Below are positions 1-64,000 of a stretch of DNA of 64,000 nt, piece by piece; the first letter of the stretch is position 1; each line of letters begins with the position of its first letter. The stretch spans positions 62,001 to 126,000 of the forward strand of contig NZ_JACJHY010000006.1 of NCBI RefSeq assembly GCF_014138625.1. The letters are read 5' to 3'. A program made the position numbers and the translations under genes. The notes beneath the pieces were generated by a model. The model made no database searches, was not told the DNA's origin, and saw only the letters and a program-made list of their open reading frames with translations. The DNA comes from Aminobacter ciceronei (lineage in GTDB: Bacteria; Pseudomonadota; Alphaproteobacteria; Rhizobiales; Rhizobiaceae).

Positions 1-70
1 CATCATCGAACCACGCCACATAAGCTGCTAGCTCGTCGCTGCGAAACGGCCGGAAGCTGATCCCGTTCAT
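1..70 (-). CDS. GNAT-like acetyltransferase, N-terminal fragment (cut by window edge)
   Basis: An ATG at 70-68 on the minus strand opens a frame that runs off the window. The 23 visible residues begin MNGISFRPFRSDELAAYVAW, which resembles the first strand and helix of GNAT acetyltransferases (R-P-F-R-x-x-D). The start lies three bases after the stop of the upstream acetyltransferase gene, so the two are probably co-transcribed. With so little sequence the family call is tentative and the substrate unknown. Confidence 0.45.
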   Translation of the reverse strand, partial: MNGISFRPFRSDELAAYVAWFDD

Positions 71-73
71 GCC

Positions 74-511
74 TCAGGACGCCTGCGCCAGGTGCAGCAG
101 AGGAAATGGCTTTCCCTGGCCGTCGCGTTCGGAGCGCCCGACCTGCCTGAAGCCGCATTTCAGATAGAAGGCGACGCCACCCGGGTTCTGCTCGTTCACG
201 TCGACCGCAAGCGGCCCCTTCAGCCGGCCGACATGCTCGATCAGCGCCCTGCCGATGCCTTTGCCATGCTGGCTGGTGCTGACGAACAGCATTTCGACCT
301 TTGGGCCGTCCAGACCGATGAAGCCGACGGGCTTGCCATCGCTGTCCTCCGCCACCAGCACCTCGACGGCGGGCAGATAGTCGTCGCGAACGAGCGGACG
401 GAAGAACTGAATGTCGTCTTCGCCGAGGAAGTGATGTGTGGCACGCACGGCATCCTCCCAGATGGCGACGAGCACGGCATTGTCGGCCGCGACGCGGGGA
501 CGGATGTTCAT
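74..511 (-). CDS. YjaB-like GNAT N-acetyltransferase
   Basis: A 145-residue single-domain GNAT protein, expected to transfer an acetyl group from acetyl-CoA to an amine; the substrate is unknown. The acetyl-CoA pyrophosphate loop is QHGKGIGRA at residues 81-89. The segments VRATHHFLG (22-30), VNEQNPGGVAFY (105-116) and GRSERDGQGKPFPLLHL (125-141) closely match what I remember of E. coli YjaB. The start at MNIRPR is preferred because the longer in-frame start would overlap the upstream PaiB-like gene; the gap is then 22 bases. It is the second-last visible gene of a minus-strand run. Confidence 0.85.
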   Translation of the reverse strand: MNIRPRVAADNAVLVAIWEDAVRATHHFLGEDDIQFFRPLVRDDYLPAVEVLVAEDSDGKPVGFIGLDGPKVEMLFVSTSQHGKGIGRALIEHVGRLKGPLAVDVNEQNPGGVAFYLKCGFRQVGRSERDGQGKPFPLLHLAQAS

Positions 512-533
512 GAGAGGCTCCAGGTCGAAAGGG

Positions 534-1184
534 CTATTCGCCCGCGAGCCCGCCATACTGGCGGACCAGTTGCGCCATGCCGCCGGCCGGCTTCTGCTCG
601 GCCTCTATGCCTTCAGCGACGCCGATGCGGTCGCCGACGGGCCGGTTCTGGCTGACCTTCCATTTGCCGTCGATGGCGGTGATGTCGATTTCGAGCCCGA
701 TGATGCCCTTCAGTTGGGCTGCGATGTAGGCATCAGGCGCGTCGGAGACCTGCCAGGGCTCGGTCCGCCCGGCTTCCTGGCTGGCGGTGAGCGCGGCGAT
801 CTGCCCGGCAAGCCAGTCCTTGTCGTCGATGACACGCGCCATGCCGCGCACCTGCACAGTCGCATAGTTCCAGGTCGGAACGACCTTGCCGGTTTCGCGC
901 TTGGTTTCGTACCAGGATGGGGTGACGTATGCGTCCTCGCCCTGGAACACCACCAGCACCGGCATGTCAGGCGTTTCAGCCAGCAACTGCCATTGCGGGT
1001 TGGCGCGGGCGAGATGCGCTCGCAGCCGTCCATTCGGGCCGATGTCGGCGTCGAGCAGAAATGGCAGCGGATTTGCCACCGGGCCTTCCGATCCGTTGCA
1101 GATCAGAAGGCCGAGCGGATGGTTGCGGATCAGCGCATGCAAAACGTCCAGCCTGGTCTCGCGAAACAGCGGGGGCTGGTACAT
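534..1184 (-). CDS. PaiB-like FMN-binding protein / negative transcriptional regulator
   Basis: A 216-residue protein beginning MYQPPLFRETRLDVLHALI, the typical opening of the PaiB/FMN-binding split-barrel family (in Bacillus a negative regulator of sporulation and protease genes; biochemical role in proteobacteria unclear). The segment ATPSWYxTK-like (VTPSWYETKRETGKVVPTW) and the ending KVSQNR are family hallmarks. The start is chosen because AGAGGAG stands 7 bases before this ATG and a longer start would run into the upstream hydrolase gene, which ends 14 bases earlier. It probably shares a transcript with that hydrolase and with the acetyltransferases downstream. Confidence 0.85.
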   Translation of the reverse strand: MYQPPLFRETRLDVLHALIRNHPLGLLICNGSEGPVANPLPFLLDADIGPNGRLRAHLARANPQWQLLAETPDMPVLVVFQGEDAYVTPSWYETKRETGKVVPTWNYATVQVRGMARVIDDKDWLAGQIAALTASQEAGRTEPWQVSDAPDAYIAAQLKGIIGLEIDITAIDGKWKVSQNRPVGDRIGVAEGIEAEQKPAGGMAQLVRQYGGLAGE

Positions 1185-1198
1185 GCGCGGAACTCCTC

Positions 1199-1873
1199 TT
1201 AGCGCAGGCGCTTCGGACGCGGGTCCGAAAGCTCGCCGGCGAGACGGCGGTCGAGATACTCGGCGCACTCGTCGATCACCAGTTCCGGGTCGTTGCCGAA
1301 GAAGTGGTTGGCACCGGGGAGCGTCTTCTGGGTGATGGTGATGCCCTTCTGCGTGTGCAGCTTGTCGACCAGGCCCTGCACGTCCTTCGGCGGCGCCACC
1401 TTGTCGGCGTCGCCATGGATGATCAGGCCCGACGACGGGCAGGGTGCCAGGAACGAGAAATCATAGGTGTTGGGCTGCGGCGCCACCGAGATGAAACCTT
1501 CGATCTCCGGGCGGCGCATCAGAAGCTGCATGCCGATCCAGGCGCCGAAGGAATAACCGGCGACCCAGCAGCTCTTCGAGTCAGGATGCAGCGACTGCAC
1601 CCAATCGAGTGCGGCAGCCGCATCCGACAGTTCGCCGGTGCCGTGGTCGAATTCGCCCTGGCTGCGGCCGATGCCGCGGAAGTTGAAGCGCAGCGTGGTG
1701 AAATCGCGCTTCTGGAACATGTAGAAGAGGTCGTACACGATCTTGTTGTTCATCGTGCCGCCAAACTGCGGGTGCGGATGCAGTATGATGGCAATCGGCG
1801 CGTTCTTTTCCTTGGACGGCTGATAACGACCTTCCAGGCGACCCGCCGGACCGGTAAAAATGACCTCTGGCAT
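1199..1873 (-). CDS. Alpha/beta hydrolase (COG2945-type)
   Basis: A 224-residue cytoplasmic hydrolase with the nucleophile elbow GYSFG at residues 106-110 (Ser108), an acid-loop HGDADK at 153-158 and a late catalytic histidine in GANHFF (His190). The HPHPxxGGTM motif at 32-41 is typical of the COG2945 group of small esterase-like proteins. Substrate is not predictable. It is the first gene of a minus-strand run (hydrolase, PaiB, acetyltransferases) and is divergent from the suf operon; the 218-base gap between them carries the Irr-type box, so this gene could also feel that regulator. Confidence 0.85.
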   Translation of the reverse strand: MPEVIFTGPAGRLEGRYQPSKEKNAPIAIILHPHPQFGGTMNNKIVYDLFYMFQKRDFTTLRFNFRGIGRSQGEFDHGTGELSDAAAALDWVQSLHPDSKSCWVAGYSFGAWIGMQLLMRRPEIEGFISVAPQPNTYDFSFLAPCPSSGLIIHGDADKVAPPKDVQGLVDKLHTQKGITITQKTLPGANHFFGNDPELVIDECAEYLDRRLAGELSDPRPKRLR

Positions 1874-1955
1874 AAACTACTCCACTTGACGCAAGGCCGA
1901 TGAAACAATCCTGTGCCCAGCCTTGACGCGAGGGACGCGTCTTCTTAGAAGCTAG

Positions 1956-1972
1956 TTTAGAACTGTTCAAAA
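1956..1972. promoter_or_regulatory. Irr-type iron-control element (ICE box)
   Basis: The 17 bases TTTAGAACTGTTCAAAA form two 7-base arms around a 3-base centre. They match the ICE palindrome as I recall it (TTTAGAA-N3-TTCTAAA) at 13 of 14 arm positions. Irr is the haem-responsive Fur-family regulator of Hyphomicrobiales, and suf operons there are predicted members of the Irr/RirA regulons. The box lies 120 bases before the first suf gene and 83 bases from the divergent hydrolase start. A shorter palindrome, CTTCTTAGAAG at 1941-1951, sits just beside it and could be a second half-site. Confidence 0.7.
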
Positions 1973-2091
1973 CTGGGTGGCGAAACCGCCCATTTGGCAA
2001 AGCGGGTAGATAGGACGGCTGGCCTTGGAATTTCAAGGAAATTGCGCGTCCTCCCATCCGAACATGATTTGACAGGGCAAAAACCAGGAAA

Positions 2092-3255
2092 ATGGCCGGA
2101 CCGCGCGCCTATCTCGACTACAATGCCAGTGCGCCGCTGCTGCCCGCAGCGCGTGCCGCCGTGGTCGCGGCGCTCGAAGTCGAGGCCAACCCGTCGTCGG
2201 TTCACAGCGAGGGCAGGGCCGCCCGCAAGATCATCGAGGATGCCAGGCGCGATGTCGCCGCCCTCGTCGGCGCCAGGCCTGAACATGTCGTCTTTACCTC
2301 TGGTGCCACCGAAGCCGCGACAACGCTTTTGTCGCCCGACTGGCGCATGGGGCGCGGCGCGGTGCGCATGTCGCGCCTCCATGTCACCGAGGCCGATCAT
2401 CCTTGCGTGCTGAATGGCGGCCGTTTCCCGGCGGAGCGGGTTGCCCGTCTTGGCGTCGATGGCAACGGCATCGTCGACCTTGCTGCCCTGGAAGCCGCAC
2501 TCGCCGCCCACGACAAGTCGGAAGGCCTGCCGCTGGTGGCGATCCACGCCGCCAACAACGAGACCGGCGTCATTCAGCCCATCCGCGCCATTGCTGAACT
2601 GGTGAAGGTGGCTGGCGGGGTGCTGGTGCTCGACGCCGTCCAGGCTGCGGGCCGCATTCCTCTCGATATGTTAGAGGGTTATGCCGACTATCTGATTCTT
2701 TCCTCGCACAAGATCGGCGGCCCCAAGGGTGCCGGCGCGATCGTCGCTCAAGCCGATCTGATGATGCCGGCACCTCTGGTGACGGGCGGCGGTCAGGAAA
2801 AGGGCCATCGCGGCGGCACCGAGAACCTGCCAGCGATATCTGGATTTGGCGCTGCCGCGCGCACCGCTCTGGACGGGCTGGCCGGGATCGGCGAGGTCCG
2901 GGCCCTGCGCGATCGCCTCGAAGAGACGGTTCTGCGGCTTGTTTCCGATGCGGAAATCTTCGGAAAGGCAGTCGAACGGCTTGCCAACACGACATTCTTC
3001 GCTATTCCGGGCGTCAAGGCTGAGACGGCACAGATCGCCTTCGATCTCGCAGGCGTTGCGCTCTCGGCAGGTTCCGCGTGCTCGTCGGGCAAGGTCGGCC
3101 CCAGCCATGTGCTGAAGGCGATGGGCTTTGCCGACAATCTGGGTGCGCTGCGCGTGTCGATTGGCCGGCAGACGTCCGAGGCGGACGTGGAGAAATTCGA
3201 AACGGCCCTGGCGGCGCTTCTTTCGCGCCGCACGGACCGTACCAAGGCCGCCTGA
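2092..3255 (+). CDS. Cysteine desulfurase, NifS/IscS-like (first gene of suf operon)
   Basis: A 387-residue PLP enzyme that removes sulfur from L-cysteine to form an enzyme persulfide. PLP contacts are the Schiff-base lysine in SSHKIGGPKG (Lys207), Asp181 in LDAVQ and His103. The active cysteine is Cys330 in SAGSACSSG, on the IscS/NifS-type mobile loop. A second, SufS-type desulfurase lies downstream in the same operon. An AGGA precedes the ATG by four bases. It follows the Irr-type box, and 170 bases separate it from sufB. Confidence 0.92.
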   Translation: MAGPRAYLDYNASAPLLPAARAAVVAALEVEANPSSVHSEGRAARKIIEDARRDVAALVGARPEHVVFTSGATEAATTLLSPDWRMGRGAVRMSRLHVTEADHPCVLNGGRFPAERVARLGVDGNGIVDLAALEAALAAHDKSEGLPLVAIHAANNETGVIQPIRAIAELVKVAGGVLVLDAVQAAGRIPLDMLEGYADYLILSSHKIGGPKGAGAIVAQADLMMPAPLVTGGGQEKGHRGGTENLPAISGFGAAARTALDGLAGIGEVRALRDRLEETVLRLVSDAEIFGKAVERLANTTFFAIPGVKAETAQIAFDLAGVALSAGSACSSGKVGPSHVLKAMGFADNLGALRVSIGRQTSEADVEKFETALAALLSRRTDRTKAA

Positions 3256-3425
3256 TCGGCGGAAATTTGGCCCAACGGCCAGTGAACGGGTGTGTCAGGG
3301 ACGCCAAAGGCATCCTTCCGGGTGAATTCCGGGCAAAAACACACTATATGGAACTTACGCCGCTCCAGCGGTGCCATAGTTTGAAAACTGTCGGGCCTTG
3401 ACCCCGGCGTGGATGGAGAACGCTT

Positions 3426-4955
3426 ATGCCTGCTGTGCAGGAAACGATCGAGCAGGTCCGCAAGATCGACGTCGACCAATACAAATACGGCTTCGAATCG
3501 TTCATCGAGATGGACAAGGCCCCCAAGGGCCTGAGCGAAGACATTGTCCGCTTCATCTCGGCCAAGAAGGGCGAACCGGAATGGATGCTCGAATGGCGCC
3601 TCGGTGCCTATCGCCGCTGGCAGACGCTTGAAGAGCCGAACTGGGCGCGCGTCGACTATCCCAAGATCGACTTCCAGGACATCTACTTCTATGCCGCTCC
3701 CAAGAGCACGCCCGGACCGACCTCGCTGGACGAAGTCGATCCCGAGATTCTGAAGGTCTACGAAAAGCTCGGCATTCCGCTCCGCGAGCAGGAAATCCTC
3801 GCCGGCGTTCAGAAGCAAGCGGCCCCGGTCGACGAACTGGCGGATGAAGAGGCTGGCGACAACGTCTACAAATCGGGCCGCGTCGCCGTCGACGCCGTGT
3901 TCGATTCGGTTTCCGTCGTCACCACCTTCAAGGACGAGCTGGCCAAGGCCGGCGTCATCTTCTGCTCGATCTCGGAAGCCATCCGCGAGCACCCGGAACT
4001 GGTGAAGAAATATCTCGGTTCGGTCGTTCCGACCTCCGACAACTATTATGCGACGCTGAATTCGGCCGTCTTCACCGACGGATCGTTTGTGTTCGTGCCC
4101 AAGGGCGTGCGTTGCCCGATGGAGCTGTCGACCTATTTCCGCATCAACGAGAAGAACACCGGCCAGTTCGAGCGCACGCTGATCATTGCCGAGGAAGGGG
4201 CTTATGTCTCCTATCTCGAGGGCTGCACCGCACCCCAGCGCGACGAGAACCAGCTTCACGCCGCCGTGGTCGAACTGGTTGCGCTCGACGATGCCGAGAT
4301 CAAATATTCGACCGTGCAGAACTGGTACCCGGGCGACGCCCAGGGCAAGGGCGGCATCTACAACTTCGTCACCAAGCGCGGCGACTGCCGTGGCGACCGT
4401 TCGAAGATCTCGTGGACCCAGGTCGAAACCGGTTCGGCCATCACCTGGAAGTACCCGTCCTGCATCCTGCGCGGCGATGACTCCCGCGGCGAGTTCTATT
4501 CGATCGCGGTGTCGAACGGCTACCAGCAGGTCGACAGCGGCACCAAGATGATTCATCTCGGCAAGAACACGTCGAGCCGCATCATCTCCAAGGGCATTGC
4601 CGCCGGTTTCTCGCAGAATACCTATCGCGGCCAGGTTTCGGCCCACCGCAAGGCGACCAACGCGCGCAACTTCACCCAGTGCGACAGCTTGCTGATCGGC
4701 AATCAGTGCGGCGCGCATACCGTGCCCTATATCGAGGCGAAGAACTCGTCGGCGCAGTTCGAGCACGAAGCGACCACCTCGAAGATTTCTGACGACCAGA
4801 AGTTCTACGTCATGCAGCGCGGCATTCCCGAGGAGGAGGCCATCGCGCTGATCGTCAACGGCTTCGTCAAGGAAGTCATCCAGGAACTGCCGATGGAATT
4901 CGCCGTCGAGGCGCAGAAGCTCATCGGCATCAGCCTGGAAGGAAGCGTCGGCTGA
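3426..4955 (+). CDS. sufB: Fe-S cluster scaffold subunit SufB
   Basis: A 509-residue SufB, the core of the SufBC2D scaffold on which sulfur and iron are assembled in the cytoplasm. The long beta-helix region includes the family segments [34 protein letters not shown] and [12 protein letters not shown]; the cysteine in EGCTAP corresponds to the conserved sulfur-relay region. The start has GGAGA seven bases upstream. Its TGA overlaps the ATG of a 53-residue membrane peptide (TGATG), indicating translational coupling. Confidence 0.97.
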
Positions 4956-5116
4956 TGGATCCGGTGTCGACGGTCTTCTACGCAGTTGTTTGCGGCGGGC
5001 TCGCCGCAATGGCACCGTCGTTCCAGTCGCGCGCCGCGCGGCTGGTCGTAGGCACCGTCACCGGCATCATCGCTGCAACTCTCTTGCCGTTGCTGCGGCG
5101 CGCATTCGGAATCTGA
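4955..5116 (+). CDS. 53-residue membrane peptide between sufB and sufC
   Basis: A small frame begins at the ATG overlapping the sufB stop (TGATG) and ends at TGA 5114-5116. The peptide has two hydrophobic stretches, about residues 6-20 (TVFYAVVCGGLAAMA) and 30-47 (LVVGTVTGIIAATLLPLL), separated by a basic turn (QSRAAR), and ends in RRAFGI. That is the pattern of a two-span inner-membrane hairpin. I do not recognise the family. The coupling to sufB and the good codon use suggest it is translated; a function in anchoring or regulating the Suf complex is only a guess. Confidence 0.6.
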   Translation: MDPVSTVFYAVVCGGLAAMAPSFQSRAARLVVGTVTGIIAATLLPLLRRAFGI

Positions 5117-5191
5117 CCGGCGCGCCGGCAACGTCTTTGACAGGAATTGCGCCGCCCGCCCGGCGCCTGAAGTGAAGAAAGCTGAACGAAA

Positions 5192-5947
5192 ATGCTTGAG
5201 ATCAAGAACCTGCATGCCCGTATCGCCGACAGCGGCATCGAGATCATCCGCGGCCTGAACCTGACGGTGAAGGCAGGCGAAGTCGCAGCCATCATGGGCC
5301 CCAACGGCTCGGGCAAGTCGACACTGTCCTACATCCTCGCCGGCCGCGACGACTATGAGGTGACCGAGGGCGAGATCCTCTACAACGGCGAGTCGATCCT
5401 CGAGATGGACCCGGCCGAGCGCGCCGCCAAGGGCATCTTCCTGGCCTTCCAGTATCCGATGGAGATACCGGGCGTTGCCACGATGGAGTTCCTCAAGGTG
5501 GCGATGAACTCGCAGCGCAAGGCGCGTGGCGAAGAGCCGCTGAAGATCCCGGACTTTCTCAAGCGCGTGAAGGAAGCCGCTGCCTCGCTCGACATGGACA
5601 TCAACATGCTCAAGCGTCCGGTCAATGTCGGCTTCTCCGGCGGTGAGAAGAAGCGCGCCGAGATTCTGCAGATGAAGTTGCTCGAGCCGCAGCTCTGCGT
5701 GCTCGACGAGACCGACTCCGGGCTCGACATCGATGCGCTGAAGATCGTCTCCGACGGCGTCAACGCACTGCGTTCGCCCGACCGCGCGGTGGTCGTCATA
5801 ACCCACTACCAGCGCCTGCTCGACCACATCGTTCCCGATACCGTCCATGTGCTCTACAAAGGCCAGGTCATCAAGTCGGGCGACAAGTCGCTGGCGCTCG
5901 AACTCGAAGAGAACGGCTACGCCGGGATCATCGAAGAGGCGGCTTGA
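5192..5947 (+). CDS. sufC: Suf ATPase subunit SufC
   Basis: A 251-residue ABC-type ATPase that dimerises on SufB/SufD and drives the conformational change for cluster assembly. It has Walker A GPNGSGKST at residues 36-44, the SufC-specific FQYPMEIPGV (86-95), the signature FSGGEKKR (148-155) and Walker B LCVLDE (168-173), followed by TDSGLDIDAL. Length is normal for SufC. It is 75 bases after the small membrane-peptide gene and 10 bases before sufD. Confidence 0.97.
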   Translation: MLEIKNLHARIADSGIEIIRGLNLTVKAGEVAAIMGPNGSGKSTLSYILAGRDDYEVTEGEILYNGESILEMDPAERAAKGIFLAFQYPMEIPGVATMEFLKVAMNSQRKARGEEPLKIPDFLKRVKEAAASLDMDINMLKRPVNVGFSGGEKKRAEILQMKLLEPQLCVLDETDSGLDIDALKIVSDGVNALRSPDRAVVVITHYQRLLDHIVPDTVHVLYKGQVIKSGDKSLALELEENGYAGIIEEAA

Positions 5948-5957
5948 GGTGTCGACC

Positions 5958-7223
5958 ATGAACATGCGTGCTGAAATCCAGCGCACCCCCGCGGAGGCGG
6001 CGCTTGTCGACGCCTTCGGCGAGCGGCTGTCGCTGCTTCCCGGCGATGGCGCCATTATGGTCAAGCGCGACGACGCCATCGAGCAGGTCAAGGCCGGCCT
6101 GCCGACGCGCCGCGTCGAATCCTGGCACTACACCGATCTGCGCCGCCTTCTGGCTAACGTTCCCGCCTTCGACGCCAGCGTCAAGGCCAAGTCGGTCGCC
6201 CCGCTGATCGAAGGTTCGACCGTGCTGTCGCTTGCCAATGGCGTGTCGCAGGCGGTGTCGAGCATCGAGGGCGTTACCCTCCAGCGTCTTGCCGACAAGC
6301 TCACCGACGGCAGCTATGCCGCGGCGCTCGTCACCTACGGTACCGATGACGCCATCGGCGCCATCAACACCGCCTTTGTCGCTGACGGCTATTTCGTCGA
6401 CATCGAAGCAGGCGTCCAGCTGGACAAGCCGGTCGAACTGCAGAACCTCCAGGCCGGCGGCCAGAGCCATGTGCGTCTACCGGTGCGTGTCGGTGCCGGC
6501 GCCAAGGCGACCATCGTCGAGCGCCAGACGGGCGAGGGCGCTGGCCTCGTCAGCTCCGTCAGCCAGCTTCTGGTCGGCGACGATGCCGAGGTGCTGTGGC
6601 TGATCGTCCAGGACCAGCCGGAGACGGCGACCCATCTCGCCCAGTTCAAGGCCGAACTCGGCAAGAACGCCAAGCTGACCCTGTTCGTGATGAATGCCGG
6701 CGGCAAGCTCGTCCGCCAGGAGGTCATCGTCAAGGCGTCAGGTGAAGGCGCCGACTTCAAGCTGCGCGGCGTCAACCTGCTCGCCGGCGACAGCCATGTC
6801 GACGTCACCATGGTGCTCGACCACGCCGTGCCGCACACCTCCTCGACCGAAGTGGTGCGCAATGTCGTCACCGGCCGCGCCAAGGGCGTGTTCCAGGGCC
6901 GTATCAACGTGCACCAGATCGCCCAGAAGACCGACGCCCGCATGGCCTGCAACACGCTGTTGTTGTCCGACGACGGCGAGTTTTCGACCAAGCCGGAGCT
7001 GGAGATCTTCGCCGACGACGTCGCCTGCGGTCATGGCGCCACCGTCACCGAGATCGACCACAACCATCTGTTCTATCTGATGGCGCGCGGCATCGACGAG
7101 AAGTCGGCCCGGGGCCTGCTGATCCGCGCCTTCCTGGCCGAGGTCATCGAGGAACTCGAGGACGAAAGCGTCGTCGATCCGCTGGAAGAGCTGCTGAGCA
7201 ACTGGTTTGCGACGCATGGCTGA
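5958..7223 (+). CDS. sufD: Fe-S cluster assembly subunit SufD
   Basis: A 421-residue SufD, the non-scaffold partner of SufB in the SufBC2D complex, implicated in iron entry. The C-terminal half carries the SufB/D beta-helix hallmarks, including VFQGRINVHQIAQKTDA, the FSTKPELEIFADDVACGHGATV run with the conserved His, and FYLMARGID near the end. The start at MNMRAEIQ is favoured because the longer in-frame extension lies inside sufC; a second ATG six bases later is an alternative. A palindromic repeat sits between this gene and sufS. Confidence 0.95.
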   Translation: MNMRAEIQRTPAEAALVDAFGERLSLLPGDGAIMVKRDDAIEQVKAGLPTRRVESWHYTDLRRLLANVPAFDASVKAKSVAPLIEGSTVLSLANGVSQAVSSIEGVTLQRLADKLTDGSYAAALVTYGTDDAIGAINTAFVADGYFVDIEAGVQLDKPVELQNLQAGGQSHVRLPVRVGAGAKATIVERQTGEGAGLVSSVSQLLVGDDAEVLWLIVQDQPETATHLAQFKAELGKNAKLTLFVMNAGGKLVRQEVIVKASGEGADFKLRGVNLLAGDSHVDVTMVLDHAVPHTSSTEVVRNVVTGRAKGVFQGRINVHQIAQKTDARMACNTLLLSDDGEFSTKPELEIFADDVACGHGATVTEIDHNHLFYLMARGIDEKSARGLLIRAFLAEVIEELEDESVVDPLEELLSNWFATHG

Positions 7224-7231
7224 GGCCTGAT

Positions 7232-7257
7232 CCTTCTCCCCTTGCCAGGGGAGAAGG
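7232..7257. repeat. Short intergenic palindrome (CCTTCTCCCC hairpin) between sufD and sufS
   Basis: A perfect 10-base stem, CCTTCTCCCC at 7232-7241 and GGGGAGAAGG at 7248-7257, closes a six-base loop. Palindromes of this sequence type are, from memory, scattered through intergenic DNA of rhizobia. It sits inside the operon and is followed by no T tract, so it may be a mobile repeat or an mRNA-stability element rather than a terminator. Confidence 0.65.
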
Positions 7258-7284
7258 TCCGGCACAGCTGATGACGGCAAGGGC

Positions 7285-8532
7285 ATGAAGATGGACAACA
7301 AAGTCGAAGCCAGCACCTATGACGTAGAGGCGATCCGCCGGGACTTCCCGATCCTGTCGCGCGAAGTCTATGGCAAGCCGCTCGTCTATCTCGACAATGG
7401 TGCTTCGGCCCAGAAACCGCAGGTCGTCATCGACGCCATCACCCACGCCTATTCCAACGAATACGCCAACGTCCATCGCGGCCTGCATTTCCTCTCCAAT
7501 GCCGCGACCGATGCCTATGAGAAGGCGCGCGAGAGCGTTCGCCGCTACCTCAACGCGCCCAATGTCGACCAGATCGTCTTCACCTCCAACGCCACCTCGG
7601 CGATCAACACCGTTGCCTATGGCTACGGCATGCCCAATATCGGTGAGGGCGACGAGATCGTGCTGTCGATCATGGAGCACCACTCCAACATCGTGCCCTG
7701 GCATTTCATCAGGGAACGCCAGGGCGCCAAGCTGGTTTGGGTGCCGGTCGACGACCTCGGCGCGTTCCATGTCGAGGAATTCGAGAAGCGCCTGACCGAC
7801 CGGACCAAGCTGGTTGCGATCACCCATATGTCGAACGCGCTCGGCACGGTGACGCCGATCAAGGAGATCTGCCGCATCGCGCATGCGCGCGGCATCCCGG
7901 TTCTTGTCGACGGCAGCCAGAGTGCCGTCCACATGCCGATCGACGTGCAGGATCTCGACTGCGACTTCTTCGTCATGACTGGCCACAAGCTCTACGGCCC
8001 CTCTGGCATTGGCGTGCTCTACGGCAAGCGCGAGCTGCTCGAGCGCATGCGCCCGTTCCATGGCGGCGGCGAAATGATCGTCGAAGTGACCGAGGACATA
8101 GTTACCTACAACGAGCCGCCGCATCGCTTCGAGGCCGGCACGCCGCCGATCGTCCAGGCGATCGGCCTCGGTGCCGCGCTCGACTACATCGGCGGCATCG
8201 GCCGCGAGCGCATCGCAGCACACGAGGCGATGCTGCGCGATTACGCCCATGAGCGGCTGCGCTCGATCAACTCGCTGCGCATCTTCGGCGACGCGCCCGG
8301 CAAGGGCGCCATCGTTTCCTTCGAGCTGCAGGGCATCCACGCCCATGACGTGTCGATGGTCATCGACCGCCAGGGCGTTGCCGTGCGCGCCGGCACCCAC
8401 TGCGCCCAGCCGCTGTTGAAACGCTTCGGCGTCACCTCCACATGCAGGGCATCCTTTGGCATGTACAACACCAAGGCCGAGATCGACGTCCTGGCCGAGG
8501 CGCTTGAAAAAGCACGGAAATTCTTCGGATGA
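7285..8532 (+). CDS. sufS: Cysteine desulfurase SufS
   Basis: A 415-residue SufS/CsdA-type desulfurase that supplies persulfide sulfur for the Suf scaffold. The PLP lysine is Lys235 in MTGHKLYGPSG; the catalytic Cys373 lies in RAGTHCAQP, the short-loop type II arrangement; EHHSN at 131-135 contacts PLP. It is 61 bases after sufD and its TGA overlaps the sufT ATG by four bases (ATGA). No SufE or SufU gene is visible in the window, so the sulfur acceptor must be encoded elsewhere. Confidence 0.96.
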   Translation: MKMDNKVEASTYDVEAIRRDFPILSREVYGKPLVYLDNGASAQKPQVVIDAITHAYSNEYANVHRGLHFLSNAATDAYEKARESVRRYLNAPNVDQIVFTSNATSAINTVAYGYGMPNIGEGDEIVLSIMEHHSNIVPWHFIRERQGAKLVWVPVDDLGAFHVEEFEKRLTDRTKLVAITHMSNALGTVTPIKEICRIAHARGIPVLVDGSQSAVHMPIDVQDLDCDFFVMTGHKLYGPSGIGVLYGKRELLERMRPFHGGGEMIVEVTEDIVTYNEPPHRFEAGTPPIVQAIGLGAALDYIGGIGRERIAAHEAMLRDYAHERLRSINSLRIFGDAPGKGAIVSFELQGIHAHDVSMVIDRQGVAVRAGTHCAQPLLKRFGVTSTCRASFGMYNTKAEIDVLAEALEKARKFFG

Positions 8533-8936
8533 GCACCATGGAAGACGTTATCGCAGCGACCACCGACGGGACCGCTCCCGAAACCGGCGGCAACGGCGTC
8601 GTGTCGGCCTCGGCCATTCCGGCGGACGAACTGGCGCGGCTGACCGACGACATCGTCTCGGCGCTGAAGACGGTCTATGACCCCGAAATCCCTGCCGACA
8701 TCTACGAACTCGGCCTCGTCTACAAGATCGACATCGAGGACGACCGCACCGTCAAGATCGACATGACGCTGACCGCTCCGGGCTGCCCGGTGGCAGGCGA
8801 AATGCCCGGCTGGGTGCAGAACGCCGTCGGCGCCGTCGAGGGCGTGTCGGGCGTCGAGGTCAATATGACCTTCGATCCGCCATGGACGCCCGACCGCATG
8901 TCGGAGGAAGCCCAGGTCGCGGTGGGCTGGTATTGA
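8529..8936 (+). CDS. sufT: SufT-type Fe-S assembly protein (DUF59/MIP18 domain)
   Basis: A 135-residue protein with a variable first 35 residues and a DUF59/MIP18 domain from about residue 38 on. The family motif is seen in YDPEIPADIYELGLVY and LTAPGCPVAGEMP, which carries the conserved cysteine. SufT proteins help Fe-S maturation, especially under high cluster demand. The start overlaps the sufS stop (ATGA) and its own TGA overlaps the next ATG (TGATG), so sufS, sufT and the unknown gene after it are translationally coupled. Confidence 0.93.
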   Translation: MSTMEDVIAATTDGTAPETGGNGVVSASAIPADELARLTDDIVSALKTVYDPEIPADIYELGLVYKIDIEDDRTVKIDMTLTAPGCPVAGEMPGWVQNAVGAVEGVSGVEVNMTFDPPWTPDRMSEEAQVAVGWY

Positions 8937-9340
8937 TGAGCGAGTTGGCAGCCGCGAACGGCGTGTTCGTCGACTGCTATGTTCGTGTCTTGTCGCTGCC
9001 TGCTGACGGAATCCGCTATGGCTCTGACGAGGAAGCCTTTCGGAAAACTGCGATCGGTCGCATATGTCGAATCGTGGAGCCGTACGAAGGTACGTCGGAC
9101 GATGGGCTTCGCATCCGTACGGGAGAGTTTCGCGCTCACTACGCCATTCTGTCTCGCCACGGGATAGAGGGGTACTCGCTCTATCTGGGCGCAGGCGACG
9201 TGCAAGTCGTCGCTCCGACCGAGGAGATGCTGCTCCTGTACAGCGATGACATTTGGCAGCTCGTCGCTCCACACGGCGAAACGCAAGACACGCATACTTA
9301 CGACAAGCTGGTCGCCGCTTTCGGATTGGTGGACCTGTGA
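8936..9340 (+). CDS. Unknown 134-residue protein inside the suf operon
   Basis: I do not recognise this protein. It starts at the ATG sharing one base with the sufT stop and ends in a GTGA overlap with the next gene. The sequence is acidic and soluble, with no signal peptide or long hydrophobic span; it has a compact mixed alpha/beta look (VDCYVRVLSLP, RICRIVEP, GYSLYLGAGDVQVV, DDIWQLVAPHG). Codons such as CGT, GGA, CGA and CTA are commoner than in neighbouring suf genes, which hints at acquisition by transfer. Suf operons I know place sufA directly after sufT, so this pair looks inserted. Confidence 0.7.
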   Translation: MSELAAANGVFVDCYVRVLSLPADGIRYGSDEEAFRKTAIGRICRIVEPYEGTSDDGLRIRTGEFRAHYAILSRHGIEGYSLYLGAGDVQVVAPTEEMLLLYSDDIWQLVAPHGETQDTHTYDKLVAAFGLVDL

Positions 9341-9624
9341 CCTATGCCCGCAAGATCGTCTTGCAGCTGCCGGTCAGCCGACCACAGGCAATTGGGCCCT
9401 TTGTGGAGCAGTGCTTGCGAGACGGCGTCTCCCTCATCGCGGTCGTGGGAGAGAATGCAAAAGACGTAGAAGATCAGATCGACGCACTCGTTGTCGGCGA
9501 TGGTTCAGATTCAAGTCGTTTCGTTGTGACCACGGCGCATCAGGGCGAAGCGGTAGAGGATGTGTTGGAGTTCGCATCACATTTTGGAACCGACGCCGAT
9601 AAGGTGCAGCTTGTCAGAATCTAG
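9337..9624 (+). CDS. Unknown 95-residue protein, GTG start, paired with the preceding gene
   Basis: The frame opens at GTG 9337-9339, overlapping the upstream TGA by four bases (GTGA), and begins (M)TYARKIVLQLPVS. A small soluble protein with alternating strands and helices (IVLQLPV, GVSLIAVVGENA, SSRFVVTTAH, EAVEDVLEFASHF) and an acidic middle. I recognise no family. Codon use is unusual for the region: by hand count 36 of 95 sense codons end in A or T, and TCA, GTA, AGA and GCA recur. The two-gene module might be an effector/partner pair, but nothing in the sequence proves this. Confidence 0.65.
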   Translation: MTYARKIVLQLPVSRPQAIGPFVEQCLRDGVSLIAVVGENAKDVEDQIDALVVGDGSDSSRFVVTTAHQGEAVEDVLEFASHFGTDADKVQLVRI

Positions 9625-9732
9625 CCGAACAACTGGAAATTGGATGCCTTGCATCACGCGAGACATTTCACCATCTTAAGGAAGAATCATCCGGCAGGCC
9701 TTGAACCTGCAAGGAATGGAGCAGGAAGAAAC

Positions 9733-10113
9733 ATGGGACGCTTCGCCGTCATCTCAATGACCGACCGGGCCGCCGACCGCGTGCGCGAGATCATGGCCAC
9801 CCGTGAGAATGCCAAGGGCATCCGCCTCGGCATCAAGAAGGGCGGCTGCGCCGGCATGGAATATACGGTCGACCTAGTGACCGAGCCGAACCCCAAGGAC
9901 GACCACATCGAGCGCGACGGCGCCCATGTCTATGTCGCTCCTGAAGCCGCGCTCTTCCTGTTCGGCACGCAGATGGACTTCGAGGTGACCACCCTGCGCA
10001 CCGGCTTCACCTTCAACAATCCGAACCAGAGCTCGGCCTGCGGCTGCGGTGAGTCGGTCGAGCTGAAGCCCGCCGACCTGAAGGCGCTCGCCGAAGCGCG
10101 CGCGCAGGCCTGA
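9733..10113 (+). CDS. sufA: A-type Fe-S carrier SufA/IscA
   Basis: A 126-residue HesB/IscA-family carrier that accepts nascent clusters and delivers them to apo-proteins. The three ligand cysteines are Cys39 in GGCAGMEY and Cys103/Cys105 in SSACGCGES. The start at MGRFAVISM has GGAAG six bases upstream. It closes the suf operon after the two unknown genes and a 108-base gap in which I see no further gene. Confidence 0.95.
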   Translation: MGRFAVISMTDRAADRVREIMATRENAKGIRLGIKKGGCAGMEYTVDLVTEPNPKDDHIERDGAHVYVAPEAALFLFGTQMDFEVTTLRTGFTFNNPNQSSACGCGESVELKPADLKALAEARAQA

Positions 10114-10170
10114 TCCGGGAGGTCTGCCGCCAATCCGAGAGGGCTGCGCCCAATCCGAGAGGTTTGCCAA
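10111..10170 (+). repeat. Three tandem 20-base units each carrying a Shine-Dalgarno-like sequence
   Basis: From the sufA stop to the start of the TfoX-N gene the DNA is three imperfect 20-base copies (10111-10130, 10131-10150, 10151-10170). Each has the core ATCCG(G/A)GAGG followed by CTGC or TTGC. The last copy supplies the ribosome-binding site of the next gene. It looks like a local slippage duplication of a leader/RBS segment. Confidence 0.75.
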
Positions 10171-10484
10171 TGAGCGACGAAGCCATCCGCGAGACCTTCT
10201 CCGGCCTTGGCGATGTCACCATCCGCAAGATGTTCGGCGGCAAGGGCATCTATCACGACGGCCTGATCGTCGGCGTAGAGGTGCGTGGCGAAATCCTGCT
10301 CAAGGCCGATGCGGTGAGCGCGCCCGATTTCGAGGCGGCGGGGGCAACGCGCTGGACCGATGCCGGCGGGCGACCGGTCAATATGCCCTATTGGACAATC
10401 CCCGAAAGCGCCATCGACGATCCTGATGAAATGACCGTGTGGGCGCGCAAGGCGTTCGAGGCGGCACTGCGCAGCAAGAAATAA
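10170..10484 (+). CDS. TfoX N-terminal-domain protein
   Basis: A 104-residue stand-alone TfoX-N (Sxy-like) domain. The family motif RKMFGGKGIYHDGLIVGVE is present at about residues 20-38, and the protein ends soon after PYWTIPE. In gammaproteobacteria TfoX controls competence; stand-alone N domains in alphaproteobacteria have no established role. The ATG is preferred over an in-frame TTG six bases upstream because the GAGAGG of the last tandem unit is well placed. A second TfoX-N gene lies at 20933-21277. It is probably read from the suf transcript. Confidence 0.8.
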   Translation: MSDEAIRETFSGLGDVTIRKMFGGKGIYHDGLIVGVEVRGEILLKADAVSAPDFEAAGATRWTDAGGRPVNMPYWTIPESAIDDPDEMTVWARKAFEAALRSKK

Positions 10485-10486
10485 CT

Positions 10487-10882
10487 TCACATCTCGCCGG
10501 GCGGCACGAAGAAGCAGTTCTCGTGCTCTTCGGTCGGATGCAGGCAGATGTGATAGTTGCCGTCGCTCGAGGGGATTTCCGAGCCATAGGGTACGAAATA
10601 GCGGTTATGGTGCGTCACCTTGCGGTGATCGCCGGGTTCCAGCACGATCGACCAGCCGCCGCCATTCTCCTTGACTGACTTCTCGGGAATGGCCTGGCAC
10701 TCGCCATGTTCGATGTCGCCATGGCAGCAGGCCGGCGGATAGTTCCAGCCTGAAGCCGCCCGATGCGCCGAAGCCGGGGCGGTCATGACAGACAATGCCA
10801 GCAACGCAAACGCTACGGCAGCGCAGCAGCGCGCGAATGCCTGCATGCTGAGAAGTCGGCAACGCCCGCCACTGTCGGACAT
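10487..10882 (-). CDS. Secreted Cys/His-containing protein of unknown function
   Basis: The protein carries a Sec signal peptide (AVAFALLALSVMTAPASA, cleavage expected before HRAASG). The mature part of about 92 residues contains PACCHGDIEHGECQAIP and ends HICLHPTEEHENCFFVPPGEM. Five cysteines and several histidines suggest disulfides or metal binding in the periplasm. I do not know the family. The start is uncertain: ATG at 10882 (used here) or ATG at 10846, which would leave a signal peptide of normal length; neither has a strong ribosome site. It converges on the TfoX-N gene with two bases between stops. Confidence 0.7.
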   Translation of the reverse strand: MSDSGGRCRLLSMQAFARCCAAVAFALLALSVMTAPASAHRAASGWNYPPACCHGDIEHGECQAIPEKSVKENGGGWSIVLEPGDHRKVTHHNRYFVPYGSEIPSSDGNYHICLHPTEEHENCFFVPPGEM

Positions 10883-11000
10883 CACGCAAACCCCGATGAT
10901 GCCGCCGGGCAATCCCGGACGGCAGGCTGGCCGCGCCGCATCTTAAGCCTGCTTGTTCGGAATGTATATTATGAAGCGCTAATATTGGCGTGGATGCGGT

Positions 11001-11927
11001 TCACGCCTTGGCCAGCGCGATCGCCACCTTGGCCGCCAGCCGCGCATTGTTCTCGACCAAGGCGACGTTGGTCTTCAAGCTGGCGCCGTTGGTCAGTTCG
11101 AGAATCTTGGCCAGCAGGAACGGCGTCACCGCCTTGCCCGAGATGTTTTGCGCCTCGGCCGCCTTCTGGGCCGCTTCGATGTAGCCGGCCATCGTTTCAG
11201 TCGGGATCTCGTCGCTCTCCGGCACCGGGTTGGCGACCAAAAGGCCGCCGTCGAGGCCGAGTGCTGCGCGCGTCGCATGCAGGCGGGCGATCTTGTCAGC
11301 TGTGTCGAGGCGCAGCGGTGCCGCATAGGGCGACTTGCGCGACCAGAAGGCCGGCACGATGTCGGAGCCGTAGGCGACAACAGGCACGCCGCGCGTCTCC
11401 AGCACTTCCAACGTCTTTTCGATGTCGAGGATCGCCTTGGCGCCGGCCGAGACCACGATGACAGGCGTGCGCGCCAGCTCGTCGAGGTCGGCCGAGATGT
11501 CAAAGCTCTTCTCGGCGCCCTTGTGCACGCCGCCGATGCCGCCGGTCGCGAACACCTTGATGCCGGCGAGATGGGCCGCGATCATCGTCGCCGCCACGGT
11601 CGTGCCGCCGGTGCGGCCTTCGGCAACCGCATAGGCGATGTCGGCGCGCGACAGCTTCATTGCGCCGCCGGTCATGGCCAGCGATTCGCGCTCGCCGTCC
11701 GACAGGCCGATCTTGATGCGGCCGCCGATGACGGCGATCGTTGCGGGCACCGCACCTTCGTCCGAGATGATCTTCTCGACATTGGCCGCCATAGCCGAAT
11801 TGTCGGGATAGGGCATGCCGTGGGTGATGATGGTGCTTTCGAGCGCGACAACCGGCTTGCCGGCGGCAAGAGCCGCGGCGACGGGCGCGTGGATGTCGAT
11901 GAAGGGGCGGGCGGTTTCAGGCGTCAT
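11001..11927 (-). CDS. psuG: Pseudouridine-5'-phosphate glycosidase
   Basis: A 308-residue PsuG, which cleaves the C-C glycosidic bond of pseudouridine 5'-phosphate to uracil and ribose 5-phosphate. Residues matching the E. coli active site are Glu30 (VALESTIITHG), Lys91 (GGAMKLSRAD), Asp147 (SFDISADLDE) and Lys164 (SAGAKAILD). The chosen ATG has AAGGAGA six bases upstream; an earlier in-frame ATG overlaps the psuK stop by four bases and is a weaker option. Paired with psuK upstream it forms a pseudouridine degradation operon. Confidence 0.94.
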   Translation of the reverse strand: MTPETARPFIDIHAPVAAALAAGKPVVALESTIITHGMPYPDNSAMAANVEKIISDEGAVPATIAVIGGRIKIGLSDGERESLAMTGGAMKLSRADIAYAVAEGRTGGTTVAATMIAAHLAGIKVFATGGIGGVHKGAEKSFDISADLDELARTPVIVVSAGAKAILDIEKTLEVLETRGVPVVAYGSDIVPAFWSRKSPYAAPLRLDTADKIARLHATRAALGLDGGLLVANPVPESDEIPTETMAGYIEAAQKAAEAQNISGKAVTPFLLAKILELTNGASLKTNVALVENNARLAAKVAIALAKA

Positions 11928-11947
11928 GTTGGTCTCCTTGGTCCGCG

Positions 11948-12886
11948 TCATGCCATTTCCCGGGCTTGCGGCACAAGGGCCAGCGCCGCGTCAAAGTCTG
12001 CCTGGGCGAGATCGGGCACCGCCGAGGCACTCTCTATGGCCAGCACGGCTGCAGCAATGCCCTCGCGCAGCGCCCGCTCGAGCGGCAGGCCGCGCAGAAG
12101 CGCCACCGTCGTTACCCCCGCCAGCGCGTCGCCGGCGCCGGTCACGTCGACGATCCAGCGTGGGGCAGGCGGTGTGATCTCGATCAGGCCGGCGGCGTCA
12201 TAGGCAAAGACCGAGCTGCCGCCTGCCGTGACGACGCCGCGCATGAGCCCCGTGGCGCGCAGGCCGCGGGCGAAGGCGTCGGGCGTGGAATCGGCAGCGA
12301 CATCAGCCAGCACCGCCGCCTCGCGCCGGTTCATGTAGAGGCAGGAGAGCTTGCCGAGGATCGGCGCCAGCCGCACCGCCTTGGCGGGCGAAATCGCAAT
12401 GGCAAACAGCGGCTTGTCGGCAATCTCGCCGAGCCTGGTCAGCGCTGCTTCGGGCAGGTTGGCGTCGCACAGCACGGCATCCGTGCCGGCGATCGCCTCA
12501 CGCGTCTTGGCGCGCCTGAGCTGCTTGGCGAAGGCAAGTTCGTAGAGGCTCATGTCTGCCAGTGCCGCGACCACGTCGCCGTCGCGGTCGAGCAGGGCGG
12601 TGTAGCTCGGCGTCGCCCGGTCGAGGAAGATGGCCGACAGGTCCTCGATGCCGTTGGCCGCGATCTCCGACGCCACGGCGTCGCCGGCCGCGTCGCCGCC
12701 GCGCACCGACATCAAGGCGCCGGTCGCCCCGCGACGCACTGCACCCCGCAACGCATTGAAAGCGCCGCCGCCAACCTCCTCGCTCATCGAGCCGGGGATC
12801 GAGGCGCCCGCCACGAACGGTGCCGTCATGCGGCCGCGCCGGTCGACATGGGCGCCTCCGATGGCAAGGATCTTGGGTGACGTCAT
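11948..12886 (-). CDS. psuK: Pseudouridine kinase (PfkB family)
   Basis: A 312-residue PfkB/ribokinase-fold sugar kinase. It has the N-terminal GGxxxDxxG-type motif (IGGAHVDRRG, residues 9-18), the GGGAFNAL substrate segment at 39-46 and the anion-hole motif DVTGAGDAL at 247-255 with catalytic Asp253. Kinase specificity cannot be read from these motifs alone; pseudouridine is inferred from the adjacent psuG. The 276-base gap upstream to recA holds both divergent promoters. Confidence 0.85.
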   Translation of the reverse strand: MTSPKILAIGGAHVDRRGRMTAPFVAGASIPGSMSEEVGGGAFNALRGAVRRGATGALMSVRGGDAAGDAVASEIAANGIEDLSAIFLDRATPSYTALLDRDGDVVAALADMSLYELAFAKQLRRAKTREAIAGTDAVLCDANLPEAALTRLGEIADKPLFAIAISPAKAVRLAPILGKLSCLYMNRREAAVLADVAADSTPDAFARGLRATGLMRGVVTAGGSSVFAYDAAGLIEITPPAPRWIVDVTGAGDALAGVTTVALLRGLPLERALREGIAAAVLAIESASAVPDLAQADFDAALALVPQAREMA

Positions 12887-13068
12887 GATGCAGGTGTCCG
12901 GCAGAGGTTTCGGGCGTGGAAGTTAGTGTCTGGCGAGGCGGGCGGCAACCGAATCGCGGCGCGGGCGGATTTTCACGGCGGCGTGTCGCGCCATATGCGA
13001 CATCGCATCACGTGCAGCTTTAAAACAAAAAAAGAACACGCATGTGATTAAACATAAATATCAGTAAG

Positions 13069-13104
13069 TTGACTGCTCTTGCCAAATGAGAACAAAACAG
13101 ATAC
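13069..13104 (+). promoter_or_regulatory. recA promoter with SOS-box-like sequence
   Basis: A TTGACT at 13069-13074 is a fair -35 element. At 13090-13104 the sequence is GAAC-N7-ATAC, six of eight matches to the direct-repeat LexA box of alphaproteobacteria (GAAC-N7-GAAC, the reverse reading of GTTC-N7-GTTC). It would overlap the expected -10 region, the usual place for LexA repression of recA. The surrounding 13020-13125 segment is markedly AT-rich. The second half-site is poor, so the box is provisional. Confidence 0.45.
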
Positions 13105-13162
13105 AAAATTATATCGGTACCGGATCTGCCGGCCTTCATTGACGACCACGGGGTGATGTATC

Positions 13163-14251
<1,089 letters not shown>

Positions 14252-14311
14252 GCGCATTCGGGGCCGGTCCGGCGAACGCTGGACCAGACCCAAGACAGAC
14301 GATCTGAGCGA

Positions 14312-14336
14312 CCGCCGGCCATTGTGCCGGCGGTTT
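14312..14336 (+). terminator. Hairpin terminator after recA
   Basis: CCGCCGGC at 14312-14319 pairs with GCCGGCGG at 14326-14333 around a six-base loop and is followed by TTT and a T-rich run. It lies 60 bases after the recA stop, consistent with a Rho-independent terminator. Confidence 0.65.
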
Positions 14337-14499
14337 GCGTTTGTGAAGACGGCTTCGCTGATCGGGCGGCGGAATTGCGGGCTATTGCCGGTCCGGTGTT
14401 TCTGGACAGGGTTAAGGTGGGCGGCTAAAAGGCCAGTTCCAATTTCCGCCTGCAAAGGGCGGGGTGCATCTGTTCAGGGCGGCGATCAAAGGCGGCAAT

Positions 14500-17160
<2,661 letters not shown>

Positions 17161-17186
17161 TCCTGGATCAGGCTTAGGAATCGACA

Positions 17187-17214
17187 GGGCGGGAGCTTCG
17201 GCCCCCGCCCTTTT
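17187..17214 (+). terminator. Rho-independent terminator after alaS
   Basis: GGGCGGG at 17187-17193 pairs with CCCGCCC at 17204-17210 and is followed directly by TTTT. It begins 27 bases after the alaS stop. Confidence 0.8.
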
Positions 17215-17268
17215 CATTTGGCCGTCTCGACGTCCAGGTCGCTGGCCGGCGGATCAGTCTTCAGCGGA

Positions 17269-17667
17269 TCAGTCTTCAAAAGCAGCGACAAATTCGACCT
17301 TGATCCGGTCGGGATCTTCGATGAACAGTGCGTAATAGTCGCTGCCGCCATTGGCGAAGGGATAACGCTCGTCATAGAGGCAGGGAATGCCGTTGTCCCG
17401 GCAGACCTGCCTGAGCCTGTCGACGGTCGTCCTGTCTTCCACGCGAAAGGCCAGATGATTGAGGCCAACGCCGGACCGGTGATAGGGCCGATGGGCGTGC
17501 TTCTCGGCCACCTGCACGAAGGTCAAATAGGCATGGTTGCCGTGGGCGAGCGTGAAGCCATCGTTCCAGCGCCCGGTTTCCTCATAGCCGATCTGCGCGA
17601 GAAGAGACGCCCAGAAGGCATGCGATCTCTCCAGGTTCGACACATAGATTTCGACGTGATGCAGCAT
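17269..17667 (-). CDS. VOC-family protein (glyoxalase/dioxygenase fold)
   Basis: A 132-residue vicinal-oxygen-chelate protein with two beta-alpha-beta-beta-beta modules. Probable metal ligands are His4 in MLHHVEIYVSN, the His in GLNHLAFRV and the Glu in RIKVEFVA. NGGSDYYALFIEDPD is typical of this fold. Substrate is unknown. A GGGGCC stands six bases before the ATG. It is the only gene on its strand here, converging with alaS. Confidence 0.85.
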   Translation of the reverse strand: MLHHVEIYVSNLERSHAFWASLLAQIGYEETGRWNDGFTLAHGNHAYLTFVQVAEKHAHRPYHRSGVGLNHLAFRVEDRTTVDRLRQVCRDNGIPCLYDERYPFANGGSDYYALFIEDPDRIKVEFVAAFED

Positions 17668-17854
17668 CGGCTTGGCCCCTGAACGCTGTTTGCCTGCAAT
17701 CTCAAGCTGTATCGCTTCCAGTCCTCATCCGCTATCCCATTGGCCTGGGGGATTGTCATGCGGCAGGCGTGCGGGACCTCCGGTTTGAACTCAGCAGGAT
17801 TTGTCAAATCAGGCTATGTTTCTGTCCGGCCGATCGATTTGCAAAGGGTTTGGC

Positions 17855-18703
17855 ATGAACGGTGAAACGGCATGGGCAGTCTATGAAACCCGCCTGAGAA
17901 GGGTTTCGGCTCACATCCACGCGCATCTCGACGAGGAGCTGGATATGGACTGCCTGGCCGACATCGCCTGCATGTCGAGCTACCACTGGCACAGGATCTA
18001 CCGCGCCATCTACGGTGAAACGGCTGCCGCCACGGTCAAGCGCCTCAGGCTGCACCGCGCCGCCGGCGACATCGTGGGGACGGATCTGACTGTCCTGGAG
18101 ATTGCGAAACGGTCCGGCTATCCCAACGTCCAGTCGTTCAACCGCATCTTCAAGGCCGTCTACGGCATGCCGCCGGCGCGCTACCGGAGGGAGGGAAGCC
18201 ACAAGCTCTTCGAAACCCACAGAGGAAAGGCTTCCCACATGTTCGACGTTCAGATCCGCACCATATCCGACACCAGCCTCGTCGGCGTTCCCCATCAGGG
18301 CTCCTACATGCAGATCGGCAAGGCCTTCGAGCAGCTGTTCGGCACGCTCTACGCCCGCGGCCAGGCGCGGCCCGACATGCGCATGATCGGTATCTATCTC
18401 GACGCCCCCGATCTCGTTGCCGAGGACAGACTGCGCTCGGTCGCCTGCGTCAGCGCCGATGCGTCGGCACCTGCCGCCGCACCGCTCGAGCGCCGCGCCA
18501 TCCAGGGCGGCGAATACGCCGTGCTGCGCCACAAGGGGCCGTATGCCGAGATGCACATGGCCTACAAATGGCTCTATGCCGAATGGTTGCCGAAATCGGG
18601 TCGCCAACTGCGCGACGCGCTGATGTTCGAGGAATACCTCAACAACCCGCGCGACGTGGCGCCATCAGAGCTCCTGACCGACATCCACCTGCCGTTGGCC
18701 TGA
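17855..18703 (+). CDS. AraC-family regulator with C-terminal GyrI-like effector domain
   Basis: A 282-residue regulator. Residues about 12-115 are an N-terminal AraC double helix-turn-helix (CLADIACMSSYHWHRIYRAI; VLEIAKRSGYPNVQSFNRIFK). Residues about 130-281 form a GyrI-like/SOUL-type ligand domain (VQIRTISDTSLVGVPHQG, GGEYAVLRHKGPY). This Rob/SoxS-with-GyrI architecture usually senses small hydrophobic or cationic compounds. The ATG used has AAAGGG seven bases upstream; ATG 17816 is an alternative. Targets are not evident; the neighbouring VOC gene is divergent and is a candidate. Confidence 0.88.
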   Translation: MNGETAWAVYETRLRRVSAHIHAHLDEELDMDCLADIACMSSYHWHRIYRAIYGETAAATVKRLRLHRAAGDIVGTDLTVLEIAKRSGYPNVQSFNRIFKAVYGMPPARYRREGSHKLFETHRGKASHMFDVQIRTISDTSLVGVPHQGSYMQIGKAFEQLFGTLYARGQARPDMRMIGIYLDAPDLVAEDRLRSVACVSADASAPAAAPLERRAIQGGEYAVLRHKGPYAEMHMAYKWLYAEWLPKSGRQLRDALMFEEYLNNPRDVAPSELLTDIHLPLA

Positions 18704-18732
18704 GTTGGGGGCGCAGGGAAATCCGGCGGTCG

Positions 18733-19515
18733 TCAAATAAACTCGCGGCCACCGGTATATTGACGGCGAAGCCGCCGGATCACCCACTTGTGGAGCGGCT
18801 GGTTCCGCCGGCGATGGAGAAAGACTGTCTCGCCGAATGGCTGTTCGCCTGGCTCGTTCTGCCATGGACCAAACTGCGACGGATCGGGAAACAGCGCTGC
18901 GTTGTGTCTCTTCGCAAGGATCGTCAGCACCGACTGGTCATGTCGATGGTCGACGAAGCCAGGCAGGTTCGGAAGCCCGTGTATGTTCGGGGCATCAGTG
19001 AGACATGCCTCGCTTGTCATGGCTTCGGAAAGGCGTGACACAAACTGCCTTGCTTCCGGCCCAGCCCGGTAAAGCTGAATGCCGCCTACGAGTTGCGGCA
19101 GCGACCAGAACTCATCGGTGTCGGCGTTCAGCTCGACAAAGCAATCGCGCTTTGTCCATGTCGACTGCAGCATCGCGCTGCCCATCTGGAAGAGACAAAC
19201 AGGGTGTTTTTCAGCCAGCGCGATGAGCGGCGCGGGGTCGGCGATGAATGTCATGGCGATGTCGGTGTAGAGAACCAGCGTGCCATCCGGCACGCTGTTC
19301 AGTACATCCATGATGACAAATGGCTTCCAGAGCCAATAGCCCGCACCGCGTCGTGCGCTCATTATGGCCGGGTAACGTTGCGCCAAATCGCGCAGCACAG
19401 GATGGTCCGGTGTGTAGACAACGGTATCAAGGCCGAACCGGCATGCCGTCTTTGCTAGCAATTTGCTGGCCTGTGAATAGTTCGCGGTCGCAAACGTCAC
19501 ATGAACGGCATGCAC
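18733..19515 (-). CDS. Putative glycosyltransferase-like protein
   Basis: A 260-residue soluble protein starting at GTG 19515. It shows the features RGAGYWLWKP (residues 56-65) and LVLYTDIAM (82-90), the latter resembling a GT-A DxD-type nucleotide-sugar site, and an NLPGFVDHRHDQSVLTI segment typical of family-8-like transferases. The C terminus is strongly basic (RRRNQPLHKWVIRRLRRQ), suggesting peripheral membrane attachment. The donor and acceptor are unknown. It lies 26 bases after icd on the same strand, so it may be read from the icd transcript. Confidence in the class is moderate. Confidence 0.6.
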   Translation of the reverse strand: MHAVHVTFATANYSQASKLLAKTACRFGLDTVVYTPDHPVLRDLAQRYPAIMSARRGAGYWLWKPFVIMDVLNSVPDGTLVLYTDIAMTFIADPAPLIALAEKHPVCLFQMGSAMLQSTWTKRDCFVELNADTDEFWSLPQLVGGIQLYRAGPEARQFVSRLSEAMTSEACLTDAPNIHGLPNLPGFVDHRHDQSVLTILAKRHNAALFPDPSQFGPWQNEPGEQPFGETVFLHRRRNQPLHKWVIRRLRRQYTGGREFI

Positions 19516-19541
19516 TGGGTTCGGCCTTGTCTTTTTGCAGA

Positions 19542-20753
19542 TCAGCCCATCGCCTTCTGCAGGTTCTCGTCGATCTTGTCGAGGAAACCGGTGGTCGACA
19601 GCCAGGGCTGGTCGGGGCCAATCAGCAGCGACAGGTCCTTGGTCATGAAGCCGCTTTCAACCGTCTGGATGCAGACGCGTTCCAGCGTCTCGGAGAAACG
19701 CTTCAGATCGGCGTTGTCGTCGAGCTTGGCGCGGTGGGCGAGGCCACGGGTCCAGGCGAAGATCGAGGCGATCGAGTTGGTCGAGGTTTCCTCGCCCTTC
19801 TGGTGCTGACGGTAGTGGCGGGTGACGGTGCCGTGGGCAGCTTCAGCTTCCACCGTCTTGCCATCCGGGGTCATCAGCACCGAAGTCATCAGGCCGAGCG
19901 AGCCGAAGCCCTGGGCCACGGTGTCGGACTGCACGTCGCCGTCATAGTTCTTGCACGCCCAGACATAACCGCCCGACCACTTCAGGCTCGAAGCCACCAT
20001 GTCGTCGATGAGGCGGTGTTCGTACCAGAGCTTGCGCGCCTTGAACTCGGCCTCGAATTCCTTCTCGTAGACCTCCTGGAAGATGTCCTTGAAGCGGCCG
20101 TCATAGGCCTTGAGAATGGTGTTCTTGGTCGACAGATAGACCGGATAGTTGCGCAGCAGGCCGTAGTTCAGCGAGGCGCGGGCGAATTCGCGGATCGACT
20201 CGTCGAGGTTGTACATGGCCATCGCCACGCCGGCGCCCGGGGCGTCGAACACGTCGTGCTCGATCACCTGGCCGTCGTCGCCGACGAACTTGATCGACAG
20301 CTTGCCCTTGCCCGGGAACTTGAAGTCGGTTGCCTTGTACTGGTCGCCGAAGGCATGACGGCCGACGATGATCGGCTTGGTCCAGCCCGGAACCAGGCGC
20401 GGCACGTTCTTCATGATGATCGGCTCGCGGAAGATCGTGCCGCCGAGGATGTTGCGGATCGTGCCGTTGGGCGACTTCCACATCTTCTTGAGCTTGAACT
20501 CCTCGACGCGCTGCTCGTCAGGCGTGATGGTGGCGCACTTCACGCCGACGCCGTGCTTGTTGATGGCGTTGGCAGCGTCGATGGTCACCTGGTCGTTGGT
20601 GGCGTCGCGGTGTTCGATGCCGAGGTCGTAATATTCGAGGTCGATGTCGAGATAGGGGTGGATCAGCTTGTCCTTGATGAACTGCCAGATGATGCGGGTC
20701 ATCTCGTCGCCGTCGAGTTCGACGACGGGCTTGGCCACCTTGATCTTCGCCAT
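19542..20753 (-). CDS. icd: NADP-dependent isocitrate dehydrogenase, eukaryote-like (type II)
   Basis: A 403-residue isocitrate dehydrogenase oxidising isocitrate to 2-oxoglutarate in the TCA cycle. The opening [14 protein letters not shown], the substrate segment [13 protein letters not shown] and [19 protein letters not shown] are those of the homodimeric type II (mitochondrial-like) IDHs common in alphaproteobacteria. The NADP-site segment [17 protein letters not shown] is intact, and the Asp pair is in IDDMVA. GAGG is about 13 bases before the ATG. Confidence 0.97.
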
Positions 20754-20932
20754 AGGAAATTGCCTCTTTTTGCCTGGAACCAGCCGGTCCCGGAGGGTTC
20801 ACGATTGGGAGTGCGGCCCCTATACCAAAGCGAATCGGACGGCGCAAATGATTGCGATTGCGACCTTCGGCCTGTTTGCTGACATTGTATGAAATGCCTG
20901 GCTGCGACGTTGGCCGTCGCTGGTGCCGCAGG

Positions 20933-21277
20933 TCATTTTTGCCTGGCTGAGCCCGTCTTCGGCGGCATCGGCCCGACGAAGCGCGACGCCATGGCGATCC
21001 AGCTCTCGATCGCCCGGTCGTCCAGCTTATCAGGCGCCACCATGATGAAGCCTTTCATCTCGCGGCCGGTGAAGTCCATTCGCCTGGCGCCCGGCAAGGC
21101 GAGAGCCGCGGGCTCCTGTTCCTCACCGACGCGCACCAGCAAGGCGCCGTCCTTCAGCGTGCCGACCATCATGTTGCCGTTGAGCGTGAAGCAGGTGCCG
21201 CCGAACATACGGATTTCGCCGACATTGGGATCGTCGCCGACAAAGGCCAGGATCTGTTCCGCGAGATCGTCCGCCAT
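20933..21277 (-). CDS. TfoX N-terminal-domain protein (second copy in window)
   Basis: A 114-residue stand-alone TfoX-N domain with EIRMFGGTCFTLNGNMMVGTL (about residues 21-41) and MDFTGREMKGFIMV. It is clearly diverged from the copy at 10170-10484: the shared core is MFGG and the hydrophobic strand after it. Function is unknown. It is divergent from trmJ (84 bases between starts) and lies upstream of icd on the same strand with 179 bases between. Confidence 0.82.
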   Translation of the reverse strand: MADDLAEQILAFVGDDPNVGEIRMFGGTCFTLNGNMMVGTLKDGALLVRVGEEQEPAALALPGARRMDFTGREMKGFIMVAPDKLDDRAIESWIAMASRFVGPMPPKTGSARQK

Positions 21278-21361
21278 GGCTCGCCCTTACCGGAACTTCA
21301 TTTTCGCGCGCGAATATGTCAGGGACGCGCAAAAGGCGCAATTCTCGGTTCAATCGCAACA

Positions 21362-22237
21362 ATGTCAGAAAACCCCATGCCAACAGCGGCCCCCGTGATC
21401 ATCCTCGTCGAGCCGCAGCTCGGCGAGAACATCGGCATGGTGGCGCGCGCCATGGCCAATTTCAGCCTCGGCGAACTGCGCCTGGTCAATCCACGCGACG
21501 GCTGGCCGAACGAGAAGGCGCGCTCCGCTGCCAGCAACGCCGATCACGTCATCGACGCCGTCGTGGTCTTCCCCGACCTCGCATCGGCGGTTGCCGACCT
21601 CAACTTCGTCTTCGCCACCACCGCGCGCGAGCGTGACGGCTTCAAGGAAGTGCGCGGTCCCGTCGAGGCCGGCCGCATGCTGCGCGGCCGCGCCGCGTCA
21701 GGTCTTCGCACCGGCATACTGTTCGGGCGCGAGCGTTTCGGTCTCTACAACGAGGAAGTGAGCCTGGCCGACGAGATCGTCACCTTCCCGGTCGATCCCA
21801 GATTTGCCTCGCTCAACATCGCCCAGGCGGTGCTGTTGATGTCCTATGAGTGGATGAAATCAGGTCTGGAAGATGAGACCCAGACCAATTTCTCTGGCCC
21901 GGAAATGAAGCCGGCGACCAAGGACGAGTTGCACGGCCTGTTCAATCACCTCGAATCCGCCCTCGAGGCGCGCGGCTATTTCCGCCCGGCGACCAAGAAG
22001 CCGAAGATGGTCGACAATCTGCGCTCGGTGCTGACCCGGGCCGGCTTCTTCTCCCCCGAGCTCAAGGTGCTGCGCGGCGTCGTTGCCTCGCTCGACTATT
22101 TCTCGCCCAAGGAGCCGCGCGGCAAGGGTTATCCCGAACGCAAGGCCAGGGTTGACCTCGCCGCCCATTCGGGTGGCGCCGGCAGCGACGAGGACGACAC
22201 GCCGCCGGTCGGCGGCAGAGGGCTCGACAATGACTGA
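21362..22237 (+). CDS. trmJ: tRNA (cytidine/uridine-2'-O-)-methyltransferase TrmJ
   Basis: A 291-residue SpoU/SPOUT methyltransferase. The three SPOUT motifs are seen as [19 protein letters not shown] (with the catalytic Asn/Arg region), [13 protein letters not shown] and [14 protein letters not shown]. TrmJ methylates the 2'-OH of nucleotide 32 in several tRNAs using S-adenosylmethionine. The C-terminal 130 residues are the TrmJ extension, ending in an acidic tail. The gene overlaps murI by eight bases. Confidence 0.93.
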
Positions 22238-23024
22238 CCGCCCGATCCTGATGTTCGATTCCGGCATTGGCGGGCTGACCGTGCTGCGCGAGGCGCGTGT
22301 GCTGATGCCCGACCGCCGCTTTGTCTATGTCGCCGATGATGCGGCATTTCCTTATGGCAACTGGGAGGAGCCGGCGCTCAAGCAGCGCATCCTTGGCCTG
22401 TTCGACGAATTGCTCGAGCGCTTCAAGCCCGAGCTGTCGGTCATTCCCTGCAATACCGCCTCGACGCTGGTCATCGAGGCGATCCGCGAGCGTTTTCCCG
22501 ACCACCCATTCGTCGGCACAGTGCCGGCCATCAAGCCGGCGGCCGAGCGCACCTGTTCGGGCCTGGTTTCGGTGCTGGCCACGCCGGGCACGGTGAAGCG
22601 CCAGTACACGCGCGACCTCATTACCCAATGGGCGTCGAAGTGCCATGTCCGCCTCGTCGGCAGCCACAGGCTGGCAGCCTTGGCCGAGACCTACATGCGC
22701 GAGGGTTTCGTCGATGAACAGGCGGTAGCCGAGGAAATCGCCCCGTGCTTCGTCGAGCAGGACGGCCGCCGCACCGACATCGTCGTGCTTGCCTGCACGC
22801 ATTATCCTTTCCTGGTCAACCGCATGCGCAAGACAGCGCCCTGGCCGGTCGACTGGATCGATCCGGCCGAGGCGATCGCGCGCCGCGCGCTGTCCTTGCT
22901 CGACGGTTCGCGCGAGTGGCGCGACGACGCCGGCCGCGACATCGCCGTCTTCACCTCGAAGCGCACCGATTTTGCGACGCGCCGGCTGATGCAGGGCTTT
23001 GGACTGACGGTCGAAGGAACATGA
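22230..23024 (+). CDS. murI: Glutamate racemase
   Basis: A 264-residue cofactor-independent racemase supplying D-glutamate for peptidoglycan. The catalytic cysteines are Cys74 (VIPCNTAST) and Cys189 (VLACTHYPF), with Asp10-Ser11 in [12 protein letters not shown] and His191 beside the second cysteine. The start at MTDRPIL overlaps the end of trmJ by eight bases, which indicates coupling. Length and motifs are normal for the family. Confidence 0.95.
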
Positions 23025-23086
23025 CGGCCCGGCAGGCGTTTTCCAAACCCGAGAGGTCCAAAGGCCCAGAGGTAAGGAGAAACGCC

Positions 23087-23275
23087 ATGCCAGCCGTATC
23101 CAAAGCCCAGCAGAAAGCCGCTGGAGCAGCCCTCGCCGCCAAGCGCGGCGAGATCAAGAAGAGCGAACTCGTCGGCGCATCGAAGGAAATGTACGAATCG
23201 ATGACCGAAAAGGAACTCGAGGAGTTCGCCGAGACCAGCCACAAGGGTTTGCCGGAGCACAGGACAAAGCACTGA
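23087..23275 (+). CDS. DUF3008 small basic protein
   Basis: A 62-residue protein MPAVSKAQQKAAGAALAAKR followed by a Lys/Glu-rich middle (SKEMYESMTEKELEEFAET) and SHKGLPEHRTKH. This is the pattern of DUF3008 (SKAQQKAAGAAL... SEKELE(K/E)FA... KGLP), small stress-associated proteins of unknown role. AAGGAGA stands six bases before the ATG. It is 62 bases after murI. Confidence 0.85.
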   Translation: MPAVSKAQQKAAGAALAAKRGEIKKSELVGASKEMYESMTEKELEEFAETSHKGLPEHRTKH

Positions 23276-23316
23276 GGTCCGGCAAACCCGTCGGGCACTG
23301 AGCCTCGGCGAGCCGA

Positions 23317-23952
23317 TCAGTAGCCGACGGTGAAGCGCTTGCCCGTATGCTCAGGCGTTTCGGCCTCGTTGACGATGGCGACGGCCAGGTCTTCCACCGA
23401 GATGTGGCTTTCGCCATTGGCATCGAACACCGGCTGGTCGCCACCTGTGCGGAATTTTGCGGTGCGTGCGCCCGGGGCCATCATGATTGCCGGCGACAGG
23501 AACGACCATTCCAGACCGGTCTCGCCGCGCAGGGCCGCAAGGGCGTCGCGCGCGGCGCGTGCACCGTCCTTGTAGGCTTCGGGGAAGTGCGGGCCGTCGA
23601 CCAGCTGTTTGCCGTCGATTTCGAGGCTGCCAGCGCCACCGACGACGATGACGCGCTTGCCGGCGGCCTTTGCGGCTGCGACGATCGCCTTCGAGCCGGC
23701 GAGATGCTTGGCATAGATCTCCGGATCGCCCCAGCCGCCATTGAAGGCGGAGACGACGACGTCGCTGCCCGAGATCGCGGCCTTCAGCGCGTCGATGTCG
23801 TTGACGTCGGCTTTGACAGCGGTGACGCCGTCGAGGGCGGCGACCTTGGACGGGGTGCGCACGATGGCCGTGACCTCGTGGTCACGCGAAGCGGCTTCCT
23901 TGAGCACCGCGTTGCCGACGAAGCCGGATGCGCCGATGAGAGCGAGTTTCAT
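23317..23952 (-). CDS. NAD(P)-binding oxidoreductase (atypical SDR, YwnB/NmrA-like)
   Basis: A 211-residue Rossmann protein with the dinucleotide motif MKLALIGASGFVGNAV and the segment AIVRTPSKV, typical of NAD(P)H-binding YwnB/NmrA-type atypical SDRs. It lacks a YxxxK catalytic pair at the expected place, as these proteins usually do. The start has AAGGAGA seven bases upstream. It is divergently transcribed from an HxlR regulator with a 147-base gap holding two palindromes, so it is the probable target of that regulator. Confidence 0.85.
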   Translation of the reverse strand: MKLALIGASGFVGNAVLKEAASRDHEVTAIVRTPSKVAALDGVTAVKADVNDIDALKAAISGSDVVVSAFNGGWGDPEIYAKHLAGSKAIVAAAKAAGKRVIVVGGAGSLEIDGKQLVDGPHFPEAYKDGARAARDALAALRGETGLEWSFLSPAIMMAPGARTAKFRTGGDQPVFDANGESHISVEDLAVAIVNEAETPEHTGKRFTVGY

Positions 23953-24001
23953 GATCTTCTCCTTGTTCGCCTGCTTTGCCATTTCAGGCGAATGCAGGTA
24001 T

Positions 24002-24030
24002 GATTTGTAATCAGGTTACCAACGATAACC
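24002..24030. promoter_or_regulatory. Candidate HxlR operator (two adjacent palindromes)
   Basis: GATT-TGT-AATC at 24002-24012 and GGTTA-N7-TAACC at 24014-24030 lie side by side in the gap between the NAD(P)-binding protein gene and the HxlR gene. HxlR-family proteins commonly repress divergent redox genes through such sites. The pairing is seen directly; the regulator assignment is inference from position. Confidence 0.5.
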
Positions 24031-24099
24031 ATATAGATCGAACCGAAGAGGGCGAAAAGAACGCATGATTTCGTGCCCAGGTTACGTCAGAGGAACCAC

Positions 24100-24510
24100 A
24101 TGAACGCCCCGACAAAACCCACAACCGCGGTGCCGCTGCTTCACACCACCCCCGGCTTCGAAACCGACGGCCGCAGCACATGCCCGATCCGCGAGGTGCT
24201 CGACCGTGTCGGCGACACCTGGAGCATCCTCGTCATCATCAATCTCCAGGAGCAGCCGGTGCGCTTCAACGCGCTCAAGCGCGCGATCGAAGGCATCTCG
24301 CAGCGCATGCTGACGGTCACCCTGCGTTCGCTGGAGCGTGACGGGCTGGTCACCCGGACGGTGCGGCCGACAACCCCGCCGGAGGTGGAATACGGGCTGA
24401 CCGAGCTCGGCCAGTCGCTTGCCGTGCCGATCGCGTCGCTCGGCGGCTGGGCCGCAAGCAATCGTGACAACATGCGCCAGGCGCGGGAGGCGTTCGATCT
24501 CGGTACCTGA
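24100..24510 (+). CDS. HxlR-family transcriptional regulator
   Basis: A 136-residue winged-helix protein with the HxlR hallmarks: an N-terminal cysteine in STCPIREVLDRVGDTWSILVI (Cys28 or nearby), RFNALKRAIEGISQRMLTVTLRSLERDGLV as the recognition region, and EVEYGLTELGQSL as the wing. The cysteine before the helix is the redox- or aldehyde-sensing residue in several members. AGAGG stands seven bases before the chosen ATG. It most likely controls the divergent NAD(P)-binding oxidoreductase. Confidence 0.92.
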   Translation: MNAPTKPTTAVPLLHTTPGFETDGRSTCPIREVLDRVGDTWSILVIINLQEQPVRFNALKRAIEGISQRMLTVTLRSLERDGLVTRTVRPTTPPEVEYGLTELGQSLAVPIASLGGWAASNRDNMRQAREAFDLGT

Positions 24511-24584
24511 GCCGCGCAGGAATCGGAATGCGGCGCCCGGATTGAGCGCATAGCGTCGGCCTCCAACAACAACGGAGCGCCGCC

Positions 24585-25292
24585 ATGAAGCCAAGCCCTA
24601 TCGTTTCGCGCCTGGACTGGACGCGAATCCTCAGTGAGCTCGACGAGTTTGGTGTCGCGCCGACCGGTCCGCTGCTCGACAACGAGACCTGCCAGGCCTT
24701 GCGCGCGCTCTATGACCGCGACGCGCAATTCCGCAGCCGCATCGTCATGCAGCGTCATGGTTTTGGGGCGGGGGAGTACAAATACTTCGCCAACCCGCTT
24801 CCTGAAGTGATCTCGGGCCTGCGCCACGGCTTCTATGAGCACCTTGCGCCCTTCGCCAATGGCTGGAACGAGCGCATGGGGCTCGCCAGGCGTTATCCCT
24901 GCGAACTTGACGCTTTCCTTGCCGAATGCCACGCCGACGGCCAGACCAGGCCGACGCCGCTTCTCCTGAAATACGGTGCCGGCGACTACAACTGCCTGCA
25001 CCAGGACGTCTATGGCGAGCACCTGTTTCCGGTCCAGTTGGTGATTCTGCTCTCCGACCCGCAATCCGAATTCGCAGGCGGCGAATTCGTCATGACCGAG
25101 CAGCGTCCGCGCATGCAGTCGCGCGCCGAGGTGGTTCCGCTCGGCATCGGCCATGGCGCTCTGTTCGCCGTCAACGACCGGCCCAAGGCTGGTTCGCGCG
25201 GCGACTATCGGGTAAAGATGCGCCACGGCGTCAGCCGCATCCGCTCTGGCGAGCGCTTCACGCTCGGCATCATCTTCCATGATGCGAAGTGA
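24585..25292 (+). CDS. 2OG-Fe(II) oxygenase family protein
   Basis: A 235-residue protein of the bacterial 2OG-Fe(II) oxygenase group (Oxygenase-NA type). The metal facial triad is suggested by H-x-D in NCLHQDVYGEH and the late His in MRHGVSRIRSG, with the following Arg as 2-oxoglutarate ligand. The family is linked in some genomes to alkylation-repair genes, but its substrate is not established. GGAGCG stands six bases before the ATG. It is 74 bases downstream of the HxlR gene. Confidence 0.82.
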   Translation: MKPSPIVSRLDWTRILSELDEFGVAPTGPLLDNETCQALRALYDRDAQFRSRIVMQRHGFGAGEYKYFANPLPEVISGLRHGFYEHLAPFANGWNERMGLARRYPCELDAFLAECHADGQTRPTPLLLKYGAGDYNCLHQDVYGEHLFPVQLVILLSDPQSEFAGGEFVMTEQRPRMQSRAEVVPLGIGHGALFAVNDRPKAGSRGDYRVKMRHGVSRIRSGERFTLGIIFHDAK

Positions 25293-25350
25293 GCCGGCTG
25301 CCTTGGAAGCGTTGACATTGCAGCCGGTTTCGCCTAGTTAGCCGCCAACG

Positions 25351-25373
25351 CCGGGCCGAAACGCCCGGTGTTT
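25351..25373 (+). terminator. Hairpin upstream of rpsD (terminator or leader element)
   Basis: CCGGGC at 25351-25356 pairs with GCCCGG at 25363-25368, followed by TGTTTCATTT. It may end the oxygenase transcript. A second small hairpin, GGAAC-N5-GTTCC at 25473-25487, lies 27 bases before the rpsD start and could belong to an rpsD leader; ribosomal protein S4 often autoregulates through such RNA. Confidence 0.45.
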
Positions 25374-25514
25374 CATTTGACGTGTCCCGTGGACCTTTTC
25401 CGCAATGCGTGCGTGGAAGATCCTGTCAGGCTCCGAAAACGGGGGCCAGAGGAGGGCGCGTTTTCCTCGCCTGGAACGTGAAGTTCCGGGTGCAACGTTT
25501 TGAAGGGAAATGCG

Positions 25515-26132
25515 ATGAGCAAGCGCGAATCCGCTAAGTACAAAATCGATCGCCGTCTTGGCGAGAACATCTGGGGCCGTCCGAAGTCCCCGGTCAACAA
25601 GCGTGAATACGGCCCCGGCCAGCACGGCCAGCGCCGCAAGGGCAAGCTCTCGGACTTCGGTCTGCAGCTGCGCGCCAAGCAGAAGCTGAAGGGTCACTAC
25701 GGCGACGTTTCGGAAAAGCAGTTCCGCAAGACCTATGAAGAGGCAAACCGCCGCAAGGGCGACACCTCCGAGAACCTGATCGGCCTGCTCGAGTCGCGTC
25801 TGGATGCGGTCGTCTACCGTGCCAAGTTCGTGCCGACCATTTTCGCTGCCCGTCAGTTCGTCAACCACGGCCACGTCAACGTCAACGGCAAGCGCACCAA
25901 CATCTCGTCCTACCGCTGCAAGGCTGGCGACGTGATCGAAGTCCGCGAGAAGTCGAAGCAGCTGGTCATCGTTCTCGAGTCGGTTGGTCTCGCCGAGCGT
26001 GACGTTCCTGACTACATCGAAGTCGATCACAACAAGATGGTCGCGACCTTCGCCCGCGTTCCCGGCCTGTCGGACGTTCCGTACGCAGTGCAGATGGAAC
26101 CGAACCTCGTCGTCGAATTCTATTCACGCTAA
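25515..26132 (+). CDS. rpsD: 30S ribosomal protein S4
   Basis: A 205-residue S4, a primary 16S rRNA-binding protein of the small subunit. The S4-type RNA-binding domain is visible at about residues 93-155 ([28 protein letters not shown], split here, then [20 protein letters not shown]). The start at [14 protein letters not shown] is standard for alphaproteobacteria, with AAGGGA six bases upstream. The gene stands alone rather than in the alpha operon with rpoA, which is usual for this group. A strong terminator follows. Confidence 0.98.
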
Positions 26133-26222
26133 TCCCCAGAGCGCGGTGCTTCGCGCCGCGTTCAATCTCGCTGCCTTGGGCGCATCTTGGCGATGCGACG
26201 GGATAGCATCGAATTTCAAAGG

Positions 26223-26246
26223 GCGGCCGGCAACGGCCGCTCTTTT
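26223..26246 (+). terminator. Rho-independent terminator after rpsD
   Basis: GCGGCCG at 26223-26229 pairs with CGGCCGC at 26234-26240 across a GCAA tetraloop and runs into TCTTTTC. AAAG precedes the stem. It is 91 bases after the rpsD stop. Confidence 0.82.
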
Positions 26247-26346
26247 CGTTTGGGGGGCATGTCTTGCGCGCCGCCTGAATTTGCGGAATACCGCTGACGG
26301 CAGCGCTGTCCCGTATCTGCGCGCCGTGGATTGAAGGACCAGACCG

Positions 26347-27195
26347 ATGGGCATTCACGAACAGGACGCGCTGGCCGAGCCTGCGGAGGGTGCATTCCCG
26401 CTCTATCGCGATGCCCCGTCCTCGGTCGAGTTCAACAAGCTGCGCAAGCGACTGCTGCGCCAGACGCGCCAGGCGATCGAAGACTATGCCATGGCCAGGT
26501 CAGGCGAGCGCTGGCTGGTGGCGCTGTCGGGCGGCAAGGATTCCTATGGCCTGCTCGCGGTCCTGATGGATCTCAAATGGCGCGGCCTGCTGTCGGTCGA
26601 TCTGCTCGCCTGCAATCTCGACCAGGGCCAGCCCAACTTCCCCAAGAACGTGCTGCCCGATTATCTCAATGCCAATGGCATCGCCCATCGCATCGAATAT
26701 CGCGACACCTATTCGGTCGTTACCCAGAAACTGCCGGAGGGCAGCACCTATTGTTCACTGTGCTCGCGGCTCAGGCGAGGGCACCTCTACCGCATCGCGC
26801 GTGAGGAGGGCTGTTCCTCGCTGGTGCTCGGCCACCATCGCGAGGACATTCTCGAGACCTTCTTCATGAATCTGTTCCATGGCGGACGCCTCGCCGCCAT
26901 GCCGCCCAAGCTGCTCAATGACGAGGGCGACGTCATGGTTCTGAGGCCCCTGGCCTTCTGCGCCGAGGCCGACATGGCCAAATTCGCCGAGGGCATGAAG
27001 TTTCCGATCATCCCCTGCGACCTCTGCGGCAGCCAGGAAGGCCTGCAGCGCAACGCCATGAAGGCGATGCTGGACGATATCGAAAAGCGCATGCCGGGCC
27101 GCAAGGACACCATGCTGCGGGCGCTGTCCAACACCCGTCCGTCGCATCTGCTCGATCGCAAGCTGTTCGATTTCACCAGCCTGATGGCTGGCTGA
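26347..27195 (+). CDS. ttcA: tRNA 2-thiocytidine(32) synthetase TtcA
   Basis: A 282-residue PP-loop enzyme that thiolates C32 of certain tRNAs using ATP and a [4Fe-4S] cluster. The PP-loop is SGGKDS at 61-66. Cluster cysteines lie in CSLC (136-139) and CDLC (224-227), the paired CxxC arrangement of TtcA. It depends on Fe-S assembly such as the suf system in this window. AAGGA stands eight bases before the ATG. Confidence 0.95.
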
Positions 27196-27217
27196 GGTCG
27201 ACAGGGTCACCAAAACG

Positions 27218-27252
27218 AACAGCCCGAAAACCTTGAGGTTTTCGGGCTGTTT
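27218..27252. terminator. Bidirectional terminator between ttcA and the MFS gene
   Basis: A perfect 15-base stem, 27218-27232 paired with 27237-27251, closes a TTGA loop. It is flanked by A-rich sequence on the left and TTTCTATTT on the right, so it can terminate both ttcA (plus) and the convergent MFS gene (minus). Confidence 0.92.
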
Positions 27253-27283
27253 CTATTTCAGAGGCTGTACGTCGTCGACGCTG

Positions 27284-28549
27284 TCAGTGGACCTCGGCAA
27301 CTGCCGGCTTCGGATCGTGCTGGCCGCGGAACAGCTTGCCCTTCTCGGCAATCAGCACCATCACCAGGCCAATCGAGGCGACGCTGCAGAAACCGATCGC
27401 CAGCGGCACCGTCGTGCCATCGAAGGATTGGCCAATGGCCGCACCGATCATGCCACCGCCCAGGGTCTGCATGAAACCCTGCACCGAGGATGCCGTGCCG
27501 GCGATATGGCCGAGCGGCTCCATCGAGATCGAGTTGAAGTTGGAGCCGATCCAGCCGAACTGGAACATCGCCAGAGCAAACAGCACGATGAAGGCTGGAA
27601 ACGGCACCGGCCCGGTCAGCGACCAGACGAGCCAGATCGCACTCACCAGCAGGAAGCCGATCAGGGCGCCGTGCGACAGCTTGCGCATGCCGAATTTGAC
27701 GACGAGACGCGAGTTGAGGAACGACGACACCGACATCATGCCGGCAATGGCCGCAAACACTGCCGGGAACCACACGCCGAGCCCGTAGAGGCCGACATAG
27801 ACCTGCTGCGCCGAGTTGATGAAGCCGAACAGTGCGCCGAAGATGGTCATCGAGGCCAGCGTGTACCACAGCGACATGCGCGTGGTGAGCACGGTGCGGA
27901 AGCCCCGGGCGATCGACATCACCGACAGCGGCCGCCGGTCCTCGGGATGCATCGTCTCAGGCAGGCGGATCGCCGCCCACAGCGTGATCGCCAGCGCCGA
28001 CACCGCCATGACGATGAAAATCATGTGCCATTCCGAAAACAGCATGACGATCTGCCCCATGGCGGGCGCCACCACCGGCACGACCATGAACACCATGAAG
28101 ATCAGCGACATGATCTCGGCCATCTGCCGCCCGCCGAAGCGATCGCGCACCACGGACACCGCAATGACGCGCGTCGACGCAGCACCTATGCCCTGGACGA
28201 AGCGCAGCAAAAGCAGCGTTTCGAAGCTTGGCGCGAATGCCGCCGCGAAGGCCGCAAGCACATAGATGCCGAGGCCGAACAGCAGCGGCTTGCGCCGGCC
28301 AAACTGGTCGGAGATCGGGCCATAGGCCAGCAGCGCCAGTGCGAGGCCGGCGAAATAGGCGGTAATCACATATTGCCGGTGGTTCTCGCTCTCGACGTTG
28401 AGGGCAGCGCCGATCTGCTGCAGCGCCGGCAGCATGATGTCGACGGCAAGCGCGTTGACGGCCATCAATGCGGCGGCCAGCGCGATGAATTCCCAACGCG
28501 GAATCGGAAATGCGTCCTGACGGACGCTGGGAGCGACTTTCTGTTCCAT
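27284..28549 (-). CDS. MFS multidrug transporter, Bcr/CflA type
   Basis: A 421-residue major facilitator with 12 predicted spans. The motif-A segment YGPISDQFGRRKPLLFG lies between spans 2 and 3, and RFVQGIGAASTRVIAVSVVRDRF (an R-x-x-Q-G motif followed by the antiporter-like region) between 4 and 5, both typical of Bcr/CflA proton-driven drug exporters. Substrate is unknown. It is monocistronic between two hairpin terminators. Confidence 0.88.
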   Translation of the reverse strand: MEQKVAPSVRQDAFPIPRWEFIALAAALMAVNALAVDIMLPALQQIGAALNVESENHRQYVITAYFAGLALALLAYGPISDQFGRRKPLLFGLGIYVLAAFAAAFAPSFETLLLLRFVQGIGAASTRVIAVSVVRDRFGGRQMAEIMSLIFMVFMVVPVVAPAMGQIVMLFSEWHMIFIVMAVSALAITLWAAIRLPETMHPEDRRPLSVMSIARGFRTVLTTRMSLWYTLASMTIFGALFGFINSAQQVYVGLYGLGVWFPAVFAAIAGMMSVSSFLNSRLVVKFGMRKLSHGALIGFLLVSAIWLVWSLTGPVPFPAFIVLFALAMFQFGWIGSNFNSISMEPLGHIAGTASSVQGFMQTLGGGMIGAAIGQSFDGTTVPLAIGFCSVASIGLVMVLIAEKGKLFRGQHDPKPAVAEVH

Positions 28550-28569
28550 TCGGAATCCAATTCAAACGG

Positions 28570-28596
28570 AAATGCGCCGGGCAAGCCGGCGCATTT
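28570..28596 (-). terminator. Hairpin terminator after grxD
   Basis: AAATGCGCCGG at 28570-28580 pairs perfectly with CCGGCGCATTT at 28586-28596 around five bases. On the minus strand it follows the grxD stop by 46 bases and ends in TTTCCGTTT. Confidence 0.72.
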
Positions 28597-28642
28597 GCCA
28601 CAAACGGGACCCCGGAACAGGCCGGAGCCGGTAATTCTTAGG

Positions 28643-28978
28643 TCAGGCGGCGCCCTTGACGCTCACGCCCTTCTCTTCCAGGAACGACTGCAGTTCGCCG
28701 GCCTGGAACATCTCGCGGATGATGTCGCAACCGCCGACGAACTCACCCTTGACGTAGAGCTGGGGGATGGTCGGCCAGTTGGAATAGTCCTTGATGCCCT
28801 GGCGAAGCTCGTTCGAGGTCAGGACGTTGACGCCCTTGTAGTCGACCCCGAGGTAGTCGAGGATCTGGACGACCTGGCCGGAAAAGCCGCACTGCGGGAA
28901 GCCGGGCGTGCCCTTCATGAAAACCACGACATCCTGGCTCTTCACTTCGCTATCGATGTATTCGTTGATTCCGCTCAT
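28643..28978 (-). CDS. grxD: Monothiol glutaredoxin, CGFS type
   Basis: A 111-residue Grx4-type glutaredoxin. The active site CGFS is at residues 30-33 in [12 protein letters not shown], with the glutathione-binding WPTIPQLYV and GGCDII segments. Two such proteins bridge a [2Fe-2S] cluster with glutathione and hand it on, or pair with BolA as an iron/Fe-S sensor. The start is set at MSGINEYID; the upstream in-frame extension is unlike the family. bolA lies 1.2 kb upstream on the same strand. Confidence 0.95.
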
Positions 28979-29142
28979 GGCGCACCTAAACCTCAGATCT
29001 GGCCGGCGGACCGGCAATGTTCGTTAGACTGCTAGCATCTGCCACTATGTGGTTGCAACAGTCGAGCATTCCAAGCGTCGGGTCGACCCGAAATCCGGAA
29101 ATGTGACCTTTTTGCCGTGCAGCACCTGCGTTGCGGCGTCAG

Positions 29143-29367
29143 TCAGCTGCTGCGGCGTGCCTTCGAGCGCGAGCGGACCGTGCGCTTGCGGCTGGTCTGC
29201 TTCTTGGCTGGCCTCAAAAGCTTCTCGATCTGGCGCAGCGTGGCCGAACTTGTCGACGTCGTCCGCTTGCGGCGGCGGGCGCGCTTCGAGGTGCTCGACG
29301 GCTTCTTCAGAATGTCCTTCAGCACGCCGTCGACGACGCCTTGGACCAGGTCGTTGATCAATGACAT
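29143..29367 (-). CDS. Small highly basic protein of unknown function
   Basis: A 74-residue frame starting MSLINDLVQGVVDGVLKDILKK, an amphipathic helix, followed by a Lys/Arg/Ser/Thr-rich tail (SSTSKRARRRKRTTS, KKQTSRKRTVRSRSKARRSS). It looks like a nucleic-acid-binding tail on a short helix. I do not recognise the family. A GGGGCG precedes the ATG. It lies between a methyltransferase gene and grxD on the same strand; longer in-frame readings upstream overlap the methyltransferase and are unlikely. Confidence 0.6.
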   Translation of the reverse strand: MSLINDLVQGVVDGVLKDILKKPSSTSKRARRRKRTTSTSSATLRQIEKLLRPAKKQTSRKRTVRSRSKARRSS

Positions 29368-29444
29368 CAGCGCGCGCCCCTGTTCTGTGGAATGTCCCGG
29401 ATAAAAGATCGGGCGATCGATGTCGAGGGCCTCGGCCTTCTGGC

Positions 29445-30182
29445 CTACTTGATCGCCCGCACGCAGATGAACCCAGGCGAATGGCTGAGCTCGGCAAAGT
29501 GTTCGGGGTCGACGGCGGCCATCTCGGCCACCGGCAGCGGTTCGACAAAACGGTCGAGACGCCAGCCGGCATCGCTCAGGCCGTTCAAAATGTCTTGCAG
29601 CGGGCGACGGTAGGATTCGACGTAAGGCCTGGGCTCGCCAAAGCCGCCCCAATGCAGGCCCCAGCGGTTGGTCGTGAAGTAGTTGGCATCGCGGCGTGCG
29701 CGGGGATCGGCCCAGTCACGCATCGGGTGGCCCATCGAGAACACCAGACGGCCTCCGCTGCGCGTAATGCGATGAAACTCGGCGAAGACAGGCTTGAGGT
29801 CTTCGACATAGTCGAGCGCCAGCGAACACAGGATCGCGTCGGTGCTGCCGCTCGCCAGCCAATTCAGGGGCCTGGCCAGATCGCCTTGGTGGAACGCGAC
29901 GTCGAGACCGGCGCAGCGCTTGCGCGCCAGTTCCAGCATTTCGGGCGTGATGTCGAAGCCGCGGACCCGGGCGCCGCCGCGCGCCAGCTTTTCCGAGCAG
30001 ATGCCGGAGCCGCAGCCGGCATCGACCACGTCGAGCCCGGCGACATCGCCGAGCAGGGCCAGCGACGCCGGCCGCTCGTACAGTGCGTTGTGGGGCTTGG
30101 TGGGGGCTGCCGCGTCGTAGCGCTCGGCAAAAGTCGAGTAGGCGCGGCGCCCTACGTGATTGTCATCCGGGCGCCGCGTCAT
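29445..30182 (-). CDS. Class I SAM-dependent methyltransferase
   Basis: A 245-residue methyltransferase of the UbiE/type-11 kind. Motif I is VVDAGCGSGICSE (about residues 52-64), motif II GFDITPEMLELAR, and the post-II acid is in ILCSLALDYVEDL. Substrate cannot be inferred. It begins 14 bases after bolA, and is probably in the purL-bolA-grxD transcript. Confidence 0.85.
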   Translation of the reverse strand: MTRRPDDNHVGRRAYSTFAERYDAAAPTKPHNALYERPASLALLGDVAGLDVVDAGCGSGICSEKLARGGARVRGFDITPEMLELARKRCAGLDVAFHQGDLARPLNWLASGSTDAILCSLALDYVEDLKPVFAEFHRITRSGGRLVFSMGHPMRDWADPRARRDANYFTTNRWGLHWGGFGEPRPYVESYRRPLQDILNGLSDAGWRLDRFVEPLPVAEMAAVDPEHFAELSHSPGFICVRAIK

Positions 30183-30196
30183 GGGAGCGCAGACCC

Positions 30197-30430
30197 TTAT
30201 TCGGGAATGCTGGTCTGTAGGGCGAGTGCGTGCAGCACGCCGCCCATATTGCCCTTCAGCGCGTCGTAGACCATCTGGTGCTGCTGCACGCGGGTCTTGC
30301 CGCGGAAGCTTTCCGAGACGACCTCGGCGGCGTAGTGGTCGCCATCGCCGGCGAGATCGCGGATGGTCACCCGGGCATCCGGAATGCCGTCCTTGATCAT
30401 CCGCTCGATGTCGTGTGCGTCCATTGCCAT
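30197..30430 (-). CDS. bolA: BolA-family protein
   Basis: A 77-residue BolA. Family features are MIKDGIPDARVTIRDL, GDHYAAEVVSESFRGKTRVQQHQMVYDAL with the conserved invariant His region, and ALQTSIPE at the end. BolA proteins form a [2Fe-2S] heterocomplex with CGFS glutaredoxins and in rhizobia influence iron regulation. It starts 14 bases after purL and is followed by a methyltransferase. ATG 30424 is a minor alternative start. Confidence 0.94.
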   Translation of the reverse strand: MAMDAHDIERMIKDGIPDARVTIRDLAGDGDHYAAEVVSESFRGKTRVQQHQMVYDALKGNMGGVLHALALQTSIPE

Positions 30431-30444
30431 GTTGTCGTTCCCGC

Positions 30445-32670
<2,226 letters not shown>

Positions 32671-32801
32671 CGTAGATCGCAGAATCCGTTGGGGAGCGTT
32701 GGTGGCTCCATAGCGCATGATTGCGCCGGGATATACCGCCAATGGCCAGAAAGTCACCCTTTCTGGCACGGAAACGGCCATCCGCCCGAGATCTCAGGGT
32801 T

Positions 32802-34217
32802 TCAGCCGAAGCTGTCGTAGCCGGCGTCACCCTCGTCGAGCAGGCGGCGCAGCTTGATCAGCCCGCCCTCGACCTCGCTGCGCGTGCGCGGTGCCGAAAT
32901 GCCGATCCGGACGCGGTGGAAAACCTGGTCGGAGCGGCCGGCCTTGAACTCGTCCTCGTCGTCGACCAGCACGCCCTGGCCATAGGCGGCATTCTTGAAT
33001 GTCCCTGAATTCCAAGGCTCCGGCAGGGCCAGCCAGACGAAGGGGATGTTGGCGGCGATGTTGAAGTCGCTGCCGTCGAGCGTCTTGCGCACGATGTCGA
33101 GGCGCGCATTGATCTCGGCGATGGAGCGGGCGCGAATGGCGGCGGCTTCGCCTGACAGCACCAGTTGCGCGCACAGTTCCGCCAGAAGGTACGGCATGCC
33201 GCCGGTGACCATCTTGTGGGCGACGCGGATACTGTGCCGGAAATGCGCCGGGCACGACAACCAGCCGCCGCGTACGCCGGCGGCGACAGATTTCGACAGA
33301 CCGCCGACGACGAAGACCCGCTCGGGTGCAAATTCCGCCAATAGCGGCGTGCGATCATCGGTCAGGGCGCCATACAGATCGTCCTCGATCAGCAGCACAT
33401 TGTACCTGCGCGCGACGTCGGCGATCGCGGCGCGACGCTCGGCCGGCATGGTCGCGCCGGTCGGGTTCTGCACTGTCGGCATCAGGAAGGCGACCTTCGG
33501 ATGCTTCTGTGCGCAGACGGCCTCGAAATCAGCGGGGTCGATGCCGTGTGCGTCCGACCGGACAAGCGCCATGCGGCGCCCGACCAGTCCGGCGCTGCGC
33601 GCCACTTGCGTATAGGTCAGGTGCTCGAACACGATGAAGTCGCCCGGCTGCGTCACCGCCGCGATGATCGAAACGATCGCCGCATGCGCGCCGAGCGTCG
33701 GCACGATCGTGTCGGGCGAAGGAGCAAAGCCATTGCGGCCCAGCCAGGCGCTGCCGGCCCTGAACCAGTGCTCGGGGAAGTTCCGGGCATAGCTCGCGAC
33801 GTCGTCGGGAAAGTCGCGGCAGATCGCCGAGGTGATTGTCTCGATTGTACTGTTCTGCCCGACATTGGGCGCAGCCGTGCTGTCGAAATGCAGCTTGCCC
33901 GCCGGCGCCTCGACTGGCCGCGATCCCTCATGGGGCAGGGACGCGGGCTCGATGATGGAGGGCTGGATGCCGTTGCGCTCCAGCACATAGGTACCGCGGC
34001 CGACCTCGCCGCTGACCAGCCCGCGTTCGCGCAGCAGCGCGTAGGCGCGACCGACAGTACCGATGGTCACTCCGATGTCGTAGGCCAAGTCGCGCTGCGG
34101 CGGCAGCTTGGCACCGGAAGCGAGTATGCCGTTGTCGATATCGTGCTCGATCCGCTCGGCCAGCCTGAGATAGAGCGGGCCGGAGCCGGAGGAGAGGTCG
34201 GGAAGCCAAATTGTCAT
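32802..34217 (-). CDS. MocR-family regulator (GntR wHTH fused to PLP aminotransferase fold)
   Basis: A 471-residue MocR/PdxR-type protein. Residues about 10-75 are a GntR winged helix (LAERIEHDIDNGILASGAKLPPQRDLAYDIG, then VGRAYALLRERGLV). Residues 100-470 are a fold-type I aminotransferase domain with PLP lysine Lys309 in GGLSKSVAAG. These proteins sense PLP with an amino compound and usually control a divergent neighbour. Here that neighbour is a DUF1127 gene. A strong promoter places the transcription start almost at the ATG, and a palindrome covers the start codon. Confidence 0.92.
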   Translation of the reverse strand: MTIWLPDLSSGSGPLYLRLAERIEHDIDNGILASGAKLPPQRDLAYDIGVTIGTVGRAYALLRERGLVSGEVGRGTYVLERNGIQPSIIEPASLPHEGSRPVEAPAGKLHFDSTAAPNVGQNSTIETITSAICRDFPDDVASYARNFPEHWFRAGSAWLGRNGFAPSPDTIVPTLGAHAAIVSIIAAVTQPGDFIVFEHLTYTQVARSAGLVGRRMALVRSDAHGIDPADFEAVCAQKHPKVAFLMPTVQNPTGATMPAERRAAIADVARRYNVLLIEDDLYGALTDDRTPLLAEFAPERVFVVGGLSKSVAAGVRGGWLSCPAHFRHSIRVAHKMVTGGMPYLLAELCAQLVLSGEAAAIRARSIAEINARLDIVRKTLDGSDFNIAANIPFVWLALPEPWNSGTFKNAAYGQGVLVDDEDEFKAGRSDQVFHRVRIGISAPRTRSEVEGGLIKLRRLLDEGDAGYDSFG

Positions 34218-34254
34218 GGTGACAATTCCTAAATTGCTATCGTCGTTGAGTCAA
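34210..34254. promoter_or_regulatory. MocR promoter and start-codon palindrome
   Basis: On the minus strand TTGACT (34254-34249) and TAGGAA (34231-34226) are separated by 17 bases. Only eight bases lie between the -10 and the MocR ATG (34217-34215), which predicts a leaderless or nearly leaderless transcript. A perfect palindrome, ATTGTCA-TGG-TGACAAT at 34210-34226, spans that start codon. Related GACA motifs recur toward the divergent gene (near 34280 and 34291). The arrangement fits autorepression by the MocR protein and control of the divergent gene. Confidence 0.6.
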
Positions 34255-34300
34255 TTCATAGCATTGATCGTCACAAATAGACACAATGTGGACAGCAAAA

Positions 34301-34516
34301 ATGAGTACAATCGATGCAATTGGCGGAGTTGCCACGGCTGCATCTCCGCACGGGAAGCGCAGCGGTATACGCGGCTTCGTGCGCTGGCTGGCGTTTTGCA
34401 TGGAGCGCCGGCGCACCAGGCTGGCGCTGCTGGAGCTGACCGACGACCAGCTCGCCGATATCGGAATTTCGCGCTGCGACGCCTATCGCGAAGGGCTACG
34501 CCCCTTCTACGACTAG
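34301..34516 (+). CDS. DUF1127 (YjiS-like) small protein
   Basis: A 71-residue protein ending in the DUF1127 domain: WLAFCMERRRTRLALLELTDDQLADIGISRCDAYRE. The motif L-x-x-L-(T/S)-D-x-x-L-x-D-I-G-(I/L) is clear. In alphaproteobacteria Arg-rich DUF1127 proteins affect RNA turnover and phosphate or carbon metabolism. The ATG at 34301 is preferred over 34286 because GGACAG stands before it. It is divergent from the MocR gene, a common pairing, and is followed by a composite hairpin repeat and a terminator. Confidence 0.85.
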   Translation: MSTIDAIGGVATAASPHGKRSGIRGFVRWLAFCMERRRTRLALLELTDDQLADIGISRCDAYREGLRPFYD

Positions 34517-34615
34517 AGCGCCGTGCGTCCGTGAGGACGCATAAGTGGGCGCTCTCGATCCTTGCGTTTTCGCATCGGACTTTTCGAAAGCCGGGTTCGG
34601 CTTTCGGGCCGATGC
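34515..34615. repeat. Composite multi-hairpin intergenic repeat
   Basis: Two nested hairpin units lie side by side. Unit 1: outer arms AGAGCGCC (34515-34522) and GGCGCTCT (34548-34555), inner arms TGCGTCC (34524-34530) and GGACGCA (34535-34541). Unit 2: outer arms GCATCGG (34572-34578) and CCGATGC (34609-34615), inner arms CGAAAGCCG (34585-34593) and CGGCTTTCG (34598-34606). From memory, both units recur in intergenic DNA of Mesorhizobium-like genomes. It begins within the last codons of the DUF1127 gene. Confidence 0.7.
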
Positions 34616-34665
34616 GGCCCACTCCCATGGTCACGGGCCGTCACGACCCACTGACGGTTCGGTTC

Positions 34666-34700
34666 AGGTGGAGGCGCGCCCCTGGTGCCTCCACCTCTTT
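34666..34700 (+). terminator. Rho-independent terminator downstream of DUF1127
   Basis: AGGTGGAGGC at 34666-34675 pairs perfectly with GCCTCCACCT at 34687-34696 and is followed by CTTTTG. It would end transcripts leaving the DUF1127 gene through the composite repeat. Confidence 0.78.
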
Positions 34701-34749
34701 TGCCCCGAGGCGGGCACGAGAGGCGGGTAATTGACGATTTGTCGGTCCG

Positions 34750-35157
34750 TCAGGCGGCCGAGCCGCAGGACGCGTCGCCGCTGCGCCAGCGATTGATGTC
34801 AGATGTGATCCGGCTGCCGAGCGCTTCGCTCATCAGCGGGCCGAACACCTGGACCTGGCTGGAATTGCCCTGTGCCTGCACGACCAGCAGCGGGCGCGCG
34901 CCATACTGCTTGGCCGGCACGAGCAGGAACCGCGGCGTGCCGCCGAAATTGTTCAGCTCATTGGCCATCTGGTACTTCTTGAAGGCCGGATCCTTGCTGG
35001 CGAACCAGCATTTGTGCGCAGCGATCGCCACCTGTTCCATCGAACGCAGCGAAGCGCTCTTGCCGGATGACGAGGGCGGCGGCGTCTTCGGGCCGGAATT
35101 GCAGGCGGCGAGGCCGATGACCGCGGCCGTTGCCGCCAGAATCCGCAGAGTCTTCAT
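34750..35157 (-). CDS. Putative lipoprotein of unknown function
   Basis: A 135-residue protein with a lipoprotein signal peptide: MKTLRILAATAAVIGLAAC, lipobox LAAC, lipidated Cys19. A Pro/Ser-rich linker (SGPKTPPPSSSGKSAS) precedes a small domain with two cysteines (AAHKCWFASKD, GDASCGSAA) that may form a disulfide. The family is unknown to me. It lies 44 bases after purQ on the same strand, and is likely co-transcribed with the purine genes though not obviously related. Confidence 0.75.
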   Translation of the reverse strand: MKTLRILAATAAVIGLAACNSGPKTPPPSSSGKSASLRSMEQVAIAAHKCWFASKDPAFKKYQMANELNNFGGTPRFLLVPAKQYGARPLLVVQAQGNSSQVQVFGPLMSEALGSRITSDINRWRSGDASCGSAA

Positions 35158-35201
35158 GCGCCGATACCAGCCTTTTCAGAGGGTGAGGGGAGGAGGTTCG
35201 C

Positions 35202-35876
35202 TCAGGCTGCCTTGGGCAGCCCGAGTGCGCTCTCGAACAACGCGCGGCCATCGTCGCCGCCATGCGCTGCCTCGATCAGGTTTTCCGGATGCGGCATCAG
35301 TCCGAGCACGTTGCCCTTGTCATTGATGATGCCGGCAATGTCGTTGATCGAGCCGTTCGGGTTGGTGCCCTCGGCGTAGCGGACCACGACCTGGCCTTCG
35401 CCCTCGATGCGCGCCAGCGTCTCGGGATCGGCAAAGTAGTTGCCGTCGTGATGCGCCACCGGGCAGCGGATGATCTGGCCGGCCGCGTAGTTGCGCGTAA
35501 AGGCGGTGTTGGCGTTGGCGATCTCGAGCTTTACTTCGCGGCAGACGAACTTCAGCGAAGCGTTGCGCATCAGGGCGCCCGGCAGCAGGCCGGCCTCGAC
35601 CAGGATCTGGAAGCCGTTGCAGACGCCGACGACCTGCACGCCCTTGGCGGCCTTCTCGGCCACCGCGCGCATCACCGGCATGCGGGCTGCGATCGCGCCG
35701 CAACGCAGATAGTCGCCGAAGGAGAAGCCGCCGGGAATGGCGATCAGGTCGACATCGGGGATTTCGGTGTCGGTCTGCCAGACGGTAACGGGCGCGGTGC
35801 CCGAAATCTTTGTCAGCGCCGCGATCATGTCGCGGTCGCGGTTCAGGCCGGGGAGGAGAACGACCGCTGATTTCAC
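35202..35876 (-). CDS. purQ: Phosphoribosylformylglycinamidine synthase subunit PurQ (glutaminase)
   Basis: A 224-residue class I glutamine amidotransferase that provides ammonia to PurL. The triad is Cys86 in VVGVCNGFQ, His196 and Glu198 in [10 protein letters not shown]. The start is taken as GTG at 35876, giving [17 protein letters not shown], the usual N terminus; an upstream in-frame TTG overlaps purS. One base separates the purS stop from this GTG, so the two are coupled. Confidence 0.95.
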
Positions 35877-35877
35877 G

Positions 35878-36126
35878 TCAGGCAATCTCCACTGCGTAAT
35901 TCTCGATCACCGTGTTCGCCAGAAGCTTCTCGCACATGGCGTTGAGGTCGGCTTCCGCCTTGGCCTTGTCGGCGCCGTCGATTTCGACGTCGAAGACCTT
36001 GCCCTGGCGTACCGAACCGACGCCGCCGAAGCCGAGGCCGTCGAGCGCATGTTCGATAGCCTTGCCTTGGGGGTCGAGCACGCCGTTCTTGAGGGTGACG
36101 GTGACGCGGGCCTTGATCACGGGCAT
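35878..36126 (-). CDS. purS: Phosphoribosylformylglycinamidine synthase subunit PurS
   Basis: An 82-residue PurS, the small dimeric subunit bridging PurL and PurQ. It shows the family pattern [25 protein letters not shown], split here, followed by [16 protein letters not shown]. The start MPVIKARV is standard. It lies 65 bases after purC, with a hairpin in the gap, and one base before purQ. Confidence 0.95.
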
Positions 36127-36155
36127 TTCACTCCGGAGCAGAAATGGAAAACAGT

Positions 36156-36179
36156 CGGGCGCGAAGTTACTCGCGCCCG
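36156..36179 (-). terminator. Hairpin between purC and purS (terminator or attenuator)
   Basis: CGGGCGCGA at 36156-36164 pairs with TCGCGCCCG at 36171-36179 around six bases. On the minus strand it is followed by ACTGTTTTCC and lies 12 bases after the purC stop. It may partly uncouple purC from purS-purQ. Confidence 0.65.
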
Positions 36180-36191
36180 TGCTTGGATTTG

Positions 36192-36959
36192 TCAGTGCTT
36201 GACGAGGACCGGCCCGGTCGGACGGGGCGTCTCGTTCTCGTTCATGATGCCGAGACGGCGCGCCACTTCCTGATAGGCTTCGACCAGCCCGCCCATGTCG
36301 CGGCGGAAGCGGTCCTTGTCGAGCTTGTCCTGGGTGGCGACGTCCCACAGGCGGCAGCTGTCGGGCGAAATCTCGTCGGCGACCACGATGCGCATCATGT
36401 CGCCCTCGAACAGGCGGCCGCATTCGATCTTGAAGTCGACCAACTGGATACCGACGCCCATGAACAGGCCGGAGAGGAAGTCGTTGACGCGAATGGCCAG
36501 CGCCATGATGTCGTCGATTTCCTGCGGGCTCGCCCAGCCGAAGGCCGTGACATGCTCTTCGGAGACCATCGGGTCGTCGAGCGCGTCGGCCTTGTAGTAG
36601 AACTCGATGATCGAGCGCGGCAACACGGTGCCTTCCTCGATGCCGAGGCGCTTGGCCAGCGAGCCGGCGGCGACGTTGCGGACAACGACCTCGAGCGGGA
36701 TGATCTCGACTTCCTTGATCAGCTGCTCGCGCATGTTGAGCCGACGGATGAAGTGGGTCGGAATGCCCATGCGGTTCAGGTGGTTGAAGATGTGCTCGGA
36801 AATGCGGTTGTTGAGCACGCCCTTGCCGTCGACGACTTCATGCTTCTTCTTGTTGAAAGCGGTGGCATCGTCCTTGAAAAACTGGATCAGGGTACCCGGC
36901 TCGGGGCCTTCATAAAGGATCTTGGCCTTGCCTTCGTAGATGCGGCGGCGACTCTTCAT
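36192..36959 (-). CDS. purC: SAICAR synthase
   Basis: A 255-residue phosphoribosylaminoimidazole-succinocarboxamide synthase, step eight (in bacterial numbering seven to eight) of IMP synthesis. Hallmarks are [13 protein letters not shown], the ATP-site region [21 protein letters not shown] and the substrate motif [10 protein letters not shown]. It is divergent from a DUF1476 gene across 286 bases in which I see promoters at most. It is first in the purC-purS-purQ-lipoprotein run. Confidence 0.96.
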
Positions 36960-37245
36960 TTGATTGTTTCTCTGGTTGGAAGGGTGGACGGCAAGCTACC
37001 GGTCCCTTTCTCACGCCGCAAAGCCGCGGCGGCTGTGGGTTTCAAGGCCGGTCTCTATCTTAATCGGGCCAATTGCTCAATCATCATTTCCTGCCAATTA
37101 ACGCCTTTTGCTGCGGAAATGCCGCACCGCACAGGCAAACAGCTCAAAAGAGACGTATTGACCGGGCGGCGGGCTTTTGGTTTGAGGAAGTCGATATCAT
37201 ATGCACCGGAAGTCGAATCGATTTCCCACTCCCTGGAGGATTGCC

Positions 37246-37566
37246 ATGAGCAACATGAAGGACCGCGAAGAAGGTTTTGAGCGCAAGTTCGTCTTCGACG
37301 AAGAACTGCGCTTCAAGGCAAATGCGCGGCGCAACAAGGCGCTCGGCCTCTGGGCTGCCGAAAAGCTTGGCAAGTCGGGTGCCGACGCCGAGGCCTACGC
37401 CAAGGAAGTCGTGGTTTCCGACATCGAGGAAGCCGGCGACCATGACGTCTTCCGCAAGATCCGCGCTGATTTCGACGCCGCCGGCGTCGACCAGTCCGAT
37501 CATCAGATCCGCCGCACCATGGACGAGTTGATGGCGCAGGCGATCGACCAGATCAAGAACACCTGA
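37246..37566 (+). CDS. DUF1476 protein (zeta-type F1-ATPase inhibitor)
   Basis: A 106-residue DUF1476 protein. MKDREEGFERKFVFDEELRFKANARRNKALGLWAAEKLG, quoted here only in part by its key residues DREEGFE, ARRNKLLG-like and WAAEKLG, matches the alphaproteobacterial zeta subunit family that inhibits F1-ATPase. GGAGGA stands six bases before the chosen ATG. Its position divergent from purC is common in this order. A strong terminator follows. Confidence 0.9.
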   Translation: MSNMKDREEGFERKFVFDEELRFKANARRNKALGLWAAEKLGKSGADAEAYAKEVVVSDIEEAGDHDVFRKIRADFDAAGVDQSDHQIRRTMDELMAQAIDQIKNT

Positions 37567-37620
37567 TCAAGACCAAATGCTGGATGCCGGGGCGCGAGTT
37601 TCTGCAGCCCTGGACCAACG

Positions 37621-37647
37621 AACCGCCCGCATCCCGGGCGGTTTTTT
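37621..37647 (+). terminator. Rho-independent terminator after the DUF1476 gene
   Basis: AACCGCCCG at 37621-37629 pairs with CGGGCGGTT at 37635-37643, running into TTTTTTG. It is 55 bases after the stop. Confidence 0.88.
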
Positions 37648-37702
37648 GTTTGCGCCGACGCCAGCTTCCGGTTGAAATGGCTACGACCTGAGGGAGAGAA
37701 AG

Positions 37703-38473
37703 ATGTCGCTTGCCGAGAGACTGCACGCCAACGAGACCATCATCACCGCCTGGTCCGGCGTGCCGGATGCGCTGACGGTCGAAATCCTTGCCGGGCAAGG
37801 CTTCGATGCCGTCACCCTCGACATGCAGCATGGCGGCCACAATGAAGACAGCGTGCTGCGCTCGATCGCGCCGGTGCTCCGGGCGGGCAAGCATTCGATC
37901 GTCCGGGTTCCGGTTGGCCGATTCGACATGGCGAGCCGCGCGCTCGACTTTGGTGCCGAGGCGGTCATCGCGCCGATGGTCAATTCGGTCGAGGATGCCC
38001 GGCGCTTTGCCGCCGCGATGAAATATCCGCCGCTCGGCGAACGCTCCTGGGGCCCAACCTTCGCAGCACCGCGTCACGGCAGCAAGGATTCGGTCAAGTG
38101 GCTGAAGGAAAGCAATGCCCGCACCGTTTCCTTTGCCATGGTCGAGACCCATGCGGCGGTTGCCGTGCTCGACGGCATCCTGGAAACGCCCGGCATCGAC
38201 GGCATCTTCCTTGGGCCGGGTGATTTCTCCATCGCCTGGACGAAGGGCGAGACGATCAACTCGACACTCGAAGCGATGATGGAAACGGTCGCCGATGTCG
38301 GCAGGCGGACCCGTGCCGCCGGCAAGCATGCCGGCATCTACGTCACCGATCCCAGGATCGCGGGGCGTTTCGTCGACATGGGTTACCAGGTGCTGGCGAC
38401 AGGCTCCGAGCACCAGCTGATCGCGGCCGGCGCCGCGGGTCTTCTGGCGGACCTCAAGAAGTCTTTGGGCTAG
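37703..38473 (+). CDS. HpcH/HpaI-family class II aldolase
   Basis: A 256-residue metal-dependent aldolase of the HpaI/GarL type, which cleaves 2-oxo-acid aldols to pyruvate and an aldehyde. The catalytic region LDMQHGG, the VRVPVGR strand, the metal ligands in AMVETHAAV and FLGPGDFSIAW are clear. The natural substrate is not predictable. Its TAG and the stop of the convergent hydrolase gene share the palindrome CTAG. Confidence 0.9.
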   Translation: MSLAERLHANETIITAWSGVPDALTVEILAGQGFDAVTLDMQHGGHNEDSVLRSIAPVLRAGKHSIVRVPVGRFDMASRALDFGAEAVIAPMVNSVEDARRFAAAMKYPPLGERSWGPTFAAPRHGSKDSVKWLKESNARTVSFAMVETHAAVAVLDGILETPGIDGIFLGPGDFSIAWTKGETINSTLEAMMETVADVGRRTRAAGKHAGIYVTDPRIAGRFVDMGYQVLATGSEHQLIAAGAAGLLADLKKSLG

Positions 38474-39024
38474 CTTTCCAGCCGCGACAGGAACTGCGCG
38501 AATACCATCGATCCCTCCGGCCACGGCCCATGGCCGGAATCGGCGTTGATGTGGCCTGAATCGCCGGCATCTATGAACAGCGATCCCCAGGCCGCGGCGA
38601 TGTCCTCGGCGACGTCGAGCGCGCAATAGGGGTCGTTGCGGCTGGCGACGACGACCGACGGAAACGGCAGCGGATCGCGCGGGTAGGGGCCGAAGGTCAT
38701 CAGGTGCTTCGGCTTGAGGGCCGGGTTGGACACATCAGGCGGCGCCACGAAGAACGCGCCGGCGACGGGTTTCCTGAATTCGGGAATGGCGTGAATGACC
38801 GTCGGGATGCCGAGCGAGTGGGCAACAAGCACCACCGGCCGCTCCGCCGCGTTCACTGCCTTGACGACCTTGTCCGTCCAGTCCCCGCGGACCGGCTTCG
38901 ACCACTCGTCCTGCTCGACACGGCGTGCGGTCGACAGCTTTTCTTCCCAGCGGCTCTGCCAGTGGGCGGGCCCCGAATTGGTGTATCCGGGCACGATGAT
39001 GATATCGGCGTCTTTTACCTTCAT
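38470..39024 (-). CDS. RBBP9/YdeN-family serine hydrolase
   Basis: A 184-residue alpha/beta hydrolase. The nucleophile is the Ser in VAHSLGIPTV, the Asp lies in SRNDPYCAL and the His in DSGHINADSGHGPWPEG, a signature of the RBBP9/YdeN group. IIIVPGYTNSGPAHWQ near the start is also typical. Physiological substrate unknown. The start at MKVKDADI is the family start although its ribosome site is weak. Tail-to-tail with the aldolase gene. Confidence 0.9.
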   Translation of the reverse strand: MKVKDADIIIVPGYTNSGPAHWQSRWEEKLSTARRVEQDEWSKPVRGDWTDKVVKAVNAAERPVVLVAHSLGIPTVIHAIPEFRKPVAGAFFVAPPDVSNPALKPKHLMTFGPYPRDPLPFPSVVVASRNDPYCALDVAEDIAAAWGSLFIDAGDSGHINADSGHGPWPEGSMVFAQFLSRLES

Positions 39025-39070
39025 GTCGCGGATGTAGCGATCCGATCTTGCTGGTGCAAGACGGGGCAGC

Positions 39071-39547
39071 TCACAGTTCCATGTGCACGATCTCGATCGG
39101 GTCGCCACCGACACCATGGGAGAAATAGCCTCGCTCGATCGCGCGAAAGCCGTGGCGGAGATAGAAGCCCTCGGCATTGACAGTCGATTCTACCCGCACC
39201 GGCCCTTCATGGTTCCTTCGTGCATTCCGGATGCCGATTTCGAGCAGTTTTTTGCCGAGACCTGATCCTGCCGCGTCGGCAACAAGGAACAGCCGCGTCA
39301 CCTCACCTGGCTCGGAATCGACGAAGCCGACGATCCTGTCGCCTCGCTCGGCAACAACCATCAGCCCTTTGGCAATGAGGGCTTCGTAAGTGTCCGGCGT
39401 CCGATCGCCCATCCATCCGGCAATCTGTTCGGCGGAATAGTGCTCCTTCGCCAGCTCACGCACGGAATGTCGCGTCACGTCAAACACCGCTCGTCCGTCC
39501 CCGCTCCGTGCCGGCCTGAGCGTTGTTGTATGTTCATTGTCGTTCAT
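39071..39547 (-). CDS. GNAT N-acetyltransferase
   Basis: A 158-residue GNAT protein with acetyl-CoA motif DAAGSGLGKKLLEIG and a C-terminal FYLRHGFRAIERGYFSHG. The N-terminal RPARSGDGRAVFDVTRHSVRELAKEHYS is typical of the PhnO/YitI-like group. Substrate unknown. The start at MNDNEHTT was chosen because the longer in-frame extension (52 residues) overlaps the divergent GFA remnant and is not conserved-looking. Confidence 0.85.
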   Translation of the reverse strand: MNDNEHTTTLRPARSGDGRAVFDVTRHSVRELAKEHYSAEQIAGWMGDRTPDTYEALIAKGLMVVAERGDRIVGFVDSEPGEVTRLFLVADAAGSGLGKKLLEIGIRNARRNHEGPVRVESTVNAEGFYLRHGFRAIERGYFSHGVGGDPIEIVHMEL

Positions 39548-39569
39548 GACGTGCACCACGATCGCATTT

Positions 39570-40006
39570 ATGAGCCGGACAGGTAGCCGGCCTGGGATGG
39601 GATTGTCTCCGGTGTTTGCCGACTGGCACAACGGAACTGTTGCCGACGATCCAGAGCCGGTCGCGCAATTTTTTGCAACATGTGCCGGAAGCAGAGCGGC
39701 CACTACTACGCTGCAACCAATATCAATGACGACATGGTCGATATCGAAGGCGGTGAGAACGTGACGTGGTTTGCCGCGTCAAGCTTCGCCCGGCGCGGCT
39801 TCTGCAGTCGTTGCGGCTCGGTGATGCTCTGGAAGCCGAACGACGAAGGCTACGTTTCGATCATGGCCGGTTCGTTCGAGGAGCCGTCGTCGCTGGTTGG
39901 CGGCTATCACATCTTCATCGCCGACAAAGGCTCATATTACGAGATCGATGACGACTTGCCGCGATACGAACGGTCGTCGCCTTCGCTCAAAGTGCTGGAG
40001 GATTGA
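39570..40006 (+). pseudogene. Disrupted GFA/CENP-V-family gene
   Basis: The C-terminal 108 codons (39680-40006) are a good GFA domain: MCRKQSGHYYAATN, RRGFCSRCGSVMLWKP and PSSLVGGYHIFI with a zinc CxxC. The beginning is broken. An ATG at 39570 opens a frame reading MSRTGS and then DDPEPVAQFF, like the family's N terminus, but it is out of frame with the rest; the switch occurs at a run of six T (39669-39674), where one extra T would give QFFCNMCRKQSGH. The first zinc motif (GCxCG) appears only as out-of-frame fragments near 39601-39615. I therefore call it a pseudogene; a sequencing error at the T run cannot be excluded. Confidence 0.65.
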
Positions 40007-40111
40007 ACGGGAGACTGACGATCGTTGTCAATTGTTGAACGCTTCGTCGTGGTTCGGCGCTCTGCTCGAAACAGTGAGGAGCGCGTATATTTCAGGGCAA
40101 GGAGACATGAC

Positions 40112-40909
40112 ATGACCTCGTTGCCCACACTTTTCATTTCGCATGGCGGCCCCGACATCGTTTTGGCCGACACGCCGGCGCGCCATTATCTCGAAGGCCT
40201 CTCGGGTCTTGTCGAGAAGCCCAAAGCCATTGTGATCGTCTCGGCGCATTTCGAGACCGACGGCGTCGCCGTCGTGACGGACCCCAAGCCGGGCATGATA
40301 TACGATTTCGGCGGCTTCGCGCCCGAGCTCTACAAGATGATCTATCCGGCCGTCGGCGAACCTGCCCTGGCCGAAAGAGTGTTCGGCATGCTCGATCAAG
40401 CCGGCCTGAAGCCGCATACGTTCGAGAAGCGCGGCTATGACCACGGCACATGGACGCCGCTCAAGCTGGCGTTCCCCGACGCCGACATTCCCGTGGTTCA
40501 GGTGTCGATCGACCCTAGTCGCGATGCCGCTTGGCATCATGCCATCGGCAAGGCGCTGGCGTCATTGCGCCACGAAGGCGTACTGCTGATCGGCTCAGGC
40601 CACATCACCCACAATCTGCGCGCCTATTTCAGTCGGCTTCGGCGCGGAGCCGAACCCGATCCCGCGCTGGCCGGCAAGGTGCATGCGTTCACCGAATGGT
40701 TCGCCGACAGGCTGGCGCTCGGCGATACCGAAGCGCTGCTGCACTGGAAGGACAAGGCGCCTTTCCCTGGGGAGAACCACCCGACCGACGAACATCTGAT
40801 GCCGATCTTCTTCGCTTACGGTGCGGCAGGTGAGGGTGCGAAGGGCCGTCGCGTGCACGATTCGGTCGATCACGGCTTCTTTGCCAACGATTCATATCTG
40901 TTCGACTGA
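40112..40909 (+). CDS. DODA-type extradiol aromatic ring-opening dioxygenase
   Basis: A 265-residue class III extradiol dioxygenase of the DODA/YgiD type. Metal ligands expected are His11 in ISHGGPD, the His in VSAHFET and the His in DEHLMPIFFAYGAAG, with GSGHITHNLRAY also conserved. In plants DODA opens L-DOPA; bacterial substrates are mostly unknown. AAGGAGA stands six bases before the chosen ATG. Confidence 0.92.
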   Translation: MTSLPTLFISHGGPDIVLADTPARHYLEGLSGLVEKPKAIVIVSAHFETDGVAVVTDPKPGMIYDFGGFAPELYKMIYPAVGEPALAERVFGMLDQAGLKPHTFEKRGYDHGTWTPLKLAFPDADIPVVQVSIDPSRDAAWHHAIGKALASLRHEGVLLIGSGHITHNLRAYFSRLRRGAEPDPALAGKVHAFTEWFADRLALGDTEALLHWKDKAPFPGENHPTDEHLMPIFFAYGAAGEGAKGRRVHDSVDHGFFANDSYLFD

Positions 40910-40959
40910 GCGTCGAGCCGCTAAATGATGCCGCTTCGATCGAACTGAAAGGGCATTCC

Positions 40960-41319
40960 ATGGAGCGGCTGGTCAAGGCTTTCCAGAACTCGGTGCGGGC
41001 ATTCTCGCGACTGATCCGCTCCGAGGCGGCATTTCAGCAGGAAATCATGCTGCTCGTCGCAGCCCTGCCGATCGGCTGGTTCGTGGCAGGCACCTGGGGC
41101 GGCTACGCGCTGCTGATCGGATCGATCCTGTTCCTGATCACAGTCGAGGTGCTGAACACCGGCATCGAGGCGGCGTGCGACGCCGTCAGCCGCGAATTCA
41201 ACATCGACATCCAACTTGCCAAGGACTGCGGCTCGCTCGCCGTGCTGATCTCGATCGTCATCGTGCTGGGCGTCTGGGTCTACGCCATCGCCGAGCGCCT
41301 GGCCGGGCTTCCGATCTGA
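40960..41319 (+). CDS. dgkA: Diacylglycerol kinase
   Basis: A 119-residue trimeric membrane kinase that phosphorylates diacylglycerol to phosphatidate. Three transmembrane helices are visible (about 28-45, 50-67, 93-112). The signature EVLNTGIEAACDAVSREFN with its catalytic Glu is intact, as is EAAFQQE. It is the first of a small cluster of membrane and stress genes and lies 50 bases after the dioxygenase gene. Confidence 0.95.
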   Translation: MERLVKAFQNSVRAFSRLIRSEAAFQQEIMLLVAALPIGWFVAGTWGGYALLIGSILFLITVEVLNTGIEAACDAVSREFNIDIQLAKDCGSLAVLISIVIVLGVWVYAIAERLAGLPI

Positions 41320-41359
41320 AGGTCGCGTACCTACATGTCGGTTACCAAAGGAGACCGAC

Positions 41360-41950
41360 ATGGCTGACAAGGCCGATATCCACCTCGAGACGCGCGCCGG
41401 CCTGCCGGAGGACCTGCGTTGGCTCGTCGCCAAGTATCCGCGCGAGGACTGGCGCGCCCACGACAACGTCCATGGCATGGCCTCGATGTGGCTGCAGCGT
41501 CACGACATGTTCCGCGAGCTGGGCGGCATGCTGACCGCAGGAATTGGCGATTATCGCGAGGGCCGCATGGACGCGCAGCAATTCGCCCGCTGGTTCGCGC
41601 CGCGGCTGAACCATTTCCTCGGCAATCTCGATGGCCACCACAATGTCGAGGACCATCACTATTTTCCTGTCTTCGCCAAGGCTGAAAGCCGGCTGAAGCG
41701 AGGCTTCGAGATCCTCGACGCCGACCATCACCTGATCCATGAGGCGCTGGAGCGCAATGCAGACTCGGCCAACGCGTTCATCCAGGCGCTGCAGGAAAAT
41801 GAGGACAAGCAACGCTTTGCCGCCGACGCCTATGCCGACGAGAATGCGCGGCTTGTCGCCATGCTGACGCGGCATCTGGATGACGAGGAAGACCTGATCA
41901 TCCCGCTCATTCTCGATCGCGGCGACCGGGAACTGGTGGGCTCGGACTAA
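41360..41950 (+). CDS. Hemerythrin-domain protein
   Basis: A 196-residue hemerythrin HHE-type four-helix protein. Candidate di-iron ligands are the His in LNHFLGNLDGHHNVEDHHYFPVF, in DADHHLIHEALE and in TRHLDDEEDLIIPLI, which match the HxxxE and HxxxD spacing of the fold. Such proteins bind oxygen or protect against nitrosative stress. AAAGGAGA precedes the ATG. The stop overlaps tail-to-tail with the DedA gene. Confidence 0.88.
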   Translation: MADKADIHLETRAGLPEDLRWLVAKYPREDWRAHDNVHGMASMWLQRHDMFRELGGMLTAGIGDYREGRMDAQQFARWFAPRLNHFLGNLDGHHNVEDHHYFPVFAKAESRLKRGFEILDADHHLIHEALERNADSANAFIQALQENEDKQRFAADAYADENARLVAMLTRHLDDEEDLIIPLILDRGDRELVGSD

Positions 41951-42528
41951 TCCTTCGGCTGCCTGCGGGCGATGTGGCGGGCCAGGAGCCAGGTTCCCAG
42001 CGCCACGGCGATGCCGATGCCAAGTCCGAGAAACAGCCGGTGGTGCGCCTTCAGCGTGTCGCCGAGGATGTGCTCGGCACCGAGGCCGAATACGTAGCCG
42101 AGGCTGACGAAGATGCCGGCCCAGACGAGCGCCGACAGGCCGTTGAGGGCCAGAAACAGCGAGACCGGGATGCGCGACAGGCCTGCGGCGATACCGCCGG
42201 CCAGTCGCATGCCGTAGACGTAGCGGTTGCCGAGCACGAACAGGTTGGGATGCGCCTGCACCAGGCGGAAGGCATGGCTGAAGCCAGGCCTGCGGCGCAG
42301 CAATCGCACCCATTTGTGGTTGGAGAACCGCCGTCCAAGGATGAAGAACAGCGTGTCGCCGAGAAAGGCGCCTGTCGCGGCCACGGCAAAGGCGCTCCAC
42401 GGTTCGAAAAACCGCTGATGGGCGAAGAAGCCGCCGAGGATGGCAAAGCTCTCGCCTTCGGCCATGCAGCCGATGAAGACGGCGAGAAGCCCGAAGCGCT
42501 CGACGAGGTGGTGAAGGGTTTCGATCAT
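41947..42528 (-). CDS. DedA/SNARE-associated family membrane protein
   Basis: A 193-residue integral membrane protein. The DedA pattern is visible: MAEGESFAILGGFFAH (the E-x-x-x-P/A-I-x-G loop), GAFLGDTLFFILGRRF and FVLGNRYVYGMRLAGGIAAG with the conserved arginines. DedA proteins act as undecaprenyl-phosphate or phospholipid flippases. Its ATG overlaps the DUF1003 stop by four bases (ATGA). Confidence 0.88.
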   Translation of the reverse strand: MIETLHHLVERFGLLAVFIGCMAEGESFAILGGFFAHQRFFEPWSAFAVAATGAFLGDTLFFILGRRFSNHKWVRLLRRRPGFSHAFRLVQAHPNLFVLGNRYVYGMRLAGGIAAGLSRIPVSLFLALNGLSALVWAGIFVSLGYVFGLGAEHILGDTLKAHHRLFLGLGIGIAVALGTWLLARHIARRQPKD

Positions 42529-43088
42529 CGAGCGGGCGACTGAGGTGCGGAGGAGTCGGCAATGCGCTGGACCTGGACAGTCAGCTGCTGCACCTGCTCG
42601 CGCAGCAGAATGATCTCCTGGAAGCGGATCTCATCAAGTTTCTCGTGCAGCGCCATGATCTCGATCTCGGCCTTCAGGTTGACGGCATAGTCGTGCGAGG
42701 CATCGATGCGGTCGCGCTCGGCCTGCCGGTTCTGCGACATCATGATGATCGGTGCCTGGATCGCCGCCAACATCGACAGCACAAGATTGAGGAAGATGAA
42801 TGGGTAGGGATCGAACGAGCCGAATCCCAGCAGCCAGGCATTGAGCACCGTCCAGACGACGAGGAAACCCAGGAAGCCGAGGATGAAGCTCCAGGAGCCG
42901 CCGACGCGGGCGATGCCGTCCGCCAGTCGTTCGCCCCGGCTTTCGCTGTGAGCGACGCTGTCATTGACGTTGAGGGAAACCGGTTTGCGATCAATCGCGC
43001 TCTGCAGGACCTTGTGCTCGAGTTCGCTCAAATGCTCCGGTGCGCGCTTCAGCCATCTTCCGGCAAGGTCAGCCACAGTCTTGTTCAT
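42525..43088 (-). CDS. DUF1003 membrane protein
   Basis: A 187-residue protein with a soluble N terminus, two transmembrane helices in the DUF1003 core (GSWSFILGFLGFLVVWTVLNAW, given here by its ends GSWSFI and LNAW, then FDPYPFIFLNLVLSMLAAIQAPIIMMSQNRQ by FDPYPFIFLNL and APIIMMSQNR) and a C-terminal coiled coil rich in Glu, Ile and Gln. Function is unknown. GGGGGCG stands before the ATG. Coupled to the DedA gene. Confidence 0.9.
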   Translation of the reverse strand: MNKTVADLAGRWLKRAPEHLSELEHKVLQSAIDRKPVSLNVNDSVAHSESRGERLADGIARVGGSWSFILGFLGFLVVWTVLNAWLLGFGSFDPYPFIFLNLVLSMLAAIQAPIIMMSQNRQAERDRIDASHDYAVNLKAEIEIMALHEKLDEIRFQEIILLREQVQQLTVQVQRIADSSAPQSPAR

Positions 43089-43186
43089 TTGCACGCCCCC
43101 GCTTTCCAACCGGCTGCTTGGCAGCCACGAATCCTTATATGAAGATGGCTGGCGATGTCGCCAAGATGAGGTTGCGGGGGAATGGA

Positions 43187-43900
43187 ATGATGGACTTCGC
43201 CAGGATCAGGGCGCGCGCTGAGGAGCGCAAGGGCGGCGATGCGGTGCTGAAGTCGCTGCTGGGGCCGGCGTTCGACAATACGACGCTTGCCAAGGTCCCT
43301 GACGACCGGATCCTGTCGACGATGGCGGAGCGTGTTTTTGCCGCCGGTTTCGTCTGGCGTGTCATCGAGCAGAAATGGCCCGGCTTCGAGGAGGCTTTCC
43401 TTCATTTCGAGCCGAAGCGGCTTCTGTTCCAGCCCGATGACTTCTGGCACGACCTCGCCTCCGACAAGCGCATCGTGCGCAATCCGCAAAAGATCCGCTC
43501 GGTGCGCGACAACGCCGCCTTCGTCGAACGCGTCTCGCAGGAGCATGGCAGCTTCGGCAGGTTCCTTGCGGCATGGCCGGCCGACGACCAGGTCGGGCTG
43601 ACGGGCTATCTGGGCAAGCACGGCAGCAGACTCGGCGGCAACACCGGTCAATATCTGTTGCGCTGGCTGGGCTGGGACACGTTCATCCTGTCACAAGACA
43701 TGATCCTGGCCCTGCGCGACGCGGGTCTCGACATCGGCGAGGCAGCGTCCTCCACGAAGGATCAGGCCAAGGTGCAGGCTCAGATCAACGAATGGGCAAA
43801 GGCGACCAAGCTGCCGCGGGCGCATATCTCGCGCATCCTCTCCATGTCGATCGGCGTCAACCGTCCAGCCGAGGAACTGGCGAGCTACATGGGCGAATGA
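43187..43900 (+). CDS. tag: DNA-3-methyladenine glycosylase I family protein
   Basis: A 237-residue protein of the Tag (COG2818) family, which removes 3-methyladenine from DNA. Family features are AERVFAAGFVWRVIEQKWPGFEEAF (given in part), KIRSVRDNAAFV and the helix-hairpin region GLTGYLGKHGSRLGGNTG. It lacks the obvious zinc-snap cysteines of E. coli Tag, so it belongs to a diverged subgroup and activity is less certain. GGGGG is placed before the double ATG; either ATG (43187 or 43190) may be used. Confidence 0.8.
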   Translation: MMDFARIRARAEERKGGDAVLKSLLGPAFDNTTLAKVPDDRILSTMAERVFAAGFVWRVIEQKWPGFEEAFLHFEPKRLLFQPDDFWHDLASDKRIVRNPQKIRSVRDNAAFVERVSQEHGSFGRFLAAWPADDQVGLTGYLGKHGSRLGGNTGQYLLRWLGWDTFILSQDMILALRDAGLDIGEAASSTKDQAKVQAQINEWAKATKLPRAHISRILSMSIGVNRPAEELASYMGE

Positions 43901-43953
43901 TGGCCCAACCGAACTCGATTGCCCGACTTCACAACGCAGGCTAAACCGCTGAC

Positions 43954-45633
43954 ATGACGAAAAAATCTCCCGACATCCTGCGCATCGCCGTTGCCCAGCT
44001 CAACCCGACGGTCGGCGACATCAACGGCAATCTCGCCAAGGCGCGCGAGGCGAGGGCGGACGCGGCGCGACAGGGTGCCGATCTGGTGTTGTTCACCGAA
44101 CTTTTCCTCGCCGGTTATCCGCCGGAGGACCTGGTGCTCAAGCCGGCCTTCCTGGCTGCCTGCGAGCGTGCGGCGGAAGATTTCGCCAAGGACACATCGG
44201 ACAATGGCCCCGGCGTCATCATCGGCGTGCCGCTCAAGCGCAAGAGCGGCGTGCACAACGCGGTCGTCGTTGCCGATGGCGGCAAGATCGTTGCCGAGCG
44301 CTTCAAGGTCGACCTGCCCAACTATGGCGAGTTTGACGAAAAGCGTGTGTTCCAGCCCGGTCCCGACATGCCGGGTCCGATCAATTTCCGTGGCGTTCGC
44401 ATCGGTATCCCGATCTGCGAGGACATCTGGGGTGAGCTCGGCGTCTGCGAGACGCTGGCCGAGAGTGGTGCTGAAATCCTGCTCGTGCCCAACGGCTCAC
44501 CCTATTATCGCGCCAAGATGGACGTGCGCCATCAGGTGGCGATCCGTCAGGTGATCGAGAGCGGCCTGCCGCTGCTCTATGCCAACCAGCTCGGCGGGCA
44601 GGACGAACTCGTCTTCGACGGCGCCTCCTTCGCCATCAACGCCGACCATTCGCTGGCGTTCCAGATGAGCCAGTTCGAAGAGACGGTGGCGATGACAACC
44701 TGGAAGCGCGGCGACGAAGGCTGGGCCTGCGTCGAAGGGCCAATGTCGAAAATCCCCGAGCGCGAGGAGGCCGATTATCGCGCCTGCCTGCTGGGCCTGC
44801 GCGACTACGTCAACAAGAACGGCTTCAAGAACGTCGTGCTTGGCCTTTCCGGCGGCATCGATTCGGCGATCTGCGCGGCACTCGCCGTCGACGCGCTCGG
44901 CGAGGAGCGGCTCAGGGCGATCATGATGCCTTATCGCTATACCTCGAAGGATTCGCTCAAGGACGCCGAGGATTGCGCCCGGGCGCTCGGCTGCCGTTAC
45001 GACATCGTGCCCATCCATGAGCCGGTCGACGGTTTCTCGCATGCGCTGACGCAGCTGTTCGAGGGCACCAAGGAAGGCATCACCGAAGAGAACCTGCAGA
45101 GCCGCGCCCGCGGCACGATCCTGATGGCGGTGTCCAACAAGTTCGGCTCGATGGTGGTGACGACCGGCAACAAGAGCGAGATGTCGGTCGGCTATGCCAC
45201 GCTCTATGGCGACATGAATGGCGGCTTCAATCCGATCAAGGACCTCTACAAGATGCAGGTCTATGCGCTGTCGCGCTGGCGCAACACGCATGTGCCGCCG
45301 GGCGCGCTCGGCCCCTCGGGCGAGGTCATTCCGAAAAACATCATCGACAAGGCGCCGTCTGCGGAACTCAGGCCCAACCAGACCGACCAGGATTCGCTGC
45401 CGCCCTATCCGGTGCTCGACGACATCCTCGAATGCCTGGTCGAGAACGAGATGGGCGTCGACGACATCGTCTCCCGCGGTCATGATCGCGATACGGTCCA
45501 CAAGATAGAGCACCTGCTCTACATCGCCGAATACAAGAGGCGGCAGGCAGCACCCGGGGTGAAGATCACCAGGAAGAATTTCGGCCGCGACCGCCGCTAC
45601 CCGATCACGAACAGATTCAGGGATCGTGGCTAA
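43954..45633 (+). CDS. nadE: Glutamine-dependent NAD+ synthetase
   Basis: A 559-residue two-domain enzyme that amidates nicotinate adenine dinucleotide, the last step of NAD synthesis. The N-terminal nitrilase-type glutaminase has Glu49 (LFTELFLAGYPPEDL), Lys117 (RFKVDLPNYGEFDE) and Cys154 (IGIPICEDIW). The C-terminal synthetase has the PP-loop SGGIDS at 297-302 and TTGNKSEMSVGY. Both parts are complete. Confidence 0.97.
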   Translation: MTKKSPDILRIAVAQLNPTVGDINGNLAKAREARADAARQGADLVLFTELFLAGYPPEDLVLKPAFLAACERAAEDFAKDTSDNGPGVIIGVPLKRKSGVHNAVVVADGGKIVAERFKVDLPNYGEFDEKRVFQPGPDMPGPINFRGVRIGIPICEDIWGELGVCETLAESGAEILLVPNGSPYYRAKMDVRHQVAIRQVIESGLPLLYANQLGGQDELVFDGASFAINADHSLAFQMSQFEETVAMTTWKRGDEGWACVEGPMSKIPEREEADYRACLLGLRDYVNKNGFKNVVLGLSGGIDSAICAALAVDALGEERLRAIMMPYRYTSKDSLKDAEDCARALGCRYDIVPIHEPVDGFSHALTQLFEGTKEGITEENLQSRARGTILMAVSNKFGSMVVTTGNKSEMSVGYATLYGDMNGGFNPIKDLYKMQVYALSRWRNTHVPPGALGPSGEVIPKNIIDKAPSAELRPNQTDQDSLPPYPVLDDILECLVENEMGVDDIVSRGHDRDTVHKIEHLLYIAEYKRRQAAPGVKITRKNFGRDRRYPITNRFRDRG

Positions 45634-45677
45634 GTCGCTGGAACTGAACTGAAAACCGCCAGCAGACCGGAGGGTTC

Positions 45678-46097
45678 ATGACCGAGGTCGAGATCAGTTT
45701 CGACGTGTCGCGCATCGACTTCGACAAGACGTCGGACGTCATCAAGGCGAGCTATTGGGGCGAGGGCCGGACCGACGACATCCATCGCCGGGCCTTCGAC
45801 AATTCGCTGTGCCTGGGCGCTTATATCGACGGCGAGCAGGTCGGTTTCGCCCGCGCCATCACCGACTATGCCTGCTTTGCCTATGTCGCCGACGTCATCG
45901 TCTGGCCTGAGCGGCGCGGCCTCGGCATCGGCAAGAAGCTGATCCAAGCGCTCATCGACCATCCTGAGCTTGCGAGCGTGACCGGCTTCTCGCTCAGAAC
46001 CTCGGACGCGCACAGCCTCTATGAACAATTCGGCTTCGTGACCTCGACTGACGGCATGTACATGCGCCTGTCGAGGCAGCCGGCAGCCCAAGGATAG
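45678..46097 (+). CDS. GNAT N-acetyltransferase
   Basis: A 139-residue GNAT protein with acetyl-CoA motif ERRGLGIGKKLIQ and the segment YVADVIVWPE before it, typical of the YjdJ/AacA-like group annotated as GNAT family. DAHSLYEQFGF marks the last helix. Substrate unknown. GGAGGG stands five bases before the ATG. It is 44 bases after nadE and 9 bases before an MFS gene, so may share a transcript. Confidence 0.88.
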   Translation: MTEVEISFDVSRIDFDKTSDVIKASYWGEGRTDDIHRRAFDNSLCLGAYIDGEQVGFARAITDYACFAYVADVIVWPERRGLGIGKKLIQALIDHPELASVTGFSLRTSDAHSLYEQFGFVTSTDGMYMRLSRQPAAQG

Positions 46098-46106
46098 ACC
46101 AGAGGC

Positions 46107-47348
46107 GTGTCCTACATCTCCTTCGTTCGGGACAATCCGCGCTGGCTGGCCGGCGGGTTCCTGCTCACCTTCTTTTCGACCTTCGGCATGACCTCGTTCA
46201 TCGCGCTGTCGGCCGGTGACATCCGTCGCGATTATGGGCTGTCCCATGGCGAGTTCGGCACGCTTTACATGGTCGCCACGCTGGCCAGCGCCTTGAGCCT
46301 GCCGCGGCTCGGCCAGATCGTCGATCGCTACAGCGCACAGAAGGTGGCGTTGTTCATCGTGCCGATGCTGGCGCTGGCGAGTGCATCGATGGCACTGTCG
46401 CAACACCTCGTCATCCTGTTCGTCGCCATCTATCTGCTGCGGCTGTTTGGCCAGGGCATGATGGTGCACACCGCCTACACCGCAACCGCGCGCTGGTTTT
46501 CGGCGCAAAGGGGGCGCGCGCTGTCGACCGTCATCCTCGGCCACAACGCCGGCGACGCTATCATCCCGATGGGTTTCGTGCTGATCGCCGCCTCCGTTGG
46601 CTGGCGCAACGGCTGGCTGCTTGCGGCAGCAATGATTGCCTTCATCGCCCTGCCGGCGATCGTGCTGCTTGTCGCCGTGGACCGTAAGCCGCGCTCGTCC
46701 GATCCCGTGGCACGCCAGATCGACGCGCGCGACTGGACGCGCGCCGAGGTGGTTCGCGATCCGATCTTCTACGTGCTGCTGCTCGGCGTCATGGCGCCGG
46801 GGCTGATCGTGACGACCTTGTTCTTCCACCAGGTCTATCTGGTGGAATTGCGTGGCTGGTCGCTCGAGGTCTTTGCCTCATCCTTTCTGGTGACGGCGGT
46901 GGTCAACGCCGCCTTCACGCTTGTCGTCGGCCAGCTCATCGACCGCTTTTCCGGCGTCTCGCTGCTGCCCTTCGTGCTCTTGCCTCTGGGGCTGGCCTGC
47001 CTGGTGCTGGGCCTTGTCGACGCGCAGTGGAGCGCCTTCGGCTTCATGGCGCTGCTCGGCATCTCGAATGGCCTGTCGACGACGCTGTTCGGTGCCATAT
47101 GGCCCGAAGTCTATGGCCTCAGGCACCTTGGCTCGATCAGGGCGCTGATCGTTTCTGCCGGCGTGTTCGCCTCGGCAATCGGGCCGGGCCTGACCGGGTT
47201 CCTGATCGACGGCGGCGTCAGCTACCCCGGCCAGATCGTGGCGATGGCGGTCTACTGCTTGGCCATTTCCTTTGTTCTGCTGTTGGCTTCGCGGCGGATC
47301 CGCGCGCGAAGCCATGTTCAGCCGGCACCAGCCGTGGTTGGCGTTTAG
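46107..47348 (+). CDS. MFS transporter
   Basis: A 413-residue major facilitator with a GTG start and 12 predicted spans. The loop 2-3 region reads LPRLGQIVDRYSAQKV, a variant of motif A; LLRLFGQGMMVHTAYTATARWF resembles the span 4-5 region of monocarboxylate or oxalate/formate-like carriers. Substrate is unknown. Nine bases separate it from the preceding acetyltransferase gene. It ends five bases before the convergent clpP stop. Confidence 0.85.
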   Translation: MSYISFVRDNPRWLAGGFLLTFFSTFGMTSFIALSAGDIRRDYGLSHGEFGTLYMVATLASALSLPRLGQIVDRYSAQKVALFIVPMLALASASMALSQHLVILFVAIYLLRLFGQGMMVHTAYTATARWFSAQRGRALSTVILGHNAGDAIIPMGFVLIAASVGWRNGWLLAAAMIAFIALPAIVLLVAVDRKPRSSDPVARQIDARDWTRAEVVRDPIFYVLLLGVMAPGLIVTTLFFHQVYLVELRGWSLEVFASSFLVTAVVNAAFTLVVGQLIDRFSGVSLLPFVLLPLGLACLVLGLVDAQWSAFGFMALLGISNGLSTTLFGAIWPEVYGLRHLGSIRALIVSAGVFASAIGPGLTGFLIDGGVSYPGQIVAMAVYCLAISFVLLLASRRIRARSHVQPAPAVVGV

Positions 47349-47352
47349 CCGA

Positions 47353-47973
47353 CTACTTCCCGGATATGCTCTCCACGGTCTCGCGGCGGTCATAGACGTG
47401 GTCGACGATACCCCAATCCCTGGCTTCCTCCGCCGTGAAGAAGTAATCGCGGTCGAGCACGCGCGCCACTTCTTCCTCGGTGCGCCCGCAATGCTCGGCA
47501 TAGAGCCTGGTCATGCGCCGCTTGAGCTTGATGATGTCTTCGGCATGGCGCTCGATGTCGGAGGCTTGGCCACGGAAGCCGCCGGAGGGCTGGTGCAGGA
47601 TTACGCTCGCATTGGGCAGGGCGATGCGCCTGCCGGGTGCGCCGGCCATCAGCAGGAACGAGCCCATCGAGCCCGCCGTGCCCATGCACAAAGTAGATAC
47701 GGGGCAGCGGATGAACTGCATCGTGTCATAGATGGCAAAGCCGCTGGTGACCACGCCGCCCGGGGAGTTGATGTAGAACGAGATTTCGCGGGTAGGGTTT
47801 TCCGACTCAAGGAACAGCAGCTGCGCGCAGATCAGCGAGGCCGAATTGTCGTCGACCTCGCCATTGAGGAAGACGATCCGCTCGCGCAGCAGCCGGGAAA
47901 AAATGTCGAAGGAGCGTTCGCCGCGCGGCGATTGTTCCACCACCATAGGGACGAGTTGCATCGTGTCGCGCAT
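47353..47973 (-). CDS. clpP: ATP-dependent Clp protease proteolytic subunit (paralogue)
   Basis: A 206-residue ClpP with catalytic triad Ser102 (GTAGSMGSF), His127 (VILHQPSGG) and Asp176 (DRDYFFT). The [10 protein letters not shown] and [10 protein letters not shown] segments are intact. No clpX gene is adjacent, and the Ser-site residues differ from the usual QAASMGA, so this is probably one of the secondary ClpP paralogues found in rhizobia. AAGGAAA stands before the ATG used; an in-frame ATG 18 bases upstream is possible. Confidence 0.93.
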
Positions 47974-48010
47974 GCGCGAATTTCCTTTCATCAATGGAGA
48001 CTGTTTGGGC

Positions 48011-48394
48011 TTAGGCGGCGGCGCGCATCAGCGGCGGGCTGTTCGAATTCGCCGGCGAAGCAATGGTCCTGGCCGTCTCGACGCTATGGGTCAGGCGGAA
48101 CCACGTGCCGCCGTCCGGCTGCGCTTCGAGGTCGAAAGTCACGACCGTTTCGGGTTCGCTCACCGTTGCGTCGTTCCAGGCGTAGCGAACGCGCGAGAAC
48201 GGCAGAGCCTCGATGATGCGGTAGGCCGGGCCGGTCGTATCAGCGGTGACCTTGTCGGCCGCCGGCACATCGAGCCAGGTTGCGACGAACTCCGGTACCG
48301 TCAGCGCGCGCCAGACCTTTTCAGGCGTCGCTTCCAGTTCGCATTCGACGACGATGGTGTCGTCTGTCTCTTCCTGCCTTTGGGCGTCCGTCAT
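48011..48394 (-). CDS. SRPBCC/AHSA1-family protein
   Basis: A 127-residue START-like protein: [21 protein letters not shown] is the classic AHSA1/SRPBCC opening and [12 protein letters not shown] the closing strand. Proteins coupled to ArsR regulators in this way bind hydrophobic ligands or act with the regulator. Its ATG overlaps the ArsR stop by four bases (ATGA), so the two are translationally coupled and likely functionally paired. Confidence 0.88.
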
Positions 48395-48705
48395 TGGTCC
48401 ATCTCCTTGAGCAGTGTCTTCAGCCTCTCGACACGTTCCGGCCAGAAGCTGCGATAGCGGGTGAGCCAGTCGAAAAGCGGCCGCAGCCCGTCGGGGTTGA
48501 CGCTGTAGTTCACATGCCGGCCGGCACGCGCTTCCTTGATCAAGCCTGCGCCGCGCAGCACGGCGATGTGCTGTGAGATCGCTGGCTGTGAAATCTCCAG
48601 CCCCTGGCGTAGTTCCGTCGCGTTTTTCTCGCCTGCCGTCAGTCGGTCCAGTACGGCACGGCGGGTGGGATCGGACAGGGCGCGGAATATCTCGGATTCG
48701 TTCAT
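48391..48705 (-). CDS. ArsR-family transcriptional regulator
   Basis: A 104-residue winged-helix regulator of the non-metal ArsR type: FRALSDPTRRAVLDRL, LEISQPAISQHIAVLRGAGLI (recognition helix) and GRHVNYSVNPDGLRPLFDWL. It lacks the ELCVCDL metal motif, so it should sense something other than arsenite. A palindrome lies seven bases upstream of its ATG, fitting autorepression. First gene of a two-gene operon with SRPBCC. Confidence 0.92.
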   Translation of the reverse strand: MNESEIFRALSDPTRRAVLDRLTAGEKNATELRQGLEISQPAISQHIAVLRGAGLIKEARAGRHVNYSVNPDGLRPLFDWLTRYRSFWPERVERLKTLLKEMDQ

Positions 48706-48712
48706 GGAAATG

Positions 48713-48732
48713 AGATAAGCATGGACTTATCT
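48713..48732. promoter_or_regulatory. ArsR operator palindrome
   Basis: AGATAAG at 48713-48719 and CTTATCT at 48726-48732 form a perfect 7-6-7 inverted repeat seven bases upstream of the ArsR start. Such ATAA/TTAT palindromes are typical ArsR-family operators. Confidence 0.7.
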
Positions 48733-48798
48733 GTTGCGCAAGTGCCACCCAATGATGCCTGCGAAACTGGCACAACAGGCTTCGGTCCAGCGCGGGGG

Positions 48799-48827
48799 TT
48801 GGCTAAGCAAAAATGCTTCGATATAAG
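48799..48827 (+). promoter_or_regulatory. Strong sigma70-type promoter for the exporter leader
   Basis: TTGGCT at 48799-48804 and TATAAG at 48822-48827 are separated by exactly 17 bases. The spacer holds the inverted repeat AAGCA-AAAA-TGCTT, a possible operator. The expected start near 48834 gives a 5' leader of about 210 bases before the exporter gene. Confidence 0.6.
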
Positions 48828-48861
48828 CAAATTCTTCGCGGCCACTAACAGGGAGGTCTGA

Positions 48862-48909
48862 ATGCCAGAATATGACATGTCCTCCCGGGGTTCACGCCGA
48901 GGTCGTTGA
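48862..48909 (+). CDS. 15-codon Arg-rich leader peptide upstream of the ABC exporter
   Basis: The frame MPEYDMSSRGSRRGR has a strong ribosome site, GGGAGG at 48851-48856, five bases before its ATG. It ends at TGA 48907-48909. Its last codons form the 5' arm of a hairpin and its stop lies at the loop. The C terminus contains R-R-G-R, an Arg-X-Arg motif of the sort that stalls ribosomes with macrolides in ErmDL-like leaders. The exporter gene itself has no clear ribosome site. Translation-dependent control of the exporter is inference. Confidence 0.5.
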   Translation: MPEYDMSSRGSRRGR

Positions 48910-48920
48910 CCTCGCGAACC
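48889..48920 (+). promoter_or_regulatory. Nested hairpin in the exporter leader RNA
   Basis: CGAGGTC (48898-48904) pairs with GACCTCG (48908-48914) around GTT; outer arms GGTTC (48889-48893) and GAACC (48916-48920) extend it. The leader ORF ends at the loop, so ribosome movement would open the structure. No T run follows directly, so action on translation or RNA stability is more likely than termination. From 48921 to 49046 I see no further gene. Confidence 0.55.
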
Positions 48921-49046
48921 ACCTTCGGCGTCCCTTTTATCTGACGCTGCCGTACCGCGACTTCCTGATTCAGCAAGAATTATTCGTCGCGCCTTTGAAC
49001 ATCTTTTTTCCAGGGGTGGCGTCGGGTTTCGGCGCCTCAACGCATC

Positions 49047-50849
49047 ATGGCTCGTTTTCGTATCGACCTGCGCGGCGGCGCTTTCCGCAGCGTTCTGGGT
49101 TTCACTTTCAGGCACTGGCAACGCCAACCGGCCCGGCTCGTCGTTATCTCGGCGGCCGTGCTCATTTCGACGATGGCCGACGTGTTGACGCCGCTCTATT
49201 CGGGCCGGCTGATCGACGCCGTCGCCAGTAGCGCGGCGACTGACGAGGTGGCATGGAATGCGGCGCTCGCCGCGTTCTTCACCTTGCTGGCACTTGCCAC
49301 TGGCTCGCTGGTGTTCCGCCACATCGCCTTTGCCGGCATCATCGAGTTGACGCTCAAGATGATGTCCGACATCGCCCAGGATGCGTTCCACCGCGTCCAG
49401 CGCTTCTCGACCGACTGGCACGCCAACAGCTTCGCCGGCTCGACGGTGCGCAAGGTGACGCGCGGCATGTGGGCGCTCGACCTGCTCAACGACACGCTGC
49501 TGGTGGCGCTGCTGCCGTCCTTCGTGATGCTTGTCGGCTCGACCATCCTGCTGGGATGGCACTGGCCGATGATGGGCCTGATCATTGCCGTGGGCTCGCT
49601 GATCTTCATTACCCAGACGGTGGTGATGTCGCTCGGTTTCGTCGCCCCGGCGGCCAGCCTTGCCAACAGCTGGGACACGCGTCTCGGCGGCTCCTTGGCC
49701 GACGCCGTCAGCTGCAATTCGGTGGTCAAGGCCTTTGGCGCCGAGGAGCGTGAGGAAGGGCGTCTCGCCAAGGTGATCGCCAAGTGGCGTCACCGCACGG
49801 GGCGCACCTGGATGCGCGGAACGATCAACGGTACGTCGCAGAACATCACGCTGGTTCTGCTGCGCGCCGCGATCATCGGCTTCGCCCTTTTCCTGTGGTC
49901 AAGCGGGCAGGCCAGCGCAGGCGATATCGCCTTCGTGCTGACCTCGTTCTTCCTGCTCCAAGGCTATCTGCGCGATGTCGGCATGCACATCCGCAACCTG
50001 CAGCGTTCGGTCAATGACATGGAGGAACTCGTCGACATCCAGGGCCAGCCTCTCGGTGTGGCCGATCGGCCTGGCGCCAAGCCGATCCAGATCGGCGACG
50101 GCGGCATCGAGTTCAAGCATGTGACGTTCCACTACGGCACGCATGCGAACCCGCTCTACCGGGACTTCTCGGTGTCGATCAAACCAGGCGAGCGCGTCGG
50201 TCTCGTCGGCCATTCCGGTTCGGGCAAGACGACCTTCGTCAAGCTGATCCAGCGGCTGTACGATGTCGGCGGCGGCAAGATCACCATCGACGGGCAGGAC
50301 ATCGCCAAGGCGACACAGTCGTCGCTGCGTTCGCAGATCGCGATCGTGCAGCAGGAGCCGATCCTGTTCCACCGCTCGCTGGCCGAGAACATCGCCTACA
50401 GCAGGCCGGGCGCGACGCAGGCCGATATCGAGCGCGCGGCAAAGCTCGCCAGCGCGCACGAATTCATCCAGCGTCTGCCCAAGGGTTATGGCACGCTGGT
50501 CGGTGAGCGTGGCGTCAAGCTGTCGGGCGGCGAGCGCCAGCGCGTGGCGATTGCCCGTGCCTTCCTGGCCGATGCGCCGATCCTGATTCTCGACGAGGCG
50601 ACATCCAGCCTCGATTCGGAATCGGAGGTGCTGATCCAGCAGGCGATGGAGCGCCTGATGGTCGGGCGCACGACGCTGATCATCGCGCACCGGTTGTCGA
50701 CGGTGAGGGCGCTCGATCGGCTGCTCGTCTTCGATCGCGGAGAGATCGTCGAGGAGGGCCGGCACGAGGCGCTGGTACGCCGCGAAGGCGGCATCTACCG
50801 CCGCCTGTTCGAACGCCAGGCGCTGGAGCTCACCAAAGGGCTCGTCTAG
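49047..50849 (+). CDS. ABC exporter (fused permease and ATPase)
   Basis: A 600-residue half-transporter with six spans in residues about 25-320 and an ATPase domain from about 340. Walker A is GHSGSGKTT at 388-396, the signature LSGGERQ at 492-498 and Walker B ILILDE at 512-517, with the H-loop IIAHRLST. It resembles MsbA/Sav1866-type exporters of lipids or drugs; substrate unknown. The ATG lacks a clear Shine-Dalgarno sequence, unlike the leader ORF 185 bases upstream. A perfect hairpin follows the stop. Confidence 0.93.
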   Translation: MARFRIDLRGGAFRSVLGFTFRHWQRQPARLVVISAAVLISTMADVLTPLYSGRLIDAVASSAATDEVAWNAALAAFFTLLALATGSLVFRHIAFAGIIELTLKMMSDIAQDAFHRVQRFSTDWHANSFAGSTVRKVTRGMWALDLLNDTLLVALLPSFVMLVGSTILLGWHWPMMGLIIAVGSLIFITQTVVMSLGFVAPAASLANSWDTRLGGSLADAVSCNSVVKAFGAEEREEGRLAKVIAKWRHRTGRTWMRGTINGTSQNITLVLLRAAIIGFALFLWSSGQASAGDIAFVLTSFFLLQGYLRDVGMHIRNLQRSVNDMEELVDIQGQPLGVADRPGAKPIQIGDGGIEFKHVTFHYGTHANPLYRDFSVSIKPGERVGLVGHSGSGKTTFVKLIQRLYDVGGGKITIDGQDIAKATQSSLRSQIAIVQQEPILFHRSLAENIAYSRPGATQADIERAAKLASAHEFIQRLPKGYGTLVGERGVKLSGGERQRVAIARAFLADAPILILDEATSSLDSESEVLIQQAMERLMVGRTTLIIAHRLSTVRALDRLLVFDRGEIVEEGRHEALVRREGGIYRRLFERQALELTKGLV

Positions 50850-50857
50850 ATCTGGAG

Positions 50858-50881
50858 CGGGCCGCGAGAGATCGCGGCCCG
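50858..50881 (+). terminator. Hairpin after the ABC exporter gene
   Basis: CGGGCCGCGA at 50858-50867 pairs perfectly with TCGCGGCCCG at 50872-50881 around a GAGA tetraloop, eight bases after the stop. The T tract is short (TTCG), so it may act partly by stabilising the RNA end. Confidence 0.65.
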
Positions 50882-51020
50882 TTCGTCATGCTGAAGCGGC
50901 CCGCAAGAAGATGTAGCCCCATTGGTCGGCTTCCATTCGCGCTCTGGTTGCTTTATTTCTGGTGCAGAGGTGCGGGGGCGCCGCCTTGTCAACGCAAAAG
51001 CCATCCGCTACGCCCCGATC

Positions 51021-52394
51021 ATGACAGTTACAGTTCGCTTCGCCCCTTCGCCCACCGGCCGCATCCACATCGGCAATGCGCGCACCGCCTTGTTCAATTG
51101 GCTCTTCGCCCTCAAGCACAAGGGGCGGTTTGTCCAGCGCTTCGACGACACCGATGTCGAGCGCTCGCGCCAGGAATTCGCAGACTCCATTCTCTACGAC
51201 CTGCACTGGCTCGGCATCTTTCCCGACCAGACCGAATACCAGTCGCGCCGCTTTGCCAGCTACGACGCCGCCGTCGACAAGCTCAAGGCATCAGGCGTGC
51301 TCTATCCCTGCTATGAGACGCCCGAGGAGCTCGACCTGCGCCGCAAGGTGCGGCGGACGCGCGGCCTGCCGCCGGTCTATGGCCGCGAGGCGCTGAAGCT
51401 CACCGATGCCGAGCGCCTGTCCTACGAACATGACGGGCGCAGACCGCACTGGCGTTTCCTGCTGCCCAATTTCGTCTCCGATCCGTTCGAGACCCAGCGC
51501 ACCGACGTCCATTGGACCGACATCGTGCGCGGCGAGGAGACTGTCGATCTGGCGTCGCTGTCCGATCCGGTGCTGGTGCGCGAGGACGGAACCTATCTCT
51601 ACACGCTGCCATCGGTTGTCGACGATATCGAGATGGAGATCACCCACGTCATCCGTGGCGACGACCATGTCACCAACACCGGTGTTCAGATCGCGCTGTT
51701 CCGCGCGCTCGGCGCCGAGCCTCCTGTTTTCGGTCACCACAATCTGCTGACGACGGCTTCCGGCGAGGGCCTGTCCAAGCGCACAGGTGCGCTGTCGATC
51801 GAGAGCCTGCGCGACGGCGGCATCGAACCGATGTCGGTTGCCTCGCTCGCCGTGCTTGTCGGCACGTCGGAGAATGTCACCGCGGTGCCCAACCTTCGCG
51901 ACCTTGCCGAAAAGTTCGATCCGGCCGCGACCTCGAAATCGGCGGCGAAGTTCGATCCTGAGGAACTGGTGGTGCTCAATCGGGCGCTGCTGCACCACAT
52001 GTCCTTTGACGAGGTGCGTGATCGCCTGATGGTGCTCGGTGTCAGCGGCAACCATGCCGAAGCGTTCTGGATGGCCGTTCGCGGCAATCTTGACAGGCTC
52101 CAGGACGCCGTGGCGTGGTGGCGCATCCTGCGCGAAGGGCCGCAGCCGGCTGTCGAGATCGCCGACGAGGACCGCGAATTCGTTGGTCAGGCGCTCGACC
52201 TTCTGCCCGAAGAGCCGTGGGACGGCAATGTCTGGAAGGACTGGACGGCCAAGGTGAAGAAAGCGACCGGCCGCAAGGGCAAGGCGCTGTTCATGCCGCT
52301 CAGGCTGGCGCTCACCGGTCTTGAGTCGGGCCCGGAACTCGCAGATCTGTTGCCGCTTGTGGGTCGGGAAGGAACGTTGGCCCGACGGCCCTGA
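51021..52394 (+). CDS. gltX: Glutamyl-tRNA synthetase
   Basis: A 457-residue class I synthetase. The HIGH-type motif is HIGN at 16-19 in [12 protein letters not shown] and the KMSKS-type motif is LSKRTGA at 251-257. FDDTDVERS and [16 protein letters not shown] are typical. Many alphaproteobacteria carry two GluRS enzymes differing in tRNA-Gln use; this shorter form with KRTGA may be one of the two, but that needs comparison. Its end overlaps the convergent DUF2865 gene by 83 bases. Confidence 0.94.
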
Positions 52395-53394
52395 CCTTGC
52401 GGTTGGGATCTGGTGCCGGACGAGGCACCACCGGCGCCTGCGGCTCCTCCACCGGCCTGGCCTGCGGGGTGCTCGGTACCGGGCGTCCTTCGCCGGCGAT
52501 GACCGAAAAATTCCTGTCCAGGCTGACATTGCAGCCGCAGGCCGGAACGCGCGGCAGGTCGAGGCGCTTGTAGCGATAGGCTGTCGCAAGATTGCGGTAG
52601 GGCTGGCCGGAGCGGGCTGAAACCATGCTCTCCTGTGGCTGGCCGGCATTGAGGTGATAAAACAGCTCGATCTCGGTTCCAGGGCAGCTGGCTTCGCAAT
52701 TCTTCTCGTCGCGCTGGAAATCCGAGACATCGGCTGCATTCGACATCGGGAAGAAGTATCCGTCGCAGGTGCGCACGCACAAGGTACGGTATTCGCCCAA
52801 GCCTTGTTGCTGGCTGCGGCCGATGACGATGTGCTGCGGATAGCTTTCATTGAAGCTCAGGCTGGTCGCCTCGCCGCCGCGGATGACGATCGCGCCGGCT
52901 TGCTCCGTCGCGGGATCGTTGCCTGCGCCTTCTTCCGTCTTCTCGCCCTGGTCGTTGCAACCCGCGAATTGCATCGCATCAAGGATGCGGATGCGCTCGC
53001 GCCGGACGTTCCTGTTCGGTTGCGCGGTCTGGCTGTCGAGCTTGCCGAGATTGTCCTGCATCTCAGCGATCTTGGCATTCAGCGCGGCGCACTGAGCGAT
53101 GACGTCGCCCGAGATCGCCCTGTCGCAGCCAAGGTCGGAAGCCCTGATGCGGGCGAGGTCGATCTGGTCTTGCTGGGTGGTGGCAGCGGCGGCGAATTCA
53201 TCCGGCTGGATGAAGCTCCCGCTCTCCCGCGTCGGCAAGTTGGCCAACTGGACCTCGAGTTCCAGGCATTCCGCCGACACGGCGAATGCAGATCCGGTGG
53301 TCAGCAACGACACGGCGACCGCGGCCAGCAAGGCGATGGCTGGCCGCTTTACCGGGAATTTGCTTCTGCCGCGCCCGAACATCCCGCTTTCCAT
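52312..53394 (-). CDS. DUF2865 secreted/periplasmic protein
   Basis: A 360-residue exported protein with a signal peptide ([20 protein letters not shown]). The DUF2865 hallmark is [21 protein letters not shown], split as [15 protein letters not shown], followed by [16 protein letters not shown]. Earlier there is a coiled-coil-like segment ([16 protein letters not shown]). The C terminus is Pro-rich ([21 protein letters not shown]). Function unknown; restricted to Hyphomicrobiales as far as I know. The start is uncertain among ATG 53421, 53394 and 53382. Confidence 0.85.
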
Positions 53395-53449
53395 CGACCT
53401 GCCGCGCGACGCGCGGAACATGCCTCGGCTCGAACCCTAGCGCCGACGA

Positions 53450-53479
53450 GGTTAACCGTTTCTTTGGAAACGGCTAACC
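53450..53479 (-). terminator. Hairpin after maeB
   Basis: Thirteen-base arms at 53450-53462 and 53467-53479 pair with one mismatch around TTTG. It lies 9 bases after the maeB stop on the minus strand and before the DUF2865 gene. There is no T tract, so it may be a weak terminator. Confidence 0.5.
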
Positions 53480-53488
53480 CGTGCCCGA

Positions 53489-55807
53489 TCAGGACGCAGC
53501 ACTTGCGCGCTGCGACGCTTCGACGACGGCGAGTGCCGTCATGTTGACGATGCCGCGCGAGGTAACAGAAGGCGTCAGGATGTGTGCCGGCTGGGCGGTG
53601 CCGAGCAGGATCGGCCCGACATGCAGCGCGTCCATCATCGTCTTGACTGTGGTCAGCGCGATGTTTGCGGCGTCGAGATTGGGGAAGACCAGCAGGTTGG
53701 CTTCGCCCTTCAGCGTCGAATGCGGATAGACGCGCTGGCGCAGCACTTCCGACAGGGCGGAATCGCCATGCATTTCGCCGTCGCTGGCTAGTTCCGGCGC
53801 GATGCGCTTCAGGATCGCCGCCGCCGCCCGCATCTTCTGGGCGCTTTGCGAGTCGCGGGAGCCGAAATTCGAATGCGACAGCAAGGCCGCCTTGGGCTCG
53901 ATGCCGAAACGACGGATCTCGTCGGCCGCCAGCATCGTCATCTCGGCGATCTCTTCGGCAGTCGGGTCGACGGTCACGTAGGTGTCGGTGAAGAACAGCA
54001 CGCCGCGCTGCGAGATCAGCATCGACAGCGCCGACAGATCGCGATCCTTGACGCCGTCGCGGGCGCCGACGATCAGCGTGACGTTGCGCAGGTGCCGCTC
54101 AAAACGGCCTTCCAGGCCGCAGATCATGGCATCGGCATCGCCGCGCTTCAGCGCAATCGCCGCTATGACCGTGTTGTTGGTGCGCACCATGGTGCGCGCC
54201 GCCTCGGGCGTGATGCCCTGGCGGCCGCCGAGGTCGATCAGGTGGTCGACATAGTGACGGTAGCGTGGATCATCCTCGGGATTGATGATGTCGAAGTCGA
54301 CAGCCGGCCGGATGCGCAGACCGTAGCGCTTGATGCGGACCTCGATGACATGCGGACGCCCGATCAGGATCGGCTTGGCCAGCCCTTCCTCCAGCACCAC
54401 CTGGGCGGCGCGCAGCACGCGCTCGTCTTCGCCGTCGGCGTAGATGACACGCTTGGATGTTGCCTGCTTGGCGTTGGAGAAGATCGGCTTCATCACCAGG
54501 CCGGAGCGGAAGACGAAGCGGCTGAGCTTGTCGACATAGGCGTTGAAGTCGGCGATCGGGCGGGTCGCCACGCCGGTTTCGCAGGCCGCCTTGGCAACGG
54601 CAGGCGCGATCCTGAGGATCAGCCTGGGGTCGAAGGGCGAGGGGATCAGGAAGTCGGGGCCGAAGGTCGGCGTCTCGCCGGAATAGGCGCGCGCCGCGAC
54701 GTCGGAAGGTTCTTCGCGCGCGAGCGCAGCAATTGCGCGCACGGCAGCCATCTTCATTTCTTCATTGATGGCACGCGCGCCGCAATCGAGCGCGCCGCGG
54801 AAGATGTAGGGGAAGCACAGGACGTTGTTGACCTGGTTCGGGAAATCAGAGCGTCCGGTGCAGATCATCGCGTCGGGACGGGCGGCACGCGCCACTTCCG
54901 GCATGATCTCGGGATTCGGGTTGGCCAGCGCCAGGATCAGCGGCTTGTCCGCCATCTCCGACAGCAGTTCCGGCTTCAGCACACCGGCTGCCGACAGGCC
55001 GAGGAAGACGTCTGCGCCGCCGATGACATCAGCCAGGACGCGCGCGTTGGTGTCCTTGACGTATGGGTCCTTCCAGCGGTCCATCTCCTCGACGCGGCCC
55101 TTGTGGGCGACGCCGAAACGGTCGGTGACCCAGATGTTCTCGACCTTGGCGCCGAGCGACACCAGCAGGTTGAGGCAGGCGAGTGCCGCGGCACCTGCGC
55201 CCGAGGTGACGATCTTGACGTCCTCGATTTTCTTGCCGGCGAGTTCCAGGCCGTTGAGAACGGCGGCCGCGACGATGATCGCGGTGCCGTGCTGGTCGTC
55301 ATGGAAGACCGGGATGCGCATCTTGGCCTTGAGCTGCTCCTCGACTTCGAAGCACTCTGGGGCCTTGATGTCCTCGAGGTTGATGCCGCCGAAGGTCGGT
55401 TCGAGTGCCGCGATCGTGCTCACCATCTGCCCGATCTCGGGCGCGTCGATCTCGATGTCGAAAACGTCGATGCCGGCGAATTTCTTGAACAGAACGGCCT
55501 TGCCTTCCATCACCGGCTTGGATGCCAGCGGGCCGATATTGCCGAGACCGAGCACGGCTGTGCCATTGGAAATCACGGCGACCAGATTGGCGCGGCCGGT
55601 ATAGTCGGCGGCGGTCTCGGGATCATCCTTGATGGCGAGGCAAGGGGCGGCGACGCCGGGCGAATAGGCCAGCGCCAGGTCGCGCTGGTTGCCGAGCGGC
55701 TTGGTCGCCTGAATCTCGAGCTTGCCGGGAATGGGGTGCTTGTGGAAGAAGAGCGCGGCCTGATCCAGATCGGACAGTGCTTCCTTCTTCTTGTCTTCCC
55801 CAGCCAT
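53489..55807 (-). CDS. maeB: NADP-dependent malic enzyme, two-domain MaeB/Tme type
   Basis: A 772-residue enzyme decarboxylating malate to pyruvate. The N-terminal malic-enzyme half (about 1-430) has [26 protein letters not shown] by its key part [16 protein letters not shown] and [16 protein letters not shown], the nucleotide-binding loop. The C-terminal half (about 440-760) is a phosphotransacetylase-like domain lacking catalytic role and thought to bind acetyl-CoA as effector. The two-part form is the standard rhizobial enzyme. GGAGCG precedes the ATG. Confidence 0.96.
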
Positions 55808-55985
55808 GTCCCGCTCCTTCAGAATCCAACAGCAAAGGCCGTTATTAGCACGGCCAGCACGATTTTCGAGGCTTCAACGGCCAAATGGACGTTGAATCAC
55901 TTTCAAGCGCCGGAACTGCAATCATTCCAGCGACTTGCGGGTGGCGGTTGAGAGATTGATTCGGTCTTTTGTGAGGCTTGGCTGA

Positions 55986-56012
55986 AACAGCGCGTCCTTG
56001 CGACGCGCTGTT
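55986..56012 (-). terminator. Hairpin terminator after the SDR gene
   Basis: AACAGCGCGTC at 55986-55996 and GACGCGCTGTT at 56002-56012 form a perfect 11-base stem. On the minus strand it lies 35 bases after the SDR stop and ends in GTTTC, before the maeB start. The remaining gap (55808-55985) holds no gene that I can see. Confidence 0.68.
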
Positions 56013-56047
56013 GGCTGCCTTTGGGATAGGTTCGTGCCGCCGAGAGC

Positions 56048-56827
56048 CTAGAATGAGCTCACGTAAAGCCCGCCGTCGACAGGAATGTTCTGGCCGGTCA
56101 TGTAGCCTGCATGGGTCGAGCACAGGAAGGCGCAGATCTGGCCGAATTCTTCCGGCGTACCGAGGCGGCCGGCTGGTATGCCGGCGCTGAGGCGGGCGCG
56201 GCGCGCATCACCTTCCGCCGGATCCTCGATGCTGCCGGGCTCGTGCGGGCCGCGCAGGCGGTCGGTGTCGAGCTTGCCGGGCAGCATGTTGTTGATGGTG
56301 ACGTTGCGGTCGGCGACAGTGCGCGCAACGCCTGCCAGGAAGGCTGTCAGGCCGGCGCGGGCGCCGGAGGACAGGTCGAGGCCGGGGATGGGCGTGTAGA
56401 CCGACAACGAGGTGATGTTGACGATGCGGCCGAAGCCACGCGCCGCCATGCCGTCGATGACAGCTTTGATCAACTCGATGGGCGTGACCATGTTGTTGGT
56501 GACGCCGGCAAGGATCTTCTCGCGGTCGAGCTCTCGGAAGTCACGGTAGGGCGGACCGCCATTGTTGTTGACCAGAATGTCGGGGTCAGGGCAGGCGGCG
56601 AGCAGGGTCTTCTGGATCGCCGGATCGGAGATGTCGCCGACGATTTCGGTGACCGGCACGCCGTAGCGTTGACGAATTTCGGTTGCCGTGCGGTTCAGGA
56701 TGCCGGCGTCGCGGCCGTTGAGGAACAGCTCACAGCCGGCTTCGGCCAGCGCCATCGCGCAGCCCTTGCCAAGGCCCTTGCTCGAGGCGCAGACGATTGC
56801 CTTCTTCCCGCTGATGCCGAGATCCAT
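56048..56827 (-). CDS. SDR-family protein lacking the usual YxxxK catalytic pair
   Basis: A 259-residue Rossmann protein of the short-chain dehydrogenase class. The cofactor motif is CASSKGLGKGCA and NNNGGPP replaces the usual NNAG. After the catalytic-serine strand VNITSLSVYTPIPGL, the place of Y-x-x-x-K reads LSSGARAGL, so Tyr and Lys are missing (Ser/Gly and Arg instead). It resembles the beta-ketoacyl-reductase-like SDR subgroup noted for an imperfect catalytic tetrad. Activity is doubtful or altered. AGGAGA stands seven bases before the ATG. Confidence 0.85.
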   Translation of the reverse strand: MDLGISGKKAIVCASSKGLGKGCAMALAEAGCELFLNGRDAGILNRTATEIRQRYGVPVTEIVGDISDPAIQKTLLAACPDPDILVNNNGGPPYRDFRELDREKILAGVTNNMVTPIELIKAVIDGMAARGFGRIVNITSLSVYTPIPGLDLSSGARAGLTAFLAGVARTVADRNVTINNMLPGKLDTDRLRGPHEPGSIEDPAEGDARRARLSAGIPAGRLGTPEEFGQICAFLCSTHAGYMTGQNIPVDGGLYVSSF

Positions 56828-56944
56828 GATCGTTCTCCTGTCGGTGATGACCCAGCCTAGAACTGCCCGGCCAAAGCCGCAACCGTCATACGGCTGTTGC
56901 ATGAATCTGGGCATAGCCACGGCAAAAGCAACGGGTCGATTGCC

Positions 56945-57766
56945 ATGTCCGGCACGAGCACACGCAATTTTCGCACGCTGTTCATCTCAGATGTGCATCT
57001 GGGATCGAAGGGAGCGAAGGCCGATTTCCTGATCGACTTCCTGCGTCACCACGAGGCCGAGAAGATCTTCCTCGTCGGCGATATTGTCGATGGTTGGCGC
57101 CTGCGCCGGTCCTGGCATTGGCCGCAGACACACAACGACGTCGTCCAGAAATTGCTGCGCCAGGCGCGCAAGGGCACCGAAATCACCTACATCGCCGGCA
57201 ATCATGACGAGTTCGCCCGCAATTTCCAGGGCGTGCATTTCGGCGGCATCGTCGTTGCCGATCGGGCCATCCACGAGGCGGCCGACGGCAAGCGTTTCCT
57301 GGTCATCCATGGCGATCAGTTCGACGCGGTGGTGCAGAACGCCCGCTGGCTCGCCTATCTCGGCGACTTCGCCTATGACGCGGCGATGGCGATGAACCGG
57401 CTGGTGGCGCGCTTCCGCCGCACCTTCGGCATGCCATACTGGTCGTTTTCGTCCTGGGCCAAGGTCCGGGTCAAGAAGGCCGTCAACTTCATCGGCGCCT
57501 TTCAGGACGTGCTGACCGAGGAAGCGCGGCGTTCGGACGTGGACGGCGTCATCTGCGGCCACATCCACCATCCGACGATCGAGAATTTCGACGGCATCCA
57601 GTACATCAACACCGGCGACTGGGTCGAAAACTGCACGGCGGTCGCCGAGGATTTTGATGGCAGCTTCGTCATCCTGCACTGGCCGCACGTGCTGGCGGGC
57701 AAGCTGGTCAACGAACCCTTCGTGCCGATGGTCGTCGATCAGCGCGCCGACAAAGCAGCCGCCTGA
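56945..57766 (+). CDS. Metallophosphoesterase, LpxH-like (COG2908)
   Basis: A 273-residue calcineurin-like phosphoesterase. Metal-binding motifs are FISDVHLGS, VGDIVDGW, AGNHDEF, VIHGDQFD and GHIHHP. COG2908 includes LpxH, the UDP-diacylglucosamine hydrolase of lipid A synthesis, but many alphaproteobacteria use LpxI instead and these longer homologues may have another substrate. The start at MSGTSTRN is the first ATG of the frame. Confidence 0.85.
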   Translation: MSGTSTRNFRTLFISDVHLGSKGAKADFLIDFLRHHEAEKIFLVGDIVDGWRLRRSWHWPQTHNDVVQKLLRQARKGTEITYIAGNHDEFARNFQGVHFGGIVVADRAIHEAADGKRFLVIHGDQFDAVVQNARWLAYLGDFAYDAAMAMNRLVARFRRTFGMPYWSFSSWAKVRVKKAVNFIGAFQDVLTEEARRSDVDGVICGHIHHPTIENFDGIQYINTGDWVENCTAVAEDFDGSFVILHWPHVLAGKLVNEPFVPMVVDQRADKAAA

Positions 57767-58079
57767 ACGGAACGACATCGATGTGCAGCTCCAGATATGC
57801 CTCGCGCCCATGGCGGGATGGACCAGGTCATGCGGCAATTGCCGCGCCGCGCGTTGCCGAGACGCTGCTAAGACGGGCACGGCGGCTCGGCGCGCACCAC
57901 TTGCCGATGGAAGCGCAGGCCATGCCGCGCCTTGGCCGATAAGGCCGTGGCAACTGGCCCAAGCTTTGGGTAAATGCTCGGCCCCGTTGGCTTTCGTGGC
58001 GTGGCCGCCCATGGTAAGGGATCAGGCAAATCGGTGAGGCTTGGTTGGTTCGGGTCGCGCCCGGACACACTTACCCACC
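57767..58079. other. 313-base gap without a recognisable gene
   Basis: Between the phosphoesterase stop and the MFS start I see no convincing coding frame, terminator with T tract or repeat. Open frames here are GC-rich shadows without a ribosome site or family-like sequence. The last 40 bases must hold the MFS promoter or leader, but no clear -35/-10 pair is visible. Confidence 0.6.
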
Positions 58080-59300
58080 ATGACATTACCGCCACTCACG
58101 CCAGAGCAGCAGGTCAAGCCACGACGCTTTGAACTGCGAATCTCCCTGCTTTTCGCAGCGCTTTTCGTGCCGATGGGCGTGCATCTGCCGTATTTTCCGC
58201 TGTGGCTCGAAGCCAAGGGGTTCGATCCCGAGCAGATCGCTATCGTGCTGTCGGCGCCAATGTTCCTGCGCGTCATCACAACTCCATTGATCGCGGCCAT
58301 GGCCGATCGTGCCAAGGACCGCGCCAACGTCTTCATCTTCCTGGCTGCATCGTCCTTGCTTCTGTCGCTCGGCTACTTCCTCGAGCCGACCTACCTCATC
58401 GTCTTGGCCGTCTCGCTGGCGCTGGCGGTGGTGTGGACGCCGCATTCGCCGATAGCCGATTCGCTTGCGCTCTCAGGTGTCCGCCGCTTCGGATCGGACT
58501 ATGCCGCCATGCGCATCTGGGGGTCGATCGCCTTTCTCGCCGGCAGCCTTGGCGCAGGCTTCATCCTGTCGCTGACCGGTGCGGACACGGTGCCGGCGAT
58601 CATCTCGATCGGCCTGCTCGGCTGCTTCCTGATGTCGTTCATCTCACCGCGCCTTGGCCGACCGCGCAAGGCCTCACCGCTCTCGGCGACCGACATGCAG
58701 GCGGCGCCAAAGCTGTTCAACCGCTATTTCCTGCTGATGGCCGGCGGCACCGGCGTCATCATCGGCAGCCACGGCTTTCTCTATGGCTTCGTGTCGATCT
58801 ACTGGAAGTCGCTCGGCATCAACGAGACGATCGTCGGGTTGCTGTGGAGCTGGGGCGTGGCGGCCGAAATCGTCATGTTCATGTTTTTCACGCGGCTGTT
58901 CGGCAACAGATCGACGGCACTGGTGCTCGTTCTGGCGGGCGCAGGCGCTATCGTCCGCTGGGTAGCATACCCGTTGATCTGGCCGCTCGGCCTGGGTGTA
59001 CCTGGCTTCTTTGCCGTCCAGAGCCTGCACGCAGTGTCGACAGCGCTGGTTCTGATTGGCGTGCAGAAGCTGATCGCCGAGTCGGTTCCGGAAGAGCGCA
59101 CGGGCGCTGCCCAGGGTGTTGCCTATTTCGCCAACGGCATGTCGATGGCGATCGTGACGCTGCTGTCCGGTCCGCTCTACCAGCGCTTCGGCGTCGACGG
59201 CTTCTATTTCATGGCGGCGGTCGCCGCCTGCGCCATCGTGCTTGTACTGCTTGCATCCCGCTCAGCCCCAAAGTTCGGGCAGGGGCGGCGACACCATTGA
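58080..59300 (+). CDS. MFS transporter, HcaT/LacY-like (MFS_1_like)
   Basis: A 406-residue carrier with 12 predicted spans. The opening LFAALFVPMGVHLPYFPLWLE, seen by its key part GVHLPYFPLWL, and the loop AAMADRAKDRANVF are typical of the phenylpropionate permease/nucleoside-permease-like subgroup. Its last 39 bases overlap the end of the convergent dipeptide epimerase gene. Substrate unknown; the neighbouring epimerase could suggest peptides but this group does not usually move them. Confidence 0.85.
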   Translation: MTLPPLTPEQQVKPRRFELRISLLFAALFVPMGVHLPYFPLWLEAKGFDPEQIAIVLSAPMFLRVITTPLIAAMADRAKDRANVFIFLAASSLLLSLGYFLEPTYLIVLAVSLALAVVWTPHSPIADSLALSGVRRFGSDYAAMRIWGSIAFLAGSLGAGFILSLTGADTVPAIISIGLLGCFLMSFISPRLGRPRKASPLSATDMQAAPKLFNRYFLLMAGGTGVIIGSHGFLYGFVSIYWKSLGINETIVGLLWSWGVAAEIVMFMFFTRLFGNRSTALVLVLAGAGAIVRWVAYPLIWPLGLGVPGFFAVQSLHAVSTALVLIGVQKLIAESVPEERTGAAQGVAYFANGMSMAIVTLLSGPLYQRFGVDGFYFMAAVAACAIVLVLLASRSAPKFGQGRRHH

Positions 59301-60245
59301 ACCCTCGTAGACAAGCCCCGGCGAACGGTCGCGCGCCAGGAGCAGCGGGCCGTCGAGGTCGACGAACTCGGCGCCCTGGGCGAGCAGCACCGCAGGCGCC
59401 ATGGCGAGCGAAGTGCCGACCATGCAGCCGACCATCACCTGGAACCCGAGCGTGCGGGCCTGGTCGCGCAGTTCGAGTGCTGCCGTCAGCCCACCCGACT
59501 TGTCGAGCTTGATGTTGACGGCGTCGTAGCGGCCCTTGAGCTCGGCGAGATCGGCGGCGATGTGGACGCTCTCGTCGGCGCAGATCGGCACAGGATGTGG
59601 GATGCGGCCGAGGATCTGGTCGGCGCCGGCGGGCAGCGGCTGTTCGATAAGCGCGATGCCGAGCTGGGCGGCAGCGGCAAGGTTCTCGGCGATGTTGGCA
59701 TCGGTCCAGCCTTCATTGGCGTCGAGGATGATGCGGCTGTCGGGGGCGGCTTCGGTGACCGCGCGGATGCGGGCGATGTCGTTGTCGCCGCCGATCTTGA
59801 CCTTGAGCAACGGCCGCGCCGCGTTGGCGCGGGCCTGGGCTGCCATAGTCTCGGGTTCGCCGAGCGACAGCGTGTAGGCGGTCTCGAGCGCCAGCGGCGC
59901 AGCAATGCCGAGCCTGTCCTTGACCGGCACGCCGCTCAACTTCGCTTCCAGGTCCCAGAGCGCGCAGTCGACGGCGTTGCGCGCTGCACCGGCTGACATC
60001 AGCGTCAGAAGGTCGGTGCGCGAAGCACCGTCCTCGATGGCGTGGCGCGCCTGTTCGATCGCCTCAGCCACGCCAGCCATGGTCTCGCCATAACGCTTGT
60101 AGGGCACGCACTCGCCGCGTCCGATGACGCCTGATTCGGCGATTTCGCAGGTGATGACCTCGGCTTCGGTCTTGGAACCGCGTGAGATGGTGAACGTTCC
60201 GGCGATGGGAAAACGCTCGTCAACGACCGAAAGGACACGCGTCAT
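59262..60245 (-). CDS. L-Ala-D/L-Glu (dipeptide) epimerase
   Basis: A 327-residue enolase-superfamily enzyme of the AEE/YcjG group that epimerises murein dipeptides during peptidoglycan recycling. The KxK acid/base motif is Lys148-Val-Lys150, the metal ligands are Asp175 (LDANEGW), Glu201 (IEQPLP) and Asp224 (CADESVH), the second base is Lys249 (NIKLDKSGG), and the DLDGP motif near residue 295 holds the dipeptide ammonium. GGAGC precedes the ATG. Divergent from the Mla operon. Confidence 0.9.
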   Translation of the reverse strand: MTRVLSVVDERFPIAGTFTISRGSKTEAEVITCEIAESGVIGRGECVPYKRYGETMAGVAEAIEQARHAIEDGASRTDLLTLMSAGAARNAVDCALWDLEAKLSGVPVKDRLGIAAPLALETAYTLSLGEPETMAAQARANAARPLLKVKIGGDNDIARIRAVTEAAPDSRIILDANEGWTDANIAENLAAAAQLGIALIEQPLPAGADQILGRIPHPVPICADESVHIAADLAELKGRYDAVNIKLDKSGGLTAALELRDQARTLGFQVMVGCMVGTSLAMAPAVLLAQGAEFVDLDGPLLLARDRSPGLVYEGSMVSPPLPELWG

Positions 60246-60322
60246 GAAAATCTGCTCCGTTCAACTGCTTGGCGCGGCTGCGAAAATCGACATGCCGCAG
60301 CCGACGCGTTAAGTAGTGTGCC

Positions 60323-61510
60323 ATGTTGACCATCGGCAAACGGGAAGCAAGCGGCGGGGCAGCCGACGGCCGAGATCACCGACCGCAGGTTGCTGTGGCG
60401 GAGCGTGAAGGCGTGCTCGCCTGTGTGTTCACCGGGATCTGGACCACCCGCACCGTTGCCTTCGTCGACGCCGAGATGCGCAATATCGAAGCCCGCAAGG
60501 GCTACAAGACCCTGGCGCTCGACCTCGGCGGCATCGAGAAGATCGACACCGCCGGCGCCTGGGTCATCGACAGGCTCGTCAGCGCCAATGAGAAGAAGGG
60601 CGTCGAGGTCAGGATGGAAGGCCACAGCGAGGTGGCCAAGATCCTGCTGGGCGCCGTCAGCGAGGCCGTGCGGCGCGAGGGCGAATCTGCCCCGGCTGGT
60701 CCGCCCAACATCGTCATGCGCATGCTTGAGGCTGTAGGCCGCCGCGTCTACGAGATGCGCGACGACTTCCTGTCCTCGATGAACATCCTTGGCGCAACAA
60801 TTCGCGGCGCCCAGATGAAGCTCGGCCGTGGCCATGCGGTCAATCCGGCCGCCATCTTCAACCAGATCGACCGCATGGGCGTCGGCGCCATTCCCGTCGT
60901 CGTACTGATGTCGGCAATCGTCGGCGCCATCGTCGCCCAGCAGGGCGCCTACCAGCTTGCCTATTTCGGCGCCGATATCTTCGTCGTCGACTTGGTCGGT
61001 GTGCTGGTGTTGCGCGAACTCGGCGTGCTGATGACCGCGATCATGATCGCAGGCCGCTCGGGCAGCGCCATCACCGCCGAGATCGGCTCGATGAAGATGC
61101 GCGAAGAGGTCGACGCGCTGACGGTCATCGGGCTCAATCCCATCGGCGTGCTCGTGTTCCCGCGCCTCGTTGCCCTGGTCATTGCGCTTCCATGCCTCAC
61201 CATCATCGCCAATTTCGCAGCGCTTGGCGGCGGCATGCTGGCGGCATGGCTCTATTCGGACATTCCGATTGCCGCCTTCATCGACCGCCTGCGCCTGGCA
61301 ATCGACCTCAGCACCATCTTCGCCGGGCTGATCAAGGCGCCGTTCATGGCGCTCATCATCGGCACCATCGCTTCCGTCGAGGGCATGAAGGTCGGCGGCA
61401 GCGCTGAATCGCTTGGCCGCCACGTCACCGCGTCGGTGGTCAAGGCCATCTTCGTCGTCATCATCCTCGATGGCCTGTTTGCCATGTTCTACGCAGCGAT
61501 CAACTTCTGA
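60323..61510 (+). CDS. mlaE: MlaE-family permease with N-terminal STAS domain
   Basis: A 395-residue protein. Residues about 20-110 are a STAS (MlaB-like) domain (LALDLGGIEKIDTAGAWVIDRL by its core DTAGAW). Residues about 140-395 are the MlaE permease with five to six spans and the motifs QQGAYQLAYFGADIFVVDLV and GRSGSAITAEIGSMKMREEVDAL. In E. coli MlaB and MlaE are separate; here they are fused. The complex moves phospholipids between inner and outer membranes. Confidence 0.93.
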   Translation: MLTIGKREASGGAADGRDHRPQVAVAEREGVLACVFTGIWTTRTVAFVDAEMRNIEARKGYKTLALDLGGIEKIDTAGAWVIDRLVSANEKKGVEVRMEGHSEVAKILLGAVSEAVRREGESAPAGPPNIVMRMLEAVGRRVYEMRDDFLSSMNILGATIRGAQMKLGRGHAVNPAAIFNQIDRMGVGAIPVVVLMSAIVGAIVAQQGAYQLAYFGADIFVVDLVGVLVLRELGVLMTAIMIAGRSGSAITAEIGSMKMREEVDALTVIGLNPIGVLVFPRLVALVIALPCLTIIANFAALGGGMLAAWLYSDIPIAAFIDRLRLAIDLSTIFAGLIKAPFMALIIGTIASVEGMKVGGSAESLGRHVTASVVKAIFVVIILDGLFAMFYAAINF

Positions 61511-61511
61511 C

Positions 61512-62333
61512 ATGGCAAACCGGACACAGACTATCGAGGCGGAGAGCCAAAGCCAGGACGCCAGGGGCGAGGTGTTGCTGTCGGTGCGCGACCTGACGGT
61601 GGCCTTTGGCGACAAGGTCATTCTCGAAGATCTCGATCTCGACATCAGGCGCGGCGAGATTCTCGGCTTCGTCGGCGCGTCGGGCGCCGGCAAGTCTGTG
61701 CTGTTGCGCACGGTGCTAGGCCTGATCCGCAAGCAATCCGGCACAATCGAGCTGTTCGGCGTCGATCTCGAGCAGGCCAGCGAGGAGGAGCGGCTCAGGA
61801 TCGACATGCGGCTCGGCATGCTGTTCCAGCATGGCGCGCTGTTTTCGGCGCTGACCGTGCTGGAAAACGTGCAGGTGCCGATGCGCGAATATCTCGACCT
61901 GCCGAAACAGCTGATGGACGAGCTCGCCATGCTCAAGATCGAGCTTGTCGGCCTGCCGCCTGACGCGGCCCGCAAGTTTCCCTCCGAGCTGTCCGGCGGC
62001 ATGATCAAGCGCGCGGCACTGGCGCGCGCGCTGGCGCTCGACCCTGACATCGTCTTCCTCGACGAGCCGACGTCGGGTCTCGATCCCATCGGCGCGGCCG
62101 AGTTCGACGAATTGGTCGGCAAGATGCGCGATACGATGGGGCTCACCGTCTACATGGTCACCCACGATCTCGACAGCCTGTTTTCGGTTTGCGACCGGGT
62201 TGCGGTGCTGGGCAACAAGAAGGTGCTCGTCGAAGGCACGATTGAAGACATGCTGAAGAGCGAAGAGCCGTGGGTAAGGTCGTATTTCCGCGGAAAACGC
62301 GCGCGGCAGCTTGATCTTGCCGCAAGAGCATAG
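61512..62333 (+). CDS. mlaF: MlaF-family ABC ATPase
   Basis: A 273-residue ATPase with Walker A GASGAGKS at 55-62, signature LSGGM at 160-164 and Walker B VFLDEPTSGLDP from 181. FQHGALFSALTV is characteristic of Mla/Mkl ATPases. The ATG follows the permease stop by one base. It energises the lipid transporter with MlaE and MlaD. Confidence 0.95.
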   Translation: MANRTQTIEAESQSQDARGEVLLSVRDLTVAFGDKVILEDLDLDIRRGEILGFVGASGAGKSVLLRTVLGLIRKQSGTIELFGVDLEQASEEERLRIDMRLGMLFQHGALFSALTVLENVQVPMREYLDLPKQLMDELAMLKIELVGLPPDAARKFPSELSGGMIKRAALARALALDPDIVFLDEPTSGLDPIGAAEFDELVGKMRDTMGLTVYMVTHDLDSLFSVCDRVAVLGNKKVLVEGTIEDMLKSEEPWVRSYFRGKRARQLDLAARA

Positions 62334-62347
62334 AATGGAATGATGTG

Positions 62348-63721
62348 ATGGAGACCAGGGCAAACTACGTCATTGTCGGCATCTTCACGCTGTTTGCCGT
62401 TCTGGCCGCCTTTGCGTTCGTCTATTGGACGGCGGCAATCGGTGAACGCGGCGAGACGGCAACGTTGCGAGTCCGTATTCCCGGCTCCGCGTCGGGCCTG
62501 GCCAGGGGCAGCTTCGTGCTGTTCAACGGCGTCAAGGTCGGCGACGTCCGGCGCGTCTATCTCGACATTTCCAATCCCCAGGTGGCGATCGCCGACGCCG
62601 AGATCGACAAGCTGACGCCGATCACCCGGTCGACACAGGCGGATATCGGCCTCGCCGGCCTGACGGGACAGGCCAATATCGAGCTCAAGGGTGCCAACAT
62701 CAAGGAGCCCAACCTGCTCGACCAGGCCGAGGCGGAGGGCAAGATCGCCGAGATCGTTGCCAATCCGTCCGCCGTGACCAATCTGCTGCAGACGGCGCAG
62801 GACATCTTCAAGCGCGCCGACGCCGTGTTGAACAATCTGGAAGGCTTCACCAACGACGTCCGCGGGCCGCTGACCGAGACCGTCGGCAACGCCCAGAAAT
62901 TCTCCGAGTCGCTGGCGCGAAATGCCGATGGCGTCGACAAGTTCCTGGCGAGCGTGAGCGCGCTGTCGGAGCAACTTTCGGCGGTGTCGGGCAAGCTCGA
63001 CGGCACGATCGAGGCGGCGGAAGGCCTGCTCAAGTCGGTCGACCGCGACAAGGTCAAGAACATCGTCGCCAGTGTCGATACGTTCACCAAGAACCTGAGC
63101 GCCCAGAGCGACCAGCTCGACGGCATCGTCAAGGGCGTCAACACCGCGGTCGCCTCGATCAACGATTTCGCCCAGAAGACGCAGCAGACGCTGACCAAGG
63201 TCGATGGCGTGCTCGATGGCGTCGATGCGGCCAGCGTGCGCGAATCGCTCGACAACATCCGCAAGGCCAGCGAAAGCGCCAACCAGGCCGCGGCCGACGT
63301 CGCCAAGGTCACCGAAAAGTTCGGCGACCGTGCCGACGATATCGACCAGATCATTACGGACGCCAAGCAGCTGGCGTCGCGCCTCAACGCCGCTTCGGTG
63401 CGCGTCGACGGCGTCATGGCCAAGGTCGACAAGCTGCTCGGCTCGGGCGAGGCGGAGGGCGTCATGTCGGACGCCAGCGCCACCTTGAAGTCGTTCAAGC
63501 AGGTGGCCGACACGCTGAATTCGCGGCTCGCGACGATCATGGACGGCCTGTCCCGCTTCTCCGGCCAGGGGCTGCGCGACGTCGACGCGCTGGTGCAGGA
63601 CTCCAGGCGTTCGATCAGCCGCATCGAACAGGCCATTTCCGACCTGGAGCGCAATCCGCAACGCATCATCACCGGCGGCGAGGGCTCGGTGCGCGAGTTT
63701 GACGGCCGGGTGCGTCGTTGA
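62348..63721 (+). CDS. mlaD: MlaD-family MCE protein
   Basis: A 457-residue substrate-binding subunit with one N-terminal transmembrane helix (YVIVGIFTLFAVLAAFAFVYW by its ends YVIVGIF and FVYW), an MCE domain at about 40-120 (GLARGSFVLFNGVKVGDVRRV) and a long alpha-helical coiled-coil tail with repeated LxxVxxxVD-type units, reaching across the periplasm. It is longer than E. coli MlaD (183), like other alphaproteobacterial forms. ATG 62348 is used; GTG three bases earlier is an alternative. Confidence 0.94.
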   Translation: METRANYVIVGIFTLFAVLAAFAFVYWTAAIGERGETATLRVRIPGSASGLARGSFVLFNGVKVGDVRRVYLDISNPQVAIADAEIDKLTPITRSTQADIGLAGLTGQANIELKGANIKEPNLLDQAEAEGKIAEIVANPSAVTNLLQTAQDIFKRADAVLNNLEGFTNDVRGPLTETVGNAQKFSESLARNADGVDKFLASVSALSEQLSAVSGKLDGTIEAAEGLLKSVDRDKVKNIVASVDTFTKNLSAQSDQLDGIVKGVNTAVASINDFAQKTQQTLTKVDGVLDGVDAASVRESLDNIRKASESANQAAADVAKVTEKFGDRADDIDQIITDAKQLASRLNAASVRVDGVMAKVDKLLGSGEAEGVMSDASATLKSFKQVADTLNSRLATIMDGLSRFSGQGLRDVDALVQDSRRSISRIEQAISDLERNPQRIITGGEGSVREFDGRVRR

Positions 63722-63801
63722 CATCGCCGGCATGCAATCGCATGAAGGCAAATGAGGGGTGTTCGCGCGCGGCGCGGGTGAGTCTGTTTCGGGGACAGCA
63801 C

Positions 63802-64000
63802 GTGAAGGCTGCTAGATCAACTTTGCTGCTGACCGCAGTCACGCTTGCGCTGTCCGGCTGCACCTCGTTGTTCGTCAGTACGCCGCCGCCGCTCGACACC
63901 TACGAGCTGACTGCGCCCGCTGTCGACGGCCGTAACGGCCCGAGCCGCCGCCAGATCCTGATTGCCGAACCGTCGGCGCTCAAATCGCTGGATGGCCAGA
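63802..64000 (+). CDS. ABC-type transport auxiliary lipoprotein, N-terminal part (cut by window edge)
   Basis: The frame from GTG 63802 reads MKAARSTLLLTAVTLALSGC, a lipoprotein signal with lipobox LSGC and lipidated Cys20, then a PPPLDTYEL segment typical of the PqiC/ABC_trans_aux family that pairs with MCE transporters. GGGGA stands six bases before the GTG; an in-frame GTG at 63778 is possible. The gene continues past the window. It would be the outer-membrane partner of the Mla operon. Confidence 0.75.
   Translation, partial: MKAARSTLLLTAVTLALSGCTSLFVSTPPPLDTYELTAPAVDGRNGPSRRQILIAEPSALKSLDGQ

Follow-up and report, generated by a model that had tools for sequence, protein, structure and literature searches.

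A conserved leader reading frame and a hairpin-bridged ribosome site upstream of a putative ExsA-type exporter gene: a possible translation-sensing attenuator

Known leaders and the Aminobacter locus

Attenuators built on an upstream open reading frame (uORF) and ribosome sites bridged by a hairpin are both already known; their combination, its target and its phylogenetic depth, as met upstream of an exsA-type exporter gene, appear to be new. The nearest experimentally studied leader that we found is that of duf1127_1 in Sinorhizobium meliloti. There, transcription is attenuated, presumably by Rho, and this requires that the uORF be translated; C-rich codons of the uORF can be masked either by its ribosome binding site (RBS) or by a ribosome that has stalled, and the attenuation is lifted by tetracycline (PMC12218461). 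The two leaders come from the same order and share a uORF driven by a Shine-Dalgarno sequence (SD), which in duf1127_1 starts about 250 nt before the gene, with the transcription start 279 nt upstream; like the C-rich codons there, a CCUCCC in codons 7-9 of the present uORF can pair with the uORF SD (PMC12218461). They differ in the gene, which encodes a DUF1127 protein, and in the longer uORF (29 aa) of duf1127_1, for which the accessible text mentions neither a hairpin-bridged RBS nor a UAG-GUC stop hairpin; and whereas attenuation of duf1127_1 is presumably Rho-dependent, Rho and induction are proposed for exsA by analogy only (PMC12218461).

Other relatives are more remote. In E. coli toiL-topAI, too, a uORF in a structured leader is proposed to report translation stress, with Rho involved; the proposal there, however, is that toiL pairs with the RBS of topAI and that stalling sets this RBS free, whereas no conserved pairing between uORF and RBS was found in exsA leaders (PMC12121999). 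Translation of a uORF governs Rho termination before the next gene in E. coli tnaC (PMC12218461) and likewise in Bordetella bp2923 (CruR) (PMC9426467), which is what we propose for exsA. These two sense tryptophan and copper, respectively, via the nascent peptide (PMC12218461, PMC9426467). The exsA uORFs do not have comparably conserved residues. ErmDL-type macrolide leaders also carry a short SD-driven uORF, and the uORF of our locus resembles them in this and in the Arg near its end; unlike there, the +x+ motif is not conserved in exsA leaders and a switch of the RBS is unsupported. Stalling at +x+ is mentioned for macrolide leaders in PMC12121999. As to the ribosome site, hairpins shorten the distance from SD to AUG in the T4 genes 38 and 25 from 22 to 5 and from 27 to 11 nt, respectively, and here from 30 to 11 nt; the T4 examples are phage genes, while exsA is a bacterial transporter gene with this device across an order and with a uORF in addition (PMC3014915). 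In the accessible literature on split or accommodated ribosome sites, this T4 review and a paper on the E. coli thrS standby site bear on the exsA site. No exsA leader appeared in the titles and abstract openings searched, most subscription papers lying outside the search, and the main text of an S. meliloti small-proteome paper makes no mention of exsA, nor does that of PMC12218461.

The DNA analysed here, called the window, is a stretch of 64,000 nucleotides from Aminobacter ciceronei. Its relevant features, all on the + strand, are the following.

48799..48827, +, promoter-like element, TTGGCT (48799-48804), 17 nt, TATAAG (48822-48827); from the sequence
48851..48856, +, SD of the uORF, GGGAGG, with 5-base spacing to the ATG at 48862; from the sequence
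48862..48909, +, uORF of 15 codons, MPEYDMSSRGSRRGR-stop, stop codon at 48907-48909; from sequence and comparison
48881..48886, +, P0, CCUCCC within codons 7-9 of the uORF, the complement of the SD of the same frame; from folding
48889..48920, +, hairpin P1 around the uORF stop codon; from folding (z -3.13) and swap test
48910..49011, +, C-rich, G-poor intercistronic stretch, by its composition a possible Rho loading region
48926..48949, +, hairpin P2; from folding (z -2.54)
48957..48990, +, hairpin P3, almost unchanging within Aminobacter; from folding (z -2.89) and alignment
49012..49016, +, distant SD-like AGGGG of the exporter; from sequence and comparison
49018..49036, +, hairpin P4, 7 bp with a 5-nt loop, between SD and start codon; from comparison and covariance model
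49047..50849, +, putative ExsA-type ABC exporter, 600 aa, ATG at 49047; from protein matches and orthologue synteny

The leader matches no Rfam family: there was no match at the gathering cut-off across the window and none at E up to 5 in 48700-49200, and in five relatives the three sub-threshold matches all lay away from the leader. The least variable non-coding stretch of the Aminobacter leader is 48956-48993, which contains P3; its AT-rich core, AAGAATTATTCG, is by eye absent from the other aligned genera.

The exporter matches 187 NCBIfam models, the best 25 of which, with MsbA on top, all score under their curated cut-offs, and among the 60 of 585 matches to solved structures that were listed, the proteins are ABC exporters of the ABCB/MsbA kind. 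An orthologue in Sinorhizobium medicae is 76.7% identical. It is preceded by exoF, an O-antigen ligase and an acyltransferase and lies between galE (exoB position) and a gene for a DMT transporter followed by queC (exsB). This is the position of exsA in the exo region. By synteny, the window exporter is thus an ExsA orthologue. ExsA is described as an ABC transporter important for transport of the high-molecular-weight form of the exopolysaccharide succinoglycan (PMC1403797). An ExsA-type exporter, as synteny suggests it to be, is no known drug pump, and the label "efflux system" used in the first-pass annotation is unproven. In Aminobacter the neighbours are different: an ArsR-type regulator upstream on the opposite strand and, judged by eye, a glutamyl-tRNA-synthetase-like gene downstream. 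Because these differ from those in S. medicae, the leader travels with the exporter, not with the neighbourhood. The minus strand of the window (48011-48705) holds the ArsR/SmtB-type regulator (48391-48705) and then, by eye, a probable SRPBCC/AHSA1-like ORF, both divergent from the promoter region of the exporter. The exporter is not universal. At the limits set, it was matched in 76 of the 297 genomes searched in the family and in 87 of 397 in the order; in the class the figure was 10 of 337, and in the sample of the phylum 25 of 299.

The leader reading frame in related genomes

The first-pass annotation had described a promoter, an SD of GGGAGG five bases from its start codon and a 15-codon ORF ending in R-R-G-R-stop. 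All of these are to be read in the sequence. The promoter-like element agrees with the consensus in 9 of 12 positions by manual count; a strict promoter scan does not list it, because its rule requires T as the last base of the -10 element. Transcription would be expected to start near 48834, and in 103 of the 197 uORF-bearing loci a relaxed promoter element ends 33-42 nt 5' of the uORF ATG.

For comparison, at least 80 loci from one listing were combined with further genome loci to 244 sequences, of which 208 were unique, three Paraburkholderia loci included. In 192 of these 208, mostly Hyphomicrobiales, an ATG uORF whose SD matches at least 5/6 lies 100-320 nt before the exporter; the same rule finds 35 in 670 shuffled upstream regions and 9 in 267 coding windows. 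A perfect 6/6 SD occurs in 159 of 208 loci but in just one of the 670 shuffles and one of the 267 coding windows. Both controls were taken from 67 non-redundant loci, chosen out of the 197 that have a uORF when GTG and TTG starts are admitted besides ATG (197/208, SD at least 5/6); with uORFs of up to 26 aa and less than 55% similarity, this set is by its making selected for having a uORF. The leader ORF is thus real, with its position and SD conserved in relatives, and a regulatory uORF is its natural reading. The exsA uORF of the L244 strain reads MQAFSSPYGADPRS.

Eleven of the 208 loci have no uORF by the rule. Four of them (L021, L153, L161, L239) are second exporter copies within their genomes, and in four others (L201, L203, L204, L215) the start calls are doubtful; the rest are L053, L145 and L213. 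The second copies L021 and L153, whose start calls are doubtful too, lack a uORF as well as a match to the split-RBS model described below. In L053, a Mesorhizobium locus, the uORF region within the 330 nt upstream of the exporter is replaced and the split RBS is retained (29.8 bits); such a natural deletion could separate the functions of the two.

The peptide fares differently from the frame. As many as 67 representatives of less than 55% similarity are needed to cover the 197 uORFs (those of up to 26 aa), and the peptide as a whole is not conserved. The ratio pN/pS is 0.35-0.70 in six groups, two of which have just three distinct sequences, and 0.98-2.33 in three; constraint on the peptide is accordingly weak and uneven. 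Might the peptide act in trans? The six groups with pN/pS below 1 would fit, and peTrpL of S. meliloti is reportedly a precedent for a trans-acting leader peptide. The scant sequence conservation between groups speaks against it, and so does a motif in mid-uORF. CUCCC, the complement of the SD, occurs in 22 of the 67 uORFs, as compared with 6.8 (maximum 13) upon dinucleotide shuffling and 8.1 (maximum 14) upon codon shuffling; of 52 occurrences of UCCC, 34 are at codons 7-9, and all three frames are used, which points to RNA rather than peptide. A peptide working in trans is therefore a highly improbable explanation. In the window the motif is the CCUCCC of P0, which is unchanging in Aminobacter; P0 itself folds no better than shuffles (z -0.76). 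Over the leaders, the uORF SD is paired in 61 of 66, slightly above the 85% obtained with shuffled uORF bodies.

The Arg-rich end of the uORF had suggested stalling at Arg-X-Arg in the manner of ErmDL: a macrolide-bound ribosome would stop there, the RNA would refold and the exporter would be made. Apart from the R-R-G-R end in the window, R-G-R is present in many Mesorhizobium uORFs, a K/R-x-K/R motif is found in 77 of all 197 uORFs, and Arg is more frequent in the last six residues (79/402) than in earlier positions (32/674) of the 67 uORFs. Nucleotide shuffling yields 60 Arg in the last six codons (maximum 80) against the 79 found, a modest excess, and K/R-x-K/R occurs in 18 of the 67 non-redundant uORFs as against 11.5 expected (maximum 20 in 200 shuffles). 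R-R-G-R ends just two of ten Aminobacter uORFs, those of the window and of L015, and six of nine distinct Aminobacter uORFs have Asn at codon 12. Stalling at Arg-X-Arg is therefore not borne out by the comparison. Since, in addition, the exporter is of ExsA type by synteny and its ribosome site does not respond to a ribosome block in silico (see below), we regard a drug sensor of this kind as very unlikely.

The stop codon, its hairpin and the RNA behind it

The uORFs have a preferred way to end. UAG is the stop in 120 of 197 uORFs; among the exporters it closes 26 of 194, and among long stop-to-stop frames on either strand of the same loci 71 of 324. In the non-redundant set, most UAG stops (20 of 36) are directly followed by GUC, the frequency of which is 1.7% in the next 60 nt; of the 34 TAGGTC strings on the read strand of the 67 loci (387.5 kb), 20 are uORF stops. 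The window is a divergent member, because its stop reads UGA-CCU. Outside the order we looked at ten distant exporters, nine of them still within the class and one from another part of the phylum. Seven have a candidate uORF, and in L252, L253, L254 and L255, all from other alphaproteobacterial orders, its stop is UAG-GUC; the stop context may therefore predate the order. In none of these ten is the split RBS more than weak, if it is there at all (best 18.7 bits, E 0.019, in L251). The UAG-GUC context may be a functional RNA signal in itself.

The stop codon lies in a hairpin. In the window P1 has 7 bp, 48898-48904 with 48908-48914, extended by GGTTC/GAACC, and none of 200 shuffles folded equally well. 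The first-pass annotation had seen this hairpin and had placed the stop codon in its loop; the 3-base loop contains just the first base of the stop, the other two being part of the 3' arm. Over the 67 leaders, the end of the uORF and the RNA behind the stop pair better within a leader than when exchanged between leaders (swap test, z -5.1, 0 of 5000 permutations). It is the 49 more distant leaders that carry this signal (z -5.6). Among the 18 closer ones, to which the window belongs, P1 falls short of significance (z -0.6), and the post-stop strand there pairs further downstream instead (z -3.5). The same strand is also matched to the middle region of its own leader (z -3.7). Pair counts on a plain alignment of 48 of the 67 leaders (A3) were weak, the covariation score being equalled by 7 of 500 shuffles and surpassed in register -1, so that P1 rests on the swap test. 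Within Aminobacter, one A-U pair is replaced by G-C in two sequences, a compensatory change, and the adjoining pair, in the window's register, is a G-G mismatch in four of ten; one or two pairs of that register are disrupted in L103, L022, L104 and L014. Of what the earlier annotation had hoped to find in an alignment of relatives, namely conserved leader residues and a hairpin kept by covariation, the hairpin at the stop stood up in the swap test, whereas neither the Arg-rich end nor the +x+ motif proved to be conserved.

Behind the stop, C prevails over G. This is so in 65 of the 67 leaders for the stretch up to the SD; the fractions of C and G are 0.367 and 0.254 there, 0.300 and 0.300 upstream of the uORF, and 0.331 and 0.316 in the coding region. 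The window has 35 C and 18 G in 103 nt. This bias is a composition of the Rho type; of course, C-rich leaders can have other causes.

In a classical attenuator, as in trpL, translation of the uORF would decide between an intrinsic terminator and an antiterminator, and the two pairing partners of the post-stop strand would be in line with that. In many leaders of Mesorhizobium, a hairpin followed by a run of U stands about 20 nt ahead of the exporter SD, and by a stricter rule the window has a terminator-like hairpin that ends 21 nt past the uORF stop with the tail UCCCUUUU. Such sites are not enriched, however: they were found in 13 of 67 leaders (window included) and in 55 of 335 shuffles, the Mesorhizobium leaders being a possible exception to this null result. 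A looser rule, applied to every second P4-positive locus with a uORF (68 in number), counted 40 of 68 leaders, the window being negative, against 88 of 204 shuffles, and a dedicated terminator scan detected none in the window leader. We thus consider a trpL-like attenuator improbable.

Could the ribosome on the uORF refold the ribosome site of the exporter, as the first-pass annotation had it? The minimum free energy structure of the window pairs GACGCUGCC (48943-48951) with GGUGGCGUC (49015-49023), by which the 3' arm of P2 meets the exporter SD and the 5' arm of P4. A conserved sequestration of the exporter SD was considered and rejected, as 135 leaders behaved about like their shuffled versions (mean z -0.26) and the swap test gave z +0.8. 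Other pairings tried in the swap test gave nothing either: the uORF SD tested against the end of the uORF scored z +0.4, and the region of the stop against SD and 5' arm z -0.1; with the 3' arm of P4, the stop region reached z -1.9. When a ribosome was placed in silico on the start or the stop of the uORF, the P4 hairpin and the accessibility of the exporter SD shifted by 0.021 or less on average in an equilibrium model (41 of the 67 leaders, those with a strict P4). The idea that stalling refolds the RBS is therefore unsupported, since there is neither a conserved sequestration of the SD nor an effect of blocking. As terminators are not enriched and the exporter RBS is not predicted to refold, Rho is left as a likelier effector.

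We therefore tentatively prefer, as the most plausible reading of the analysis, a translation-sensing and probably Rho-dependent uORF attenuator that feeds a hairpin-bridged exsA RBS. Translation of the uORF, the action of Rho, the direction of control and the signal are what we infer here. The strong SD would drive translation of the short uORF, which would in this way report translation capacity. With efficient initiation and termination, the C-rich RNA would be exposed and Rho would halt many transcripts before they reach the exporter. With faltering initiation or elongation, hairpins or a parked ribosome would cover the C-rich RNA and transcription would read through. The exporter would then be translated from its split site, the hairpin drawing the distant SD to a working distance from the AUG. 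Some findings weigh against this reading: the weak and uneven constraint on the peptide, the pairing of the uORF SD little above shuffles, the terminator-like site in the window, the low probability of P4 in the full window leader (see below) and the eleven loci that lack a uORF. If the reading is true, an exopolysaccharide-associated exporter may be tied to the performance of the ribosome by a regulatory leader not described before and distributed from Aminobacter to Sinorhizobium megaplasmids. This is a compact element that comes in many natural variants and lends itself to reporter tests.

The split ribosome site of the exporter

The ATG of the exporter had been annotated as lacking a visible ribosome site. 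This is a misreading, which arose because the SD is distant and is joined to the AUG by a covarying hairpin: AGGGG (49012-49016) ends 30 nt before the ATG, and 11 nt are left once the 7-bp hairpin at 49018-49036 is discounted. The pattern is order-wide and consists of GGAG, GAGG or GGGA, a hairpin (often CCGG...CCGG), about 8-10 nt and the ATG. By a strict rule, 137 of 192 distinct sites have it, as compared with 6.7 in shuffled sequences and 0-9 when the reference frame is moved elsewhere in the leader or into the gene. This count omits nine duplicates and seven loci in which the start is doubtful or the exporter is a second copy (L021, L153, L201, L203, L204, L205, L215). The stem has 5 pairs in 11 of the 137 strict sites, 6 in 26, 7 in 60, 8 in 34 and 9-10 in 6; the usual lengths account for 120.

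A plain alignment of P4 gave no structure with RNAalifold, the distance to the AUG being variable; we therefore needed a covariance model whose structure we specified ourselves. This model, R1, was built from 60 of the 67 leaders (alignment A2), 7 with poor or doubtful sites being omitted. It matched 62 of 79 sources (52 of the 60 seeds and 10 of 19 others) with one match each, left 17 of the 79 unmatched and, at E up to 0.5, gave no further hit in 540 kb. All but one of the 62 matches end at the exporter start (59 by script, L244 and L245 by coordinates), and the remaining one, L205, ends at an in-frame ATG 18 nt upstream of the called start. The window, itself among the 60 seeds, scores 30.8 bits; across its own genome the exporter site is the top match (E 0.00135), followed by one with E 1.76. 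All six P4 pairs of the model change on both sides, in 37 cells as against 19.1 in shuffles, none of 500 shuffles being as high. In an alignment that was fitted to the structure, 69.4% of the cells pair; sliding the register by -1 yields a similar 70.7%, because the spacing varies. In a fold of the full window leader, P4 has a probability of 0.03, so that a further opening step would be needed.

Should the bridged site be all that matters? P4, together with the stem-loops upstream, could be the essential device, the uORF merely loading ribosomes, keeping the leader open or stabilising the RNA without sensing anything. The conservation and covariation of P4, its persistence in L053 without a uORF, the strong divergence of the uORF peptide and the lack of an effect of a uORF ribosome on P4 in equilibrium folding would all suit this explanation; it gives no account, however, of the hairpin at the stop, of the UAG-GUC context or of the C-rich region behind the uORF. 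We hold it to be rather unlikely. The translation-sensing attenuator might, more generally, define a new order-wide class of cis-regulatory RNA. In such a class a uORF that ends inside a hairpin, preferably with UAG-GUC, would sense translation and control an ExsA-type envelope exporter, the start codon of which would be served only via a hairpin-bridged SD that is itself regulated. This wider claim we offer as a possibility open to considerable doubt. If it holds, a bacterial gene family has SD-hairpin-AUG as its ancestral and general form. To our knowledge, hairpin-bridged initiation is known from a few phage genes only, and the split RBS is a natural, phylogenetically deep test case of this mode of initiation.

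Finally, the exporters of three Paraburkholderia loci (L096, L100, L101) and of L260 are 71-74% identical to that of the window and are accompanied by a uORF. By eye, the three Paraburkholderia loci have an SD-hairpin-AUG-like element, which fails the strict rule, and L100 is unmatched by R1. Together with L260, they suggest, as far as sequences can tell, that exporter and leader have been transferred between classes.
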